Positions 1-64,000 of a DNA stretch of 64,000 bases are shown one piece after another. Both the position numbers and the translations under genes were made by a program. Under the pieces are notes generated by a model. The model was given only the letters and a program-made list of their open reading frames with translations, was not told the DNA's origin and searched no databases. Numbering within the stretch: position 1 is the first letter of the stretch; the number at the start of each line of letters is the position of its first letter. The stretch comes from Candidatus Enterococcus testudinis (lineage in GTDB: Bacteria; Bacillota; Bacilli; Lactobacillales; Enterococcaceae): contig NZ_NGKU01000001.1 in the NCBI RefSeq assembly GCF_002140915.1, positions 602,799 to 666,798 on the forward strand, given 5' to 3'.

Positions 1-32
1 GGACTGATACTAATCGATCGAGGACTTAACCA
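1..32 (+). rRNA. 23S rRNA, 3' end only
   Basis: The first 30 or so bases match the conserved 3' terminus of Firmicute 23S rRNA (the stretch ending GAGGACTTAACC). The rest of the gene lies before the window. The exact last base is uncertain by a few positions. It is followed by a 76-base spacer and the 5S gene, as in a normal rrn operon. Confidence 0.85.
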
Positions 33-108
33 AGATTAACGTGAAACTCGGAAGAGTTTTGATTCTTCAATCCAGTTTTGAGTGAGCAACACTTACTCAA
101 TTGAATAG

Positions 109-224
109 TGTGGTGGCGATAGCAAGAAGGATACACCTGTAACCATGCCGAACACAGAAGTTAAGCTTCTTAGCGCCGATTGTAGTGAAGGGTTTCCCTT
201 TGTGAGAGTAGGACGTCGCCACGC
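109..224 (+). rRNA. rrf: 5S rRNA
   Basis: The 116-base gene has complementary ends (TGTGGTGGCGA at 109 and TCGCCACGC at 224) and the conserved CCGAACACAGAAGTTAAG core. It sits between the 23S end and tRNA-Asn, the standard rrn order. An open frame on the opposite strand here is a shadow. Confidence 0.97.
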
Positions 225-238
225 GTTTCTTTTTTTAT

Positions 239-312
239 TCCGGCATAGCTCAGTTGGTAGTAGCGCATGACTGTTAATCATGATGTCGTAGGTTCGAGTC
301 CTACTGCCGGAG
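239..312 (+). tRNA. tRNA-Asn (anticodon GTT)
   Basis: The acceptor stem TCCGGCA (239-245) pairs with TGCCGGA (305-311), with discriminator G at 312. The anticodon arm CATGA-CTGTTAA-TCATG gives anticodon GTT. The T arm contains GGTTCGAGTCC. CCA is not encoded. The gene is co-transcribed with the upstream rrn operon and is identical to the copy at 3841-3914. Confidence 0.97.
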
Positions 313-318
313 TCTTTT

Positions 319-342
319 AGATAGCTGAGGCTATCTTTTTTT
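319..342 (+). terminator. Terminator of the rrn/tRNA-Asn operon
   Basis: AGATAGC (319-325), loop TGAG, GCTATCT (330-336), then a T run. It starts seven bases after the tRNA. Confidence 0.85.
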
Positions 343-359
343 GTATAAAAAAGTATGAG

Positions 360-391
360 GGAATGAACCGATTGGTTCGTTCCTTCTTTTT
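360..391 (+). terminator. Second tandem terminator after the rrn operon
   Basis: GGAATGAACC (360-369) pairs with GGTTCGTTCC (374-383) with one G-U pair and a four-base loop, followed by TTCTTTTTG. Tandem terminators are plausible after a strongly transcribed rrn operon. Confidence 0.7.
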
Positions 392-458
392 GTTGATTTT
401 TCGGCTTCTTTTTCTTTATAATAGAAGAAAAGAGGAGTTGTAGAGAGGAGTTGTAGAG

Positions 459-1094
459 TTGACAACGATATTATTTGATTTAGACGGCACAATTATTGAT
501 TCAAGTGAGGGAATATTTGCTTCTATTCAATATGCGTTGCAACAAATGGCGCATGATCCACTGGACTTAGAACAATTGCGATCGTTTGTCGGACCGCCAT
601 TGATCGATTCGTTTCTTAACATTGGCTTTTCAGAAGAGAAAGCAAAAGAGGCTGTTGCATTTTATCGCGAACACTATCGTCAAAGCGGGATGTTTCAAGT
701 GACACCATATGAAGGGATTGCTGAAGTCTTAGCTACTCTTTCAAAAAATCATGCGCTCTATATCGCTACTTCGAAACCGGAAGTTTTTGCAAAAGACATT
801 TTGAGCTATTTGGATTATACCCGTTATTTCAAAGGGATTTTTGGCGCGGATCTGGAAAATAAAAGAGGATCTAAAGGGGCAGTGATTGCCTATGCTCTAT
901 CAGAGATCGTACCCGCGGAGCATCAGCATACCATTATGGTCGGAGATCGCTCTCATGATATGGAAGGAGCCAAAGAGAACCAATTGGTTGGAATCGGGGT
1001 CTTATACGGATTTGGTGACCAAAGTGAATTGATGGCTGCCGGAGCGCAAGTAATTGTTGAACAACCAAAGGATTTGTTACCTATACTGCAATAA
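459..1094 (+). CDS. HAD-family phosphatase (phosphoglycolate phosphatase-like)
   Basis: A 211-residue cytosolic HAD hydrolase. Motif I is FDLDGT near residues 6-11 (nucleophile Asp7, second Asp9), motif II is TSK near 105-107, and motif III/IV is MVGDRSHDMEGA near 161-172. The helical cap between motifs I and II is the Gph/PpaX type. The substrate cannot be told; phosphoglycolate or a similar small phosphate ester is likely. The start is TTG at 459, eight bases after GAGGAG (445-450). This leader is a tandem duplication of a 13-base unit (431-443 and 444-456). It ends at a hairpin shared with the convergent gene. Confidence 0.88.
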   Translation: MTTILFDLDGTIIDSSEGIFASIQYALQQMAHDPLDLEQLRSFVGPPLIDSFLNIGFSEEKAKEAVAFYREHYRQSGMFQVTPYEGIAEVLATLSKNHALYIATSKPEVFAKDILSYLDYTRYFKGIFGADLENKRGSKGAVIAYALSEIVPAEHQHTIMVGDRSHDMEGAKENQLVGIGVLYGFGDQSELMAAGAQVIVEQPKDLLPILQ

Positions 1095-1138
1095 AAAAAC
1101 GGGCACTTCCTTCTGATAAGGATTGGCCCGTTTTTTGT
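1093..1138. terminator. Bidirectional terminator between convergent genes
   Basis: An A run and CGGGC (1100-1104) pair with GCCCG (1126-1130) and a T run. It lies between the plus-strand HAD gene and the minus-strand hypothetical gene and can serve both. Confidence 0.85.
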
Positions 1139-1141
1139 TTT

Positions 1142-1495
1142 TTATGCAGTAGGATGGATTTGCGGTTCTTTTTCGAGCATTAGATTGTTGTCGAGATAGC
1201 CGCCTTCATTTTTCAATATCAGTGTGCCAGAGGATGGGTGCACAGTCAAAATCAGATGACCGGTCAGAAACATTTGATCATAGGTCGATGTGAAAAAGGT
1301 AAAGCGATTGCTTGTTACGACTTCGCTGTATCGAGGCAAAGGTTCCGTAATAGGCGTGATCAAAAAGCGCTCACCAATCATGCAGCAACCAGCAGCCGAA
1401 GAAAATTGATTCGATCCGTCATTGCTTGTGATAATGTAGAGCTGATAGTTCTCAGGAAAGCGCGCCGCCGCTTCTGGTGTAATCTCAAGTTCCAT
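1142..1495 (-). CDS. Hypothetical protein, 117 residues
   Basis: I do not recognise this protein. It has no signal peptide or membrane segment and looks like a small beta-rich soluble protein (alternating hydrophobic stretches such as YQLYIITS, RFTFFTSTYDQMF, GHLILTVHP). The frame extends upstream to an ATG at 1555, but that codon has no ribosome binding site. The internal ATG at 1495 sits eight bases after GGAGG (complement of 1504-1508), so I choose 1495. It is convergent with the HAD gene and next to a tiny membrane-peptide gene on the same strand. Confidence 0.6.
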   Translation of the reverse strand: MELEITPEAAARFPENYQLYIITSNDGSNQFSSAAGCCMIGERFLITPITEPLPRYSEVVTSNRFTFFTSTYDQMFLTGHLILTVHPSSGTLILKNEGGYLDNNLMLEKEPQIHPTA

Positions 1496-1609
1496 TAGAA
1501 AGACCTCCGGATGATTAGGAAGCACTATACTTCCTTTTAATAAGTTGATATCCATAGTGTAGCACGGTGGATAAACAAACCCAAATAATTGGTTTATTCT
1601 TGCATAAGT

Positions 1610-1708
1610 TTAAAATTTCAAAAGAAGCCAAGCAATAGCAGCCAGGATTACAAGAAAGAGAACTAAATAGAGCAAAAGTGTGGAAAGTGCTTGTAAGAAA
1701 GAACGCAT
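1610..1708 (-). CDS. Small single-pass membrane peptide, 32 residues
   Basis: Reading the minus strand from ATG at 1708 gives a 32-residue peptide that begins MRSFLQALS, runs through a continuous hydrophobic helix (LLLYLVLFLVILAAIAWLLL) and ends in KF. GAGG lies eight bases upstream of the ATG. The charge pattern (Arg2 before the helix, Lys31 after it) and the isolated position suggest a real small membrane peptide. I cannot assign a family. It does not match the Fst-type toxins I know. Translation is unproven. Confidence 0.5.
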   Translation of the reverse strand: MRSFLQALSTLLLYLVLFLVILAAIAWLLLKF

Positions 1709-1880
1709 GGCTAAAACCTCAAATCTTTTTAATTAACCATAGTCCAATTCGATTTATTATGTAAGGTCATTCACAAAAATTAACAAAAGCTTTTGATTTA
1801 AAAACGTTAAAATGAAAACAGTTACAAAAATATGGAGATAGCCGCCGTTTCCTGTTAAAATGAAGGTGAGGGAGGGGATT

Positions 1881-2318
1881 ATGATGTTATCGAATTGTCA
1901 AAATGTTCTCGTTGCACTTGATGGGTCAGAGCAGGCGGAAAAAGCGTTCCAAGAAGCAATTGCAATTTGTCGCACCAGTAAAGCCAAATTATTCATCCTC
2001 TCAGTGATCAACAATGCTGAATTGTCAACAAGTGCTTATGCGTTTGCCAAGGTTTTTGACCAAGAAAAGACCAAAGTAGAAACAGAGATGTTAAAAAAAA
2101 TCTATGATGCCAACAAACAAGGTGTGGAAGATGTGGCGGTCATTGTTGAAGTGGGGGATCCCAAACGTTTCATTATCCATGCGGCAACAGAGGTATATCC
2201 CATCGATCTGATCGTAATTGGAGCTACGGGCAAGGGTACTCTAACGCGCGCAGTTGTCGGGACAACGACTGATTATGTAGTCAATCATTCGAAGTGTAGC
2301 GTGTTGGTTGTGAAATAA
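1881..2318 (+). CDS. Universal stress protein, UspA family
   Basis: A 145-residue single-domain Usp protein. The N-terminal strand NVLVALDGSEQAEKAF and the C-terminal ATP-binding signature GATGKG followed after nine residues by GT are both present, so this is the nucleotide-binding subclass. ATG at 1881 is preceded by GGAGGGG, so I prefer it to the in-frame ATG at 1860, which lies before the ribosome binding site. It is monocistronic and ends at a very strong terminator. Its role in enterococcal stress survival is inferred from the family only. Confidence 0.9.
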   Translation: MMLSNCQNVLVALDGSEQAEKAFQEAIAICRTSKAKLFILSVINNAELSTSAYAFAKVFDQEKTKVETEMLKKIYDANKQGVEDVAVIVEVGDPKRFIIHAATEVYPIDLIVIGATGKGTLTRAVVGTTTDYVVNHSKCSVLVVK

Positions 2319-2346
2319 GTGTCAGACTGTACAATATACGTAAATA

Positions 2347-2397
2347 AAACAATCAAACAGATAAAGTATACCTCTTTATCTGTTTGATTGTTTTTGG
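2347..2397 (+). terminator. Strong intrinsic terminator after the usp gene
   Basis: A perfect 20-bp stem (2347-2366 with 2374-2393), seven-base loop, then a T run. From here to 2649 (about 250 bases) I see no gene, only an extended -10 promoter (TGGTATACT, 2583-2591) for the next gene. Confidence 0.93.
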
Positions 2398-2649
2398 TTT
2401 ATTATAGATATGTACGAGGAGCGAATGTAACACCATACAATTCAGGAGTAAAGTAAAGTATATAGTATTCTTTCTCAAGTGATACAACACTTTTTCTTGT
2501 AATCTATGTTCGTTTTGTAATTTTTTCTGGAGTCATTTATCTTTCCTCGGGTTCTCCTAATACTGGGGAAATCAAGAGGATATGGTATACTTTTCCGTAA
2601 TAGCATTATCCAGGCTTTTCAAAGGAATATAGAGACTGAGGTGAGCCAG

Positions 2650-3504
2650 ATGATAAATCAAGGTGGTAACGTAAAATTTTTTCGGTCCATGGTCTATATA
2701 AGCAGTCTGATATTTTTAATTGTCTTATTGTTTATCTTTCAGCATCAGCAAGGCTGGATCAACGGGATAGTGAATAATTATTTTGACATCAATATACGGT
2801 CTGTTCTAATGCTCTTTTCAGCAAGTGATATGTTTCAAACGTTGAAAGAGTATTTTGTACATATGGGCATCGAAATTGGGGGATTAATTGCGCTTGAAGG
2901 GTTAATCATTGTTACCGGCTTGTGTCTCATTGGCTATTTTTTAGTAAAGCTCAAGCGTATTGATCGGTGGTATGTCAGCGAAAAGATGCTGATTGGCGGT
3001 TATTTGTTTTTGGTAGTGTCCGCTGTTGTGATTATGGTGAAGATGGGGGTAGAGGTGTATCAAACCTATAACACTGTTGTCCAGCGTGTCAATCAATTAA
3101 GTGTGCAGGAAGTGCTACATTTACAGACTGAGTTTACAAATGTATTTTTAAATAGTTCTTTTTCAGTGGATCGGCTGATAGCTGATTTCGCTTCTTTGTT
3201 TGAACAAATACGAACGATCATCCAAAAAACAAATGAAATTGCTGGAATTCCTTCTGTTTTACGTCAAAGTTGGGACCAGATTTTCATGTTGAAAAACGGG
3301 CTGATGGTTTGCGTAACAGCTGCTGTGTTTGTCCTTTTTGCAGCCCATGGATTGGCTTTGTTCCAGTGGATCAAAATGAATGATTACGTACAGTTGAAGT
3401 TGACATCAGGTAAACGTGCGCGTCAAATTGAAATGAATGAGCAGCTTGTTACAGTTATCAAACAACAAAAAGAGTTGATTGAGTTACTTTCCAAAAAAGA
3501 GTAA
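2650..3504 (+). CDS. Multi-pass membrane protein of unknown function
   Basis: A 284-residue protein I do not recognise. Four hydrophobic helices are visible: about 13-33, 75-97, 115-137 and 218-240 (second to fourth separated by soluble loops). The C-terminal 40 residues are charged and coiled-coil-like, ending QQKELIELLSKKE. The start is ATG 2650, six bases after GAGGTG (2638-2643). The GTG at 2641 lies inside that ribosome binding site. An extended -10 (TGGTATACT) at 2583-2591 may drive it. It is followed by a minus-strand tRNA-Thr, so it is monocistronic. Confidence 0.7.
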   Translation: MINQGGNVKFFRSMVYISSLIFLIVLLFIFQHQQGWINGIVNNYFDINIRSVLMLFSASDMFQTLKEYFVHMGIEIGGLIALEGLIIVTGLCLIGYFLVKLKRIDRWYVSEKMLIGGYLFLVVSAVVIMVKMGVEVYQTYNTVVQRVNQLSVQEVLHLQTEFTNVFLNSSFSVDRLIADFASLFEQIRTIIQKTNEIAGIPSVLRQSWDQIFMLKNGLMVCVTAAVFVLFAAHGLALFQWIKMNDYVQLKLTSGKRARQIEMNEQLVTVIKQQKELIELLSKKE

Positions 3505-3549
3505 ATCGGACAATTCGACCCACTAAAAAATGCTTTACTAAATGACAAC

Positions 3550-3577
3550 AAAAAAAGACAACGTCCAAAACGTTGTC
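3550..3577 (-). terminator. Terminator of tRNA-Thr
   Basis: On the minus strand GACAACG, loop, CGTTGTC is followed by seven T. It lies just after the 3' end of tRNA-Thr. Confidence 0.88.
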
Positions 3578-3584
3578 CTACCAA

Positions 3585-3657
3585 AGCCACTTGACGGGCT
3601 CGAACCGTCGACCTCATCCTTACCATGGATGCGCTCTACCAACTGAGCTAAAGCGGC
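3585..3657 (-). tRNA. tRNA-Thr (anticodon GGT)
   Basis: On the minus strand the acceptor GCCGCTT pairs with AAGTGGC (one G-U) with discriminator T. The anticodon arm CATCC-ATGGTAA-GGATG gives GGT. The T arm contains GGTTCGAGCCC. CCA is not encoded. It has its own terminator downstream. Confidence 0.96.
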
Positions 3658-3797
3658 ATGTTATTTAACACAAGATATAGCATACCGTAAAGTGCCAGCT
3701 TTGTCAAACAGATTTTGACTTGTAATGAGGGGAAATATTCTTTGTTTCATTCGTAATCAAGTACGTAAAAAAAATGAGCAAAAAATAAAAAATAGAC

Positions 3798-3827
3798 TTG
3801 CTAAATTATCAGACTATTTGGTATAGT
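3798..3827 (+). promoter_or_regulatory. Promoter of the second tRNA-Asn
   Basis: TTGCTA (3798-3803), 18-base spacer, TATAGT (3822-3827), ending 13 bases before the tRNA. The surroundings are strongly AT-rich. Confidence 0.7.
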
Positions 3828-3840
3828 ACTTATAGATTAT

Positions 3841-3914
3841 TCCGGCATAGCTCAGTTGGTAGTAGCGCATGACTGTTAATCATGATGTCGTAGGTTCGAG
3901 TCCTACTGCCGGAG
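3841..3914 (+). tRNA. tRNA-Asn (anticodon GTT), second identical copy
   Basis: All 74 bases are identical to 239-312, and the preceding bases ATTC... and following G are also shared. The anticodon is GTT. Unlike the first copy it is not behind an rRNA operon but has its own promoter and terminator. Confidence 0.97.
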
Positions 3915-3950
3915 TTAAGTACCTTATTTTTTGCTCAGAATAAAAAAATG

Positions 3951-3999
3951 AAAAAATCACTGACTTCGGTTGCTTCTACCGTTAGTCAGTGATTTTTTT
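3951..3999. terminator. Bidirectional terminator
   Basis: AAAAAATCACTGAC (3951-3964) pairs with GTCAGTGATTTTTT (3985-3998), with a 20-base loop. It can end the plus-strand tRNA-Asn and the minus-strand DUF5808 gene. Confidence 0.9.
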
Positions 4000-4012
4000 G
4001 TGCAATGCGCAG

Positions 4013-5386
4013 TTAGTCTAGCGCGACCAATTGCTGATAAAGCGCAATCGTTTTTTTAGGGTCTTTGTTTGTATAATAGATGATCTTGTCTTTTGTTTCG
4101 ATTCTAAGAAATTTTGGTGCTTGCAGATCAACATAGAGATGTGCGTTTTCGCCGTTGACCGTGAATGACCCAGTAGCGTAATCTTCGGTCGCGGTGCCGA
4201 TTTTTTTGACGATTGGTGTGGGGATCGTATCGACCAATGTGGTTTCTTCAATCGAATCAACAGAGACCGTTGTTTTGGCTGTCAAAGGGGCGGTAAATAT
4301 TACTTGTTCATCAATAATTTGCCCTTGCAATGCATCAGGGGTGAAGTCCAATTGATACAAAGGGACGACTGCAAACAACAGGGCACCAATTAGGAGGAGC
4401 AAAGTGGCAATCGAGAGTACTTGACCGCTGCGTTTGCCTAAATTGATACCGATATTCATACCTATACGATCGGGGACGAACAATCTGGTGTCATTTGGAT
4501 TGATATAGACCCCGTAACGCCAATAGACGTCTTCGCCGTTATATCTTGGCTGCTTGGCTTGACCCAAAAGCTGCTCTTGTTTATTACGCAGACGCATAAG
4601 CAGTATAAAGGGCACAATGATCATGCCGATGGTCAAAAGAACGAATACACTGCTAATCAAAAGGCCCCAAAGACTATGAGCATTCGCCGAAAGTAATGGA
4701 ACAAATGTCAGTATGAGCAAACCTGTCGCTAGAATAATCAGCGTTAATGACCAATAATATTTAGTCGCATCATTGATTTGTTGATCAATACGAGAATCAC
4801 CAGACATCCCGCGTACAGGTAGGTTTCGAATCGTCCACCACAACCCGATAAAGAGGAGCATCATCAAAAGATTGATACCTATCACCACAATCGATAGGCC
4901 CTTATCGGTGCTTTCAAAACTGAAGTAACTACCAAGAAGTAAGAGCAGAAAAGCCGGAATAAAGCTGATCAGCGGCAACATCTTACGGTTTTTTTCTTGA
5001 ATGATCTTGGTATCGATCCTTATCGCATCAATGGGTAAGAGCCACGCTTTGTCGACAATCAATTGGCGCATCTTCCCGATATAATGAATCAGCAAAAGTT
5101 GACCGCAACCAATCAGAGAAAAAAGATGTAAAAAGAACAACATAAACATGATCGAGTCAGATAGATTGAACAAAAAAACAAGACTTGCTACACTAAATAA
5201 AGCAATCAGTTGAATGAGGCGGCGGCGATAACTAGTGACAATTGTTTGTACAGCAAGATCGTCGATATGCTGAGGCGCCAATGTGTTTTCCAATAGTACA
5301 TATTTGTGGGGTTTGCTGGGTAGTCGCAAACCAAACCAGAAGATACCGCAGAAAGACAATGCGATGAAGAAAAAAATGAGATTCAT
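4013..5386 (-). CDS. DUF1648/DUF5808-type membrane protein paired with a GntR regulator
   Basis: A 457-residue polytopic membrane protein. Hydrophobic helices are near 2-20, 58-75, 78-100, 137-153, 165-185, 212-232, 240-264 and 325-345. The segment at 281-325 (YNGEDVYWRYG, INPNDTRLFV, GINLGKRSG) matches the DUF5808 pattern found in SdpI/YhcF-linked proteins. The last about 110 residues are a predicted outer domain. The gene overlaps the GntR gene by four bases, so they are translationally coupled. Family members of this pairing are poorly understood; envelope stress or antimicrobial response is only a guess. Confidence 0.75.
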   Translation of the reverse strand: MNLIFFFIALSFCGIFWFGLRLPSKPHKYVLLENTLAPQHIDDLAVQTIVTSYRRRLIQLIALFSVASLVFLFNLSDSIMFMLFFLHLFSLIGCGQLLLIHYIGKMRQLIVDKAWLLPIDAIRIDTKIIQEKNRKMLPLISFIPAFLLLLLGSYFSFESTDKGLSIVVIGINLLMMLLFIGLWWTIRNLPVRGMSGDSRIDQQINDATKYYWSLTLIILATGLLILTFVPLLSANAHSLWGLLISSVFVLLTIGMIIVPFILLMRLRNKQEQLLGQAKQPRYNGEDVYWRYGVYINPNDTRLFVPDRIGMNIGINLGKRSGQVLSIATLLLLIGALLFAVVPLYQLDFTPDALQGQIIDEQVIFTAPLTAKTTVSVDSIEETTLVDTIPTPIVKKIGTATEDYATGSFTVNGENAHLYVDLQAPKFLRIETKDKIIYYTNKDPKKTIALYQQLVALD

Positions 5387-5772
5387 TTTATGTCACATCC
5401 TTCCGTAAATTGTGCAAGCACTTGATGAAATTCTTGTTCAAGTGTGGCTTTTGTTTTGCCATGTACCAAGGCGGCGGCTAACTGGACTTCTAAATCCTGC
5501 AAGTATTGGGTAGACTCTTTTTCAGTTAAGAGCTGGGGTGTTGCCACGATGGTTCCTTTGCGCCGATCTGTGATCAAAAGACCTTCTTCCTTCAATGAGT
5601 TATAGGCTTTGGAGATAGTCATCGTATTGATGCCGATTTCACTAGCTAGTTGACGAACAGAAGGCAGTAGCTCACCGGGCATCAGTTCACCTTTGGCGAT
5701 GGCTACAATGATTTGTGCACGGAGTTGTTGATAAATGGGTCTGTCACTCTGCGTTTCAATGGTAAAAATCAT
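5383..5772 (-). CDS. GntR-family regulator, short YtrA/YhcF-type
   Basis: A 129-residue GntR regulator with a winged helix at about 10-75 (PIYQQLRAQI, LPSVRQLASEIGIN, TISKAYNSLKEEGLL) and only a short helical C-terminal dimerisation tail, as in the YtrA subfamily. The start is ATG 5772, eight bases after GGAG. The in-frame GTG at 5781 overlaps the ribosome binding site. A perfect palindrome (5786-5808) lies immediately upstream and is the likely operator, so the pair is probably autorepressed. The ligand is unknown. Confidence 0.88.
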   Translation of the reverse strand: MIFTIETQSDRPIYQQLRAQIIVAIAKGELMPGELLPSVRQLASEIGINTMTISKAYNSLKEEGLLITDRRKGTIVATPQLLTEKESTQYLQDLEVQLAAALVHGKTKATLEQEFHQVLAQFTEGCDIK

Positions 5773-5785
5773 GCTATCCACTCCT

Positions 5786-5808
5786 TTGTATTACTAACAT
5801 TAATACAA
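5786..5808 (-). promoter_or_regulatory. Probable GntR operator
   Basis: TTGTATTA-N7-TAATACAA is a perfect 8-bp inverted repeat directly upstream of the GntR ribosome binding site. Its placement fits autorepression by the short GntR protein. A further half-like copy (AATACAA) follows at 5811-5817. Confidence 0.65.
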
Positions 5809-5936
5809 ATAATACAAAAAAGCAAGCACCTGTAAGAAACCTGTCATGATTGTTGTAAAAATTACATGGATTTGTTACCTGTTTAAAGGACATTTCCCGT
5901 AATCTAAAGGTAAGCATCAAATGAGGAGGAACTATT

Positions 5937-6953
5937 ATGAGCCAATCGCAAAGAACGGCTTACTTTGACAATGCCAAATTTTTATTGATGATCTTGGTGG
6001 TGTTTAGCCACTTATTACAATCTTTTATTGGCGATCACAAATTTTATCATGATTTATACTATTTTATTTTTACGTTTCATATGCCGGCGTTTGTTTTTTT
6101 ATCTGGTTATTTTGCGAAGCCTTTGACGAAAGGGTCAAAAGTTGCGGTATTGATACAAAAATTCTTGTTGCCGTACCTTTTTTTCCAAATTTTTTATATC
6201 GTCTATTATTGGCTGATTGGGTTGCGGGAGACGCCCAAGATTCAGCTGTTGAATCCCCAATGGGCCTTGTGGTTTTTGCTTAGTATGTTTTTTTGGCAAT
6301 TGTCCTTATTCGTCTTTCAACGACTGACGCCTAAACAGGCGATCATCCTTAGTATTGCCTTAAGTCTTGGCGCTGGTTATTTGCCCTTCTTAAATCAAAT
6401 TTTGACGTTGCAACGTACCTTTGTCTTTTTGCCTTTCTTTATTATTGGCTTTTACTTTCCTAAAAATGACATGGCATTTTTGCAAACATCGAGGTTGCGT
6501 TGGCTGAGTGTCAGCTTTTTGCCGATTATTTATGGCTTTATTGCTGTCTTTCATGGGATGAACAAGTATATGGTCTTTGGCTCAAAACCTTATGAAGATT
6601 ATTTGAGCTATCCTTTGTTTGGCGGACCATTAAGAGGGGTCTTTTTCTTGATTGGGCTGATGGGTATCGTCGGTTTTATGCGGATCGTTCCGCGGGAAAC
6701 AATGTTTTTCACCAAGTGGGGAAAAAACACATTACTAGTTTATTTATTGCAAGGCATCTTTATTAAAGGGTTGCGGGCATTGAATATTATGGATTTGAAT
6801 CTATCGCTCCTAGGGTTTGTGACCTTGATGTTAGGTAGCGTGCTATTGACGATTCTTTTGGCCAGTAAGCCGATTCACAAGATATATGGCCGTTTTGAAC
6901 ATGGGCTATCTTTTGTACTGCCAGGCCTACTCGCATGGCTGATTTTTATGTAA
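5937..6953 (+). CDS. Acyltransferase family 3 membrane protein
   Basis: A 338-residue integral membrane protein with about ten hydrophobic helices. The N-terminal signature RTAYFDNAKFLLMILVVFSH contains the conserved His near residue 25, and FTFHMPAFVFLSGYF follows, both typical of acyltransferase 3 (OafA/WecH/YiaH). Such enzymes O-acetylate envelope sugars or related polymers. The acceptor cannot be predicted from context because its neighbours are unrelated. GAGGAGG precedes ATG 5937. It ends at a terminator. Confidence 0.88.
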   Translation: MSQSQRTAYFDNAKFLLMILVVFSHLLQSFIGDHKFYHDLYYFIFTFHMPAFVFLSGYFAKPLTKGSKVAVLIQKFLLPYLFFQIFYIVYYWLIGLRETPKIQLLNPQWALWFLLSMFFWQLSLFVFQRLTPKQAIILSIALSLGAGYLPFLNQILTLQRTFVFLPFFIIGFYFPKNDMAFLQTSRLRWLSVSFLPIIYGFIAVFHGMNKYMVFGSKPYEDYLSYPLFGGPLRGVFFLIGLMGIVGFMRIVPRETMFFTKWGKNTLLVYLLQGIFIKGLRALNIMDLNLSLLGFVTLMLGSVLLTILLASKPIHKIYGRFEHGLSFVLPGLLAWLIFM

Positions 6954-6966
6954 AGCCTGAATAATT

Positions 6967-7026
6967 ATGACAACTGTTCGGTTGAGAAAATCAAGGTTTC
7001 TTCAATTGGGCGGTTGTCATTTTTTT
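6967..7026 (+). terminator. Terminator after the acyltransferase gene
   Basis: ATGACAAC (6967-6974) pairs with GTTGTCAT (7013-7020), followed by six T, with a secondary hairpin (TTGAGAAA...TTTCTTCAA) inside the loop. Confidence 0.75.
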
Positions 7027-7074
7027 GTGAGAGGCGTAGAATGGAAGGAACGAAATGTGAAGGGATGAAGAAAT

Positions 7075-8403
7075 ATGTCAGAAATTTCTAAACAAACAAC
7101 AGCTGAGTTTGCAGCAGCTTATCTAGAAAACAATAAACAAAACGCCCTGCAACGTGGTGTAGTCAAAAACGGCATCACCGCTTCTGCAGAAAACATCAGT
7201 GCCAAAATCGTCAATGTACCAGTATTTTCTGTTGATGTGACTACAGGTAAAGTATCGAACCAAAAACAATCTGGCCGTTGCTGGATGTTTGCGGCCTTGA
7301 ATACCTTCCGTCATAAAATGTTGAACAATTTTAAATTAAAAGAGTTTGAATTGTCTCAAAACCATACCTTCTTTTGGGACAAATATGAAAAAGCCAATTA
7401 TTTCTATGAAAATATTTTGGCGACAGCGTCAGAACCTGTGACAAGCCGCAAAGTTGCTTTCTTATTGCAAACACCACAACAAGATGGTGGTCAATGGGAT
7501 ATGATCGTATCGATCTTCCAAAAATATGGTGTCGTACCAAAATCTGTGATGCCTGAAAGCAGCAACTCATCAAATTCTCGTGATCTAAACAATTACTTGA
7601 ACAAAAAACTACGTAAGGATGCTGTTGCTTTACGGAAATTGGTTGAAGCTGGTGAAACGGATACAGACATTCAAGCTGCGAAAGAAGCAATGTTGCAAGA
7701 CGTGTACAATTTCTTAGCAACATCTTTAGGCACCCCACCGGAAACATTTGATTTTGAATACCGCGATGAAGACAAGGTGTATCACATCGACCGCGATTTA
7801 ACACCGCAAAGTTTTTATGACAAATATGTAGGTGTGGATTTGAATGATTATGTAAGTATTATCAATGCCCCAACGGCAGACAAACCGTATGACAAATCTT
7901 ATACAGTTGACATGTTAGGCAATGTCGTAGGCGGAAAGGAAGTCAAATACCTGAATGTTGATATGCCGACTTTCAAAAAATTGGCGATCGCACAACTTGA
8001 ACAAGGAGAATCTGTATGGTTTGGTTGTGATGTCGGTCAATCATCCACGAGAGATTCCGGTATCATGTCATTGGATGCCTATGATATGAATGACTTATTC
8101 GATGTTGACTTTACGATGACAAAAGCAGAACGATTGGATTTTGGTGAAAGTTTGATGACTCATGCCATGGTCTTAACTGGGGTGGATATCATCGATGGTG
8201 AATCAACCAAATGGAAAGTCGAAAATAGCTGGGGAGAAAAAGTCGGTACAGATGGATTCTTCGTTATGAGTGATGAATGGATGGATGAATACACCTACCA
8301 AATCGTTGTCCGCAAAGAGTTCTTATCACCAGAACAACTAGCAGCTTTTGAAGCTGAACCAAAAGTGTTGGCTCCTTGGGATCCAATGGGTGCATTGGCG
8401 TAG
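7075..8403 (+). CDS. pepC: Aminopeptidase C (bleomycin hydrolase family, C1B)
   Basis: A 442-residue cytosolic cysteine peptidase that removes N-terminal residues from peptides, part of lactic acid bacterial peptide use. The papain-like triad is visible: Cys69 in QSGRCWMFA, His363 in THAMVLTGV and Asn384 in ENSWG, with the oxyanion Gln63 or 65 in NQKQ. The C-terminus ends in a short hydrophobic tail (...PMGALA), consistent with the family's C-terminal extension reaching the active site in the hexamer. It is monocistronic with a strong terminator. Confidence 0.97.
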   Translation: MSEISKQTTAEFAAAYLENNKQNALQRGVVKNGITASAENISAKIVNVPVFSVDVTTGKVSNQKQSGRCWMFAALNTFRHKMLNNFKLKEFELSQNHTFFWDKYEKANYFYENILATASEPVTSRKVAFLLQTPQQDGGQWDMIVSIFQKYGVVPKSVMPESSNSSNSRDLNNYLNKKLRKDAVALRKLVEAGETDTDIQAAKEAMLQDVYNFLATSLGTPPETFDFEYRDEDKVYHIDRDLTPQSFYDKYVGVDLNDYVSIINAPTADKPYDKSYTVDMLGNVVGGKEVKYLNVDMPTFKKLAIAQLEQGESVWFGCDVGQSSTRDSGIMSLDAYDMNDLFDVDFTMTKAERLDFGESLMTHAMVLTGVDIIDGESTKWKVENSWGEKVGTDGFFVMSDEWMDEYTYQIVVRKEFLSPEQLAAFEAEPKVLAPWDPMGALA

Positions 8404-8409
8404 AAATGG

Positions 8410-8449
8410 AAAAAGCTTTGATCGATGCTGATTGATCAAAGCTTTTTTT
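8410..8449 (+). terminator. Terminator of pepC
   Basis: AAAAAGCTTTGATC (8410-8423) pairs with GATCAAAGCTTTTT (8434-8447), continuing into a T run. From here to 8619 I see no gene. Confidence 0.93.
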
Positions 8450-8619
8450 GATATGCACGATCTGAAACGATGAAAATGCGCGCAGTATCTGAAATAGGCA
8501 TATTCATCCAATCAAAAAAATAGTCAGCATAAGACTGCGTATCTTTTTTTGTACCTTATCAGGCGACATCTATTTTAGGATCAAGCCAATCTTAGGTGAG
8601 GTGACAGGAGAGGAAACGC

Positions 8620-9657
8620 ATGACTGATAATGAAGTAGAAGCAGTTGATTCAGCTATTTTGAGTGACATCCAACAGATTATCACCACGTCAAAAGCGCAA
8701 GCGATGCGCAGTATCGATTTTCAAAGAGTCTTGATGTATTGGCAGATTGGCCAAAGAATCGTTGTTGAAGAACAAGACAATCAGGAACGGGCTGCGTATG
8801 GGATAAGCCTTTTAAAAAATTTAGGTGATGTCTTGCACAGTAAATATGGGGGAGGTTTTTCAGAAAGAAGCTTGCGGTTAGCCAGACAATTTTACCTCAC
8901 CTATCCAATTCGGAACGCACTGCGTTCCGAATTGAACTGGCTGCAATACCGTCTGCTTATCAGAATCGATGATCCAGATAAGCGAGAATATTATGCTTTA
9001 GAAGCTGTGCATAATCATTGGACGGGTCGAGAGCTGGAGCGGCAAATCAATTCTCTATTGTATGAGCGGTTGCTGATGTCCACGGATAAGGCATCCGTAT
9101 TGCAAGTTGCGCGAAAGCAACGTTTGCCGGAGGATCCGCGAGAAATCATCAAAGACCCTATGGTGCTAGAATTTTTAGGGCTGTCTGATCAACCTGCCTA
9201 TCATGAAAGCCAACTAGAATCCGCATTGATCAATCATTTAGAAGCATTTATGCTTGAACTAGGCAATGGCTTTTCCTTTGTGGCGCGTCAAAAAAGGATT
9301 ATGTTGGAAGATGAGGCGTTCTTTATCGATTTGGTCTTCTATAATCGCTTATTGCGGGCTCATGTGATCGTTGAAATCAAAACCCGGAAGTTGACCCATG
9401 GTGATTTGGGACAGCTTCAGATGTATGTCAATTATTATGACCGTATAGAGAAATTAGCGGATGAACAACCAACGATCGGGATTTTGTTATGTACCCAGAA
9501 GAATGATACATTGGTCAAATTTGCTTTGCCACAGACGAATCAAACGATTGTGGCGAGCAAGTATGAAACGATTCTCCCAAGTGAAACACGTTTATTGGCA
9601 GAAATAGCGAAAGTGGAAGAACAGTTTGAGCAGGAACAGCAGCAACCTGCTGATTGA
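8620..9657 (+). CDS. YhcG/DUF1016 PD-(D/E)XK nuclease-family protein
   Basis: A 345-residue two-domain protein. The N-terminal YhcG domain (about 10-165) contains the YWQIGQRI, FSERSLRLARQFY and NW..YRLLIRIDD signatures. The C-terminal PD-(D/E)XK nuclease domain (about 180-335) shows FIDLVFYN, then VIVEIKTR (E-I-K) and GQLQMYVNYYD. Family members occur near restriction systems, toxins and mobile DNA, and a nuclease role in defence or DNA processing is inferred. Here it stands alone between pepC and tcyP. A 29-base palindrome is embedded in the coding sequence at 8906-8934. The start ATG 8620 follows GGAGAGG. Confidence 0.9.
   Translation: MTDNEVEAVDSAILSDIQQIITTSKAQAMRSIDFQRVLMYWQIGQRIVVEEQDNQERAAYGISLLKNLGDVLHSKYGGGFSERSLRLARQFYLTYPIRNALRSELNWLQYRLLIRIDDPDKREYYALEAVHNHWTGRELERQINSLLYERLLMSTDKASVLQVARKQRLPEDPREIIKDPMVLEFLGLSDQPAYHESQLESALINHLEAFMLELGNGFSFVARQKRIMLEDEAFFIDLVFYNRLLRAHVIVEIKTRKLTHGDLGQLQMYVNYYDRIEKLADEQPTIGILLCTQKNDTLVKFALPQTNQTIVASKYETILPSETRLLAEIAKVEEQFEQEQQQPAD
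8906..8934. repeat. 29-base near-perfect palindrome inside the YhcG gene
   Basis: Two 14-base arms (8906-8919 and 8921-8934) are exact reverse complements around a single central C at 8920. The stretch encodes the residues PIRNALRSELNW, just before the conserved NW...YR motif. A hairpin this tight inside a reading frame is unlike the surrounding gene. Confidence 0.9.
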
Positions 9658-9736
9658 ATAAAATAACATTTTTGTGATTTGCTTTAGATTGTGGGCGCTT
9701 TTTTCTGAGAATATCCCCATTCAGCAAACTTATTTA

Positions 9737-9765
9737 TTGTAAGATTTCCAAATCTTCTTTAGAAT
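9737..9765 (+). promoter_or_regulatory. Promoter of tcyP
   Basis: TTGTAA (9737-9742), 17-base spacer, TAGAAT (9760-9765). Transcription would start near 9772, leaving a leader of about 113 bases. Confidence 0.65.
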
Positions 9766-9771
9766 AGAAAG

Positions 9772-9884
9772 GTCACTAATGATGTCACACGTCTCATTAG
9801 AGTGAACTGTTGAAGAATGGTCACTGGGAACCTTTACTTCCTTTGACAGACTTTGTCATCTTATTTTATTTAAGGAGGATTCAA
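9772..9884 (+). ncRNA. Structured 5' leader of tcyP, class unknown
   Basis: The leader contains a stem CTAATGA (9776-9782) with TCATTAG (9794-9800), extended by flanking TCACT/AGTGA, and later a small hairpin TGACA-GACTT-TGTCA (9844-9858). A possible eight-codon open frame (ATG 9779 to TGA 9805) lies across the first stem. It does not match the S-box, T-box or other riboswitch cores I know. Confidence 0.4.
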
Positions 9885-11273
9885 ATGACAAATCTGTTAA
9901 CTGTAATTGTTGTACTTATTTTTGCTGCCCTTATTTATGGGTTCTACTTGTTGCAAAAGCGCCACGTGAAATTTTCAACCCGGGTATTTGGCGCTTTGTT
10001 TGTCGGTATCGTCTTTGGTGGTATCTTGCAATTGATTTTTGGCACTGGCTCTGATGTGGTAACCCAATCACTGGAGTGGATCACAATGGTCGGCAGCGGC
10101 TATGTGGCTTTGCTGCAAATGTTGATCATGCCATTGATTTTCGTTTCTATCGTTGGGGCATTTACCAAAATGAAAGAAAGCGAAAAAATCAAGAAAATCA
10201 GTTTTACTGTATTGGCGACATTGCTGGGAACGACAGCAATTGCTGCTTTGATCGGTATTTCTATGGTCATGGTCTTTGGTTTAGACGGTGCAAGTTTCAC
10301 AGAAGGTGCGACGGAAACAGCCCGCATTGCAGAACTTGCAGAACGTTCGACACAAGTGCAAGACTTGTCGATTCCGCAACAAATCGTGTCTTTTATCCCA
10401 AGCAATGTCTTTGCTGACTTTGCTGGCACTCGATCAACCAGTACGATCGGTGTGGTGATTTTCTCTGCTTTTGTGGGGATCGCCTTTTTAGGTGTCAAAC
10501 GCAAATCGCCGAAAGAAGCAGAAACCTTTGCCAATTTAATGAATAGCTTATACAAAATCGTGATGCGCATCGTGACGTTGGTCTTGCGCTTGACTCCCTA
10601 CGGCGTTTTAGCGTTGATGACGAATGTGTTGGCATCAAGTGATTTTGCTGCTATCTTAAATTTGGGTAAATTTATCTTGGCTTCATATGCAGCCTTGATT
10701 TTGGTCCTTTTGGTTCACTCACTGCTGTTGATTGCAGTAAGAGTCAATCCAGTAACCTATTTCAAAAAAGCTTTTCCAGTATTGAGTTTTGCCTTCACCT
10801 CTCGTTCTAGTGCTGGGGCATTACCCTTAAATATCGAAACCCAAACAAAAGCATTGGGTGTCGATGAAGCAACCGCCAACTTTTCAGGCAGCTTTGGCTT
10901 GTCGATTGGTCAAAATGGTTGTGCCGGGGTTTATCCAGCTATGTTGGCAACGATCGTGGCACCAACTGTAGGAATCAATGTCTTTGACTGGCAATTTATT
11001 TTGCTGTTGGTGGCTGTGGTAACGATCAGTTCCTTTGGTGTTGCTGGTGTCGGCGGCGGGGCAACCTTTGCTTCATTGATTGTCTTAGGCTCGATGAATC
11101 TGCCCATCGCCATTGTTGGATTGGTGATCTCTGTGGAACCCTTGATCGATATGGCTCGTACCTTGGTAAACGTTAGCGACAGTATGGTGGCTGGTGTGGT
11201 GACAAGTAGTCGCATCAATGAATTGGATCGCTCTGTATTAGACGATACAGCGGCTGTCATCGACGCAGAATAA
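9885..11273 (+). CDS. tcyP: L-cystine/dicarboxylate-family symporter TcyP
   Basis: A 462-residue DAACS-family secondary transporter with about eight to ten membrane helices. The re-entrant loop signature is TSRSSAGALPLNIET (near 309-323), and SIGQNGCAGVYPAM and SFGVAGVGGGATFASL follow, as in TcyP sodium-coupled cystine importers rather than glutamate carriers. ATG 9885 follows AAGGAGG. An upstream in-frame extension to 9810 has no ribosome binding site and would add an unrelated N-terminus. Its likely role is sulfur amino acid supply. Confidence 0.9.
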   Translation: MTNLLTVIVVLIFAALIYGFYLLQKRHVKFSTRVFGALFVGIVFGGILQLIFGTGSDVVTQSLEWITMVGSGYVALLQMLIMPLIFVSIVGAFTKMKESEKIKKISFTVLATLLGTTAIAALIGISMVMVFGLDGASFTEGATETARIAELAERSTQVQDLSIPQQIVSFIPSNVFADFAGTRSTSTIGVVIFSAFVGIAFLGVKRKSPKEAETFANLMNSLYKIVMRIVTLVLRLTPYGVLALMTNVLASSDFAAILNLGKFILASYAALILVLLVHSLLLIAVRVNPVTYFKKAFPVLSFAFTSRSSAGALPLNIETQTKALGVDEATANFSGSFGLSIGQNGCAGVYPAMLATIVAPTVGINVFDWQFILLLVAVVTISSFGVAGVGGGATFASLIVLGSMNLPIAIVGLVISVEPLIDMARTLVNVSDSMVAGVVTSSRINELDRSVLDDTAAVIDAE

Positions 11274-11304
11274 ACCAAATCAAAAGAGGATCTTAGTCCG
11301 AAAG

Positions 11305-11329
11305 AAAGACTACGTGTGGTCTTTTTTTT
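11305..11329 (+). terminator. Terminator of tcyP
   Basis: AAAGACTA (11305-11312) pairs with TGGTCTTT (G-U tolerated), followed by eight T. Confidence 0.75.
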
Positions 11330-11429
11330 GTGCAGTTTTGCGCTGTATTGGAGAAAACCAAACGTTTCTTCCCCCTCTGACATTCTTTCTGCTATACTTT
11401 TAAGTATAAACATTCGGGAGGTTTTGAAT

Positions 11430-12209
11430 ATGTCACAATTGATCGAACTAGAACAGGCGGCAAATGTCAGAGAACTGGGCGGCTATCAGACTAAGTATGG
11501 CAGTGTAATCAAGGATAGAAAACTGATTCGCAGCGCTGCTATCGATGCGCTCACAAGTGCAGACCAAGAAAAATTGGCAGATTATGGCGTCAATCAAGTG
11601 GTCGATTTTCGTTCGCTAGCTGAAAGCCAAGCACAACCTGATCGACCAATCAAAGGCGCGAAAGAAGTGTTTTTGCCAATTTTTGAAGAAGATGAAACGA
11701 TGGTTTCATTATCCCCTGAAAGCTTGAAACAGCGTCTTGATGACGGGGAAGATGCCGAGGAACAGATGAAAAAAGTGTATCGTCACTTTGTTGAAAGCCC
11801 ACACGCCCGTAAGCAATATCGCCAATTTTTTGATCATGTGATAGACAATGCCAATGGCTCTGGGGCAACACTATTTCATTGTACTGCGGGCAAAGACCGG
11901 ACCGGTTTTGGGGCTTTCTTACTGCTGCATGTTTTAGGTGTCGATCCGGATACGATCAAAGAGGACTATTTGGCGACCAATCGCTATTTGGGCCCCATGT
12001 TGAAGGCGAAATTTGAACCTATGACGAAACATTTAGAGGCTGATATCCTCAATGCGATTTCGGTTTTGATGCGTGCGGAAGAAAGTTTCCTTGCGGAGAG
12101 TATCGCAACGATCAAGAAGCAATATGGCTCAGTGGATCAGTACATTGAAGTGGGGCTAGGTCTACGAAAAGAAGAACAGGATTATTTGATTGCCCACTTG
12201 ACTGAGTAA
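11430..12209 (+). CDS. Tyrosine-protein phosphatase (Y_phosphatase3, LipA-like)
   Basis: A 259-residue phosphatase. The P-loop HCTAGKDRTGF (HC-x5-R, near residues 151-161) has the GKDRT form of the Listeria LipA/Mycobacterium PtpB group, which act on phosphotyrosine and often on phosphoinositides. VRELGGY near the N-terminus and DFRS near 64-67 are other family hallmarks. There is no signal peptide, so the protein is cytosolic as seen here. ATG 11430 follows GGGAGG. The physiological substrate is unknown. Confidence 0.92.
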   Translation: MSQLIELEQAANVRELGGYQTKYGSVIKDRKLIRSAAIDALTSADQEKLADYGVNQVVDFRSLAESQAQPDRPIKGAKEVFLPIFEEDETMVSLSPESLKQRLDDGEDAEEQMKKVYRHFVESPHARKQYRQFFDHVIDNANGSGATLFHCTAGKDRTGFGAFLLLHVLGVDPDTIKEDYLATNRYLGPMLKAKFEPMTKHLEADILNAISVLMRAEESFLAESIATIKKQYGSVDQYIEVGLGLRKEEQDYLIAHLTE

Positions 12210-12364
12210 AGGATGGGCCACAATGACTGACTTTCAGTCGACAGGCAAGAATGTCAATCTGGGTATCAGTGATAGTATTTATTGGTTCATTTAAATCAAT
12301 TTGGCGAAAGCTGCGGAGCAAGTGTCGATAACAGCTTGAACCGTTTTTAGGAGGCAGTTTTTTA

Positions 12365-13123
12365 ATGGCAACAAAGTACCAAACGACGCATGAAGTTGCG
12401 TATTATGAGTGTGATATCAATCAAACGATGACCTTTCCAGCTATGTTGGGTGTAGCAATCAAAACGTCTGAGGAGCAAAGTGCGCAATTAGACCGCGGTC
12501 CGGATGTGATTGCAGGTTATGGGTTGACGTGGATCATTACCAGCTACCATATCTTGGTGACCAGGCTGCCAAAAGTCGGAGAGCAGATCCAAGTGGCAAC
12601 CCAAGCGAAGGAATACAATAAGTTCTTTTGCTACCGTTACTTCTGGTTGTTAGATGAGCAAGGAAATGAACTGGTCAAAATCGAAGCTGTGTTTGCCTTG
12701 ATGAATCCAGAAACCCGGAAGGTCAGCAGTGTACCTGATGAGATCGTGGCACCTTTTGGCAGCGAAAAAATCAAGCGTATCAAACGCTATCCGAAAATCG
12801 ATCCCATCACCAATGGCCAATCTTTGCCCTATCGTGTACGGTTTTATGATATTGACAGCAATCAGCATGTCAATAATGCGATGTATTTTAATTGGCTGTT
12901 AGATGTACTGGGCTACGACTTTTTGACAAGCCACCAAGTAAAAGAAGTCACGATTCGATTTGATCGAGAAGTCGCCTATGGCAATTTGATCGATAGCCAT
13001 GTCCAAATCAATGAAGCACAAACTTTGGCAACTGGAGACACGCTGCCTTTGCAAACACTGCATGAAATCAAAATTGCTGATATCACCTATTGTGAAGCTG
13101 TCTTTAGCTGGATCACGGTATAA
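12365..13123 (+). CDS. Acyl-ACP thioesterase (TesBac/FatA family)
   Basis: A 252-residue double hotdog-fold thioesterase that hydrolyses acyl-ACP to free fatty acid. The first hotdog is about 1-130 (ECDINQTMTFPAML). The second begins near 152 with VRFYDIDSNQHVNNAMYFNW, carrying the conserved Asn/His region of the family. In lactic acid bacteria it likely tunes fatty acid chain release. ATG 12365 follows TAGGAGG. The 155 bases before it contain a small hairpin (GACTG...CAGTC at 12226-12240) but no recognised operator. Confidence 0.9.
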   Translation: MATKYQTTHEVAYYECDINQTMTFPAMLGVAIKTSEEQSAQLDRGPDVIAGYGLTWIITSYHILVTRLPKVGEQIQVATQAKEYNKFFCYRYFWLLDEQGNELVKIEAVFALMNPETRKVSSVPDEIVAPFGSEKIKRIKRYPKIDPITNGQSLPYRVRFYDIDSNQHVNNAMYFNWLLDVLGYDFLTSHQVKEVTIRFDREVAYGNLIDSHVQINEAQTLATGDTLPLQTLHEIKIADITYCEAVFSWITV

Positions 13124-13126
13124 AAT

Positions 13127-13163
13127 AAACGTCCTGACTGCTTTTTTTAGCGTGAGGACGTTT
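13127..13163. terminator. Bidirectional terminator between thioesterase and asparaginase genes
   Basis: AAACGTCCT (13127-13135) pairs with AGGACGTTT (13155-13163). The genes converge here. Confidence 0.8.
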
Positions 13164-13172
13164 GTTTTCTCA

Positions 13173-14141
13173 TTAGTTTTCCATAAATGCAGTCAATTCT
13201 GGTAAAGGGAGTCCGCGGTTTTTGGCGATCAATAATTTGATGCGGGCTTTTTGGCTATTGATGCTGTTGCAAAAAATAATCCCCAACTGCTGCAGTTCGA
13301 TACCGCCCCCCGGGTAATCATAGACGGGTTCCGCGATGCCATTGAAGCAGCGAGATACCAATACGACGGGAATATTTCGAGCAATCAGTTTCTTTAAAGG
13401 GTCGATTGTTTGTGGCGGCAAATTGCCAGCACCGAGGGCTTCGATCACTAGGCCATCGATTTGAGAATCAGCCAATGCGTTAAAGAGTTCACCAGTCATA
13501 CCTGCATAGGCTTTCACGATAGGGAATAGACCGTCCACAGAATCAACGTCTAGTTGACGGCTGTTCAATAATTCTTGCATAAAGATGATGCGATGTTTCG
13601 TCACCAAACCGATGGGACCCAATGTCGGTGTACGGAAGGTAGCGATATTTGTCGTATGGGTTTTGGTCACATAGCGGGCTGAATGGATCTCATCGTTCAT
13701 GACCACAAGCACACCTTTGTTGACGGCATCAGGGCATTTCGCAACCCGAATGGCACTTTCAAAATTATACAGGCCATCACTACCGATCTCATTGCTGGAA
13801 CGCATCGCGCCGGTCACCACTATGGGCAATTGGCCGCCAATCGTGGTATCTAGGAAAAAGGCAGTTTCTTCTAACGTATCGGTGCCGTGGGTAATAACGA
13901 CACCCTCCACACCACCGATGTGTGCCAGTTGGATCCGTTCTTTTAATTGCAGCATTTCATTTGGTGTCATATGGGGACTAGGCAAATTAAAAATATCTTC
14001 TACGATCAATTCCACATCTTCTTCAATGTGGATCGGTGCGTCCATCAGTGGATTGCTGACGTCTGGGCTGACACCACCAGTTAATGTATCTTCTTTCATA
14101 GCAATCGTTCCGCCAGTATGTAACACGAGAATTCGCTTCAT
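13173..14141 (-). CDS. L-asparaginase, type I-like
   Basis: A 322-residue asparaginase that converts asparagine to aspartate and ammonia. The catalytic residues are visible: Thr12 in HTGGTI (near 8-13), the THGTDT motif at 84-89 (Thr87, Asp88) and Lys160 in ARYVTK. There is no signal peptide, so it is the cytosolic form. The start ATG 14141 follows AGGTG. It diverges from the DUF72 gene, with about 85 bases shared between them. Confidence 0.95.
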   Translation of the reverse strand: MKRILVLHTGGTIAMKEDTLTGGVSPDVSNPLMDAPIHIEEDVELIVEDIFNLPSPHMTPNEMLQLKERIQLAHIGGVEGVVITHGTDTLEETAFFLDTTIGGQLPIVVTGAMRSSNEIGSDGLYNFESAIRVAKCPDAVNKGVLVVMNDEIHSARYVTKTHTTNIATFRTPTLGPIGLVTKHRIIFMQELLNSRQLDVDSVDGLFPIVKAYAGMTGELFNALADSQIDGLVIEALGAGNLPPQTIDPLKKLIARNIPVVLVSRCFNGIAEPVYDYPGGGIELQQLGIIFCNSINSQKARIKLLIAKNRGLPLPELTAFMEN

Positions 14142-14164
14142 TTATTCATCACCTGCATTAATTA

Positions 14165-14194
14165 TTTACGCTTCACTCTAAACTATTGTATACT
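14165..14194 (+). promoter_or_regulatory. Promoter of the DUF72-HAD unit
   Basis: TTTACG (14165-14170), 18-base spacer, TATACT (14189-14194). It lies in the divergent region between asparaginase and DUF72. Confidence 0.55.
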
Positions 14195-14226
14195 ATTGAA
14201 ATGAGAAGACAAGTGAGGTGTCAAAA

Positions 14227-15057
14227 ATGATTCGCATCGGCTGCACAACATTTAGTGAACATGGTCGTCTAGTAGATAGAAAAAGTTCAAAATTATTTGA
14301 ATATGCCCGCTATTTTCCCGTTGTGGAGTTGGATACGACCTATCATTTTTTGCCTAAAGAAAAAGATGTGCGCAATTGGCTAACACAAGTACCAGATAAC
14401 TTTCGCTTCGTCCTGAAAGTGCATCAAAGTATCACGACCCAAGGGGATGTACCAGAAGGGATGACAGTAGAAGAATCATTGACACGCTTCAAAGAAGCGA
14501 TTGCACCAATGGTGGAGGCTGGGAAGTTGTTTTGTCTGTTGGCGCAATTTCCAAATCAGTTCAAATGTACCAAACAACATGTGGCGTATTTGGATCAAGT
14601 GAGAATATGGTTCGCTGATTATCCGTTGGCGATTGAATTGCGGGATCATAGCTGGTATCAACCGGATGTCTATCCATCCATGATCGACTTTATGAAACAG
14701 CGTCAGTTCTCTTTGGTTGTCGTGGATCAGCCGAAAAAACTGTCCACAACGATTCCGCTGGATCCGACAGTCACGAATCCATCCTTTACTTTGTGCCGCT
14801 TTCATGGCCGCAATGATAGCGGATGGACAGCCACCGGTCCAGATGCGAAACAAGTGCGCACATTGTATCGTTACAATGAGAAAGAAATCAATGAATTGTC
14901 CACCGCCATACAATCTGTTTCTGCCAATACAAAAGAAACAGCGGTGATTTTTAATAACAATGCTGGCCGAGATGCAGCGGATAATGCGCGAGAGATGATC
15001 AGCAAGCTGCAATTGACGTATGAAGCATTGAATCCCAACCAATTAGCATTATTTTGA
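14227..15057 (+). CDS. DUF72 family protein (YecE-like)
   Basis: A 276-residue DUF72 protein of unknown biochemical role, expected to fold as a TIM barrel. Family features are IRIGCTTFSEHG at the N-terminus, VELDTTYHFLP, FRFVLKVHQSIT, LAIELRDHSWY and the C-terminal FNNNAGRDAADNA. ATG 14227 is six bases after GAGGTG. The GTG at 14218 is inside that ribosome binding site. The stop codon lies within the ribosome binding site of the next gene, so the HAD gene is likely coupled to it. Confidence 0.9.
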   Translation: MIRIGCTTFSEHGRLVDRKSSKLFEYARYFPVVELDTTYHFLPKEKDVRNWLTQVPDNFRFVLKVHQSITTQGDVPEGMTVEESLTRFKEAIAPMVEAGKLFCLLAQFPNQFKCTKQHVAYLDQVRIWFADYPLAIELRDHSWYQPDVYPSMIDFMKQRQFSLVVVDQPKKLSTTIPLDPTVTNPSFTLCRFHGRNDSGWTATGPDAKQVRTLYRYNEKEINELSTAIQSVSANTKETAVIFNNNAGRDAADNAREMISKLQLTYEALNPNQLALF

Positions 15058-15065
15058 GGAGTCCT

Positions 15066-15920
15066 ATGATTAAAGCAATTTTTTTTGATATCGATGGTAC
15101 ATTGATTGCCAATAACGGCAAAGCCTTATCTAGTACCCGGGCAGCCATCCAACAAGCCCAAGAAAAAGGGGTCTTATGTGGGGTTGCGACAGGACGTGGT
15201 CCTGTCGAATTGGACAAAGTCATCGATTATCTACCGTTGGATATGTTTATTACCTATAATGGGCAATTCGTTTATACAAATGAAAGCTTGATCTATGCCA
15301 AGCCATTTTCAAAGCCAACGCTAGAAACCATTGTTGACTATGCAGATGAAAATTATCGTCAAGTGATGTTTGGCGGTGAGACCCAAGTCGCGGGCAGTTT
15401 GACGATCCGTTTAAGTCAATCGCCGGTGATGCAGCGGTATCTGCGGTTTGTACCGAAGAAATTTCCAGTCGGCTTTTTGAAGAAAATGTTGCAGCGTTTT
15501 AGTCCCAATCGCAATGCCAAGAGATATGAGTCATTAGATATTTTGCGAGAACCGATTTATCAATGTATCATGTTGAGTCCAGAGTCAGAAAAGGAAAAAT
15601 TGATGAATAAATTGCCGCAATGCGATTTCAAGCGCTCCAATGCCTATTCAGTGGATATCGTGCCCAAAAGAGGGTCAAAATTAAGAGGCATCAAAGAGTT
15701 CCTTGCCTATGAAGGCATTGCGATCGAAGAAGCGATGGCGTTTGGCGACCATTTCAATGATGTCGATATGTTAAAAGGCGTCGGTATTGGTGTGGCGATG
15801 GGGAACGGACAAGACGTGACCAAAGAAAGTGCTGATTATGTCACAGCCTCCAATGATGAGGATGGGATTCAACAAGCGTTGATCCATTATGGTATTATCG
15901 AGGCGAACCCGAAACAATAA
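15066..15920 (+). CDS. Cof-type HAD phosphatase (subclass IIB)
   Basis: A 284-residue HAD hydrolase: motif I FDIDGTLI (near 6-13), a large C2 cap, and motif IV FGDHFNDVDML (near 226-236). Cof-type enzymes dephosphorylate sugar phosphates or nucleotide cofactors. The ribosome binding site GAGGAG overlaps the TGA of the DUF72 gene, so translation is coupled. The MazG-like gene 34 bases downstream suggests a shared house-cleaning role, which is inference. Confidence 0.92.
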   Translation: MIKAIFFDIDGTLIANNGKALSSTRAAIQQAQEKGVLCGVATGRGPVELDKVIDYLPLDMFITYNGQFVYTNESLIYAKPFSKPTLETIVDYADENYRQVMFGGETQVAGSLTIRLSQSPVMQRYLRFVPKKFPVGFLKKMLQRFSPNRNAKRYESLDILREPIYQCIMLSPESEKEKLMNKLPQCDFKRSNAYSVDIVPKRGSKLRGIKEFLAYEGIAIEEAMAFGDHFNDVDMLKGVGIGVAMGNGQDVTKESADYVTASNDEDGIQQALIHYGIIEANPKQ

Positions 15921-15954
15921 ACCAGTCATGTGACACCAGAAAAGAGGAAGATAG

Positions 15955-16482
15955 ATGCGTCCATTTGAGATGACAGAAGAGTTTCACCGCACCTTTGATC
16001 CAACTTGTCCACCGATCCCCCAACCGTTTTCTTATGAAAAAGCAGTTTTTCGGGGTGGTTTCAAAATTGAAGAGATCGTTGAATTGATTTATGCCGCCAG
16101 CAATAATGATCAAGAGAAATTCTCAGTAGGGCTTGCGCAGTTGCATCAGGCAATTGATCAAGCGGCGCAGAAGCTTGCCGCTAAAGCGCAGCCAACGGAA
16201 GATTCTTTTGTAGAGCAAGTGGATGCGCTATGTGATTTGCTGTACTTTACCTATGGTTCGTTCTCCCTTATGGGGATTGATCCAGATCCATTATTGGCGA
16301 TCGTCCATCAAGCCAACATGGGGAAACTGTTTCCTGATGGGCAACCGCATTACCACCCGGAAACCCATAAGGTGATGAAGCCTGATGACTGGTCAGAACG
16401 TTTTGCTCCAGAAAGCAAAATCAAAGAAGAAATCAACCGTCAAATCAAAACCAAACAAAATCAAATCAAAGACAACCAATAA
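15955..16482 (+). CDS. MazG/PRA-PH-like NTP pyrophosphohydrolase
   Basis: A 175-residue all-alpha protein resembling the Cof-linked PRA-PH/MazG-like family. Helix 1 carries FKIEEIVELIYAA (E-x2-E) and a later helix carries QVDALCDLLYFTYGSF (D-x3-D), the expected metal-binding acidic pairs. The tail VHQANMGKLFPDG...HPETHKVMKPDDW is typical of this subgroup. The predicted activity is hydrolysis of a nucleoside triphosphate or similar compound. The C-terminus is Lys/Gln-rich. ATG 15955 follows a GAGGAAG ribosome binding site. Confidence 0.8.
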   Translation: MRPFEMTEEFHRTFDPTCPPIPQPFSYEKAVFRGGFKIEEIVELIYAASNNDQEKFSVGLAQLHQAIDQAAQKLAAKAQPTEDSFVEQVDALCDLLYFTYGSFSLMGIDPDPLLAIVHQANMGKLFPDGQPHYHPETHKVMKPDDWSERFAPESKIKEEINRQIKTKQNQIKDNQ

Positions 16483-16485
16483 AAC

Positions 16486-16534
16486 AAACGACCGTCCACA
16501 GCGCTGCATTTCTGCGCATTGTTGACGGTCGTTT
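16486..16534. terminator. Terminator between convergent MazG-like and aspartate kinase genes
   Basis: AAACGACCGTC (16486-16496) pairs with GACGGTCGTTT (16524-16534). The T run on the plus side is short. Confidence 0.7.
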
Positions 16535-16543
16535 CCTTTCGGC

Positions 16544-17893
16544 TTAGTCGAAAAAGGTGTAATACAAGGTTCGAACAGCCGCTTTTTCTTGTTCTTTGTG
16601 GATACCGAACATAATGCTGACTTCCGAGGAACCTTGGTTGATCATTTCTAAGTTGATGTTTTTGCGGGCGAGGGCAGCGGTGCTGTCCGCGGTGATCCCG
16701 ACACGCTGCCGCATGCCTTCACCAACTACTACGACCATAGAGAGGTCATGGGTAATTCGTAATTCATCTGGATCAATCTCATAAGCGATCTTTCTTAACA
16801 GTGTTTCTTCTAACTCAGCTGTTAATTGATTGGAACGCATGATGATCGAAATATCGTCGATTCCTGAAGGCATGTGTTCATAATTCAAATCCAAGTCACG
16901 GAAGATTTCAAGTACCCGCAAGGTAAAGCCGACTTCGCGGTTCATCAGATATTTGCGGATATAGATCATACAAAACCCTTCATCACTGGCGACGCCAATC
17001 ACAGGTTGTTCTAGATTATCCCGATGATTGGTGATCAGTGTTCCCGGGTGACTAGGGTTGTTGGTATTTTTGATCACGACAGGGATTTTGGCATGGTAAG
17101 AAGGCATCAGAGCCTCGTCGTGCAAGACAGTAAAACCAGCATATGACAATTCCCGCATTTCGCGATACGTCACTTCTTTGATTGACTCCGGGCGATGGAC
17201 ATAACCTGGATGTGCGGAAAAAATGCCATCCACATCAGTAAAGTTCTCATAGAGATCGACTTGCAAGCCAGCTGCAACGATAGCGCCAGAAATGTCAGAA
17301 CCGCCGCGAGAAAATGTACAGATATCACCCGCTTCGGTATAACCAAAGAAGCCGGGAATCACCAGAATAGCTTGGCTATCATGCCAAGCGTTGATTTTCT
17401 CATAAGAGGCATGCAGAATACGGGCATTCTGCGGTTCATCCGTCACAGTCATCCCTAACTCCCGTGGATTCATATAGCGGGCAGGCAGACCAGCACTTTG
17501 CAAGATGCCGGCAATCAATTTGGCATTGTTGTCCTCACCGCTGGCCAAGACAGTATCGTAGAAATGAGGATTGTTTTCGTAAGGTAATGTGACAAACTGT
17601 TGTAAAGAGGTATGAATAGATGCTAAGTGATCAGCGGCAATCTTAAATGGTGCCGCAATGGCTTCATAACGGCCATAGATTTCAGCAAGCAATGCTTCGA
17701 TCGGTTCATTGGCACAACGGGCTGCACAAACGGCGAGAAGCAAGTCGGTCACTTTTTTGTCTGCGTTGTTGCGCTTGCCTGGTGCAGAGACCACGACAAA
17801 ACGTCGTTGCGTATCTTCTTTTATAATATCCACTACTTTTTGCACTTGTTCAGCTGAGGCGAGAGAACTGCCTCCAAATTTGGCTACTTTCAT
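16544..17893 (-). CDS. Aspartate kinase (YclM/ThrD-like class)
   Basis: A 449-residue monofunctional aspartokinase, first step of the Lys/Thr/Met and diaminopimelate pathway. KFGGSSL (5-11) is the catalytic start, VVVSAPGKRNNADKKVTDLL follows, SRGGSDISGA (near 192-201) is the nucleotide/substrate region, and two ACT domains form the C-terminal third (about 300-449). The length and N-terminal pattern resemble Bacillus YclM rather than DapG or LysC. I found no lysine riboswitch in its upstream region. Confidence 0.93.
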   Translation of the reverse strand: MKVAKFGGSSLASAEQVQKVVDIIKEDTQRRFVVVSAPGKRNNADKKVTDLLLAVCAARCANEPIEALLAEIYGRYEAIAAPFKIAADHLASIHTSLQQFVTLPYENNPHFYDTVLASGEDNNAKLIAGILQSAGLPARYMNPRELGMTVTDEPQNARILHASYEKINAWHDSQAILVIPGFFGYTEAGDICTFSRGGSDISGAIVAAGLQVDLYENFTDVDGIFSAHPGYVHRPESIKEVTYREMRELSYAGFTVLHDEALMPSYHAKIPVVIKNTNNPSHPGTLITNHRDNLEQPVIGVASDEGFCMIYIRKYLMNREVGFTLRVLEIFRDLDLNYEHMPSGIDDISIIMRSNQLTAELEETLLRKIAYEIDPDELRITHDLSMVVVVGEGMRQRVGITADSTAALARKNINLEMINQGSSEVSIMFGIHKEQEKAAVRTLYYTFFD

Positions 17894-18095
17894 ATGACAT
17901 ACTCCTGTTCAAGCTTTTTACTAGAGTACAGTTTCGCTTTTGATAAATCAAGCTGTTTCTTGAAAAAAGATGATAAATTGCATAAAAAACCGTTTATCAG
18001 CTGTTATTTCGCAATATTTGCTTCCGAATTTTACGAAAAACATTCCTATAAAATATCAGATGCCAAAAAAGTCAATCTTTTTTGCCTCAATCTAA

Positions 18096-18123
18096 TGCTT
18101 GATTTTTTTCTTTATGCTATAAT
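18096..18123 (+). promoter_or_regulatory. Extended -10 promoter of ezrA
   Basis: TGCTATAAT (18115-18123) is a consensus extended -10. A weak TGCTTG at 18096-18101 could be the -35 region with a 16-base spacer. The region 17894-18095 is AT-rich and shows no gene I trust. Confidence 0.65.
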
Positions 18124-18129
18124 CTAGCG

Positions 18130-18253
18130 TAGATGCTTTTTTATAAAGGGGACTTCTGTCCTTTTGTGAAAAAAGCCCCGAAACCAAAATCAATCTGCTT
18201 GTGGGCAGATTTCAGAGGCAACATGTATATTTGAAAATTGGAGGAACCACAAC
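18130..18253 (+). ncRNA. Structured 5' leader of ezrA, class unknown
   Basis: The transcript start would fall near 18130, giving a leader of about 120 bases. It holds one G-U-containing hairpin (18145-18153 with 18158-18165), an alternative pairing of GGGG (18148-18151) with CCCC (18176-18179), and a perfect 7-bp stem AATCTGC (18192-18198) with GCAGATT (18205-18211). I recognise no known riboswitch. Confidence 0.35.
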
Positions 18254-19975
18254 ATGGGAACTAATATCATCTTCGGCATTGTCATTGCGATTATCGTCAT
18301 TGCAGCGATTTTATATGCAATTGGCTATTTTATGCGAAAGAAAAACCAAGAAAAGCTGAATGCCTTGGAAAAACGTAAAGAGAATCTTTTTGACTTGCCA
18401 GTCATAGAAGAGGTCGACGAAGTCAAAAGAATGCACCTTGTCGGTCAAAGTCAAAATACGTTCCGGGAATGGAACCAACAATGGACAGATATTTCTACAA
18501 AATCTTTTGCAGAATTAGAAAGTCAAATTTTCGAAGTGGAAGAATTGAATGAACGCATTCGCTTCTTTAAAGCCAAAGGGGCCATCGAACAAGCGGAAGC
18601 GACCATGAATGACATGGAGAGCCAAGTCGAAGAGATCCGTGCTGGCTTGAAAGAATTGCGTGAAAGTGAAGAACGCAATTCATTAGAAGTCCAAAAAGCA
18701 TTAGACGTCTATGAAGAATTGAAAAAGAACCTTCGTGAACAAGGGGAAGAATTCGGACCTGCGTACAATGAACTACAAAAACAAATCAAAAATATCGAAA
18801 TTGAATTCACACAATTTGTGACATTGAATACTTCTGGTGATCCGGTGGAAGCCCGTGAAGTCTTAGAACAAGCGGAGCAACATACGTACGAAGTCGAAGA
18901 CTTGATGAAACGCATCCCAGCTGCTTACGAAGAATTGAACCGAACTTTCCCAGACCAATTGAAAGAAATCCAAGATGGTTATCAAAAACTGCTTGATCAA
19001 AAATATGTTTTCCCTGAACAAAACTTCCAAGAAGAAATCAACCGCGTCAAGAAACGGGTCGAAAATTCTACTAACGATCTTGCCAAAACAGAAGTTGCGA
19101 CAGTTGAAGTGGCGAATCGTGATACAGCAAGTGATATTGATGGCTTATACACTGTCATGGAACGAGAAATCAATGCCAAGAAATATGTGATGAAAAATCG
19201 TCAAGTCATCGTTGATTACATTGAACATGCGACAAAGAACAACCGTCAGTTATTGATCGAATTAGACCATACCGCACAAAGTTATACATTGAATCATAAT
19301 GAATTAGGTCGTGTCCGCGGCTTCCAAACAGAAGTCGATGAACTGGCACGTCGCAACAATGAGTATTTGCCACAACTTGAAAACCATGAAATTTCTTACT
19401 CAGAAGTGCAAAGCTACTACAAAGATGCTTACAAAATCCTTGATGATGTTGAAAGCCAACAAGTGGAAATCGATGAGTCATTGGCAGAATTGCGTCGTGG
19501 TGAAAAAGTGGCCCACGAAAAAGTGGAAGCCTTCGAATTCCGTTTGCGCAACTTGAAACGATTTGTTGAAAAACAACGATTGCCAGGTTTACCAGGAGAG
19601 TATCTTGAGTTCTTCTTCGTGGCTACTGATCGTGTGGAAGATCTTGGCAAAGAGTTGAACAAGATCCGAATCAACATGCAAGACATCAACAAATTGGTTT
19701 CAGTTTGTGAAGATGATTTGGACCTATTAGATGAACAAACCCATGATTTAGTAGATGCAGCAGCATTGACTGAGCAAATGATGCAATACGCAAATCGCTA
19801 TCGTCATTCTCATCCAGACATCAAAGCGGCGATCGATAAATCATTGTATCTTTTCAGCAAAGAATATCGCTATCAAGACGCCTTAGATGAAATCGGCACT
19901 GCTTTAGAACGTGTCGAACCAGGTGCCTTCAAACGCATCGAAAATTTCTATTTCAATAACCGCGATTTAGTCTAA
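18254..19975 (+). CDS. ezrA: Septation ring formation regulator EzrA
   Basis: A 573-residue protein with one N-terminal membrane helix (about 4-26), a basic stretch (RKKNQEK) and a long coiled-coil cytoplasmic part of spectrin-like repeats, the EzrA plan. It negatively controls FtsZ ring formation and couples division to peptidoglycan synthesis at the membrane. The length and the conserved C-terminal ALERVEPGAFKRIENFYFNN fit the family. ATG 18254 follows TTGGAGG. The next gene is a cysteine desulfurase, a neighbourhood also seen in Bacillus. Confidence 0.97.
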   Translation: MGTNIIFGIVIAIIVIAAILYAIGYFMRKKNQEKLNALEKRKENLFDLPVIEEVDEVKRMHLVGQSQNTFREWNQQWTDISTKSFAELESQIFEVEELNERIRFFKAKGAIEQAEATMNDMESQVEEIRAGLKELRESEERNSLEVQKALDVYEELKKNLREQGEEFGPAYNELQKQIKNIEIEFTQFVTLNTSGDPVEAREVLEQAEQHTYEVEDLMKRIPAAYEELNRTFPDQLKEIQDGYQKLLDQKYVFPEQNFQEEINRVKKRVENSTNDLAKTEVATVEVANRDTASDIDGLYTVMEREINAKKYVMKNRQVIVDYIEHATKNNRQLLIELDHTAQSYTLNHNELGRVRGFQTEVDELARRNNEYLPQLENHEISYSEVQSYYKDAYKILDDVESQQVEIDESLAELRRGEKVAHEKVEAFEFRLRNLKRFVEKQRLPGLPGEYLEFFFVATDRVEDLGKELNKIRINMQDINKLVSVCEDDLDLLDEQTHDLVDAAALTEQMMQYANRYRHSHPDIKAAIDKSLYLFSKEYRYQDALDEIGTALERVEPGAFKRIENFYFNNRDLV

Positions 19976-19979
19976 TCCC

Positions 19980-20014
19980 AAAGCCAGCCAGTGCACGACG
20001 GCTGGCTTTCTTTC
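19980..20014 (+). terminator. Terminator of ezrA
   Basis: AAAGCCAGCC (19980-19989) pairs with GGCTGGCTTT (20000-20009), followed by CTTTC. Confidence 0.8.
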
Positions 20015-20153
20015 TGCGATGAATCAGCTGAACAACACTTGATAGACAACCATACAATTCTTTATAAAATCACTACATTGTGGAACAAGCCTTGAAAGTG
20101 TTAGCTGCACCAGTTATAATGGGAAAGAATTTTTTAGAGAAAGGGTCCTACCA

Positions 20154-21296
20154 TTGATTTATTTCGACAATAGCGCCACAACAGCCATCTATCCCCAAGC
20201 TTTACATACATATACACAAGTGAGTCAACGAATCATCGGCAATCCATCCAGTTTGCATGACCTAGGCAATCAATCCAATCGACTGTTACAGCAATCACGT
20301 CAACAAATTGCGGATACGTTATCTGTTCAACCTACTGAGATTGCTTTTACAAGCGGCGGCACGGAAGGCGACAACTGGGTACTCAAAGGAACGGCACTCG
20401 CCAAGAAAGCCTATGGCAATCATTTGATTATTTCCAGTATCGAACATCCTGCTGTTAGTGAAACCGCAGCACAATTGTCTGAATTAGGTTTTGAGGTCAG
20501 CGTGGCACCAGTCGATGGTCAAGGATTTGTCGATGTCGACGCACTCTCGGCTCTGATCCGCAAAGAAACGATTCTCGTCTCCGTCATGGCAGTCAACAAT
20601 GAAATAGGCAGCATCCAACCCATCAAAGCGATCGCAGCTGTTCTGGAAGAGTATCCAACGATTCATTTTCATGTAGATGCCGTTCAAGCAATCACCAAGG
20701 TTCCCCAAGAGGAATGGATGCCAACACGTGTAGACTTTGCGACGTTTTCAGCCCATAAGTTTCATGGTCCCCGGGGTGTGGGCTTTATCTATTGGAAAAA
20801 AGGCCGCAAATTAGCGCCGCTACTGACAGGTGGCGGTCAAGAAAGCAACCAACGCAGTGGCACTGAAAATGTTCCTGCAATCGCAGCGATGGCCAAAGCT
20901 TTGCGTCTTGCTGCAGAACAAAAAGCCGAAAGACCCAAACATGTTCAGTTATTGAAGCAATACTTATTGGAAGCTTTGGCCAGTTACGAGAAAGTGACAG
21001 TATTTTCTGGCTCTGACGGCTTCGCGCCTCATATCCTGTGCTTTTCATTAAAAGGCATCAGAGGAGAAGTATTGGTTCATGCCTTTGAGGAGAAACAAAT
21101 CTATATTTCTACCACCAGCGCGTGTTCTTCTCGTAAGAAAATGGCCAGCAGCACCTTGCATGCAATGCAAGTTCCCAATGATTTGGCCACATCTGCTGTC
21201 CGCATCAGTTTGGATGAAAGCAATACAATGGCCGAAGTTGAACAATTCTTGATCGTTTTTCATCAGCTTTATCAGAAGTTTTCCAAAATCAACTAA
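20154..21296 (+). CDS. Cysteine desulfurase (NifS/IscS type), thiI partner
   Basis: A 380-residue PLP enzyme that takes sulfur from cysteine as an enzyme persulfide. Lys202 in SAHKFHGP binds PLP, His98 is in SIEHPA, and the catalytic Cys324 is in TSACSS. The start is TTG 20154; the protein begins MIYFDNSATT, exactly where this family begins, and no better start exists. It lies 49 bases before thiI, so it most likely feeds sulfur to ThiI for 4-thiouridine in tRNA (the NifZ role in Bacillus), not general Fe-S assembly. Confidence 0.93.
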   Translation: MIYFDNSATTAIYPQALHTYTQVSQRIIGNPSSLHDLGNQSNRLLQQSRQQIADTLSVQPTEIAFTSGGTEGDNWVLKGTALAKKAYGNHLIISSIEHPAVSETAAQLSELGFEVSVAPVDGQGFVDVDALSALIRKETILVSVMAVNNEIGSIQPIKAIAAVLEEYPTIHFHVDAVQAITKVPQEEWMPTRVDFATFSAHKFHGPRGVGFIYWKKGRKLAPLLTGGGQESNQRSGTENVPAIAAMAKALRLAAEQKAERPKHVQLLKQYLLEALASYEKVTVFSGSDGFAPHILCFSLKGIRGEVLVHAFEEKQIYISTTSACSSRKKMASSTLHAMQVPNDLATSAVRISLDESNTMAEVEQFLIVFHQLYQKFSKIN

Positions 21297-21345
21297 TTAT
21301 CCGAAACAAAACAAAAGATCATTCGATAACTAAAGGAGTTTAATC

Positions 21346-22551
21346 GTGAACTATACAGAAATCATGGTTCGTTATGGCGAACTATCAACAAAAGGGAAAA
21401 ATCGGCGCAGCTTTATCATGCAGTTGGCTGAAAATGTGAAACGGACTTTAGCAGATTTTCCAGATGTGAAGATCCATGCAGAAAGAGACCGGATGCACTT
21501 GTTGTTGAACGGTGCAGATGGCAAACACATCATACCAAGACTGCAAAAAGTCTTCGGTATTCAAAATTTCTCGCCAAGTATTCGCGTGGAGAAAGACATT
21601 GAGGTGTTAAAAACATCTGTGCAAACCTTGATGAAAGAAATCTATACAGGAACGGAAACTTTCAAAATCACTGCCAAACGCAGCGACCACTCGTTTGTTC
21701 AAGACAGCAATGAGCTGAATTTGACATTGGGCAATGCTGTCTTTGATATTTTTCCAGATATTCGTGTACAAATGAAGAAACCGGATATCAATTTGCGGGT
21801 CGAAATTCGGATGGACGGTGCCTATTTGTCTTATGAAACGATTCAAGGTGCTGGCGGTTTGCCAGTTGGGACCAGTGGCAAAGGAATGCTGATGTTGTCT
21901 GGTGGAATCGACTCGCCAGTTGCCGGCTACTATGCGATGAAGCGCGGTGTCGAGATTGAAGCTGTCCACTTTGCAAGTCCGCCTTACACCAGTGAACAAG
22001 CTTTGCAAAAAGCCAAAGATTTGACCGAAAAACTAGTACCGTATGTCGGTAGTATCCAGTTTATTGAAGTGCCCTTTACAGAGGTGCAAGAAGAAATCAA
22101 AAATCGGGTGCCGCAAGGGTATTGGATGACATTGACCCGTCGCATGATGTTGCGTTTGACTGATGCGATTCGCGAACAGCGACATGGGTTGGTGATTTTG
22201 AATGGGGAATCATTAGGACAAGTGGCTTCACAAACTTTGCAGTCAATGGTGGCAATCAATGAAGTGACCACTACACCGATCATCAGGCCTGTGGCAACGA
22301 TGGACAAATTAGAAATCATTGAGGTTGCTCAAGAAATCGATACCTTTGAATTGGCGATTCAACCCTTTGAAGATTGTTGCACGATCTTTGCGCCGCCTCA
22401 ACCAAAAACACGGCCAAAATTGGAAAAAGTCCATTTATACGAAGAACGCTTGGATATTGACGGCATGATCAGTCGCGCAATGGCTGGATTGAAAATTGAG
22501 CAAATCACAGCAAAACAAGCAATAGATGAAGCATTTGCTGACCTTTTGTAA
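21346..22551 (+). CDS. thiI: tRNA 4-thiouridine synthetase ThiI
   Basis: A 401-residue enzyme with a ferredoxin-like domain, a THUMP domain (about 60-165) and a PP-loop adenylation domain starting at [12 protein letters not shown] (near 184-195). It lacks the C-terminal rhodanese domain of the E. coli enzyme, as usual in Firmicutes, so sulfur is expected directly from the neighbouring desulfurase. The start is GTG 21346 after TAAAGGAG. Cys345-346 (EDCCTIF) are conserved late in the protein. Confidence 0.96.
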
Positions 22552-22582
22552 ATCTTGCAAAATAAAAGAATACGTATGAAGT

Positions 22583-22618
22583 AAGCCTGTATGCCGTTTC
22601 TAAGACATGCAGGCTTTT
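22583..22618 (+). terminator. Terminator of thiI
   Basis: AAGCCTGTATG (22583-22593) pairs with CATGCAGGCTT (22606-22616) with one G-U pair, followed by TT. Confidence 0.75.
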
Positions 22619-22630
22619 CGTTGCAAAAGT

Positions 22631-22648
22631 TTGTGAATAATTTCTTGC
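22631..22648 (+). promoter_or_regulatory. Possible upstream Rex half-operator
   Basis: TTGTGAA-TAAT-TTC has a perfect left half of the Rex box (TTGTGAA-N4-TTCACAA) and three bases of the right half. It abuts and overlaps the -35 of the rex promoter. Confidence 0.4.
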
Positions 22649-22673
22649 TATTCAAAATTCAACGTGCTACACT
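22645..22673 (+). promoter_or_regulatory. Promoter of rex
   Basis: TTGCTA (22645-22650), 17-base spacer, TACACT (22668-22673). It is flanked by the two Rex-like sites. Confidence 0.65.
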
Positions 22674-22677
22674 CGAT

Positions 22678-22695
22678 ATGTGAACATTTTAACAA
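22678..22695 (+). promoter_or_regulatory. Putative Rex operator
   Basis: ATGTGAA-CATT-TTAACAA differs from the Rex consensus TTGTGAA-N4-TTCACAA at two of fourteen positions. It covers the predicted transcription start of rex, implying autorepression relieved by NADH. Confidence 0.6.
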
Positions 22696-22708
22696 GGGAG
22701 GTAGAACG

Positions 22709-23362
22709 ATGGAAAGCTTAAAAGAAAAGAAACTTCCAAAAGCAACTGCCAAACGGCTGCCAGTCTATTTAAGACACTTAAAAATTCTGGATGCTACAGG
22801 TGTCCAACGGATCAAATCAAAAGAATTTGCCGAAATTACACAGGTCCCTTCTGCAACGATCCGTCGTGATTTTTCGCATTTAGGTGAATTAGGACGTAGT
22901 GGATACGGCTATGATGTGCCGTATTTGATCGAGGTGTTGAGCCATATACTGGAAACCAATGAAGAAAAGAAAATTGCCTTGATCGGTTTTGGTAATTTAG
23001 GCAAAGCATTGGCCAATAACAATTTTCGTCGCAATGAAAACCTGTCGGTGACAGCGGTTTTTGACAATGACCCGCAATTGGTGGGGCAAACGGTTGGTGA
23101 CCATTATGTGTATGGGATGGATCAATTGGCTGAAGTCGTCAAAGAGGAAGGAATCACAGTGGCGATTTCTACGGTACCTAGCCGCTATGCCCAAAGTGCG
23201 GTGGATGTCATCGTTGATGCCGGCATCACAGCAATCTTGAATTTTGCGCCTGATCCAGTAGTGGTACCTAAAGCCGTGAATATTCAATATATCGATTTAA
23301 CGACCGAATTGCAAACCTTGATCTTTTTTGATACGACTTATTCACAAAAAACGAGGGTTTGA
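22709..23362 (+). CDS. rex: Redox-sensing transcriptional repressor Rex
   Basis: A 217-residue repressor that senses NADH/NAD+. The winged helix is near 15-80 (PSATIRRDFSHLGELGRSGYGYDV) and the Rossmann domain starts at IALIGFGNLGKAL (near 90-102). The C-terminal swapped helix region ends in LQTLIFFDTTYSQK. ATG 22709 follows GGGAGG; the frame is open further upstream but has no ribosome binding site. In enterococci it should control fermentation genes. The tpx gene lies 65 bases downstream. Confidence 0.95.
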   Translation: MESLKEKKLPKATAKRLPVYLRHLKILDATGVQRIKSKEFAEITQVPSATIRRDFSHLGELGRSGYGYDVPYLIEVLSHILETNEEKKIALIGFGNLGKALANNNFRRNENLSVTAVFDNDPQLVGQTVGDHYVYGMDQLAEVVKEEGITVAISTVPSRYAQSAVDVIVDAGITAILNFAPDPVVVPKAVNIQYIDLTTELQTLIFFDTTYSQKTRV

Positions 23363-23427
23363 GCAAATTCTTTTCGTTTTCTGTGATTCTTCCTTATACT
23401 GGGAGAAAACGCAATAGGAGAGATGAT

Positions 23428-23919
23428 ATGCAAGTTACACGTAAAGGAACCGTCTATGAAATGCCTGGAGATCAACCAAGGGTTGGAGATATTGCCCATG
23501 ATTTTCGTTTGAAGAGTTTGGATGACACTGAGTACACTCTGGCTGATTTTTTGGGCAAGCCAACGATCATCAGCGTTGTGCCCGATATCGATACACGAGT
23601 GTGTGCATTGCAAACCAAGCGCTTTAATCAAGAGGCTAGTCAATTAGACGAGATTCATTTCGTAACGATCTCAAACAATACCAAAGAAGAACAAGAACAA
23701 TGGTGCGGCAAAGAAGGTGTGGACATGATCGTTTTGCATGATCCAGCAAATACCTTCGGAGAAGCTTACCAAATCATGATTCCAGAATTTGGCCATTTTG
23801 CACGGGCGATTTTTGTATTGGATGCAGATGGTGTCATGCGTCATGTTGAAATCGTACCAGAAATTGCCCAAGAGCCTGATTATCAAGCAGCCATCGACGC
23901 TGCTAAAGCAAACCTCTAA
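23428..23919 (+). CDS. tpx: Thiol peroxidase (atypical 2-Cys peroxiredoxin)
   Basis: A 163-residue Tpx that reduces peroxides with thioredoxin. Peroxidatic Cys59 is in VPDIDTRVCALQT with Thr56, and resolving Cys93 is in EQEQWCGKEG, the atypical 2-Cys arrangement of the family. ATG 23428 follows GGAG. An overlapping ATG at 23423 is out of frame. Its position after rex links it to redox control, but I do not see a Rex box directly before it. Confidence 0.95.
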   Translation: MQVTRKGTVYEMPGDQPRVGDIAHDFRLKSLDDTEYTLADFLGKPTIISVVPDIDTRVCALQTKRFNQEASQLDEIHFVTISNNTKEEQEQWCGKEGVDMIVLHDPANTFGEAYQIMIPEFGHFARAIFVLDADGVMRHVEIVPEIAQEPDYQAAIDAAKANL

Positions 23920-23948
23920 TTGACTTTCGATCGACTTCATTGTAGAAT
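23920..23948 (+). promoter_or_regulatory. Promoter of valS
   Basis: TTGACT (23920-23925), 17-base spacer, TAGAAT (23943-23948). It begins immediately after the tpx stop codon. Confidence 0.75.
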
Positions 23949-23954
23949 ATAGCA

Positions 23955-24216
23955 AGATGAAACAAGAATGAAAACAGCAAGACAATGTTCAAGAGGAGTA
24001 TTTGTTCACCTGGTGTATAGAGAAAAGTCGGTCGGTGCAAGACTTTCCCAGAAGCAAAGAAGGTAGCTTGAAGGTCTTTGATTCGAGGATCCATGCTGAT
24101 CCAAGGACAAACGCATCGTGACCGTTAACTCACGTCAAAGTGGTAGAGAAATCTACAATTTAGGTGGTACCGCGTATCAGCGCCCTAAATGCCTCGGCAT
24201 TTAAGGCGCTTTTTGT
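23955..24216 (+). ncRNA. T-box riboswitch controlling valS
   Basis: The leader carries the T-box core AGGTGGTACCGCG (24162-24174), which pairs with uncharged tRNA acceptor ends, and a terminator (AGCGCC...AAATGCC with GGCATTT...GGCGCT, 24179-24210, then T run). Stem I occupies about 23960-24095. GTC at 24074-24076 is a plausible valine specifier codon, but I could not fold it fully. The gene that follows is valS, so the effector is uncharged tRNA-Val. Confidence 0.9.
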
Positions 24217-24300
24217 TGTCTTCGGCATCCACTGCACATTTTCTGCCCTTTGATTAGCGCTCATCTGACACAATAATTGATCCACATAGGAGGAGACCAC

Positions 24301-26940
24301 ATGACAGAGGAATTATCCACAAAATACAATCCCCAAGAAGTTGAAGCCGGACGCTACCAAAACTGGCTCGACCATGATCGTTTCAAACCAAGCGGAAATA
24401 AAGAAGCCAAGCCCTATTCAATCGTGATCCCACCGCCAAACGTAACAGGGAAATTACATTTAGGCCATGCGTGGGATACCACATTGCAAGATATCATCAT
24501 TCGCCAAAAACGGATGCAAGGCTACGATACATTATGGTTGCCGGGTATGGACCATGCAGGGATCGCTACGCAAGCCAAAGTCGAGGAGAAACTACGTGAA
24601 CAAGGTATCTCTCGCTACGATCTTGGCCGCGAAACATTCATTGAGCAAGTATGGGATTGGAAAGAAGAATATGCCGGTCACATTCGTGAACAATGGGCCA
24701 AAATGGGCTTGTCATTGGATTATAGTCGCGAACGATTTACATTAGACGATGGACTATCAGATGCCGTTCGTAAAGTCTTTGTGACATTATATGAAAAAGG
24801 CTTGATTTACCGTGGAGAATATATCATCAACTGGGATCCACAAGCACGTACTGCATTGTCAGATATTGAAGTGATCCATAAGGACATTGAAGGTGCTTTT
24901 TATCATATGTCCTATGAGTTGGCAGACGGCAGCGGCGTCGTAGAAATCGCAACGACACGTCCAGAAACAATGCTTGGCGATACCGCGGTCGCTGTGCATC
25001 CAGATGATGAACGTTATCAAGATTTGATTGGCAAAATGGTGATCTTGCCATTGGTCAACAAAGAAATTCCCATCATTGCTGATACGTATGTTGACCAAGA
25101 ATTCGGAACAGGTGTTGTGAAAATCACACCTGCCCATGATCCAAATGACTTTGAGGTCGGTAATCGCCATGACTTGCCTCGTGTCAATGTCATGAATGAA
25201 GATGGCTCAATGAATGATTTGGCTGGCGCTTATGCTGGGATGGACCGTTTTGCCGCTAGGAAACAAATCGTCAAAGACTTGGATGAACTTGGCCGGTTGA
25301 TCAAAATCGAAAAAATGGTCCATAGTGTAGGGCACTCTGAACGTACGGGAGTTGTTGTGGAGCCGAGATTATCCACACAATGGTTTGTAAAAATGGCACC
25401 ACTTGCCCAACAAGCAATTGACAATCAAGCAACAGACGATGCAGTGGCATTTTATCCGCCACGGTTCAATCAGACCTTCTTGCGTTGGATGGACAACGTC
25501 CATGATTGGGTAATCTCTCGTCAGCTTTGGTGGGGTCATCAAATCCCAGCGTGGTACCATAAAGAAACTGGTGAAATGTACGTTGGCTTAGAGGCGCCGG
25601 CAGATGCAGAGAATTGGCAACAAGATCCAGATGTCTTGGATACTTGGTTTAGTTCAGCTTTATGGCCGTTTTCAACCATGGGTTGGCCGGATGAACAAAA
25701 CGAAGATTATCAACGCTACTTCCCAACCAATACGTTGGTCACCGGCTATGATATTATCTTCTTTTGGGTTAGCCGAATGATTTTCCAAAGCTTAGAATTT
25801 ACTGGTAAACGTCCCTTCGAGAATGTCTTGATCCATGGCTTGATTCGCGATGAACAAGGCCGCAAAATGAGTAAATCATTGGGCAATGGCATCGATCCGA
25901 TGGAAGTTATCGAGAAATACGGTGCGGATGCATTGCGTTGGTTCCTATCAAATGGTTCAGCACCAGGACAAGATGTTCGCTTCAGCTATGAAAAAATGGA
26001 TGCAGCGTGGAACTTTATCAACAAAATCTGGAATGCATCACGCTTTGTCTTGATGAACGTTGAAGGCATGAATGTGGAAGACATTGATTTTTCTGGTGAA
26101 AAATCAGTCGCTGATCGGTGGATCTTGACGCGACTAAATGAAACAATCGAGAAAGTCACTGATCTTTTTGAACGCTTTGAATTTGGTGAAGCGGGCCGCC
26201 AATTGTACAACTTTATCTGGGATGATTTCTGTGACTGGTATATCGAAATGTCCAAAGAAACGTTGTATGGGGACAATGAAGCTGCCAAACATGTCAACAA
26301 GAGTATTTTGGTTCATGTGCTTGATCACATCTTACGCCTGCTGCACCCAATCATGCCATTTGTGACCGAAGAAATTTGGAGTAAATTGCCACATACCGGT
26401 GAATCATTGGTTGTCGCACAATACCCAGTCGTTACACCAGAATGGTCAGATGACAAAGCAGCACAAGGTATGGAAGTCTTGAAAGAATTGATCCGATCAG
26501 TCCGCAATATTCGTGCTGAGGTCAATACACCATTGTCAAAACCAATCACACTCTTGATCCAAACCAATGATCAAACAGTGGAAGAATTCTTGATCAACAA
26601 CAAAAATTATATCGAACGTTTCTGCAATCCTGAAGAATTGGTGATTTCCAATGATCTAGATGCACCAGAACTTGCGATGTCCGCTATTTTGACCGGTGCG
26701 ACGATTTACTTGCCTCTAGCAGGATTGATCAATATCGAAGAAGAAATCAGTCGATTGGAAAAAGAATTGGATAAATACAATCAAGAAGTCAAACGTGTTC
26801 AAGGCAAACTATCGAATGAGCGTTTCGTGGCCAATGCCCCTGAAGAAGTGGTGGCTCAAGAACGCAGCAAAGAAGCCGACTATCTTGAAAAGAAACAACA
26901 AGTACAAGAGCGAATCGATCAATTACGGACGATTCAATAA
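24301..26940 (+). CDS. valS: Valyl-tRNA synthetase
   Basis: A 879-residue class Ia synthetase. The HIGH-type signature is in [16 protein letters not shown] (near 44-59), KMSKS is in [11 protein letters not shown] (near 520-530), and the editing domain lies between them. The C-terminal coiled coil (about 815-879, [19 protein letters not shown]) is typical of ValS. ATG 24301 follows ATAGGAGGAG; the open frame reaches a TTG at 24277 that lies before that site. It is controlled by the T-box upstream and may be co-transcribed with nothing else because a terminator follows. Confidence 0.98.
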
Positions 26941-26950
26941 GATCTATCAG

Positions 26951-26983
26951 GGAGCAGCTAGTAAGATAGCTGTTCCTTTTTTT
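26951..26983 (+). terminator. Terminator of valS
   Basis: GGAGCAGCTA (26951-26960) pairs with TAGCTGTTCC (26967-26976) with one G-U pair, followed by seven T. Confidence 0.85.
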
Positions 26984-27061
26984 CTGTAAAGGGGCGTCTT
27001 GAGGGAATAGAAATTAGGAAAGCAGCGTTTTTTTTGTTAAAATAAAAGCGAGGTGAACGAG

Positions 27062-28375
27062 ATGACAAGCGAAGAAGCAATTGCATGGATCCATGGTCGT
27101 TTAACGTTTGGCGTTAGACCCGGATTACGCCGTGTCGAGGCGTTATTGAAGCGATTAGGCAATCCAGAAAAAGAAGTAACCATGATCCATATCGCCGGGA
27201 CCAATGGCAAAGGATCGACCGTCAGTTATTTGCGTAGTTTATTAGAAGAGAGCGGTTTGCGGGTGGGGACATTTACTTCCCCCCATATCGAGTCCTTTAA
27301 TGAGCGGATTGAAATCAATGGGCAGTTTATTTCCGATGAGGATTTGGTTGGGTGGGTCGCGCGCCTGCAACCATTGGTAGCACAAATGGACCAAGAAGAA
27401 GACGTGACGGGCATCACACAATTTGAAATCATTACGGCCATGGCATTAGGCTATTTTGCTGAGCAGACAGTCGATGTTGCCTTGATCGAAGTAGGCCTTG
27501 GCGGTTTGTTGGATAGTACCAACGTCATCGCACCAATCCTGACAGCAATCACCACGATTGGCATGGATCATATGGATGTCCTTGGGGATACGGTCGAAGC
27601 GATTGCTGCCCATAAAGCGGGGATCATCAAGCCGGGTATCCCATTGGTTACAGGCAATATCTCTGAGCCGGCGCTATCAGTGATCGATGCCAAAGCCAAA
27701 GAAAATGCTGCTGCAACCTATCATTTGGGTGAAGACTACAACGTCAATTACCGTCATCCCGATGCTACGTGGGGCGAGGTCTTCGATTTTGACAATGTAC
27801 AGGGCAAAATCAAAAGCTTAGTGACCCCTATGCTTGGCCGCCATCAACCAGAAAATGCCGGTGTGGCTATCCAATTGTATGCATTATATTGTGAGCTGCA
27901 ACAGTTGCCTTTCACAACCAAAAATGTCCGCAATGGCGTAAAAAATGCCCATTGGCCAGCGCGAATGGAGAGGTTGAGCCAAGAACCATTGGTGATATTG
28001 GACGGTGCGCATAATACCCATGCCATGACACGTCTAGTGGACACAATGAAGGAAGAATTCAGTGCGTATCGTATCCATATTCTTTTTTCGGCACTAGAAA
28101 CCAAAAATATTTCCGATATGTTAGATCAACTGCTGCAGATTCCCCAAGCTGAGATTTATATGACGACCTTTGATTTTCCTAAAGCTGTTAACTTAGCTGC
28201 GGGCTATCAGGATATCGATCCGAAAAGAATTTCAACCGTCTCACTCTGGCAGTTTGGGTTGGCAGAGTTATTAGAAAAAATGACCAGCGATGATTTACTG
28301 CTAGTCACAGGTTCATTATATTTTGTTTCAGAAGTACGAGAATTATTACGATCATTAGGAGGAAACAATGGCTAA
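27062..28375 (+). CDS. folC: Folylpolyglutamate synthase/dihydrofolate synthase
   Basis: A 437-residue Mur-ligase-family enzyme that adds glutamates to folates. The ATP loop is HIAGTNGKGSTVSYL (near 45-59), with FTSPHIESFNERI (near 74-86) and LDGAHNTHAM (near 314-323) further marks. ATG 27062 is five bases after GAGGTGA; the GTG at 27053 is inside that site. It overlaps the next gene by eight bases, so the two are coupled. Confidence 0.95.
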   Translation: MTSEEAIAWIHGRLTFGVRPGLRRVEALLKRLGNPEKEVTMIHIAGTNGKGSTVSYLRSLLEESGLRVGTFTSPHIESFNERIEINGQFISDEDLVGWVARLQPLVAQMDQEEDVTGITQFEIITAMALGYFAEQTVDVALIEVGLGGLLDSTNVIAPILTAITTIGMDHMDVLGDTVEAIAAHKAGIIKPGIPLVTGNISEPALSVIDAKAKENAAATYHLGEDYNVNYRHPDATWGEVFDFDNVQGKIKSLVTPMLGRHQPENAGVAIQLYALYCELQQLPFTTKNVRNGVKNAHWPARMERLSQEPLVILDGAHNTHAMTRLVDTMKEEFSAYRIHILFSALETKNISDMLDQLLQIPQAEIYMTTFDFPKAVNLAAGYQDIDPKRISTVSLWQFGLAELLEKMTSDDLLLVTGSLYFVSEVRELLRSLGGNNG

Positions 28376-29042
28376 GTTGCAAGGTGTGATTTTCGATATG
28401 GATGGTTTGTTGTTCGATACAGAGTTGTTGTATTATCAGGCCACACAAGAGGTTGCCGATGAGATGGGTATTCCCTACAGCAAAGAATTATATTTGGCGT
28501 ATGTTGGTGTCTCAGACGAAGAAGTATGGGCGGCCTATCATGAACGATTTGATCCTGATTTCGGTCATGATACAGTGGCGTGTTTTATCCAAGCCGCATT
28601 TGATCGAACAGTGACCTTGTTCCAACAAGGCGCTGCCGAACTCAAACCCGGCGTGCACACGCTATTACGCTTCTTAGATGAGCAGCAGATTCCACGTATC
28701 TTAGCGTCAAGCAATCAACGGGCTGTCATTGATACCTTGTTGGCAGCGGCTGATTTAACGGCAGCATTTCCTGAAATCGTCTGTTTTGATGATGTGGCTA
28801 AAGCGAAGCCAGATCCGGAAATCTTTGAGAAAGCCCAACAGATCCTTGGCGTTCCGAAAGCCTCCTTGGTTATTTTAGAAGATTCCGCCAATGGCATTCA
28901 TGCAGCCCATAGTGCAGGGATCTCTGTCATCATGATACCTGATTTGATTGCCCCAACAACGATCATTGAAGAGAAAGTATTGGCTATCTTGCCTGCTTTG
29001 ACAGATGTGCCAGCGTTTCTTTCAGAAGCCTACACAATATAA
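28368..29042 (+). CDS. HAD hydrolase, beta-phosphoglucomutase-like
   Basis: A 224-residue HAD subfamily IA enzyme: motif I FDMDGLLFDTE (near 9-19), motif II ASSN (near 113-116), Lys in AKAKPDPEIF (near 143-152) and motif IV LEDSANGIHAA (near 168-178). The DMDG..FDTE form with a four-helix cap is shared by phosphoglucomutases and by sugar-phosphate or riboflavin-precursor phosphatases, so the substrate is open. ATG 28368 lies within the end of folC, behind GGAGG. Confidence 0.9.
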   Translation: MAKLQGVIFDMDGLLFDTELLYYQATQEVADEMGIPYSKELYLAYVGVSDEEVWAAYHERFDPDFGHDTVACFIQAAFDRTVTLFQQGAAELKPGVHTLLRFLDEQQIPRILASSNQRAVIDTLLAAADLTAAFPEIVCFDDVAKAKPDPEIFEKAQQILGVPKASLVILEDSANGIHAAHSAGISVIMIPDLIAPTTIIEEKVLAILPALTDVPAFLSEAYTI

Positions 29043-29116
29043 ATAATGGATACATCCAATCAACTGAAACTCTTTTGCGTATTTCTATTATAGAATATGG
29101 CAAAGGAGTTTTTTTG

Positions 29117-29797
29117 ATGACGAAAACAATTATTCCCCAAAGCTCGTTTCCTCGCGAACGGATGCTGCATTATGGGGTGGATGCATTATCAAATCAAGAA
29201 TTATTGGCGATCGTATTGCGTACCGGTGCACATCCGTTGAATGTCTTGGAATTGGCAGGGGTTATTTTGAACCGTTTTGAGAATATTTATGAACTCAAGC
29301 AAGTCACACTGGACGAGCTGCAGGAAATTCGCGGTGTTGGACAGATCAAAGCAATTGAGATCAAAGCGATGATCGAATTGGGCGGTCGGATCCAGCGAGC
29401 CGGACAACCGAAATATGGCAAAGTCAATTCCAGTATGGATATTGCGAAACATATGATGCAAGAACTGAAAGACTATCGGCAAGAACACTTACTTTGTTTG
29501 TACCTCAACACCAAGAATGAGATCATTCAGAAAAAGACCTTGTTTATTGGCTCGCTGAATCAATCGATTGCACATCCGCGAGAAATTTTTCATGGTGCAG
29601 TTCGTTGCAGCGCCGCCCGGGTGATTGCGGTCCATAACCATCCCAGTGGTAGTCCGCAACCCAGCGAGGCCGATTTGGCCTTTACACGACGCTTGATGAA
29701 GTGTGGTGAGATCATGGGCATTGATTTACTCGATCACTTGATTATAGGCGACAATGCATACGTGAGTTTGCGAGAAGAAGGGTTATGGGAGGAGTAA
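29117..29797 (+). CDS. radC: RadC family protein (JAMM/MPN+ domain)
   Basis: A 226-residue RadC protein. An N-terminal helix-hairpin-helix region (LQEIRGVGQIKAIEIKAM, near 70-87) precedes the JAMM metalloprotease-like motif HNHPSGSPQPSEAD (near 174-187). The role in DNA repair is disputed. ATG 29117 follows AAGGAG. The last 24 bases of the gene and three after it are duplicated downstream of the adapter artefact at 29801-29838. The coding frame itself is intact and has normal length. Confidence 0.95.
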   Translation: MTKTIIPQSSFPRERMLHYGVDALSNQELLAIVLRTGAHPLNVLELAGVILNRFENIYELKQVTLDELQEIRGVGQIKAIEIKAMIELGGRIQRAGQPKYGKVNSSMDIAKHMMQELKDYRQEHLLCLYLNTKNEIIQKKTLFIGSLNQSIAHPREIFHGAVRCSAARVIAVHNHPSGSPQPSEADLAFTRRLMKCGEIMGIDLLDHLIIGDNAYVSLREEGLWEE

Positions 29798-29800
29798 GTA
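29774..29800 (+). repeat. 27-base direct repeat, left copy (end of radC)
   Basis: The 27 bases at 29774-29800 are identical to 29839-29865. They include the radC stop codon (29795-29797). The repeat flanks the mosaic-end palindrome and probably reflects one genomic sequence counted twice in the assembly. Confidence 0.97.
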
Positions 29801-29838
29801 CTGTCTCTTATACACATCTAGATGTGTATAAGAGACAG
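29801..29838. other. Two synthetic Tn5/Nextera mosaic ends head to head (artefact)
   Basis: 29801-29819 reads CTGTCTCTTATACACATCT, the 19-base hyperactive Tn5 mosaic end used in Nextera libraries, and 29820-29838 is its exact reverse complement. Together they form a perfect 38-base palindrome. Natural Tn5 outer and inner ends differ from this sequence. No transposon lies between the ends. This is adapter sequence left in the assembly, not part of the genome. Confidence 0.95.
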
Positions 29839-29865
29839 GAAGAAGGGTTATGGGAGGAGTAAGTA
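29839..29865 (+). repeat. 27-base direct repeat, right copy (assembly duplicate)
   Basis: Identical to 29774-29800. A natural Tn5 insertion duplicates nine bases, so 27 argues for two overlapping library fragments joined through the palindromic adapter. Confidence 0.95.
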
Positions 29866-29879
29866 GGGTTGTTTTATAA

Positions 29880-29931
29880 TTTTGTCTAAAATAATCTTTT
29901 TATATAAAATAATTCTTTTATTTAGACAAAA
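29880..29931. promoter_or_regulatory. Inverted repeat in the AT-rich promoter region of the membrane-protein gene
   Basis: TTTTGTCTAAA (29880-29890) and TTTAGACAAAA (29921-29931) are perfect 11-base inverted arms 30 bases apart. A likely -10 (TATAAA, 29943-29948) follows. The arms could bind a dimeric or looping repressor, or form a hairpin; nothing decides between these. Confidence 0.45.
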
Positions 29932-29981
29932 ATATGCTATTGTATAAATTATCTTATGGGATGTAGAAAGTAGGATAATGG

Positions 29982-31685
29982 ATGCAGTTTTGGAAAAAAA
30001 GTCAGAATATCGGCTATGTATTGGCCTTGTTAGGGTGCGCAGTAGTTTTGGTTTTGCCGCAGATCGTCTTAGGCAGCTTAGTGATTTCATCGGATTCATT
30101 GTTTCACTTTAATCGTTTTTATGATACAGCGATGCAAATCAAGGAAGGGAATATGCAATACTTTGTCAGTTTTTACGGTTTTCAGCAGAGTGGGCGGATC
30201 GTCAATGCACTCTATGGCCCAATCATCGCGTATCTCCATGGTGGGTTGGTTGTGCTGAGTCCCAATTGGTTCTTCTATCAAGTCAGTGCCAATTTTTTGT
30301 TGTATGTTCTGGCAGGCTATTCAATGTATGGACTACTTTGTGCTTGCAGGATACGACCAGCAACGTCATGTTTGTTCAGTGTGGTCTATCTGACGACCTA
30401 TGCGATTCAATACTGGATGATGCGACAGGGATTTTCTAGTTGGGGTGCAGCGATCTTGCCCCTTTGCTTGATTCCATATATGCAATGGATGCAGACAAAA
30501 AAGTTTGACCCTTTCAAAGTGGGGATCAGTGTGGCTTTAGCTGTTCAAGTCCATCTGATGACTGCTTTGTTTGTGGGTCTGATTTATGCATTCGGATTGA
30601 TTGGGATTCTTTGGCAAAAGAAGCGAGTGGACTGGTCCTTGTGCTGGAAGATTGTACAATCGATCGTTGTATTTCTATTTTTGACTGCAAATATTTGGCT
30701 GACTATGCTGCTGATTTATCAAGGAAATACATTGTTGCCGCCCTTCATCAATCGCAATATGTATCGTAGTACAATCACCTACAATAGTACCTACTGGATA
30801 ATGACACCAACGATTTTGATTGCCGGGGTATTCTTTATGATTGGAGAAGGGGTGCTGTCTTTTCGACGGTTATCCTTTGATAGGCGCATGTTGTTTCTGC
30901 CGTTTTCGTTTTTTGTGTTGCTCAGTACCAACATTGTACCTTGGCGATTCTTGGTTGAGAATCATTTCTTCCTCGCCGAGCTGATCCAGTTTCCGTTTCG
31001 TTTCTTTATCCCGGCGACGACGTTGATGATGGTTTATTTAGCGAAGCGCTGGCAGGAAAAGGTTACGCACCGATATTGGCATCTCTTGGTGATCGTTTGT
31101 GCGGTGGGGCAGTGTTTGCTGATGAATACGGAAGCAAATTTACGTTGGCACCAATCAGAAGCGCCTTTTCAAACAAGAAAACATACAACCCATTTTTCAG
31201 AAGACATCCAACGCACCAAAGAAGCCTTCCATTCCACTGACAAACAAGCGGCTTTGCTGCTGCTTCAAAAAGGGACGCCGGATTATGTGCCGATTTATAG
31301 GGAAGATGATGCCAATAAGTATGAAGCCTATACAGAACAAATGATTCTCCCAAATGCAGATTTTGACAAAGTAGTGCAAGGCAATCAGCTGATCTTGCGT
31401 TGGCAGGGGCAAGAGGGACGACAAAGACAACTGCCTTTGATCATTTATGATCGGACAATCGTACATTTGAATGGTGCACCTCTCGAAGGTGAGTCATTAC
31501 AATTAACAACCATCGGTGCCCCTATAGTGATAGAAAATGCAGGAATGAATCAGATGACCATTGCTTATCCCACACCTCGCGGCTTTCTGGCTGTTCTATG
31601 TGTTGTATTGTTTCTTTGGCTCTTGGTGATCGGCAAATATGGCAAACGACTTGTCATACGGCAGCGTTGCTTTAAAAAATCATGA
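29982..31685 (+). CDS. GT-C-like/PTPS-related polytopic membrane protein
   Basis: A 567-residue membrane protein with roughly nine to eleven helices. After the first helix it has SSDSLFHFNRFYDT, an acidic outer-loop motif like that of GT-C glycosyltransferases and the 6-pyruvoyl-tetrahydropterin synthase-related membrane family. The C-terminal part (about 375-535) is a soluble outer domain, followed by a last helix and a basic tail (RLVIRQRCFKKS). It may transfer sugars or other groups to envelope polymers, by inference. ATG 29982 is six bases after AGGA. There are no obvious partner genes. Confidence 0.65.
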   Translation: MQFWKKSQNIGYVLALLGCAVVLVLPQIVLGSLVISSDSLFHFNRFYDTAMQIKEGNMQYFVSFYGFQQSGRIVNALYGPIIAYLHGGLVVLSPNWFFYQVSANFLLYVLAGYSMYGLLCACRIRPATSCLFSVVYLTTYAIQYWMMRQGFSSWGAAILPLCLIPYMQWMQTKKFDPFKVGISVALAVQVHLMTALFVGLIYAFGLIGILWQKKRVDWSLCWKIVQSIVVFLFLTANIWLTMLLIYQGNTLLPPFINRNMYRSTITYNSTYWIMTPTILIAGVFFMIGEGVLSFRRLSFDRRMLFLPFSFFVLLSTNIVPWRFLVENHFFLAELIQFPFRFFIPATTLMMVYLAKRWQEKVTHRYWHLLVIVCAVGQCLLMNTEANLRWHQSEAPFQTRKHTTHFSEDIQRTKEAFHSTDKQAALLLLQKGTPDYVPIYREDDANKYEAYTEQMILPNADFDKVVQGNQLILRWQGQEGRQRQLPLIIYDRTIVHLNGAPLEGESLQLTTIGAPIVIENAGMNQMTIAYPTPRGFLAVLCVVLFLWLLVIGKYGKRLVIRQRCFKKS

Positions 31686-31734
31686 AATATCTAAAAATGA
31701 TTAAAAATCAGCGAGAAAGAATTAATCTTCTGTC

Positions 31735-31763
31735 TTGCAAAAAAATATCTTCAAGTGTAAAAT
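31735..31763 (+). promoter_or_regulatory. Promoter of the cold-shock gene
   Basis: TTGCAA (31735-31740), 17-base spacer, TAAAAT (31758-31763). It leaves a long untranslated leader of about 104 bases, as expected for cold-shock mRNAs. Confidence 0.75.
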
Positions 31764-31873
31764 ATTATTGTAATTTTGTTTGCAGTATAGATGTTGAAAC
31801 GTAAGGGACACCTCTATCGCACAAAAGCAACGTTACACACAATTAAGTGCTGATGCACGAGGAGGTTTTTTTA

Positions 31874-32074
31874 ATGGAACAAGGTACAGTAAAATGGTTT
31901 AATGCTGAAAAAGGGTTTGGTTTTATCTCTCGCGAAGACGGTACAGATGTATTTGTACATTTCTCAGCTATCCAAGGTGAAGGATTCAAAACATTAGAAG
32001 AAGGTCAAGCAGTGACTTTCGACGTTGAAGATTCAGACCGCGGACCTCAAGCAGTAAACGTAAACAAAGCATAA
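31874..32074 (+). CDS. Cold-shock protein, CspA family
   Basis: A 66-residue single cold-shock domain that binds single-stranded RNA and DNA. RNP1 is KGFGFI (near 16-21) and RNP2 is VFVHFSAI (near 30-37). ATG 31874 follows GAGGAGG; the frame is open upstream but the protein begins [10 protein letters not shown] as the family does. The long leader is likely to control translation with temperature. It ends at a terminator shared with the convergent XRE gene. Confidence 0.97.
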
Positions 32075-32119
32075 GACTTGTTTAGCACTGCTTTTGCGTA
32101 CAATCGATATCAAAAGCCC

Positions 32120-32150
32120 AAAAGACCATCTAGTCGATGGTCTTTTTTTT
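32120..32150. terminator. Bidirectional terminator overlapping the end of the XRE gene
   Basis: AAAAGACCATC (32120-32130) pairs with GATGGTCTTTT (32136-32146) around a five-base loop. The loop carries the minus-strand TAG stop of the XRE gene, so its last codons lie in the stem. Confidence 0.88.
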
Positions 32151-32468
32151 GATTGCTTTGCTTTTGATGTAGGCGATAAATGACAATATTTCTTTCAGAT
32201 CATCTTCATCTAGAGATGAATCATGTGCAGCATCCACAAGCGTACGTTGATAATCAGATGAATAGGTTATTTGCGATGTTCTTCCTAGAAGAAAGTCCGT
32301 AGTCACACCAAACAAATCAGCTAATGCTTGCAGCGTGCGGAAATCCGGCTCTCGTTTACCCAATTCGTATGCTGTGTATGCGGGCCGTGTGATACCGATC
32401 TGATGGGCTATTTCTTGCTGAGTAAAATTATTTTTTAAGCGTAATTCTTTAATGACATGAGGAAACAT
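32130..32468 (-). CDS. XRE-family transcriptional regulator
   Basis: A 112-residue regulator with an N-terminal helix-turn-helix (about 3-60: FTQQEIAHQIGITRPAYTAYELGKREPDFRTLQALADLFGV) and a short helical C-terminal part that likely dimerises. ATG 32468 follows AGGTG; a further in-frame ATG at 32486 precedes that site. It is divergent from the mannosidase operon, and the shared intergenic region contains two perfect GTAAC-N5-GTTAC sites, so it probably represses the operon and itself. It has no phage-type context here. Confidence 0.88.
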   Translation of the reverse strand: MFPHVIKELRLKNNFTQQEIAHQIGITRPAYTAYELGKREPDFRTLQALADLFGVTTDFLLGRTSQITYSSDYQRTLVDAAHDSSLDEDDLKEILSFIAYIKSKAIKKKTID

Positions 32469-32493
32469 AATGACACCTGCTTTCATCGTGATA

Positions 32494-32508
32494 GTAACAT
32501 AGCGTTAC
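32494..32508. promoter_or_regulatory. Operator-like site 1 (GTAAC-N5-GTTAC)
   Basis: A perfect 5-bp inverted repeat with five-base spacer, 26 bases upstream of the minus-strand XRE start. Degenerate relatives with the same spacing lie at 32531-32545 and 32592-32606. Confidence 0.65.
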
Positions 32509-32555
32509 GAAGAAAAAAAGCTGAACGCTGGTTGCTTTTTGTTACTTTATTCACG

Positions 32556-32584
32556 TTGACAAGTAACGATTGGTTACCTATAAT
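32556..32584 (+). promoter_or_regulatory. Consensus promoter of the XRE/ABC/alpha-mannosidase operon
   Basis: TTGACA (32556-32561), exactly 17 bases, TATAAT (32579-32584): a perfect sigma-A consensus. The spacer contains operator site 2, so this very strong promoter must be tightly repressed. Confidence 0.9.
32563..32577. promoter_or_regulatory. Operator-like site 2 inside the promoter spacer
   Basis: GTAAC-GATTG-GTTAC, the same perfect repeat and spacing as site 1, placed between the -35 and -10 where bound protein would block RNA polymerase. Confidence 0.7.
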
Positions 32585-32627
32585 TAATATTGTGTCGTAT
32601 CGTTACTTTGTAGAAGGGAGTAAAATC

Positions 32628-32879
32628 ATGAGGGAATGGTTAATAAAAATAAGAGAAGAGAGGGGGTATACACAAGAGCAAGCTGCGAATAAGGCTGATA
32701 TTGAACGTTCTTATTATAATATGATCGAACGAGGCAAGCGTCGACCTAGTGTCGATGTGGCACAGAAAATCGGTCATGCCTTGCATTTTGAATGGACCTG
32801 TTTTTATACAAAGGAATGTAACGAAAAGACACCATGTGAAGGGTTAAATCATCAACATGAACAAGGAGGGGATATTTAG
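32628..32879 (+). CDS. Small XRE-family regulator, first gene of the mannosidase operon
   Basis: An 83-residue single helix-turn-helix protein (about 1-60: REERGYTQEQAANKADIERSYYNMIERGKRRPSVDVAQKIGHALHF), followed by the common short tail FEWTCFYTKECNEKTPC with three cysteines. ATG 32628 follows AAGGGAG. The frame is open far upstream but that part covers the promoter. It is transcribed with the transporter and mannosidase genes and likely acts with or against the divergent XRE protein. A role for the cysteines is unproven. Confidence 0.88.
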   Translation: MREWLIKIREERGYTQEQAANKADIERSYYNMIERGKRRPSVDVAQKIGHALHFEWTCFYTKECNEKTPCEGLNHQHEQGGDI

Positions 32880-33854
32880 TTGAGGACACAAGCTTTAAAC
32901 AAAAATAAGCAAATACGACCACCCAAAAGCAAAGATACGAAACCCTATTTTTCTATTTTATTGAGGGATATCAAAAAACATAAGTGGTTATATGTCATGT
33001 TGATTATCCCAATTATTTTTGTGCTGATTTGGAATTATTGGCCAATGTATGGTGTCGTCATTGCATTCAAAGATTATTCACCAGCATTCGGTATTTTGGG
33101 TAGTCCTTGGGCAGGGATTAAACATTTTGAACGTTTCTTTGCCTCCTATTTCTTTGTAGACATTATTGTGAATACATTGCGGTTGAGTCTGTATAGTTTG
33201 TTGGTAGGTGTTCCGTTACCAATCATCCTGGCATTGCTTTTTAATGAATTGAATCGGAAATGGTTTAAAAGCAGTGTACAAACAATCTCTTATATTCCCA
33301 ATTTTATTTCTGTTGTGGTTGTGATCGGGATGGTCCAATTCTTCTTTTCAACACAAGATGGAATGGTCAATACGTTGTTGAATACACTGGGCTTTCAATC
33401 TATCGACTTTTTAGGCAGTCCAAAATGGTTTCCGCATATTTATGTCTGGTCTGGTGTATGGCAAGGAGTAGGTTGGGGAACATTGATTTATACAGCTGCG
33501 ATGTCAGGCATTTCTCCAGATCAATATGAAGCCGCTTACTTGGATGGCGCATCTAGATTTCAATGTATACGCAATATTACGATTCCTTCAATTATGCCCA
33601 CCATTGTTATCTCCACGATTTTAGCCACTGGCAGTATTCTTTCTGTAGGCTTCGAGAAAACGTTTCTTTTACAAAATGCTGCCAACCTTGCGACATCGGA
33701 AGTACTTTCAACCTATACCTACAAAATGGGGATTATTAATGGTGAGTATAGTTTTTCCGCGGCTGTTGGTTTGTTTAACAATGTGATTAATTTTATTGTA
33801 CTATTTACGGTGAATAAAATTGCCCAAAAGACCAGTGAATCTAGTTTGTGGTAG
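32880..33854 (+). CDS. ABC sugar importer permease, LplB type
   Basis: A 324-residue CUT1-family permease with an N-terminal basic segment, six or so helices and the EAA loop EAAYLDGASRFQCIRNITIPSI (near 217-238) that docks the ATPase. NYWPMYGVVIAFKDYSP marks the LplB/YtcP-type oligosaccharide group. The start is TTG 32880, directly after the XRE stop and eight bases after AGGAGGGG. Its ATPase is not in the operon, as is usual for this group, which shares an MsmX-like ATPase. Confidence 0.93.
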   Translation: MRTQALNKNKQIRPPKSKDTKPYFSILLRDIKKHKWLYVMLIIPIIFVLIWNYWPMYGVVIAFKDYSPAFGILGSPWAGIKHFERFFASYFFVDIIVNTLRLSLYSLLVGVPLPIILALLFNELNRKWFKSSVQTISYIPNFISVVVVIGMVQFFFSTQDGMVNTLLNTLGFQSIDFLGSPKWFPHIYVWSGVWQGVGWGTLIYTAAMSGISPDQYEAAYLDGASRFQCIRNITIPSIMPTIVISTILATGSILSVGFEKTFLLQNAANLATSEVLSTYTYKMGIINGEYSFSAAVGLFNNVINFIVLFTVNKIAQKTSESSLW

Positions 33855-33865
33855 GAGGAGAAGAG

Positions 33866-34759
33866 ATGAAACAAGCAACATCAAAAGCCGACAAACTATT
33901 TGATATCTTGAATATTACTATAGTGATAATGATTTCTTTGATTATTTTGTATCCTCTTGTATTTGTCGTCAATGCTTCTTTCAGTGATCCAACACGAATA
34001 TATGAAGTCCCGCTGTTGTTGTATCCAAGAGGATTTAATGTAGAAGGATATAAAGAAGTACTGAAGAGTACCGACATATGGACAGGATTCAAAAATGCAG
34101 TGATTTATACAGGTTTAGGCACAATCATTAATTTGACTGTTACGACTGTGGCCGCTTATCCCTTATCACGCCCTGGATTGAGGGGGAAGAAGTTCATCAC
34201 CTTATTCTTCACGGTGACGATGTTCTTTAGTGGCGGATTGATTCCAACTTATTTAGTCAATCAACAATTGGGTATCGTGAACACCATTTGGGTCATGATA
34301 TTGCCGGGGGCGCTAGGTGTCTATAACATGATTTTGATGCGCACATACTTTAGTCAGAATATTCCTAATGACTTGATTGAAAGCGCTTATATTGACGGAG
34401 CGAATGATTTGTGGCTGCTTTGGAAAGTAGTTTTGCCTTTAGCAACGCCGATTATCGCTGTGATGGCGATGTTTTATGGTGTTGGTAGATGGAATGCATA
34501 CTTTGATGCTTTAATCTATTTACAAGACCGTGCGAAGTATCCATTGCAAATTATACTAAGAGAAATTTTGGTACAGGGTCAATTTGGACAAGATATGAAT
34601 CAAATCATTGCTGGTAGTGCAGAATCAGAATTGTTGATGTTGAAAATGACATTAAAATATAGTGTGGTGATCGTATCTAGTTTACCAGTTCTACTATTCT
34701 ATCCAGTAGTGGCTAAGTACTTCGAAAAAGGAATTTTAGTTGGTTCGATCAAAGGGTAA
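33866..34759 (+). CDS. ABC sugar importer permease, LplC/YtcP type
   Basis: A 297-residue CUT1 permease, second half of the importer. FVVNASFSDP near the N-terminus and the EAA-like loop ESAYIDGANDLWLLWKVVLPLA (near 173-194) are family marks, and it ends VGSIKG. ATG 33866 follows GGAGGAG; the in-frame GTG at 33848 overlaps the previous gene and lies before that site. It pairs with the LplB-type permease to form the membrane channel. Confidence 0.93.
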   Translation: MKQATSKADKLFDILNITIVIMISLIILYPLVFVVNASFSDPTRIYEVPLLLYPRGFNVEGYKEVLKSTDIWTGFKNAVIYTGLGTIINLTVTTVAAYPLSRPGLRGKKFITLFFTVTMFFSGGLIPTYLVNQQLGIVNTIWVMILPGALGVYNMILMRTYFSQNIPNDLIESAYIDGANDLWLLWKVVLPLATPIIAVMAMFYGVGRWNAYFDALIYLQDRAKYPLQIILREILVQGQFGQDMNQIIAGSAESELLMLKMTLKYSVVIVSSLPVLLFYPVVAKYFEKGILVGSIKG

Positions 34760-34787
34760 ATGTCTAGTACGTTGAAAGGAGTAGTAG

Positions 34788-35390
34788 ATGACAAATAGGT
34801 TCTTTGCATTATGCGAATGGATATATTATTTGATTTGTATAAATATGTTGTGGTTACGTTACACCTTATTTGGGGGCTTATTCTTTAGTTTGATTCCTGC
34901 GACAGTTACGGTTTATGACTGCTTGCGCAAACTGATTTTAGAACATGACGAAACAACTGTATCACAGGTTTATAAAACCTATTATCGAGTCAACAAACCA
35001 AGGTATAAAAATGTATCCTGTATCTCGTTTCTACTCATTGGAACGATCTTGTTTTTATACACCCTGATGGGTACGTATGCTTCGCCGCCATTTCCATTCG
35101 AGTTTGCGGTGCGAAGCAATTTGTTCTTATTCTTGCTGCTTTCAATTGTTTTCTTTCCAGTTCATGCGTATTTCACATTATCTAAATCAAAAATGATCAT
35201 CCAACCGCTGGCGTTTATCTTTATTTGTCCGCTTCAAACTGTTGCCAGCTTGATGATGATCGGTATGGTTGGTTTTGTGTATCGTTCCTATCCATTACTA
35301 GGGATATGTTTAGGGATTGGATTACCTGCTTATTGTATTAGTCGTTTGTTTTTAAAGAAGTTTGTCAAAATGAACGGTGTCTTTTTTTGA
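34788..35390 (+). CDS. DUF624 (YesL-like) membrane protein
   Basis: A 200-residue protein with four to five hydrophobic helices and the DUF624 signature LFFSLIPATVTVYDCLRKL near the N-terminus. YesL-type proteins accompany LplABC-type importers, but their function is unknown. ATG 34788 follows GAAAGGAG. It overlaps no gene but lies between permeases and binding protein in the same operon, so it probably serves the importer. Confidence 0.88.
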   Translation: MTNRFFALCEWIYYLICINMLWLRYTLFGGLFFSLIPATVTVYDCLRKLILEHDETTVSQVYKTYYRVNKPRYKNVSCISFLLIGTILFLYTLMGTYASPPFPFEFAVRSNLFLFLLLSIVFFPVHAYFTLSKSKMIIQPLAFIFICPLQTVASLMMIGMVGFVYRSYPLLGICLGIGLPAYCISRLFLKKFVKMNGVFF

Positions 35391-35431
35391 AACAGTTGCT
35401 CGTTGCACGTGGCATAAAAGGAGTTGAAACG

Positions 35432-36988
35432 ATGAAAAAGAAATACTTATTATGTTTATTCCCATTCTTATTGTTCTTTACGGCTTGTCAATCTTCCTCT
35501 GAGGATACCCCTGAAGCAGATGCAGAAGAGAATCAAACGAAAACGATTCGTTTAATGAGAAGTGATTTTACAGATGTTCGACCAAAAAGTGAAGACTTAT
35601 GGATGTGGCAAGAATACGAGAAGATGTCAGGTGTTAAAGTTGAGTGGGATGAAGTGAAAGAATTTGGTGAAAAGAAAAATTTGATTCTTTCAGGAGAGCT
35701 TCCAGACGCTTTTTATCAAACCGGATGGAGCACGGATGAGATTGTGAAATATGGGCAGCAAGGGCTGTTCATCCCTTTAGAAGATTTGATTGCTGAACAT
35801 GCCCCGAATCTGCAGAAAATATTTGATGAACATCCTGTGGTCAAGAAAACACTCACAGCACCGGATGGACACATCTATTCCTTGCCTTATATGTCATTGG
35901 ATCCGATGAGTGGCGGGAGAACAGTTCGCTTATATATCAATCAAAATTGGCTGGATGAACTGTCATTAGATGTCCCAAGAACCACAGATGAATTAAAATC
36001 TGTGTTGGCTGCGTTTGTTGCCAGCGATGATGATCGAGAAGGATATTATATGCCAAGCGGACAGATAGCCAGCGGACTAGAAAAAATGATCATGGCCTCA
36101 TATGGACTAGGCACAGGTGGCCGTCAAGCTATGGGAAATATGCTGTTTGTTGATGACAATGATGAGCTGCAATTAACGATCAATCATGAACGGATGAAAG
36201 AAGTCTGGCTGTATTTACGAGAGCTATATGCTGATGGCTTAGTAGCAAAACAATCTTTTGCTGGTGTGGACGATGATAAATGGCGTGCAGATGCGGCGCA
36301 AGATAAAGTTGGTTTGTTCCAATGGGTCGATCCTGATTATATTGGTCCTTTTGGTCCAGAAACGTACACGCCTATTAATGTGATCGAAGGCCCCTACGGA
36401 GATAAGACATTGTTTACAGAGCCGCCAGTTGCGGGAAGCGCGTCCTTCATTATTACGAAAGATGCACCGGACCCTGCATTATTATTAGAATGGGTGGATT
36501 ATTTCTATAGTCCTGAGGGGCAAATTTTTGCCTATCTAGGTGAAGAAGGCGTCACGTATGAAGTGGATGAAGAGGGCAATATGGTCTATGTCGAAGACAT
36601 TCTGAATTATAAGAATGGGCCACAATTAGGCGCGTTCCAATGGGTTGATAATGTGTATGGCGGCTATTTCCCATATGCAGAATTGGATCAAGAGATACGC
36701 GATATTGCTTTTGGCAAAGAACCAGCTGTTTATGATGACGTAAAAGATGAATATATGCCGAAATACATGCTGCCTAATTTTATGGCGACGGAGGCAGAAG
36801 CCGCAGAAATGGCGACGATTTCGACAGATATTTCAACATATGTCGAACAGTCACGGGTGAAATTTGTGACAGGAGAGTGGGACTTGGATAATGATTGGGA
36901 TGACTATGTCCAACAACTTGACCGTGTTGGAGCGCAACGCTTATTAGAGATTCGCCGCCAACAATATGAACGGTTCATGACGGAGTGA
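35432..36988 (+). CDS. Extracellular solute-binding lipoprotein, LplA type
   Basis: A 518-residue lipoprotein. The signal peptide MKKKYLLCLFPFLLFFTAC gives lipidated Cys19 (lipobox FTAC), then an acidic Ser/Glu linker and a large substrate-binding fold of the LplA family (about 50-518). ATG 35432 follows AAAAGGAG; an earlier in-frame ATG at 35387 would put unrelated residues before the signal. The likely ligand is a mannose-containing oligosaccharide, inferred from the adjacent alpha-mannosidase. Confidence 0.93.
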   Translation: MKKKYLLCLFPFLLFFTACQSSSEDTPEADAEENQTKTIRLMRSDFTDVRPKSEDLWMWQEYEKMSGVKVEWDEVKEFGEKKNLILSGELPDAFYQTGWSTDEIVKYGQQGLFIPLEDLIAEHAPNLQKIFDEHPVVKKTLTAPDGHIYSLPYMSLDPMSGGRTVRLYINQNWLDELSLDVPRTTDELKSVLAAFVASDDDREGYYMPSGQIASGLEKMIMASYGLGTGGRQAMGNMLFVDDNDELQLTINHERMKEVWLYLRELYADGLVAKQSFAGVDDDKWRADAAQDKVGLFQWVDPDYIGPFGPETYTPINVIEGPYGDKTLFTEPPVAGSASFIITKDAPDPALLLEWVDYFYSPEGQIFAYLGEEGVTYEVDEEGNMVYVEDILNYKNGPQLGAFQWVDNVYGGYFPYAELDQEIRDIAFGKEPAVYDDVKDEYMPKYMLPNFMATEAEAAEMATISTDISTYVEQSRVKFVTGEWDLDNDWDDYVQQLDRVGAQRLLEIRRQQYERFMTE

Positions 36989-37054
36989 TTGCAGCATAAT
37001 TGCGACAAAACGCGCGTAACTATGCTGAGAAAATCCCATAAAGGAGAACATTCA

Positions 37055-40000
37055 ATGAATATGTTTTTACAAGAAGAAAAGCTCCAACGTCGTATCCATG
37101 AATTAGCAACATTACGATTTCGAAATAAACGAGATCTCGATATATGGCAGATACAAGAAGATATGTCGAAAGAAGAAACAGATCCGCCCCAATCTTTTGT
37201 TGATACACAGTTTTTTCGGTTGGGCGATAGTTGGAAAGGTCGCGATCGTTATTTATGGCTGCAGGCAACAGTTGATGTTTCTAACAGCGATAATATCTGC
37301 TATTTCGATTTCGGAAAAACTGGCGGTGGTGGTAACTCAGGTTTCGAGGCACTATTATATGTTGATGGTGTACCCGTTCAAGGAATTGATTCGAATCACC
37401 AAGAATATATCTTTCAACCATCGGAAATTGGCAAGACACTTACTTTGAATCTTAAGTTATGGTCTGGTTTAGAAGGTGGGGGTGAGAAACGTCAACTAAC
37501 ACACACATTCAATCAAGCCTTTATAGGGAAATTAGATTCAGATGCAAATGCATTTTATGCTATGTCTCAGATGATTCTCGAAACAGTAAGTCAATTGACT
37601 GAAGATCATGCCTATAAATACCGTCTTTTGAGGCTTCTGACGGAAGCTTGGCAGCTGGTTGATTGGCGCGTGAAAGGCGATGAGTCCTTTTATGAAAGTA
37701 TTGTGTGCGCCAATCAATACTTGGGTGTACAACTTGAAAAATTACCAAAAAATGAACTTGTCACCGTAACAGCGGTAGGCCATACCCATATTGATCTGGC
37801 TTGGCTCTGGAGACTGAAACATACCAGAGAAAAAGTAATACGCAGTTTTTCGACAGTCTTGAAATTGATGAAAGAATATCCAGAATATGTCTTTTTACAA
37901 TCTCAGCCGCAATTATATCAATTCATAAAAGAGGACGCTCCTGACATCTATCGTCAAATCAAGGAAAGAGCAATGGAAGGTCGTTGGGAAGTTGAAGGGG
38001 CCATGTGGGTCGAAGCGGATTGTAACATTCCAAGTGGCGAGTCTTTGGTTCGGCAAATTTTATATGGCAAGAAATTTATCAAGGAAGAGTTTGGGCATGA
38101 AAGTTCCTATTTATGGTTACCTGACGTCTTTGGTTATTCATGGGCGTTACCTCAGATCCTTAAAAAAAGCGGCATCAAGACATTTATGACAACAAAAATC
38201 AGCTGGAATCAATACAATCGAATGCCTAACGATACCTTTTTGTGGAAAGGGATGGATGGTTCAGAAATATTGACCCATTTTATTACTACACCTGTTCCGG
38301 GAGGAAGAAGTTGGACCGAAAAATCTAACTGGTTCTATACTTACAATGGTACGTTGACACCTGAAACGGTGCTGGGTATATACCGTGGATACCAAAACAA
38401 AGCCTTGAATCAGCAGCTATTGTTGTCTTATGGACACGGAGATGGCGGTGGTGGTGTGACTAGAGAAATGTTGGAAAATAGAAGACAGATGGCAAAGATC
38501 CCCGGCTTACCACAAATCAATACTGGCAGAGCGGATGTTTACTTCGACCAATTGCATGAAACAGTTAATGAACAAGCAGCTTATTTACCTAAGTGGGATG
38601 GCGAATTGTATTTAGAATATCATCGTGGGACCTATACATCTCAAGCATATATCAAAATGATGAATCGCTATTTTGAAATTCAATTGCGAGAACTTGAAGC
38701 ATTGTATAGCTGCCAAACACTGACTAAAAGAAGCAGTTATCCAAATGAAATATTTGAAAAAATATGGAAAAATGTTTTGAAGAATCAATTCCATGATATT
38801 ATTCCAGGTTCATCCATTGCTGAAGTCTATCGTGACTATCGTAAAGATGCTGAAACATGTATGGAAACAATCGCTGAATTAAAAGAAAATTTGCAAGCAA
38901 AGCATCAGCCATTAACGCTCGTGAATACAGCTGGTTGGTCAAGACATAGTCTAGTCAAAACAACTACTTTAGCACCTAGACCCAAGCACAGTGTTCAATT
39001 GGGCGAGGATTGTTATAGTGTGCATCGAATAGATGCTTTGGATGCTGTCTCTTTTGCAGGTAACGAATGTAAACTATCAAGTGAACAGACAGTTTTATTG
39101 CAAAATAATAAAGCCGAAACAACATATTACTATTTAGAATGGAACCAAGCAGGTCAGTTGACGCGTGTTTTCGATAAAGAAAATAAAAAAGAAGTATTGT
39201 TAGGAAAAGGCAATGTTTTCCAATTGTTTGAAGATAAACCAATTAATTTTGATGCATGGGATATTGATTTGTTTTATCAAGAAAAGATGACCGAGATCAC
39301 AGGATCAACTTGGCAATTGAAAGAAAATAATCCTATCTTTGCGATTTTCACCGTACAAGCAACATTCGGTCAGTCTACAATACAACAAGACATCTTGTTG
39401 TATCAACACACGAAACGGATTGATTTTGTAACGGAAGTTGATTGGCAAGAAAGGCAACAGTTATTAAAAGTGAAATTTGATGTCAATATTCGTGCAACAG
39501 AAGCCACGTATGACATTCAACATGGAAATGTCAAACGACCAACACACTGGAATACGAGTTGGGATACAGCAAAGTTTGAAACTGTCGGGCACCAGTGGGC
39601 GGATCTTTCACAAACCAATTATGGAGTCGCATTAATGAATGATTGTAAGTATGGATACGACATCAAAGAAAATCAAATGCGTCTTTCGTTGTTAAAAGGT
39701 GCAATCTATCCAGATCCTCATGCAGACCTAGGCAAACATCGTTTCACCTATAGTTTATTTCCGCATAAAGGGGATTTTGTAACGGGAAAAGTCGTAGAAG
39801 AAGCGTGGGAGATCAACGCACCATTAACGTTGATGAATGCTGATACTGATTTGATTCCCTTTGAACTGAAGGCCGAAGAAGGTCTCGTCGTTGACACAAT
39901 CAAGCAAGCGGAAAATGGAGAAGGATGGATCATTAGATGTTATGATCATATAGGCGCGGATCGTACGTGCGTATTGACCTATACAGGTGAAAGGCAGGTC

Positions 40001-40129
40001 GTTTGGCAAGAAACAAGTATGATGGAAGAGCCCATAGAAGCAGAAAAAAACACACCGATCGAACTCGTATTGAAACCATATGAGGTAAAAACAATAAAAA
40101 TCAAAGAAATTCACCAAGCATATTCTTAA
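37055..40129 (+). CDS. Alpha-mannosidase, glycoside hydrolase family 38
   Basis: A 1024-residue cytosolic GH38 enzyme (no signal peptide) that cleaves alpha-mannosides by a retaining, metal-dependent mechanism. The metal site HTHIDLAW gives His245 and Asp247, the nucleophile is Asp357 in LPDVFGYS, and His580 in QFHDIIPGSS completes the site. GHGDGGGGVT (near 461-470) is also conserved. The C-terminal half is beta-rich. The length fits the MAN2C1-like class. ATG 37055 follows AAAGGAG. It is the last gene of the importer operon, so substrate is taken up whole and degraded inside. Confidence 0.95.
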   Translation: MNMFLQEEKLQRRIHELATLRFRNKRDLDIWQIQEDMSKEETDPPQSFVDTQFFRLGDSWKGRDRYLWLQATVDVSNSDNICYFDFGKTGGGGNSGFEALLYVDGVPVQGIDSNHQEYIFQPSEIGKTLTLNLKLWSGLEGGGEKRQLTHTFNQAFIGKLDSDANAFYAMSQMILETVSQLTEDHAYKYRLLRLLTEAWQLVDWRVKGDESFYESIVCANQYLGVQLEKLPKNELVTVTAVGHTHIDLAWLWRLKHTREKVIRSFSTVLKLMKEYPEYVFLQSQPQLYQFIKEDAPDIYRQIKERAMEGRWEVEGAMWVEADCNIPSGESLVRQILYGKKFIKEEFGHESSYLWLPDVFGYSWALPQILKKSGIKTFMTTKISWNQYNRMPNDTFLWKGMDGSEILTHFITTPVPGGRSWTEKSNWFYTYNGTLTPETVLGIYRGYQNKALNQQLLLSYGHGDGGGGVTREMLENRRQMAKIPGLPQINTGRADVYFDQLHETVNEQAAYLPKWDGELYLEYHRGTYTSQAYIKMMNRYFEIQLRELEALYSCQTLTKRSSYPNEIFEKIWKNVLKNQFHDIIPGSSIAEVYRDYRKDAETCMETIAELKENLQAKHQPLTLVNTAGWSRHSLVKTTTLAPRPKHSVQLGEDCYSVHRIDALDAVSFAGNECKLSSEQTVLLQNNKAETTYYYLEWNQAGQLTRVFDKENKKEVLLGKGNVFQLFEDKPINFDAWDIDLFYQEKMTEITGSTWQLKENNPIFAIFTVQATFGQSTIQQDILLYQHTKRIDFVTEVDWQERQQLLKVKFDVNIRATEATYDIQHGNVKRPTHWNTSWDTAKFETVGHQWADLSQTNYGVALMNDCKYGYDIKENQMRLSLLKGAIYPDPHADLGKHRFTYSLFPHKGDFVTGKVVEEAWEINAPLTLMNADTDLIPFELKAEEGLVVDTIKQAENGEGWIIRCYDHIGADRTCVLTYTGERQVVWQETSMMEEPIEAEKNTPIELVLKPYEVKTIKIKEIHQAYS

Positions 40130-40142
40130 ATGTTTGACAGAC

Positions 40143-40180
40143 AAAAAAACCCACTTGCTGCTTATGGCAAGTGGGTTTTT
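40143..40180. terminator. Bidirectional terminator between GH38 and rnjA
   Basis: AAAAACCCACTTGC (40145-40158) pairs with GCAAGTGGGTTTTT (40167-40180). A and T runs on both sides allow termination in either direction. Confidence 0.9.
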
Positions 40181-40181
40181 G

Positions 40182-41867
40182 TTAAGCTTTCAAATCATCC
40201 GGTGACATGATCATCGATAAGATCATTGGATGACGTTCCGTTTTCTCAAACAAGAAGGGTTGCAGTGCAGCCGACATGGCTTCACGCAATTTGTGTTCGG
40301 TTGGATCTGGTTGATTCAAGACTTCTCTTAAAGCGCGGAACAGGATTTGTTGGGCTTCATTGATCATTTCACCCGATTCCCGCATATAAACGAATCCGCG
40401 AGAGAGGATATCTGGGCCAGCCATGACATCTTTTTTGGCGATATCGACTGTGGCAACCGCTAAGACCAATCCTTCTTCAGACAAAATACGACGGTCCCGT
40501 AACACGACATTGCCAATATCTCCGATACCGCTGCCGTCTACATAGACGTCGCTGGCATTGAAATGACCGGCTGGTCGAGCGCTGTCGGCAGTTAATGCCA
40601 GCATATCGCCGTTTTCCATAATGAAGCAATTTTCTTTTGGTACACCGACGTCTTGAGCAAGTTGGGTATGGATGTTCAGCATCCGGAATTCACCGTGGAC
40701 TGGCATAAAGAATTTAGGTTTCATTAAACGCAGCATCAATTTTTGTTCTTCTTGGCCACCGTGACCAGAGGTATGGATATTGTTCAGTTTGCCGTGGATC
40801 ACATTGGCACCAGCTTCAAGCAATAAGTTGATCAATTGATTGACGCTCGTGGTGTTTCCTGGAATCGGCGAACTAGAAAAAATCACTGTATCATCAGGAT
40901 GGACCTGAATCTGACGGTGAGTCCCGTTGGCGATACGACTCAATGCAGCCATTGGTTCGCCTTGTGATCCGGTACATAAAATCATGGTTTCATTCGCAGG
41001 TAACCGATTGATCTCATGGGATTCAACAAATGTGCCATCCGGTACTTTGATATAACCCAATCGTTGACCATTAACGATCGCATTTTCCATACTGCGGCCA
41101 AAAACAGCTATTTTGCGCCCCGTTGCAACGGCGGCATCCGCAGCTTGTTGCAGACGGAAAATGTTTGACGCAAAGCTGGCAAAAATGATTCGACCGTCGA
41201 TTTTTTCGAAAATCTTCAATATCGAACTACCAATCGTTTTCTCTGATTTGGTAAAAGTTGGGATTTCTGCATTGGTACTATCTGAAAGCAAGCAGAGAAC
41301 GCCTTCTTCGCCGATTTTTGCCATTTTATGCAGATTTGCTGGTTCGCCAACTGGTGTAAAATCAAACTTGAAGTCACCAGTTGCAACGATGTTCCCAGAA
41401 GGTGTTTTCACGACAACGCCTAACGCATCAGGGATGCTGTGGGTCGTACGGAAAAAACTAATCGATGTTTTGCGGAAACGAATAATCGTATCTTCGTTGA
41501 TTTCGTGCAATTCAGCATCCCGCAACAGGCCGTGTTCATCCAGCTTATTGGTGATCAAGGCCAAGGCCAATGGTCCAGCATAGATGGGAATATTGGCTTC
41601 TCGCAGTAAATAAGGGATCCCGCCGATATGGTCTTCATGACCATGGGTAACGATCAAGCCTTTGACTTTCGGCAAGTTTTGGACAATATAGCTATAATCA
41701 GAAATAACATAGTCGATTCCAAGCAATTCATCTTCGGGGAACTTGATTCCCGCATCAATTAAAATGATTTCGTCTTGAAATTGAACCCCATAACAGTTTT
41801 TCCCGATTTCACCTAGTCCACCGACACCAAATACGCCGGTTTCGTTGTTTTTAAGAGAGACTTTCAT
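40182..41867 (-). CDS. rnjA: Ribonuclease J1
   Basis: A 561-residue metallo-beta-lactamase/beta-CASP RNase (endo- and 5'-exonuclease) of RNA turnover. The metal motif HGHEDH (near 75-80), ATGDFKFDF (near 162-170) and the beta-CASP residues GHGGQEE and PVHGEFRM are visible. It lies directly after rpoY with a one-base gap, the standard Gram-positive pairing of J1, which separates it from J2. Confidence 0.96.
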
Positions 41868-41868
41868 C

Positions 41869-42081
41869 TTAAAACTCCGCTAATGTAAAATCAGCGTTTT
41901 CTTTTTCGTAAGCCAAATGTTTTTCATCCAATTCTTGAACGAATTCGATGTTGTATGGGGTATTTTGTTCAACTTGGCGACGTGCAATCACTGCATCATC
42001 GGCTTCGATGTATAAAGATTGTGTTTGTTCTCTCTTGGGGTTGCGGTCTTTTGTTTCTTGGTAATAAATTTTGTAAATCAT
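41869..42081 (-). CDS. rpoY: RNA polymerase epsilon subunit
   Basis: A 70-residue RpoY (formerly YkzG/DUF1447), a small Firmicute-specific RNA polymerase subunit. It begins [20 protein letters not shown] and ends with the acidic [10 protein letters not shown], as in the family. AAAGGAG precedes ATG 42081. It is translated just upstream of rnjA. Confidence 0.95.
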
Positions 42082-42222
42082 AGTTTTTCTCCTTTATCTG
42101 CGTCTAGGCAGTAGTTTATTTGCTTGATGTATTCGCGGCATCACAAAATCGAGGTCCAAAGAAAGTGACCTAATGAAAGCTCATAGAGCTGCTGCATGCT
42201 TTTTTCAGACATTGACTGTGAG

Positions 42223-42251
42223 AAAAAAGAGAAAGCCTCGTCTTTGCTTTC
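42223..42251 (-). terminator. Terminator-like hairpin in the rpoY leader region
   Basis: On the minus strand GAAAGC, loop, GCTTTC is followed by CTC and six T. The 399 bases between rpoY and the ABC gene contain no gene I trust. If rpoY is transcribed from upstream of this hairpin it would be an attenuator; otherwise it ends a small transcript. Confidence 0.4.
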
Positions 42252-42480
42252 CGAATGTTGTCGCATAAATTCACCGGGTTTGTAATCGTTCCACTACAAG
42301 TATCCCTAGTGTAGCATAGAAAAAGGAATAAGTATAGAATCAGCTCACCATGAAAAGGCTTACTGAAACAAAATGAAAGACCTTTAATGAGAAGTTGCTC
42401 CTTTTTGCAACAAATCCCGTTACATTCGAAATATTCCTATGCTATAGTAAAATCAATGGATAAAAAAAGGAGGGAATTAT

Positions 42481-44214
42481 TTGAAATTAATGTGGCATTA
42501 CACGATGAGAAATAAGAAACTTTTGGTTCTAAATTTCATCTGTGTGTTCGGATTTATTTTGATTGAGTTGGGTTTGCCCACATTGTTGGCGCGGATGATC
42601 GATGTCGGGATGGCGAATGGTGATCGCGACTACATTTGGAAGATGGGGGCAGCGATGGTGGTGATCACTTTGATTGGGATTGCCATGAATATCATGCTTG
42701 GCTACTTTACTTCAAGAATTACGACAAATATCGTCGCAGACATTCGGGATGATCTTTTTGAGAAAGTTCAAGGTTATTCCCATACAGAGTATGAAAAAAT
42801 CGGTGTTTCATCATTGATCACCCGTGTGACCAATGATGCCTATCAAATCATGTTGTTTATGCAAAGTATTTTGCGTACGGGTCTGATGACCCCGATGATG
42901 TTTGTGGTCAGTTTGTATATGGTGATGCGGACAAGTACCCAGTTGGGTCTTTATGTATTAGGGGCGTTGCCGATCCTATTGATTGCTGTGGTGGCGATTG
43001 CGAAACTGTCAGAACCTTTATCAACAAAACAACAAGCCAATTTAGACAAAATCAACGGTATTTTACGGGAAAATCTTTCGGGGTTACGCGTGATTCGGGC
43101 ATTCGTCAATGAGAAATTTGAGGAATCTCGTTTCAGCAAAGTCAATCAAGCCTATGCATCAAGCTCTCGCAGTTTATTTCGCTTGATGGCAACTGCACAA
43201 CCGGGCTTTTTCTTCTTATTCAATATCGTGATGATCTTGATTATTTGGACCGGAAGTATTCAAATCGATCAAGGACAATTGCAAGTCGGTGATTTGATTG
43301 CCTTTATCGAATATATATTCCATGCGTTGTTCTCATTTATGTTGTTCGCGACGGTCTTTACGATGTATCCGCGGGCAGCTGTTTCTGCACGACGGATCCA
43401 AGAAGCGCTAGATGCGACTTCTGAAATCAAAGAACCGGCACAACCGGTAACGGAAACGAAAACAAAAGGTTTTCTTGAGTTTAAAAACGTGACCTTTGCT
43501 TATCCTGGTCACGCGCAAAGCCCAGTGATCCGTGATGTCAGTTTTACAGCATCGCCGGGGGAAACGGTGGCTTTCATCGGCAGTACTGGGTCCGGAAAGT
43601 CAACATTGATCCAATTGATTCCACGTTTTTATGATGTCAGTCAAGGACAAGTCCTCGTAGATGGTGTCGATGTTCGGGACTATTCATTGTCTGCGTTAAG
43701 AGACAAAATCGGCTTTATCCCGCAAAAAGCACTGCTCTTTACCGGCACGATTGCAGATAACCTGCGGTACGGCAAAGAAGATGCGACACAAGCTGATTTG
43801 GAACGGGCAGCTGACATTGCCCAAGCGACTGATTTCATTGCCAAAACCCCTGATGGTTTCAATGCTGCGCTTGCAGAAGGGGGATCGAATTTCTCTGGCG
43901 GACAAAAACAACGTTTAGCGATTGCCCGTGCGGTGATCCGCCGACCAGATGTCTATATTTTTGATGACAGCTTTTCGGCATTGGATTATCAAACCGATGC
44001 CAAATTACGGGCACGATTGAAGAAAGAAACCACGGAGTCAACGGTCTTGATCGTTGCACAACGGGTGGGTACGATCATGCATGCGGACAAAATCATTGTT
44101 TTGAATGAAGGCGATGTAGTTGGAATGGGTACCCATAAAGAATTACTGCAAAATTGTTCCGTGTATTACGATATTGCGGCATCACAGTTATCAGAGGAGG
44201 AGTTGGCGATATGA
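42481..44214 (+). CDS. efrA: Heterodimeric ABC multidrug exporter subunit, degenerate-site half (EfrA-like)
   Basis: A 577-residue half-transporter: six membrane helices (1-310) and a nucleotide-binding domain. Walker A is GSTGSGKST (near 363-371), the signature is FSGGQKQR, and Walker B is VYIFDDSFSALD. The residue after Walker B is Asp instead of the catalytic Glu, the usual degenerate site of heterodimers. The start is TTG 42481 after GGAGGG. It overlaps the next gene by ATGA. The symbol rests on this architecture and remembered Enterococcus synteny near rnjA, not on a search. Confidence 0.8.
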   Translation: MKLMWHYTMRNKKLLVLNFICVFGFILIELGLPTLLARMIDVGMANGDRDYIWKMGAAMVVITLIGIAMNIMLGYFTSRITTNIVADIRDDLFEKVQGYSHTEYEKIGVSSLITRVTNDAYQIMLFMQSILRTGLMTPMMFVVSLYMVMRTSTQLGLYVLGALPILLIAVVAIAKLSEPLSTKQQANLDKINGILRENLSGLRVIRAFVNEKFEESRFSKVNQAYASSSRSLFRLMATAQPGFFFLFNIVMILIIWTGSIQIDQGQLQVGDLIAFIEYIFHALFSFMLFATVFTMYPRAAVSARRIQEALDATSEIKEPAQPVTETKTKGFLEFKNVTFAYPGHAQSPVIRDVSFTASPGETVAFIGSTGSGKSTLIQLIPRFYDVSQGQVLVDGVDVRDYSLSALRDKIGFIPQKALLFTGTIADNLRYGKEDATQADLERAADIAQATDFIAKTPDGFNAALAEGGSNFSGGQKQRLAIARAVIRRPDVYIFDDSFSALDYQTDAKLRARLKKETTESTVLIVAQRVGTIMHADKIIVLNEGDVVGMGTHKELLQNCSVYYDIAASQLSEEELAI

Positions 44215-45968
44215 AAGCATTCTCTTCACTAAAACGTTTGTGGCACTATTTAAAGCCCTATAAAGCGACCTTTGCGCTTGTACTGATTTTTACAGTGGCG
44301 ACAGTTGGCTTTAATGCGGCGATGCCGTATGTCTCTGGTTTGCCAACCACGGAAATCAGCCGCAACATTACGGCAGGACAAGGGGTCAATTTTGACTACA
44401 TTATTGTCTGTCTGATATGGATCGGGGTTGTGGGTTTAGGGTATTGTGTGTCGCAGCTAATGTCTGGCTTGTTGATCACCAATGTGGTGCAATCTGCCAT
44501 GAAAGATCTGCGCCAAGACATTGATGAAAAAATCAATCGCTTGCCTGTTTCTTATTTTGACAAAAATCAACAAGGAAATATTCTTTCTCGTGTCACCAAT
44601 GATGTGGATGCAGTCAGTGGCGCGATGCAACAAGCGATGATCGGGATCGTCAATGCTTTTTTAAGTATCATTATGGCGGTATCAATGATGTTTTATATCA
44701 ATTCAATGATGGCATTGATCTCATTGATCATGATTCCTTTGGCGCTGATTATATCCAGAACGATCGTCAAAACATCACAAAAAGATTTTCAAGGCATGCA
44801 GAATGCTTTGGGGGATATGAACGGCTATGTCCAAGAAAACATGACTGGCTTCAGTGTGTTGAAAGTATATGGTCGGGAAAAACAAACCTTGGAAGGTTTC
44901 AAAAATGTCAATCATCAGTTACGTTACTACGGTTTTCGTTCAGCCTTTGTTTCCGGATTGATGATGCCACTTGTGCAAATGACGGCTTACTTTACTTATA
45001 TTGCGATGGCAGTCATGGGGAGTTTCTATGTCATCAGCGGCGTCATTGTGGTGGGGCAATTGCAAGCCTTCATTCAATACATTTGGCAAGTCAGTCAGCC
45101 TATGGGAAATATCACCCAATTGTCCTCTGTCTTGCAGAGTGCTTCTGCTGCGGCAACCCGTGTGTTTGAGATTTTGGATGAAGCAGAAGAACCAGTCAAT
45201 GAGACGGATATACCTTTACCTGCGACCGTCAATGGCAATGTAACCTTTGAGCATGTTGGATTTGCGTATGATCCGAAGAAACCATTGATCAAAGACTTAA
45301 ATTTTGAAGTCAAAGCCGGTCAAACTGTCGCAATTGTCGGACCAACTGGGGCTGGGAAAACAACCTTGATCAATTTGCTGATGCGCTTTTATGATGTCAA
45401 TGAAGGAGCAATCAAAATCGATGGGATCGATACAAAGCAGATGGCACGCCATGATGTCCGCTCACTCTTCGGGATGGTCTTGCAGGATGCGTGGTTGTAT
45501 GAAGGCACGATTGGCGACAATATCCGCTTTGGTAAATTGGATGCAACCGATTATGAGGTTGTAGATGCTGCCAAAACAGCCAATGTGGATCACTTTATTC
45601 GTACGATGCCTGATGGATATGAGATGTTCATCAATTCAGAAGGGGACAATGTTTCCTTGGGACAAAAGCAATTGCTTACGATTGCGCGGGCAGTGATTTC
45701 AGATCCGAAAATCTTGATTCTTGATGAAGCCACTAGTTCTGTGGATACTCGTCTGGAAGCGTTGATTCAAAAGGCAATGGATAAAGTGATGGAAGGGCGT
45801 ACCAGCTTTGTGATTGCCCACCGTCTATCGACCATCCGGGAAGCCGATTTGATATTGGTGATGGACCAAGGGTCAATCATTGAAAAAGGCAACCACGAGA
45901 CGCTCTTGGCAGCCGGCGGTTTTTATAGCCAACTTTATCAGAGTCAATTTTCAGAAGAAGCAGAATAG
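44211..45968 (+). CDS. efrB: Heterodimeric ABC multidrug exporter subunit, canonical half (EfrB-like)
   Basis: A 585-residue half-transporter with six helices and an ATPase domain: Walker A GPTGAGKTT (near 379-387), signature VSLGQKQ (LSGGQ-type, LGQ form) and Walker B ILILDEATSSVD with the catalytic Glu. It therefore supplies the hydrolytic Glu that its partner lacks. ATG 44211 overlaps the TGA of the upstream gene (ATGA) and follows GAGGAGG. Substrates would be drugs or lipids, by family inference. Confidence 0.82.
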   Translation: MKAFSSLKRLWHYLKPYKATFALVLIFTVATVGFNAAMPYVSGLPTTEISRNITAGQGVNFDYIIVCLIWIGVVGLGYCVSQLMSGLLITNVVQSAMKDLRQDIDEKINRLPVSYFDKNQQGNILSRVTNDVDAVSGAMQQAMIGIVNAFLSIIMAVSMMFYINSMMALISLIMIPLALIISRTIVKTSQKDFQGMQNALGDMNGYVQENMTGFSVLKVYGREKQTLEGFKNVNHQLRYYGFRSAFVSGLMMPLVQMTAYFTYIAMAVMGSFYVISGVIVVGQLQAFIQYIWQVSQPMGNITQLSSVLQSASAAATRVFEILDEAEEPVNETDIPLPATVNGNVTFEHVGFAYDPKKPLIKDLNFEVKAGQTVAIVGPTGAGKTTLINLLMRFYDVNEGAIKIDGIDTKQMARHDVRSLFGMVLQDAWLYEGTIGDNIRFGKLDATDYEVVDAAKTANVDHFIRTMPDGYEMFINSEGDNVSLGQKQLLTIARAVISDPKILILDEATSSVDTRLEALIQKAMDKVMEGRTSFVIAHRLSTIREADLILVMDQGSIIEKGNHETLLAAGGFYSQLYQSQFSEEAE

Positions 45969-45969
45969 A

Positions 45970-45994
45970 AGAGTGCCGAGAGGCGCTCTTTTTT
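45970..45994 (+). terminator. Terminator of the exporter operon
   Basis: AGAGTGCC (45970-45977), loop GAGA, GGCGCTCT (45982-45989) with one G-U pair, then a T run. Confidence 0.85.
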
Positions 45995-46056
45995 ATTCTC
46001 ATCATGTTATAGTATAAGAAATCGCATGTTCGATTCATTTAGAAGAGGTGTTATGA

Positions 46057-46587
46057 ATGGAGAAAGAGACAAAGCGTCAAACCGTTAAACAAACGAATAG
46101 TAAACCAAATTTTATCGCCAATAATGCCACGATCGTTGGAGATGTCACTTTAGGTGCAGAAAGTACAGTCTGGTTTCAAGCTGTGATTCGAGCCGATGCC
46201 AATTGGATCACCATTGGCGATCGCAGCAATGTTCAAGATGGAACGATCATCCATGTGGATCATGATGCACCAACGATCATTGGCGATGATGTGACGGTGG
46301 GACATCAATGCATGCTCCATGGCTGCACGATCGAAAGAGGGGCATTGATCGGCATGAGTTCAATCATCTTGAATCATGCTGTTATTGGTGAAAATAGTTT
46401 GATTGGAGCGGGCTCTTTGGTCACGCAAGGAACGATCATCCCACCCAATGTGCTGGCATTTGGCCGACCGGCAAAAGTTATCAGACCGCTGACTGAAGCT
46501 GAGATTGCCAAGAATAAAGCCAATATTGCGCATTACGTGGACTTAGGCGTTCAATATCAAACAGGTCTTTATGGCGAGGGAGTGTAA
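46057..46587 (+). CDS. Gamma-class carbonic anhydrase-like hexapeptide protein
   Basis: A 176-residue left-handed beta-helix protein. Repeats such as NATIVGDVTLGAESTVWFQAVIRAD, with the metal ligands in IIHVDHD and VGHQCMLHGCTIE, match the YrdA/PaaY/CamH-like group, whose enzymatic activity is often unproven. ATG 46057 is six bases after GAGGTG; an ATG at 46053 is out of frame. It is probably a trimer. The neighbours give no clue to function. Confidence 0.9.
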   Translation: MEKETKRQTVKQTNSKPNFIANNATIVGDVTLGAESTVWFQAVIRADANWITIGDRSNVQDGTIIHVDHDAPTIIGDDVTVGHQCMLHGCTIERGALIGMSSIILNHAVIGENSLIGAGSLVTQGTIIPPNVLAFGRPAKVIRPLTEAEIAKNKANIAHYVDLGVQYQTGLYGEGV

Positions 46588-46635
46588 TTGGAAAATCCTC
46601 TTCGTGGGCAGCGTTGGGAGATAGATAGTAAATGA

Positions 46636-46670
46636 CAAAAGACCGTTGCCCCAAATATGGACAACGGTCT
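46636..46670 (-). terminator. Terminator of clpP
   Basis: On the minus strand AGACCGTTG (46662-46670) pairs with CAACGGTCT (46640-46648), followed by TTT. It lies 44 bases after the clpP stop. Confidence 0.6.
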
Positions 46671-46713
46671 CTTGCAGCTGATGACTCTTCAAATAACTGG
46701 ACAGGACATCAGT

Positions 46714-47304
46714 TTATTTTAATTTATTTGATTCCATGATTTCATCAATCAAACCATAATCTTTGGCTTCTTGTGCGGTCATGAAATTATCACGGTCAGT
46801 GTCTTTTTCAATGACTTCGATTGGTTGACCAGTACGCTCAGATAAGATTTTGTTTAACCGTTCGCGGGTCAATAGGATATGTTTCGCAGCAATTTCAATT
46901 TCAGTTGCTTGTCCTTGTGCGCCCCCTAAAGGTTGATGGATCATGATTTCTGCGTTTGGCAAGGCAAAACGTTTGCCTTTTTCACCGGCAGTCAATAAGA
47001 ATGAACCCATAGAAGCGGCCATCCCCATTACAATGGTTTGGACATCTGCTTTGATAAAGTTCATCGTATCAAAAATCGCCAATCCAGCTGTTACGCTCCC
47101 GCCAGGAGAATTGATGTACAAATAGATATCTTTCTCAGAATCTTGGGCATCCAAGAAGAGTAGTTGGGCAATGATCGAGTTTGCTAAATCGTCAGTGACT
47201 TGGCCGCTCAACATAATGATACGGTCTTTCAATAGACGAGAATAGATATCGTACGCTCTTTCACCACGAGATGATTGTTCAATGACTGTAGGAATTAAAT
47301 TCAT
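46714..47304 (-). CDS. clpP: ATP-dependent Clp protease proteolytic subunit
   Basis: A 196-residue ClpP. The catalytic triad is Ser98 ([10 protein letters not shown]), His123 (MIHQPLGG) and Asp172 (DTDRDNF). Expression is heat-inducible in this group through CtsR, and a CtsR box overlaps the promoter here. The ATG 47304 follows AGGAGG. It is alone on its strand, next to an unrelated plus-strand hypothetical gene. Confidence 0.97.
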
Positions 47305-47372
47305 TTTCGTCGTCCTCCTAAAAATCGATATAGATATAGTTTAGCATAAAGTTTTCGCAATATCTAAGAGAT

Positions 47373-47401
47373 AGTATACCTATTAGGTCAAGAAAGGTCA
47401 A
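47373..47401 (-). promoter_or_regulatory. Promoter of clpP
   Basis: On the minus strand TTGACC (complement of 47396-47401), 17-base spacer, TATACT (complement of 47373-47378). It overlaps the CtsR box. Confidence 0.8.
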
Positions 47402-47402
47402 A
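47386..47402 (+). promoter_or_regulatory. CtsR operator of clpP
   Basis: GGTCAAG-AAA-GGTCAAA fits the CtsR direct-repeat consensus RGTCAAA-N3-RGTCAAA with one mismatch and lies across the -35 and spacer of the clpP promoter. Confidence 0.85.
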
Positions 47403-47478
47403 TAAAAAGTTCGTTATCTTTTTAGTGCTTCTTTTAACTATGGTACAATAAACAAAAGCAGAGGAAGGGTCGAATAGA

Positions 47479-47997
47479 ATGGCAGTAGCAATTTCAGGAT
47501 TTATCGGCGTCTTAGTAGGCGCTCTCTTAGTAATCATCAGTTTTAACTTACGGATAAGGTATGAAGAACGCAAAGAAAAAAAACGGCGTTTATTAGAACA
47601 TAAGGTCAAAGAGATCGAAACACTTGTTTTATTGAATCAAAAAATCAGTGAGATTTTGCAAAAACGGGTGATATTGATGGATGCATATGTCAGTTTTGAT
47701 GCATTCGATGATTGTTATATCACCATTGATGATTTTGCTTATCTACAATCGTTTGCAGCGCAAAACAGCTTTTATTTACCCAATTATTTTCTGGAAGAAT
47801 TTTTCAAAAAAATTGGCACACGCCGTGTGATTTTGTCGCCAGATGAAACCGTGAAAATCGGTGGCTATACGTACAAAGGTGGTCGTGTGATCATGGAGAA
47901 TTTCTTGGATACGTTAGTGGAAATGGTCAATGAGCGCAAAAGCCAAATCAAAAATATGACAAGCGAACCATTGACTTATTTTTCCAAAAGCCTTTGA
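47479..47997 (+). CDS. Membrane-anchored hypothetical protein
   Basis: A 172-residue protein I do not recognise. A single N-terminal helix (about 4-24, ISGFIGVLVGALLVIISF) is followed by a very basic segment (RIRYEERKEKKRRLL) and a soluble cytoplasmic domain (about 50-172), by the positive-inside rule. It faces away from clpP and ends before a hairpin terminator. Confidence 0.75.
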   Translation: MAVAISGFIGVLVGALLVIISFNLRIRYEERKEKKRRLLEHKVKEIETLVLLNQKISEILQKRVILMDAYVSFDAFDDCYITIDDFAYLQSFAAQNSFYLPNYFLEEFFKKIGTRRVILSPDETVKIGGYTYKGGRVIMENFLDTLVEMVNERKSQIKNMTSEPLTYFSKSL

Positions 47998-48018
47998 GCA
48001 TACAAACAGTTCGTGAAG

Positions 48019-48055
48019 ACCCTAATGTCGATCAGTGTGGCATTAGGGTTCTTTG
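48019..48055 (+). terminator. Terminator after the hypothetical membrane protein gene
   Basis: ACCCTAATG (48019-48027) pairs with CATTAGGGT (48041-48049), followed by TCTTT. Confidence 0.65.
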
Positions 48056-48085
48056 CTTGTACAGGCGCAAAAGCAATAGAGATAT

Positions 48086-48113
48086 TTGGTTCTGAGACGT
48101 TCCGTGTTAGAAT
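48086..48113 (+). promoter_or_regulatory. Promoter of gdpD-miaA-hflX
   Basis: TTGGTT (48086-48091), 16-base spacer, TAGAAT (48108-48113), 27 bases before the start codon. Confidence 0.5.
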
Positions 48114-48140
48114 AAGAACAAAGAATGGAGTGAAACGTGT

Positions 48141-48887
48141 ATGGTACAAATCGTGGCACATCGTGGGAGCAGCGGCAATCGACCGGAAAATACATTGCCT
48201 GCTTTTGCCGAAGCTGTCCGTGTCAAAGCAGATATTATTGAATTGGATGTCCATCTTTCAAAAGATGAACAACTGATCGTGATGCATGACGAAACCGTGG
48301 ATCGCACAACAAATGGCAAAGGCCGTATTTGTGATTTGACAGTTCCGCAACTAAAGGAATTGAATGCCGGCAGCTGGTTTTCTGACGAATACAAAGCGGC
48401 AAAGGTACCCACACTAAAAGAGGTACTCGCTCTTTTAGCCGCAAGAAACTATCGAGGGATCTTGACTATTGAGCTGAAAACCGATCATTATGATTACCCA
48501 GGGATCGAGGAGAAGACGGCAGCGTTACTGCACAGTCAAGCATGGCCCTTTGTTCATTGGTATTGTTCCTTCAATATTGATTCATTGGACCGAATCCATA
48601 CGATTGATCCTGAGGCAAAACTGAATTTTATTATGGGCAAAGCCGCAGATAAGCCTGCCTTGGCACTAAGCAGACCTTATATTGAAGGATTGCACCCAGC
48701 GTATGGCTGGATTGAAGCCAATACCGAGACAGCGGCAGCATTTCCAATCTCCCTACGCCCTTGGACTATTAATGAAGAGGCGATCATGCTGGATTGTTTG
48801 CAATTGGGTGTGACCGGCATCATTACTGACTTTCCAGAGAAAGCCGGAAGCGTACTGCAAGCCTTTCGCGAGGAGCAAAACCAATGA
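48141..48887 (+). CDS. Glycerophosphodiester phosphodiesterase (GdpD/UgpQ type)
   Basis: A 248-residue cytosolic GDPD that hydrolyses glycerophosphodiesters to glycerol-3-phosphate and an alcohol. AHRGSSGNRPENT (near 6-18), the metal pair IIELDVHLSKD (Glu and Asp near 34-36) and VMHDETVDRTT (near 47-57) form the active site. ATG 48141 follows GGAGTG. It overlaps miaA by four bases, so the three genes gdpD-miaA-hflX form a coupled operon. Confidence 0.94.
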   Translation: MVQIVAHRGSSGNRPENTLPAFAEAVRVKADIIELDVHLSKDEQLIVMHDETVDRTTNGKGRICDLTVPQLKELNAGSWFSDEYKAAKVPTLKEVLALLAARNYRGILTIELKTDHYDYPGIEEKTAALLHSQAWPFVHWYCSFNIDSLDRIHTIDPEAKLNFIMGKAADKPALALSRPYIEGLHPAYGWIEANTETAAAFPISLRPWTINEEAIMLDCLQLGVTGIITDFPEKAGSVLQAFREEQNQ

Positions 48888-49804
48888 AGAAAGTACTCGT
48901 GATCGTCGGCCCAACTGCTGTCGGCAAGACAGCCCTCAGTCTTGAACTAGCCAAACACTATCATGGTGAAATCATCAGTGGTGATTCCATGCAAATTTAT
49001 CGCCAGTTAGATATCGGCACCGCCAAAGCCACAAAGGAAGAGCTGGCTGCAGCACCGCATCATTTGATCGATATTCGTGAAATGACGGAACAATACTCAG
49101 TGGCCATGTTCCAAGAAATGGCTCGGGAAAAAATCGCTGAAATCACAGGTAGGGGGCATTTGCCGATCATTGTAGGTGGTACAGGATTATACATCCAAGC
49201 CTTGCTGTACGACTATCGATTGGGGGCTGCGGAAGAAGTTGACGACACCCTGCGTAATGATTATCAAGCACAAGCTGAGGAACTAGGAAAAGAAGCATTG
49301 TGGCAAAAACTGCAGCAAATCGATCCAGCTGCAGCAGCAAAAATCCATTATAATAATGTGCGAAAAGTGATTCGGGCATTGGAAGTCTTTGAAACTACTG
49401 GACAGAGTATCATAACCCCAAAAGAGGTGCCAGCGGCCTTGTATGATTATTTTATGATTGGCTTAACCACTGATCGCGGTCTGCTGTATCAACGCATCAA
49501 TCAACGGGTCGATCAAATGATGGATATGGGTTTGCTTGAGGAAGCAAAAAACGTGCTGCGTGATCCTGATACACAAGCTGCCAAGGGGATCGGTTATAAA
49601 GAATTTCTGCCATATATCGAAGGGCGCCAGTCTTTAGAAGAAACGATCGAACAAATCAAGCAAAATTCGCGACGCTATGCAAAGCGTCAATTGACTTGGT
49701 TTTCCAATCGTCTGACCCCGCGTTGGGTAGATTTAGTACAAGAACCTAATCCGCAGAAACAAATCATGGTAGAAATCGATCAATGGTTGGAGGAGAAGCA
49801 ATGA
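48884..49804 (+). CDS. miaA: tRNA dimethylallyltransferase
   Basis: A 306-residue MiaA that adds the isopentenyl group to A37 of tRNAs reading UNN codons. The P-loop GPTAVGKTALS (near 9-19), ISGDSMQIYRQLDIGTAK (near 34-51) and VGGTGLYIQALLY (near 98-110) are conserved. ATG 48884 overlaps gdpD, and the stop overlaps the ATG of hflX (ATGA at 49801-49804). The pairing of miaA and hflX is common in bacteria. Confidence 0.97.
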   Translation: MKKVLVIVGPTAVGKTALSLELAKHYHGEIISGDSMQIYRQLDIGTAKATKEELAAAPHHLIDIREMTEQYSVAMFQEMAREKIAEITGRGHLPIIVGGTGLYIQALLYDYRLGAAEEVDDTLRNDYQAQAEELGKEALWQKLQQIDPAAAAKIHYNNVRKVIRALEVFETTGQSIITPKEVPAALYDYFMIGLTTDRGLLYQRINQRVDQMMDMGLLEEAKNVLRDPDTQAAKGIGYKEFLPYIEGRQSLEETIEQIKQNSRRYAKRQLTWFSNRLTPRWVDLVQEPNPQKQIMVEIDQWLEEKQ

Positions 49805-51042
49805 GTGAACGTGTGATTTTAGTTGGTGTAGAAACCGAAAAAAACTATCAGCAGTTTGAATCCTCAATGAAAGAGTTGAAGAATCTGACCAAGACAGCCA
49901 ATGGGGAAGTTGTTTTCTCCATGGTCCAAAAACGGCCGCAACCGGATCGCCAAACGGTTATCGGCAAAGGAAAAGTAACTGAATTACAACAATTGGCAGA
50001 AGCTCATGAAGCGGAGTTGGTGATCTTCAATCATGAACTGACACCACGTCAGAGCCAAATTTTAGGAGATGCCTTAGCTGTCCCGGTCATTGATCGTGTA
50101 CAGTTGATTTTAGATATTTTTGCGATGCGTGCACGCTCCAGCGAAGGGAAAATGCAAGTCGAGTTGGCGCAACTGAACTACCTGCTGCCACGATTGATCG
50201 GACAAGGGAAAAATATGTCTCGGCTAGGTGGTGGGATTGGGACCCGAGGACCTGGGGAAACCAAGTTAGAAACTGATCGTCGACACATACGCAATCGAAT
50301 CACCAATATTAAACGAGACTTGAAAGAAGTCGCAGCCCATCGCGACCGTACAAGACAAAAGCGCAAGGATAGTCAGATCTTTCAAATTGGATTGATTGGT
50401 TACACAAATGCTGGCAAGTCAACGATTTTAAACATGTTGACCAGTGCAGATACGTATGAACAAGATCAGTTGTTTGCCACATTGGACCCTTTGACCAAAC
50501 GCTGGCGCTTGCCAGAAGGCTTGGAAGTGACCATGACCGATACCGTTGGGTTTATACAAGATTTACCGACACAATTGATTGATGCCTTTCATTCCACATT
50601 GGAAGAAAGCCGTAATATGGATTTCTTGCTGCATGTCGTGGATGCGAGTTCACCAGAACGGATCCAGCAAGAACAAACGGTGCTGCGTTTGATGGAGGAA
50701 CTGGCACTTACGAATATGCCGGTTTTGACTGTCTACAATAAAGCCGATCAAATCGATGAAGATCAATTCGTCCCAACGCTGTTCCCACATGTGTTGATTT
50801 CTGCAAAAAGTACCAAAGGCAAAGAACGCTTGAGTCAGGCCATAAAGATGGAGTTGATGCAGTTGTTGCAACCCTATCATTTGGTCTTGCAGGCAAATGA
50901 GGGCAAAGCGTTGAATCGACTCAAAAGAGAATCATTGGTATTGACGAATACGTTTGATGAAGAAAGTCGAACATACCACATCAAAGGGTTTGCTTTGGCA
51001 GATTCTTCTCCGATTCGTCGGATGGAAAAAGACGAACAGTGA
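49801..51042 (+). CDS. hflX: GTPase HflX, ribosome-splitting factor
   Basis: A 413-residue GTPase. An N-terminal glycine-rich region (GIGTRGPGETKLETDRR) precedes the G domain: G1 GYTNAGKST, G3 DTVGFI and G4 NKAD. HflX splits stalled ribosomes under stress. ATG 49801 overlaps the miaA stop and follows GGAGGAG. A terminator follows, so it is the last gene of the operon. Confidence 0.96.
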   Translation: MSERVILVGVETEKNYQQFESSMKELKNLTKTANGEVVFSMVQKRPQPDRQTVIGKGKVTELQQLAEAHEAELVIFNHELTPRQSQILGDALAVPVIDRVQLILDIFAMRARSSEGKMQVELAQLNYLLPRLIGQGKNMSRLGGGIGTRGPGETKLETDRRHIRNRITNIKRDLKEVAAHRDRTRQKRKDSQIFQIGLIGYTNAGKSTILNMLTSADTYEQDQLFATLDPLTKRWRLPEGLEVTMTDTVGFIQDLPTQLIDAFHSTLEESRNMDFLLHVVDASSPERIQQEQTVLRLMEELALTNMPVLTVYNKADQIDEDQFVPTLFPHVLISAKSTKGKERLSQAIKMELMQLLQPYHLVLQANEGKALNRLKRESLVLTNTFDEESRTYHIKGFALADSSPIRRMEKDEQ

Positions 51043-51056
51043 CAGACACGCTTAAG

Positions 51057-51086
51057 AGCTATGCATCAAATGCATGGCTTTTTTTG
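51057..51086 (+). terminator. Terminator of the gdpD-miaA-hflX operon
   Basis: AGCTATGCAT (51057-51066), loop CAA, ATGCATGGCT (51070-51079) with one G-U pair, then seven T. Confidence 0.9.
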
Positions 51087-51146
51087 TACCCAAATTGACA
51101 ATGAAAAGGCTTTTATTGAATATTCTGAAAAAATAATTTATTTCTA

Positions 51147-51163
51147 TGTCACTTTTCCTCACA
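51147..51163. promoter_or_regulatory. GlnR/TnrA-type operator
   Basis: TGTCA-CTTTTCC-TCACA matches the GlnR consensus TGTNA-N7-TNACA exactly. It lies just upstream of the -35 of the glnRA promoter. Confidence 0.85.
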
Positions 51164-51170
51164 TGAGGGG

Positions 51171-51199
51171 TTGACAGACGTTTTGAGAATTGGTATAGT
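51171..51199 (+). promoter_or_regulatory. Promoter of glnRA
   Basis: TTGACA (51171-51176), 17-base spacer, TATAGT (51194-51199). It is a near-consensus sigma-A promoter. Confidence 0.9.
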
Positions 51200-51246
51200 T
51201 TCCATGAAGTCAAGCAACACCATTTGTACCTGAAAGGAGCCAAGCT

Positions 51247-51627
51247 ATGCGGGAAAAAGAATTGCGGCGGTCGATGTCTGTCTTTCCAATCGGAACTGTC
51301 ATGAAGTTGACTGATTTAACCGCGCGACAAATTCGCTATTATGAAGAACAAGAATTGATTCATCCAGAACGAAGCGATGGCAATCGCCGTATGTATTCAT
51401 TGAATGATATTGATACCTTATTGGAAATCAAAGACTATCTTTCTGATGGATTGAACATGGCTGGTATCAAGCGTGTGTATGAAATGAAAGTTGCCAAAGA
51501 AAAAGAAGCAAAGAACAAACCGCCACTAACTGATGAAGATGTTCGCCGCATTTTCTATGACGAATTGCTGGCACAAGGTGGTTTGCATCAACAACAGCCC
51601 TACCAACAAAAAGGTCCGCGTATGTAG
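51247..51627 (+). CDS. glnR: GlnR, MerR-family nitrogen regulator
   Basis: A 126-residue MerR-family repressor that, with feedback-inhibited glutamine synthetase, shuts off glutamine synthesis when nitrogen is plentiful. The HTH is near 15-80 (MKLTDLTARQIRYYEEQELI, SDGNRRMYSLNDIDTLLEIKDYLSDG). The C-terminal tail is rich in Gln/Lys, as in other GlnR. It sits directly before glnA and behind a GlnR box, so it autoregulates. Confidence 0.96.
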   Translation: MREKELRRSMSVFPIGTVMKLTDLTARQIRYYEEQELIHPERSDGNRRMYSLNDIDTLLEIKDYLSDGLNMAGIKRVYEMKVAKEKEAKNKPPLTDEDVRRIFYDELLAQGGLHQQQPYQQKGPRM

Positions 51628-51677
51628 ATCGATGTTGAAAAAAATAAAATCAAGAATGGGAAAAAGGAAGGGATACT

Positions 51678-53018
51678 ATGCCAAAAATTGAAAGAACTGC
51701 CGAAGATATCAAACAAATCGTGAAAGATGAAAACGTGCGTTTCTTACGTTTGATGTTTACCGATATTTTAGGAAGCAACAAAAACGTAGAAGTACCAGTA
51801 AGCCAATTAGATAAAGTGCTTGAAAACAAAATGATGTTTGATGGTTCGTCAATCGAAGGGTTTGTACGGATCGAAGAAAGTGATATGTACTTGTATCCAG
51901 ATCTATCTACTTGGATGGTTTTCCCATGGGAAAGTGAGCACGGAAAAGTAGCGCGTTTGATTTGTGATATCTATAATCCAGATGGTACACCGTTTGCCGG
52001 AGATCCTCGCGGCAACTTGAAACGTGCGTTATCAGATATGGAATCTTTGGGATTCACTTCTTTCAACCTTGGACCAGAACCTGAATTCTTCTTGTTTAAA
52101 TTAGATGAAAAAGGTGAAATCACAACTGAGCTGAATGATAAAGGTGGCTATTTCGATTTTGCCCCTACTGACTTAGGTGAAAACTGCCGTCGTGATATTG
52201 TTCTAGAATTAGAAAGTCTGGGCTTTGAAGTAGAAGCGTCTCACCATGAAGTAGCCCCAGGACAACATGAAATCGACTTTAAATATGCCGATGCAGTGGA
52301 AGCTTGCGACAATATCCAAACATTTAAATTAGTAGTAAAAACGATTGCCCGCAAACATGGTCTACATGCGACATTTATGCCAAAACCATTATTTGGTATC
52401 AATGGATCAGGTATGCACTGCAACATGTCTTTATTCAAAGGCAATGAAAATGTCTTCTTTGATGAGGAAGGTCCAATGCAATTAAGCGAAACAGCGTATC
52501 ATTTCTTGGCAGGTTTGATTGAACATGCCCGCGCATACACAGCTGTCTGCAACCCAACCGTCAACTCTTACAAACGTCTGGTTCCTGGATATGAAGCACC
52601 GGTCTATGTGGCTTGGTCAGGACGCAACCGTTCACCATTGATTCGGGTACCTGAATCTCGTGGCTTATCAACACGGTTAGAATTACGGTCAGTTGATCCA
52701 TCAGCAAACCCATACTTGGCAATGGCCGTATTGCTGCAAGCAGGCCTTGATGGGATCAAACGTGAATTGACGCCACCACCAGCTGTTGACCGCAATATCT
52801 ATATTATGAACGAAGAAGAACGTGCGGAAGCGCAAATTGATGATTTGCCATCAACGATCCACAATGCTATCAAAGAATTACGCAAAGATCCAGTGATGAT
52901 CGATGCGTTAGGCAAACATATTTATGCCAACTTCGTTGAAGCAAAACGTTTAGAGTGGGCATCATTCAGACAAACTGTATCTGAGTGGGAAAGAGAACAA
53001 TATTTGGAACTTTACTAA
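51678..53018 (+). CDS. glnA: Glutamine synthetase, type I alpha
   Basis: A 446-residue GSI-alpha (no adenylylation loop insertion). DGSSIEGF (near 55-62), GPEPEFFLF, the [10 protein letters not shown] metal/substrate loop, NRSPLIRVP and the C-terminal REQYLELY are visible. It makes glutamine from glutamate and ammonia and interacts with GlnR. It is co-transcribed with glnR, 50 bases apart, and ends at a strong terminator. Confidence 0.98.
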
Positions 53019-53033
53019 GCGATAGCCAGAAGG

Positions 53034-53073
53034 AAAACACCGTTAGAGATAACCAATCTAACGGTGTTTTTTT
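53034..53073 (+). terminator. Terminator of glnRA
   Basis: AAAACACCGTTAGA (53034-53047) pairs with TCTAACGGTGTTTT (53057-53070), followed by three more T. Confidence 0.92.
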
Positions 53074-53216
53074 GCTGTACTAAAACAGATCAATGTTACT
53101 TTAAACTTCATTTAAGCTTCGCTTGGTACCCTAAATCACAACGTTTATCTTCATATTTGCCATTATTATTGTAATGATAAACTGTGTATTTTTTCGATAG
53201 AAACGGAGTGAGCAAA

Positions 53217-54191
53217 TTGATCGAAGTCAAAGATCTGGTCAAACAGTATGGCAATCATGTCGCCTTGGATCACCTGAACTTTACCATAGAAAAGGGAAAA
53301 GTGTATGGGTTATTGGGGGCGAATGGTGCTGGGAAAAGTACAACGATGAACATTATTACCGGTTATATCGGGGCAACATCGGGCACTGTGCTAGTGGAAG
53401 GAAAAGATGTGTTGCTAGAACCAGAGGAAACCAAAAAACGGATTGGGTATTTACCAGAAATTCCGCCACTCTACACGGAAATGACTGTGGAAGAATACCT
53501 TTCTTTTGTGATGCAAATCAAACAAATTGCAAAAGAACGCCAAAAAAAACATATGGAAGAGCTATTAGATCGTGTCAAATTGCAAGAGGTACGTCACCGT
53601 TTGATTCGAAATCTTTCAAAAGGCTATCGGCAACGGGTTGGCTTAGCGCAAGCATTGGTTGGTTGGCCAGCAATCATCATTTTAGATGAACCAACTGTAG
53701 GGTTAGATCCGCAACAAATCATTGAGATCCGCCAATTGATTCGCGATCTGGCTAAAGAGCATACCGTTATTTTGAGCTCCCATATTTTAGCAGAAGTGCA
53801 AGAGGTCTGTGATCATATTTTGATTATCCAAAAAGGCAAATTGATTGCCAGTGAATCAACGATGCAAATGATGGCCCGTGTGGCATCTTCTCAAACAGTA
53901 GAATTGATCATTGAGGGCACAGAAGCGCAAACAGCAGCTGTTTTGGCGGAAATGCCTGCAATTGATACCTATCAATTGGCACTTCAAGAAGATGGATTCT
54001 GTCGGGTCATGATTGAAAGCGAATATACTGCCGACTTTCGTCGTGCGCTGTTCAAAGCTTTTGCCCAAGCAGATTTGGCGATCTTGCAAATGAATGCCGT
54101 CAGCAGCAGTCTTGAATCCGTCTTTTTAGATTTGATGAATCAACCGCAGCTAGATGAGGAAACGCCGCAAGAGAAGGAGGAACTACAATGA
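53217..54191 (+). CDS. ABC transporter ATP-binding protein, Gld-like operon
   Basis: A 324-residue ATPase: Walker A GANGAGKSTT (near 38-47), signature LSKGYRQR (near 136-143, variant of LSGGQ) and Walker B IIILDEPTVGLDP (near 157-169). Its C-terminal extension (about 225-324) is typical of ABC-2 exporters like GldA/NatA. The start is TTG 53217, six bases after GGAGTG; the earlier in-frame ATG at 53184 would lie before that site. It overlaps the permease gene by ATGA. The substrate is unknown. Confidence 0.92.
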   Translation: MIEVKDLVKQYGNHVALDHLNFTIEKGKVYGLLGANGAGKSTTMNIITGYIGATSGTVLVEGKDVLLEPEETKKRIGYLPEIPPLYTEMTVEEYLSFVMQIKQIAKERQKKHMEELLDRVKLQEVRHRLIRNLSKGYRQRVGLAQALVGWPAIIILDEPTVGLDPQQIIEIRQLIRDLAKEHTVILSSHILAEVQEVCDHILIIQKGKLIASESTMQMMARVASSQTVELIIEGTEAQTAAVLAEMPAIDTYQLALQEDGFCRVMIESEYTADFRRALFKAFAQADLAILQMNAVSSSLESVFLDLMNQPQLDEETPQEKEELQ

Positions 54192-55054
54192 TTGCAGTAT
54201 ATAAACGTGAATACCGTGCCTACTTTCAAAATATGGTCGGCAGTTTTTTTCTTGCATTTTTGATTGGCTTTGTGGGTGTTTATTTTGTCACGTATAACTT
54301 AAACTACGGCTATAATTTCTTTGCTTATGCATTGAGTTCAGGTCTTTTGATGATGATTCTGGCTGTGCCGATTTTGACGATGCGGTCATTATCGGAAGAA
54401 CGCAAAAGCAAAACCGACCAACTGCTTTTGACTTCGCCGTTGAAGCTGAGCGCAGTAGTGATTGGGAAATATTTGGCGATGATCAGCATCTTAGCAATGG
54501 CTTGTTTGGTCTTTTGTCTATGTCCCTTGATCATCAAGCTGCAAGGAGATGCGCATCTGAAAATCGACTATATCGCCATCTTCGTTTTTTTCTTGATTGG
54601 CTGTGTCTATATCGCCGTTGGGATGTTTATTTCAGCGTTGACAGAAAGCCAAATCATTGCAGCAATTGGCACGATGGCAGCCTTATTGCTGATTTATTTC
54701 TGGAGCCACTTGGTGTCATTGCTGCCTTCAGGGGCAGGAGCAAATGTCGTGATGTTACTGGTCATATTGGTGATCGTATGCTTGATTTTGCATGCCTATA
54801 TGCAGACGATGGCGATAACTTTGACAGTCGGTCTTGTTGGTACGGTGGGATTACTCCTCTCTTATTGGTTGAAATCGACTTGGTTTGAACGTTTGTTGCC
54901 TACGAAACTTGCTGACTTTGATATTCCTTCGATACTCAGCAATATTTCTGACAGTTATGTACTCACATTATCTAGCTTGGTTCTTTTGCTCTCGCTGATC
55001 GTTGTGTTCAATTTTTTAACGTTGCAAGTGATGCAAAAAAGACGCTGGAGCTAG
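54188..55054 (+). CDS. ABC-2 type permease, GldF-like
   Basis: A 288-residue permease with six to seven hydrophobic helices (for example 15-35, 45-70, 95-120, 125-150, 160-185, 195-220, 255-280). MRSLSEERKSKTDQLLLTSPL (between helices two and three) is the usual cytoplasmic coupling loop of ABC-2 permeases. It pairs with the ATPase upstream (ATGA overlap) and is followed by the large membrane partner 12 bases on. Confidence 0.9.
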   Translation: MIAVYKREYRAYFQNMVGSFFLAFLIGFVGVYFVTYNLNYGYNFFAYALSSGLLMMILAVPILTMRSLSEERKSKTDQLLLTSPLKLSAVVIGKYLAMISILAMACLVFCLCPLIIKLQGDAHLKIDYIAIFVFFLIGCVYIAVGMFISALTESQIIAAIGTMAALLLIYFWSHLVSLLPSGAGANVVMLLVILVIVCLILHAYMQTMAITLTVGLVGTVGLLLSYWLKSTWFERLLPTKLADFDIPSILSNISDSYVLTLSSLVLLLSLIVVFNFLTLQVMQKRRWS

Positions 55055-55066
55055 GAGGACTGACAA

Positions 55067-56587
55067 ATGAAGGATACATTAAAAAAAATCAGCAACAGAT
55101 TGAAGACACGGCCAACTTCATCTTGGTCAAGCATGCATCAATCTTTACAAACCACCAATGCACGTCAAGGCGCTTCTCGCAGTGGCGTCACACTATTGGT
55201 TTTGGCGATTGTGGTGGTGGTAAATTTGATCGTTGGACAATTGCCGCAGACAATCAATACCATTGATTTAAGTGAAGAACAAGTGACGGAAGTGTCGCAA
55301 ACATCGAAAGATTTATTAGATGGGTTAGACGATACGATAGTATTGAAGGTATTTGCCGATCAAACCACTACCGATACTGCTATAAAATCATTTCTAGAAA
55401 AATATGCTGCTACTAGTAGTCATCTGTCGATTGAATGGATTGATCCAGTATTGCATCCTTCTGTTTTGACTGATTATAGTGCCGAAGAAAATAGTGTCGT
55501 TGTCGAAAATGAAAGCACAGAAGACTATGAGGTCATTTCTTTCAGCAGTATCGTGTCTACTGGCTATGATAGTTCTTATAACACGGTCACTACATTTGAT
55601 GGCGATGGTCAATTGACAAGTGCGGTCAATCGATTGACCAAACAAAATGAGCATACAATTTATCTATCTGCCGGCCATGGAGAAGAAACCCTTGTCAGTA
55701 GTATCACTACCTTATTTGATAAGGCAAATTATACAACTGCTGAATTAAATACAGTAACAACGGCAGAAATGCCAAATGATATGGATTTGTTGTTGATCTA
55801 CGGACCAACGACGGACTTTACAGAAGATGAAATCACCAATCTTGAAACATACATTGCCGCTGGTGGCAAAGTGATGGTAGTCTTGAGCGCTGAAGATGCG
55901 GATACACCGAATTTGTCCGCTTTTATGAAAGCTTATGGATTAGCAGAAACGTCTGGCTATATTGCAGATGCTGAACGCTCGTATCAAGGACAGAGCTACT
56001 ACTTGATTCCAAACATGACAGGAACCGATGTTTATTTGGATAATCTTTCCAGTCAAACCGTTTTGCTGATCAATACCAAAGGCTTCACACAAGAGGATCC
56101 TACGATTGAGAATGCAACTGTCACACCACTATTACAAACGAGTGAAAATGGCTATAATGTGACGGATGATGAACAAACGCAAGGAACCTATACCTTAGGT
56201 GCGGTCGTGACGCAAACCATCAACACTGACGAGGATGACGAGAACACATCTGATAGTGAAACAACCAGCAGTGACACACAAGCATCTGATACAGATGAGG
56301 AATCCGCGGCTGTTGAAGGCAAATTGACTATTTTAAGCTCTACCAACTTAGTTGCAGAAGATGTGACCAGTGCGTTTTCAACATTGGAAAACAATACCGT
56401 CTTCATGAACATGATCACTGCTAACTTTGATGATGTTGAAAATATCTCGATCGAAGCCAAAACACTTTCTTCAAATATGAACACCGTGACCAATCCAGGC
56501 GGTTATAGTGTGCTGTTTATCCTGATCATTCCGCTAGCGGTATTGGTCACAGGGTTTGTGATTTGGTTCCGTCGCAGAAGAGCGTAG
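55067..56587 (+). CDS. GldG-like ABC accessory membrane protein
   Basis: A 506-residue protein with a cytoplasmic N-terminal tail, one helix at about 42-60, a large extracellular domain (about 65-470) and a C-terminal helix (about 478-500) ending FRRRRA. The extracellular part fits the ABC-type_uncharacterised (GldG/PF09822) family. A low-complexity Asp/Glu/Ser/Thr stretch (about 387-416) interrupts it. ATG 55067 follows CTAGGAGG. It forms the operon with ATPase, permease and DUF4340. Confidence 0.85.
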   Translation: MKDTLKKISNRLKTRPTSSWSSMHQSLQTTNARQGASRSGVTLLVLAIVVVVNLIVGQLPQTINTIDLSEEQVTEVSQTSKDLLDGLDDTIVLKVFADQTTTDTAIKSFLEKYAATSSHLSIEWIDPVLHPSVLTDYSAEENSVVVENESTEDYEVISFSSIVSTGYDSSYNTVTTFDGDGQLTSAVNRLTKQNEHTIYLSAGHGEETLVSSITTLFDKANYTTAELNTVTTAEMPNDMDLLLIYGPTTDFTEDEITNLETYIAAGGKVMVVLSAEDADTPNLSAFMKAYGLAETSGYIADAERSYQGQSYYLIPNMTGTDVYLDNLSSQTVLLINTKGFTQEDPTIENATVTPLLQTSENGYNVTDDEQTQGTYTLGAVVTQTINTDEDDENTSDSETTSSDTQASDTDEESAAVEGKLTILSSTNLVAEDVTSAFSTLENNTVFMNMITANFDDVENISIEAKTLSSNMNTVTNPGGYSVLFILIIPLAVLVTGFVIWFRRRRA

Positions 56588-56599
56588 GAGGGACTTGCT

Positions 56600-57595
56600 A
56601 TGAAGAAAACTTATGTACTGCTGGGCGGTGTTTTCCTGCTTTTGATTGCGGCTTATTGGGGCCTCAAAGCCTATAATACACAAACGACTGCTGCCGAAAC
56701 TGCTGCTGAAGAAGCGGCAGTGATCTATGTGACAAATGAAGAGACGTTGTCCGCATTGAGCTACACGAATGGGACCGAGACACTTGCTTTTGACTTCGCG
56801 GATACGGTTTGGACGTATCATGAGGACGATGCGTTGCAAATCAACCAAACCACGTTGCAATCGGTAGCAGCGTCCTTTGCACAATTGGCGGCCTCCAGAG
56901 AATTAACGGGGGATACAGATGATTTGTCTGACTATGGTCTGGATGATCCAGCTTATACGTTATCGATCACATCTAGTGACGGCGAGACAACGGATATTCT
57001 GATAGGCGATTCTTTCTCGAGTGATGCCTATTACTATGGGAAAACAGACACTAGTGAGACTATCTATGTTCTTGATGCATCTGTCGTGACCAATTTGGTG
57101 TTTGATTTAAACGAGTTGGTCGAGATTCCTTCTCTCCCAGGTTTGACAACAGATAATACAGTGACGCTGACTCGCTCACTAGATGATGAAACAATCAGTT
57201 TGACACCTGACACGGCTGCTTCAGCTACAGAAGAATCTGAATCGACAGAGGAAAGTGATATCGAAGAAAGTACTGAATCCAGCACAGAAGAAACCACATC
57301 ACCCTTTGAAGATGCAATGACAGCAATTGCCTCATCGATGATCTATAGTACACAAACCGCGCAACCCACTGAGGATGAATTAAAGACATATGGTTTAACG
57401 AAAGATTCACGTAAAACCTATACGTTGACTTACACAGACGATGACGATAAAGAAACAACCTTTGTCTTTTATGCGGGAAGTAACGATGAAGAAGATACAA
57501 CCACCTATATCCAAGTAAAAGGCAACGAATCAGTTTACTTGGTTAGTTCGTCGATGATCGAAGATTTAGATACAGCCTTTGACGAAACAAATTAA
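56600..57595 (+). CDS. DUF4340 protein, Gld-like operon
   Basis: A 331-residue protein anchored by one helix (about 5-24) with an extracellular DUF4340 region (about 40-331). A Glu/Ser/Thr-rich linker (about 206-234, ATEESESTEESDIEESTESS) separates two parts, echoing the acidic stretch in the GldG-like neighbour. DUF4340 commonly sits after GldG-like proteins, but its function is unknown. ATG 56600 follows GGAGGG. It is the last gene of the operon. Confidence 0.85.
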   Translation: MKKTYVLLGGVFLLLIAAYWGLKAYNTQTTAAETAAEEAAVIYVTNEETLSALSYTNGTETLAFDFADTVWTYHEDDALQINQTTLQSVAASFAQLAASRELTGDTDDLSDYGLDDPAYTLSITSSDGETTDILIGDSFSSDAYYYGKTDTSETIYVLDASVVTNLVFDLNELVEIPSLPGLTTDNTVTLTRSLDDETISLTPDTAASATEESESTEESDIEESTESSTEETTSPFEDAMTAIASSMIYSTQTAQPTEDELKTYGLTKDSRKTYTLTYTDDDDKETTFVFYAGSNDEEDTTTYIQVKGNESVYLVSSSMIEDLDTAFDETN

Positions 57596-57597
57596 TC

Positions 57598-57639
57598 AAA
57601 AACGAAGTCGATCAACAAGTTTGATCAACTTCGTTTTTT
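57598..57639 (+). terminator. Terminator of the Gld-like operon
   Basis: AACGAAGT...GATCAA (57601-57615) pairs with TTGATC...ACTTCGTT (57621-57635) with one mismatch, followed by TTTT. Confidence 0.85.
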
Positions 57640-57667
57640 GCTTACTGATATAAGGTAATTTTTGGCA

Positions 57668-57698
57668 AAAAAAAATACCAGTCGGGCGGAGACTGGTA
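57668..57698 (-). terminator. Terminator on the minus strand, possibly for the YxeA gene
   Basis: On the minus strand TACCAGTC (57691-57698), loop, GACTGGTA (57676-57683), then a T run. It is 112 bases beyond the yxeA-like stop. The intervening bases contain only a small AGCG/CGCT hairpin. Confidence 0.75.
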
Positions 57699-57809
57699 AG
57701 AGGAAGAAAACTATCTTTGGTATGCAATAAATATAGCGTGAGGACGCTAAATAAACCTTAAAAAAAGTAAAGATTTATTTAAATGCCTGTAACAAATGTG
57801 TGGCATACA

Positions 57810-58187
57810 TTATTCCAGTTCTGCCAAAATCGAGGCTGGTACTTCAGATTGTTTGATTTCATTGGGACCAGACACGATTCTTGTCTTGCTGATTTCTGCT
57901 TTGATCAATGTGTTTGGTGCATAAGGGGTGACGTGTTCACCTGAAAGTTCATAAGTCATCATTTCTTTTTCACCATTTTTTTTGACAAATTCAAACGTGT
58001 AATCATAAGAGGTATACCCTTCGATTTCCTTGCCTGATTGATCAACTGTTTGGTGTTCCACTGGTACTTTGGCTGGTGTTAAAGCATAGGCCGTGACGGT
58101 TTGATAGTTGTCTGCATAGTAGGTGTGACCAAAGTAGCCTCCCGCAGCAATAATCAAAATACCAAGTGCAATAAGTATCTTTTTCAT
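57810..58187 (-). CDS. YxeA family (DUF1093) protein
   Basis: A 125-residue YxeA protein with an N-terminal helix (about 3-22, ILIALGILIIAAGGYFGHTYY) that is a signal anchor or signal peptide, and a small outer beta-rich domain (GYTSYDYTFEFVKKNGEKEMMTYEL). The biological role of the family is unknown. ATG 58187 follows GGAACG. It is divergent from the LysM gene. Confidence 0.82.
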   Translation of the reverse strand: MKKILIALGILIIAAGGYFGHTYYADNYQTVTAYALTPAKVPVEHQTVDQSGKEIEGYTSYDYTFEFVKKNGEKEMMTYELSGEHVTPYAPNTLIKAEISKTRIVSGPNEIKQSEVPASILAELE

Positions 58188-58420
58188 GTCTATCGTTCCT
58201 TTCTTTTCTGGGATTAATATAGCATAAACTGTCTAAAAAAAAGCATCGAATCAGATAACAAAAATGTAAGTTCTACTTTTATGAACAAAATGGCTGTCAT
58301 TTTCTGTCGAAGAATTGTGATATTCTTCAATCGAAATGAAATACCCGTGCAACATTGTAATGTTATTCTGTTAATTGTGCCCGACAGAGGGACAAATAAA
58401 CAAAAGAGAGGTTTTTTCAT

Positions 58421-59047
58421 TTGAAAAAATTTGCATTTACACTTGTTGCAGGATTCGGTTTATTCGCAGGCGGTTCAGTTGCCTTAGCGGACGAACAAAC
58501 CCACGTTGTTGAACCAGGTGATACGTTATCTAGCTTGGCAGCAAGTTACGAAACCACGATTGATGACATTATGGCATTGAATGATTCAATCGAAGACCCT
58601 AATTTGATTTTTGATGGTGAAACTTTACTGATTTTCAGTGATAGTCAAACAGTTGAGCGTAAAGAAACGAGCAATTCAGCAGACACAAGCAATTCAGAGA
58701 ACCAAACAGTTGCTGAAAGCACAACCGCAGCTTCTGCTGCAAGCAGCCAAGCACAAACTAGCACGCCAAGTGCAGGTTCAGGGGTGTTGAATCCAGTAGA
58801 TGGCATCAATTACTATAATGGTGTCAGAGAATCATATTATTCACAAAAAGTCTTGCCAGGGGGCGGATTGACTATTCCAGGACGCCATGTTGCATCTGAT
58901 GGGACGATTCGTGATGCGGATGGTTATATTGTGGTAGCAAGCGACAATCAAGCCAAAGGGTCAACAGGTCAATCTTCTTTAGGCGCCTATAAAGTCTACG
59001 ATACAGGTGTCGGCCATAGCGGGATTGATGTGTATACCAACTGGTAA
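58421..59047 (+). CDS. Secreted LysM protein with a 3D-like C-terminal domain
   Basis: A 208-residue exported protein: signal peptide cut after ALA (about residue 23), one LysM cell-wall-binding domain (about 28-73, VVEPGDTLSSLAASYETTIDDIMALND), a Ser/Thr/Ala-rich linker (about 78-122), then a C-terminal domain with VVASDN and VYDTGVGHSGIDVYTNW. This end resembles the three-Asp (3D) domain of Sps/Rpf-like wall hydrolases, but weakly. The start is TTG 58421 after GAGAGG. A wall hydrolase or resuscitation factor role is inferred. Confidence 0.8.
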   Translation: MKKFAFTLVAGFGLFAGGSVALADEQTHVVEPGDTLSSLAASYETTIDDIMALNDSIEDPNLIFDGETLLIFSDSQTVERKETSNSADTSNSENQTVAESTTAASAASSQAQTSTPSAGSGVLNPVDGINYYNGVRESYYSQKVLPGGGLTIPGRHVASDGTIRDADGYIVVASDNQAKGSTGQSSLGAYKVYDTGVGHSGIDVYTNW

Positions 59048-59116
59048 GCAAAAGTTCTGATGATCAAAAGACAAAATCTGCTGCGGCGATTTTGTCTTTT
59101 TTTGTTTTGTTTCATC

Positions 59117-59128
59117 TGGTCTAGACTA
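59117..59128. promoter_or_regulatory. NagR/DasR-like operator 1 of nagB
   Basis: TGGTCTAGACTA matches the core of the dre consensus (TGGTCTAGACCA) at 11 of 12 positions. It lies five bases upstream of the nagB -35. Confidence 0.65.
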
Positions 59129-59132
59129 ATTC

Positions 59133-59161
59133 TTGTCAAAAAAAACATTTCGTGGTATTAT
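59133..59161 (+). promoter_or_regulatory. Promoter of nagB
   Basis: TTGTCA (59133-59138), 17-base spacer, TATTAT (59156-59161). Confidence 0.75.
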
Positions 59162-59174
59162 TGGACTATACCAA
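59161..59174. promoter_or_regulatory. NagR/DasR-like operator 2 of nagB
   Basis: TTGGACTATACCAA (reverse complement TTGGTATAGTCCAA) matches the NagR-type site TTGGTATAGACCAA with one difference. It covers the -10 end and transcription start. The larger TGGTAT...ATACCA repeat spans 59153-59173. Confidence 0.65.
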
Positions 59175-59195
59175 AAAAGAACGGAGCGCTTGACT

Positions 59196-59897
59196 ATGGA
59201 AATTATTCGCGTAAAAGATGCTGTCCAAGGCGGAAAGAAAGCTTTTGAGTTGATTCAAGAAGGCATGGAAAAAGGTGCGAAAGTATTAGGTTTAGCAACT
59301 GGTAGTACCCCAGAAACGCTTTATGCTGAAATGACAGCAAGTGATATTGATTTTTCACACATGACATCAGTGAACTTGGATGAATATGTTGGCTTAGGCG
59401 GCAGTGATGATCAAAGTTATCGCCATTTTATGGATGTTCATTTGTTTGACAAAAAACCATTTGCAGAGACCTTTGTACCCAACGGCAAAGCGAGTGACTT
59501 GAAAGAAGAATGCCAACGTTATGATGATGTGATTGCATCTCATCCTGTTGATATCCAAATTCTAGGGATTGGTCAAAATGGGCATATTGGCTTTAATGAA
59601 CCGGGTGCTTCTTTTGAAGGTACCACTTCAGTTGTCGATTTGACTGAATCAACGATCAATGCCAACAAACGTTATTTCGATAAAGTAGAAGATGTACCGA
59701 CCACAGCGATATCCATGGGTATTGGTTCAATCATGCGCAGCAAAAAAATCATTTTGATGGCTTTTGGCGAAGTCAAAGCAGGTGCCATTCAAAAAATGAT
59801 CGAAGGACCAATCACCAATGAATTGCCAGCTTCTGTATTGCAAAATCACAACGATGTTGTTGTAATTATCGATGAGGCAGCTGCCAGCAAATTATAA
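59196..59897 (+). CDS. nagB: Glucosamine-6-phosphate deaminase
   Basis: A 233-residue NagB that converts glucosamine-6-phosphate to fructose-6-phosphate and ammonia. GLATGSTPE, the catalytic ring-opening region VNLDEYVGL (Asp near 62), [14 protein letters not shown] (near 126-139) and [10 protein letters not shown] are all present. The length fits the short Gram-positive form. ATG 59196 follows GGAG at nine bases. Two NagR/DasR-like sites frame its promoter, so it should be induced by glucosamine-6-phosphate or N-acetylglucosamine-6-phosphate. Confidence 0.96.
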
Positions 59898-59905
59898 TCG
59901 ATTGT

Positions 59906-59936
59906 AAACCAGACTGAGGATAGTCTGGTTTTTCTT
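59906..59936 (+). terminator. Terminator of nagB
   Basis: AAACCAGACT (59906-59915), loop GAGGAT, AGTCTGGTTT (59922-59931), then TTT. Confidence 0.9.
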
Positions 59937-59981
59937 TTTATTTGAAGCATGCTATAGTGATAAAAAAGGGGAGTGATATGC

Positions 59982-60692
59982 ATGGTGGATATGCATTTGA
60001 CGATACCTGAAATCGCTTTGCGTTTGTTGCTGGCTATGGTCATGGGCGGTGCAATCGGGTATGAAAGACAATATAAAAGCCGACCGGCTGGCTTGAGAAC
60101 CCATATATTGGTCTGTATGGGGGCATGCGTGATCGCATTGATCCAAGTGGAGATTGCTAGCGGGGCGATGCGGGATGCATTAAATCATCCTAACTTGGCT
60201 GGCGTCATACGTTCAGATGAAGCGCGCTTGATTGCCCAAGTAGTCAGCGGCGTCGGTTTCTTAGGCGCAGGCACAATCATCGTCACCAAACGCTCGGTGA
60301 CTGGCTTGACAACGGCTGCTTCACTGTGGACCATTGCTGGCCTTGGTATTGCCATCGGCATGGGGTTTTATCCAATCGCCATCAGTAGTTTTATTGGCAT
60401 TTTCTTTGCGTTGACAATCGTTAAACGAATCATCAAAGTGCCTACAGCCAAAAAATTGGAGATCCAATATTTTCATCGGGCAGAAACCAAAGAATTTTTG
60501 ACGGAATACTTTCAGGAGAAAAACATCAATATCGAGGATGTCAATTTTGATGTGAAATTTATGGAAGATTATCGGATCTATACAAACATCTACACGATTG
60601 ATCTGCCTCGAGGGTTGCATTTTTCGGAAGTGATTGAAGAGTTATCGGTATACAAAAATATTACCAAGCTACGTTTGGTAGATATTGTATAG
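59982..60692 (+). CDS. MgtC/SapB family membrane protein
   Basis: A 236-residue protein with five hydrophobic helices in the N-terminal 145 residues and a soluble C-terminal domain (about 150-236). Family motifs are GGAIGYERQYKSRPAGLRTHILVCMGA and GVGFLGAGTIIVTKRSVTGLTTAASLW. MgtC-type proteins act in low-magnesium and acid adaptation, often by influencing other membrane machines. ATG 59982 follows GGGGAG. An extended -10 (TGCTATAGT, 59951-59958 region) lies upstream. Confidence 0.92.
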   Translation: MVDMHLTIPEIALRLLLAMVMGGAIGYERQYKSRPAGLRTHILVCMGACVIALIQVEIASGAMRDALNHPNLAGVIRSDEARLIAQVVSGVGFLGAGTIIVTKRSVTGLTTAASLWTIAGLGIAIGMGFYPIAISSFIGIFFALTIVKRIIKVPTAKKLEIQYFHRAETKEFLTEYFQEKNINIEDVNFDVKFMEDYRIYTNIYTIDLPRGLHFSEVIEELSVYKNITKLRLVDIV

Positions 60693-60696
60693 AAAC

Positions 60697-60737
60697 AAAA
60701 AAATGACACCGACTATTACAGGCCGGTGTCATTTTTT
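60697..60737. terminator. Bidirectional terminator between MgtC and DUF92 genes
   Basis: AAAATGACACCG (60700-60711) pairs with CGGTGTCATTTT (60724-60735). A/T runs on both sides serve both strands. Confidence 0.88.
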
Positions 60738-61539
60738 ATCTAAATTGCAAGAAAGCGATGAAAACAAGCAAAAGAGTCGTCAAGAAATTGACCCCTTCAT
60801 TGGTGACAAATGGCCAACCGCTGACTCGGGCGGTTGCTTGATAATGGTGTAATCGTTTCTCGGTCAACTGACCACAGACGCGACATTGATAACGTACTTG
60901 AATCGTCGCTCCTAAGAAACTGTCTATCAAACTACCTAAAAAGCCCAGCGCAGCAAGTTGCATCAGTTGTGGAAGAGGGAGTGATCGACCGCTGAGCCAT
61001 AAACTGGCAGCGTACAAAGCAACAATGGCCATGCTTCCTGCAAAAGAAGCCACGGTACCAAGAAAGCTCACACCGCCGGATAGACCGGGTGCCATTTTTT
61101 TTTCTGTCAGTAGGTGTCTAGGCGGTCTGCGACTGAGGACACCAAGATCCGATCCCCAAGTATCCGCCGTACAACTAGCAATTCCAGCCACAAAGGCCAA
61201 TAAATAAACATCTTCTTGCAGTAGGCGATATAAAACCAGCGCAATCAAACTAGGGAAAATATTGGCAAAAACTTGCACCATATCCCGTCGCTGCCCTTTA
61301 TTGACACGGTCCTCGACGGCATGCTGCTTGTGTCGCTTGCCGAGACTGATTGCCCCAGAACTCGCAAAAAAGAAGCCAATAAGAAAAATACTGTACCATG
61401 GCCCAATCGTAATGATCAGTGTCCCAGAAAGGATTGCTGCAATCATACCGGAAAGTGTCAGCCACTGGAGAAACCATGCGGTACAAGCCACCAGACTGCT
61501 GAATAGGAAACCTAAAGCGATTTGGTAAAAGAGCAACAT
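60736..61539 (-). CDS. DUF92 family membrane protein
   Basis: A 267-residue membrane protein with about seven helices. Marks of the family are the ADTWGSDLGVLSRRPPRHLLT segment (near 125-145), GLSGGVSFLGTVASFAGS and a C-terminal part with CRVCG (a Cys pair). DUF92 proteins are related to CTP-dependent lipid kinases (phytol kinase/VTE6-like), so a lipid-phosphate role is a possibility, not shown. ATG 61539 follows GGGGG; the frame is open to 61569 but there is no better site there. Confidence 0.88.
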   Translation of the reverse strand: MLLFYQIALGFLFSSLVACTAWFLQWLTLSGMIAAILSGTLIITIGPWYSIFLIGFFFASSGAISLGKRHKQHAVEDRVNKGQRRDMVQVFANIFPSLIALVLYRLLQEDVYLLAFVAGIASCTADTWGSDLGVLSRRPPRHLLTEKKMAPGLSGGVSFLGTVASFAGSMAIVALYAASLWLSGRSLPLPQLMQLAALGFLGSLIDSFLGATIQVRYQCRVCGQLTEKRLHHYQATARVSGWPFVTNEGVNFLTTLLLVFIAFLQFR

Positions 61540-61673
61540 GCAAGACCCCCTTTTTGTATAGTGTAGCATATAAAGTTGTATATCAGTGTGCTGGAGAAAA
61601 TCAACAGAATCTGTTGCGTTATGCTCGTCAAATGAGAGCGTTTCATTTAAGCTTATAGTAAGAGGTGATCGAG

Positions 61674-62984
61674 ATGAAGATTGTGATTATAGGAGGCTCC
61701 TTCGGCGGAATCAGTTGTGCACGAGAAGCCCGTCGGTTATATCCCAAAGCCGAAATCCTATTGATTGAAAAAAAAGCCCAGATTGGATTTATTCCCAGCG
61801 GCATGCTGCTTTATATTGAAGGACGCATTGCTTCATTGGCGGATGCTTTTTTCTGTACTGTGGATCAATTAACCGCAGAAGGCATCACTGTCTCGTTGAA
61901 TGAAACCGTTCATGACATTATTCCAGAAGAACACTTGCTCCAAACCGATCAACGAAAGATCAACTATGATCGCTTGGTCTTAGCAGCAGGATCTAGTCAA
62001 GATTCTACTATTTTGCCACAACCAGAAGAATCACTGCTTACTTACAAAGAATATGCGGCAGCACAACGGTTTGTCGAGGCACTGTCCCAAGCCCGGACTG
62101 TCAGCATCGTGGGGGCTGGACAAGCGGGTATGGAGGCTGCTAACACAATGGTAGGCATTGGTAAAAGCGTGTCTGTGATCGAATCCATGGACTACCCGTT
62201 GTTTAAGTATTTTGATCAGACTTTCTTGCAGCCGTTCTTAGATGATCTGACTGATAAAAAAAACTTGACCTTTTATTGGTCAGAGCCCACATTGGCCGTG
62301 ACCGATACAGACACTGGTTTCCAAGTTGAAACAGCCAAACATGTGATCGAAAGTGATTTGGTGTTAACAACAGTCAATGTTCATCCTAGTATTCAACCAG
62401 CATTTGCCGCATTTCGACGGCATAGTGATCAAACGATTTGGACAGATCAGTATTTGGAGACTTCTTATCGAGATGTATTTGCTGTGGGAGATTTGATCCA
62501 AATCCCCAACGGTGTGACAAATGATACGAGTTATATGCCGCTCGTCAACAATGCGATTCGATCGGGTGCTGCGGCTGCACGAAACTTAGCAGAAAAAAAA
62601 GTTCCCTTCAGAGGCGGGCTGCGTACCGTTGGCACACAGCTATTCGACTGGTATTTAGCCAGTACGGGTTTAACTGAATCAGATCGCTTTTTTTATGAGC
62701 AAGACATCGTCTGCCATGATTTTGAGGCGCGTGTATCTGTCTTTGAGTCAACCACGATCCATGGTAAACTCACCATCGAAGCCCAAAGTGGTCGTGTGTT
62801 AGGTGCGCAATTGTTATCAAAAGCCAATATACTAGAAAAGATCAATTTATTGGCATTTGCCATCGAAAAAAAAGCCACCATGGCTGAGCTGGCCCAGAAA
62901 GATTTTTTCTTCCAACCTAAATTTTCACCCGCAACGGATGAGACGTTTCGTTGGCCTGTAGGACGTGATGCCGATGAGACTTGA
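61674..62984 (+). CDS. FAD/NAD oxidoreductase of the NADH oxidase/peroxidase family lacking the catalytic His and Cys
   Basis: A 436-residue class III-like pyridine nucleotide-disulfide oxidoreductase. FAD binding is at VIIGGSFGGIS (near 4-14), NADH binding at SIVGAGQAGMEAANTM (near 144-159) and the second FAD motif at FAVGDL (near 273-278). At the two key sites it has Phe10 (His10 in NADH oxidase/peroxidase) and Ser42 in FIPSGM (Cys42, the sulfenic acid Cys). So water-forming oxidase or peroxidase chemistry is not expected. It ends inside the start of the Mga gene, so the two are coupled. ATG 61674 follows AGAGGTGA. Confidence 0.82.
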   Translation: MKIVIIGGSFGGISCAREARRLYPKAEILLIEKKAQIGFIPSGMLLYIEGRIASLADAFFCTVDQLTAEGITVSLNETVHDIIPEEHLLQTDQRKINYDRLVLAAGSSQDSTILPQPEESLLTYKEYAAAQRFVEALSQARTVSIVGAGQAGMEAANTMVGIGKSVSVIESMDYPLFKYFDQTFLQPFLDDLTDKKNLTFYWSEPTLAVTDTDTGFQVETAKHVIESDLVLTTVNVHPSIQPAFAAFRRHSDQTIWTDQYLETSYRDVFAVGDLIQIPNGVTNDTSYMPLVNNAIRSGAAAARNLAEKKVPFRGGLRTVGTQLFDWYLASTGLTESDRFFYEQDIVCHDFEARVSVFESTTIHGKLTIEAQSGRVLGAQLLSKANILEKINLLAFAIEKKATMAELAQKDFFFQPKFSPATDETFRWPVGRDADET

Positions 62985-64000
62985 TCAGCTGTTAGAAAAA
63001 AAAGAAGCCAAACAATTGCAGTTACTAAAAAAATTATTACTAGCAGGTGGCAAATTACCGGCCCATGAAATGGCGGAATATCTAAAAATCAGTAAACCTT
63101 CATTAGAAAAGTATGCGGAAGAATTGATGCTTGTGTTAAAAAAATATCAAGGTCACTGTCGTTTGAGCTATGAAGGAAACTATCTCGTTTATGAAATGAC
63201 ACCCTCGTTTTCGTTGAGTCAAATTGAGGGCGATTTTTATCAAGAAGCAATCAAATACCAGATATTGACCCATTTGTTAGAACACCAAGAGACTGCCATG
63301 GTTCCTTTGTCTCAGAAACTGGCGGTCAGTGAATCATCCTTGTTTCGCAAAATCAAGGAACTGAATGTCTTGCTGGCAGAATTTGGGTTGGAGATTTGGC
63401 AGGGGAAAATCACCGGAGAAGAACCGCAGATTCGGTATTTCTATTTTGAATTGTTTTGGCATGTGGCTTCTTTTAACAACCAGCCGTTGGCAATCGATGA
63501 CAAGTATATCGGATTGATCAGTAGAGGGCTGCGCTATTCTTTTACCGAAGAAGCACAACAGCGCTTATCGTTGTGGCTGCACATCATGAAAGCGCGTTTG
63601 AAAGTAGCTGGACAATCTTATCAGCAGTTACGGACCCAAATGACGCCCTATGTGAAAGATCCCCTCTATCAACAATTACGTGAATTGGTTTTTCGTAGTT
63701 TTGGGCACTACGCATTTGAAGTCCGAGAAGAGGAGGCGATGCTTCATTTTGTGTTTCTTTTGTCCTTTTCCATTTTCTCTGAGCACGACTTTCGTAGTTA
63801 TATGCTACAACGTTCGCGGTTTACACCCACCGCACTGACTGATACGGTGATTTTAGAGAACATCCTGCACTTGTATCGGCCAAAACCTGTACCTCGAGAA
63901 ATAGAGGCTGCCTGTTACTTTCACTTATCTCAGATTCATAGCCGCATTTATTTTTTTCAAGGGGATGTGGAAGTCTTTGATCGAGGCAATATTTGGCAAC
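62968..64000 (+). CDS. Mga/AtxA-type regulator, cut by the window end
   Basis: An open frame running without stop to the window edge (about 340 residues visible). The N-terminal part (about 15-65, LLLAGGKLPAHEMAEYLKISKPSLEKYAEEL) is an Mga-type HTH, and a second HTH follows near 100-145 (VPLSQKLAVSESSLFRKIKEL). The rest is the helical Mga/PRD-like region, interrupted by the window. Such regulators are controlled by PTS phosphorylation in streptococci and Bacillus. ATG 62968 and 62974 are both possible; AGGA (62960-62963) fits either. It overlaps the flavoprotein gene. Confidence 0.78.
   Translation, partial: MPMRLDQLLEKKEAKQLQLLKKLLLAGGKLPAHEMAEYLKISKPSLEKYAEELMLVLKKYQGHCRLSYEGNYLVYEMTPSFSLSQIEGDFYQEAIKYQILTHLLEHQETAMVPLSQKLAVSESSLFRKIKELNVLLAEFGLEIWQGKITGEEPQIRYFYFELFWHVASFNNQPLAIDDKYIGLISRGLRYSFTEEAQQRLSLWLHIMKARLKVAGQSYQQLRTQMTPYVKDPLYQQLRELVFRSFGHYAFEVREEEAMLHFVFLLSFSIFSEHDFRSYMLQRSRFTPTALTDTVILENILHLYRPKPVPREIEAACYFHLSQIHSRIYFFQGDVEVFDRGNIWQ

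Follow-up and report, generated by a model that had tools for sequence, protein, structure and literature searches.

Directly 3' of a radC family gene, the window analysed here (64,000 bases, positions 602799–666798 of contig C1 in an assembly of 3,202,475 bases and three contigs) carries a 38-bp palindrome enclosed by two copies of a 27-bp repeat. Does this arrangement belong to the chromosome of the bacterium or to the making of its sequence? The palindrome consists of the 19-bp Tn5 mosaic end (CTGTCTCTTATACACATCT) followed by its reverse complement, and the whole 38-mer is thus identical to its own reverse complement. The two repeat copies agree at all 27 positions, and the bases neighbouring them on both sides differ. 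Both features had been claimed in a preliminary description of this DNA; the palindrome holds base by base and the repeat was found as described. Allowing up to three mismatches, the window has no mosaic-end match apart from these two (0.02 expected in shuffled sequences), and it contains no N. The palindrome and the second repeat copy are most likely a product of the laboratory and of the assembly and no part of the living bacterium. The features are listed in Table 1.

Table 1. Features around the palindrome (positions in the window)
Feature	Position	Strand	Basis
radC family gene, both domains matched almost over their full length, ending just before the adapter	29075–29797	+	domain searches
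27-bp duplicated genomic stretch, copy 1 (last radC codons, stop codon and 3 bases)	29774–29800	+	sequence comparison
38-bp palindrome (mosaic end and its reverse complement), read as mate-pair junction adapter	29801–29838	.	sequence; match to the circularising adapter printed in the cited part of PMC7357533
19-bp Tn5 mosaic end	29801–29819	+	mismatch-tolerant pattern search
19-bp Tn5 mosaic end on the opposite strand	29820–29838	-	mismatch-tolerant pattern search
Same 27 bases, copy 2, interpreted as the repetition of an assembly overlap	29839–29865	+	sequence; reading suggested by the variable overlaps

An identical 38-mer is printed in PMC7357533 as a biotin-labelled circularising (ring) adapter. 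In the passage of that paper describing the circularisation, fragments of about 4 kb, broken by ultrasound, are each circularised with this adapter, which is not termed Nextera there. According to the relevant part of the NextClip paper (PMC3928519), a transposase tags both ends of a fragment with a 19-bp biotinylated adaptor, two such adaptors become joined when the fragment is circularised, and the program searches for 38 bases made of one forward and one reverse complement copy; that part prints no sequence. The term "junction adapter", in the part of PMC11575248 cited here, designates ordinary Nextera read-through sequences, and the 38-mer is not printed in it. The TruSeq adapter stub, searched for as exact matches only, was not found in this genome, a result that is neutral for the library question. 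We take the 19-bp adaptor of NextClip to be the mosaic end found here; the joined NextClip adaptors and the ring adapter would then probably be one sequence.

A search for the mosaic end across the entire assembly had been proposed in the preliminary description. With up to two mismatches, this search gave 45 matches, all of them covered by the window together with 20 further regions, and the same pattern read backwards gave none in the whole assembly. The 45 matches group into 27 stretches of adapter (38 bases in 15 cases, 36–37 in three and 19 in nine), which strongly supports an untrimmed adapter. A run of N lies within 1.5 kb of seven of these stretches. Over about 500 bases around the adapter, the G+C content is 0.41 in the window against 0.27–0.34 at the other 26 stretches; therefore, the site in the window is not in an A+T-rich weak spot, a point that weighs against the adapter reading.

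At nine of the 27 stretches, the flanks overlap directly, over 9, 27, 35, 42, 42, 68, 86, 95 and 106 bases, the longest overlap containing two mismatches. The control consisted of 3000 random places in the adapter regions, with N counted as a mismatch; after those containing N had been dropped, the 2669 places kept yielded two hits, both located at most six bases from an adapter. An overlap of at least eight bases is absent at 18 stretches, some of which are adapter clusters and others of which join flanks without visible relation. The flanks of some adapters have second copies 0.6–2.9 kb off, at no consistent mate-pair distance. Three loci (L122, L128 and L129) hold clusters of two or three adapters whose intervening pieces of 30–57 bases copy nearby sequence, and runs of N adjoin two of these three clusters.

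We put at about 0.98 the probability that the palindrome is an untrimmed mate-pair library adapter retained in the assembly, where contig ends were merged and their overlap was written twice. The sequence itself, its match to a circularising adapter in print, its repeated presence in this assembly and the variable overlaps are direct observations, and we infer the library of the strain and the assembly step. The process can be pictured as follows: a Nextera-type mate-pair library would have supplied reads to the assembly, Tn5 transposase having cut the DNA and added a 19-base mosaic end at each fragment end. Circularisation of the fragments would then have joined two mosaic ends into the 38-bp palindrome, and the reads crossing this junction would have been left untrimmed. 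During contig joining or gap filling, a contig entering the adapter on the left, with its flank up to 29800, and one beginning in it, with its flank from 29839, would have been merged by way of the 38 bases that they shared, despite an existing overlap of 27 genomic bases between them. Because the merge went through the 38 bases despite this overlap, the 27 bases would appear twice around the adapter. The most plausible reading of the 27-bp repeat is an overlap between two contig ends that the adapter brought together, and the real genome likely runs straight from 29800 to 29866. Such a merge does not cover every site, since two thirds of the stretches (18/27) lack an overlap of this kind.

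A mosaic end could also reach an assembly through ordinary paired-end Nextera read-through, two contig ends with one mosaic end each having been set head to head. In the part of PMC3906532 cited here, ordinary read-through does start with the same 19 bases, followed by one of two tails, and the single 19-mers (nine of the 27 stretches) are compatible with this origin. Such read-through should, however, continue into either tail, and neither of them, as printed in that part, has a match in the genome with up to one mismatch; moreover, a molecule carrying the whole junction would account more simply for the 15 exact 38-mers. Ordinary read-through, lacking a kit tail after the mosaic end, was thus rejected and is considered very improbable. 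The preliminary description had proposed an untrimmed library adapter, a claim that the 27 stretches in this genome and the absence of the 38-mer from five other genomes of the genus support. Its view that two fragments had been joined through untrimmed adapters stands as far as the adapter is concerned, but the 38-mer is better read as the ready-made junction of a circularised library than as two ordinary Nextera read-throughs, as the tails are absent and the joined junction exists in print. The present analysis goes beyond it on two points: a mate-pair junction is the most likely identity of the adapter, and many other places in the assembly are affected.

Mosaic ends are made for transposition, so that a real insertion in the strain, either of engineered mosaic-end DNA or of a Tn5 relic, also has to be weighed. 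The mosaic end was engineered as a hybrid of the natural ends of Tn5/IS50. Tn5 duplicates nine bases of its target, and all insertions of a transposon would show a duplication of the same length. A 9-bp flank repeat occurs at only one of the 27 stretches (L136), where it also fits two neighbouring tagmentation products joined end to end; the repeat measures 27 bp in the window and 9–106 bp at the other stretches having one. The two mosaic ends of the window abut with nothing between them, which bears out the earlier claim that no transposon separates them, and the presence of 27 stretches within a single genome likewise speaks against an insertion. The Tnp_DNA_bind domain (PF14706) had no match genome-wide, its control being positive in E. 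coli, and the natural outside end of Tn5 had none in the whole genome with up to two mismatches. The missing transposase domain, the missing outside end and the variable overlaps led us to rule out a natural or engineered Tn5 insertion, the probability of which is close to nil. Equally negligible is the probability that the 38-mer is physically part of the chromosome, for instance as mosaic-end DNA without cargo that entered the strain by ligation or transposition in the laboratory.

The distribution of the 38-mer in other genomes bears on both the mate-pair junction and a real insertion. The preliminary description had named the same insertion in close relatives as evidence against an artefact; the 38-mer is found in none of the five other genomes of the genus, which are represented by one genome per species and hence include none of the same species. 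The exact 38-mer, its recurrence in the assembly and its absence from close relatives, by which a mate-pair junction was to be recognized, were all found. In the family, two of 105 genomes carry the 38-mer, namely this one and G072, in which the junction positions (e.g. C1:778419, 778919 and 778993) are the same as in Enterococcus sp. 10A9_DIV0425 (L086). With its 71 copies of the 38-mer, G072 is a heavily affected public assembly. A scan of one genome per species revealed at least 108 stretches of the 38-mer in at least 18 organisms, among the matches listed. These organisms presumably belong to several phyla, which argues against a real insertion, and some of them share a sequencing project, as judged by the record names. 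The distribution of the 38-mer therefore tracks sequencing projects and not ancestry.

The product of radC carries the RadC and UPF0758_N domains according to the domain search. The stop codon of the gene (TAA, 29795–29797) precedes the adapter by three bases and radC is therefore intact. In the 11 loci of relatives compared, blastn similarity stops at or before the radC stop, so that these loci do not display an empty site. Neither blastn (E 0.001) nor tblastx (E 1e-5) matched positions 29866–31700 of the window to these 11 loci, and the DNA 3' of radC differs from that of the window in five of them. A cold-shock gene (31847–32074 in the window) lies close to radC in 10 of the 11 loci, only part of radC being visible in the remaining one (L144). 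In another genome of the genus (G005), the radC match is divided into two halves, which are separated by about 40 kb of the same contig (C11:366872–367119 and C11:326511–326729); an insertion or a misassembly may have split the gene there.

In the interval that separates radC from the cold-shock gene, the window encodes a 567-aa protein (29982–31685, forward strand) to which no Pfam or NCBIfam model matched at E 0.001. This protein is matched in 63 of the 105 genomes of the family, its own included, and has three matches in its own genome. The corresponding interval of one relative (G003, L138 1131–1510) contains an apparent decayed remnant of the gene, in which 27 residues with 52% identity and 31 residues with 42% identity to the 567-aa protein lie in different frames; it adjoins 174 bases that are 99.4% identical to 31693–31866 of the window. 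An A+T-rich inverted repeat (29880–29931; TTTTGTCTAAA ... TTTAGACAAAA) is located between radC and the gene of the 567-aa protein and is possibly a terminator or an operator. In a genome-wide search, 17 bases taken from its left end recur nowhere exactly, once with one mismatch and seven times with two.

The palindrome appears to be without biological meaning and serves as a data-quality warning for an assembly that holds 27 such stretches. Searches for promoters, repeats or palindromes 3' of radC should disregard the adapter together with one of the two repeat copies. Elsewhere in the assembly, genes may seem interrupted or include a foreign peptide, because the 38-mer contains a stop codon in two of its three reading frames and the remaining one gives VSYTHLDVYKRQ.

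Compared with known systems, the locus differs from Tn5/IS50 in having no transposase domain, no cargo, no fixed 9-bp duplication and no outside end. Other public assemblies, such as that of Enterococcus sp. 10A9_DIV0425, carry the same 38-mer inside their sequences; overlapping flanks are likewise seen at 20 of the 132 listed external junctions (over 8–158 bases, two of 134 having been excluded for flanks under 20 bases), but the other 112 show no simple overlap. The closest likeness is with the circularisation junction of Nextera-type mate-pair libraries which, in the passages cited above, comprises the same 38 bases, formed where circularisation brings two 19-base adapters head to head; here, this junction lies inside an assembled contig instead of a read, and its flanks repeat 27 bases.
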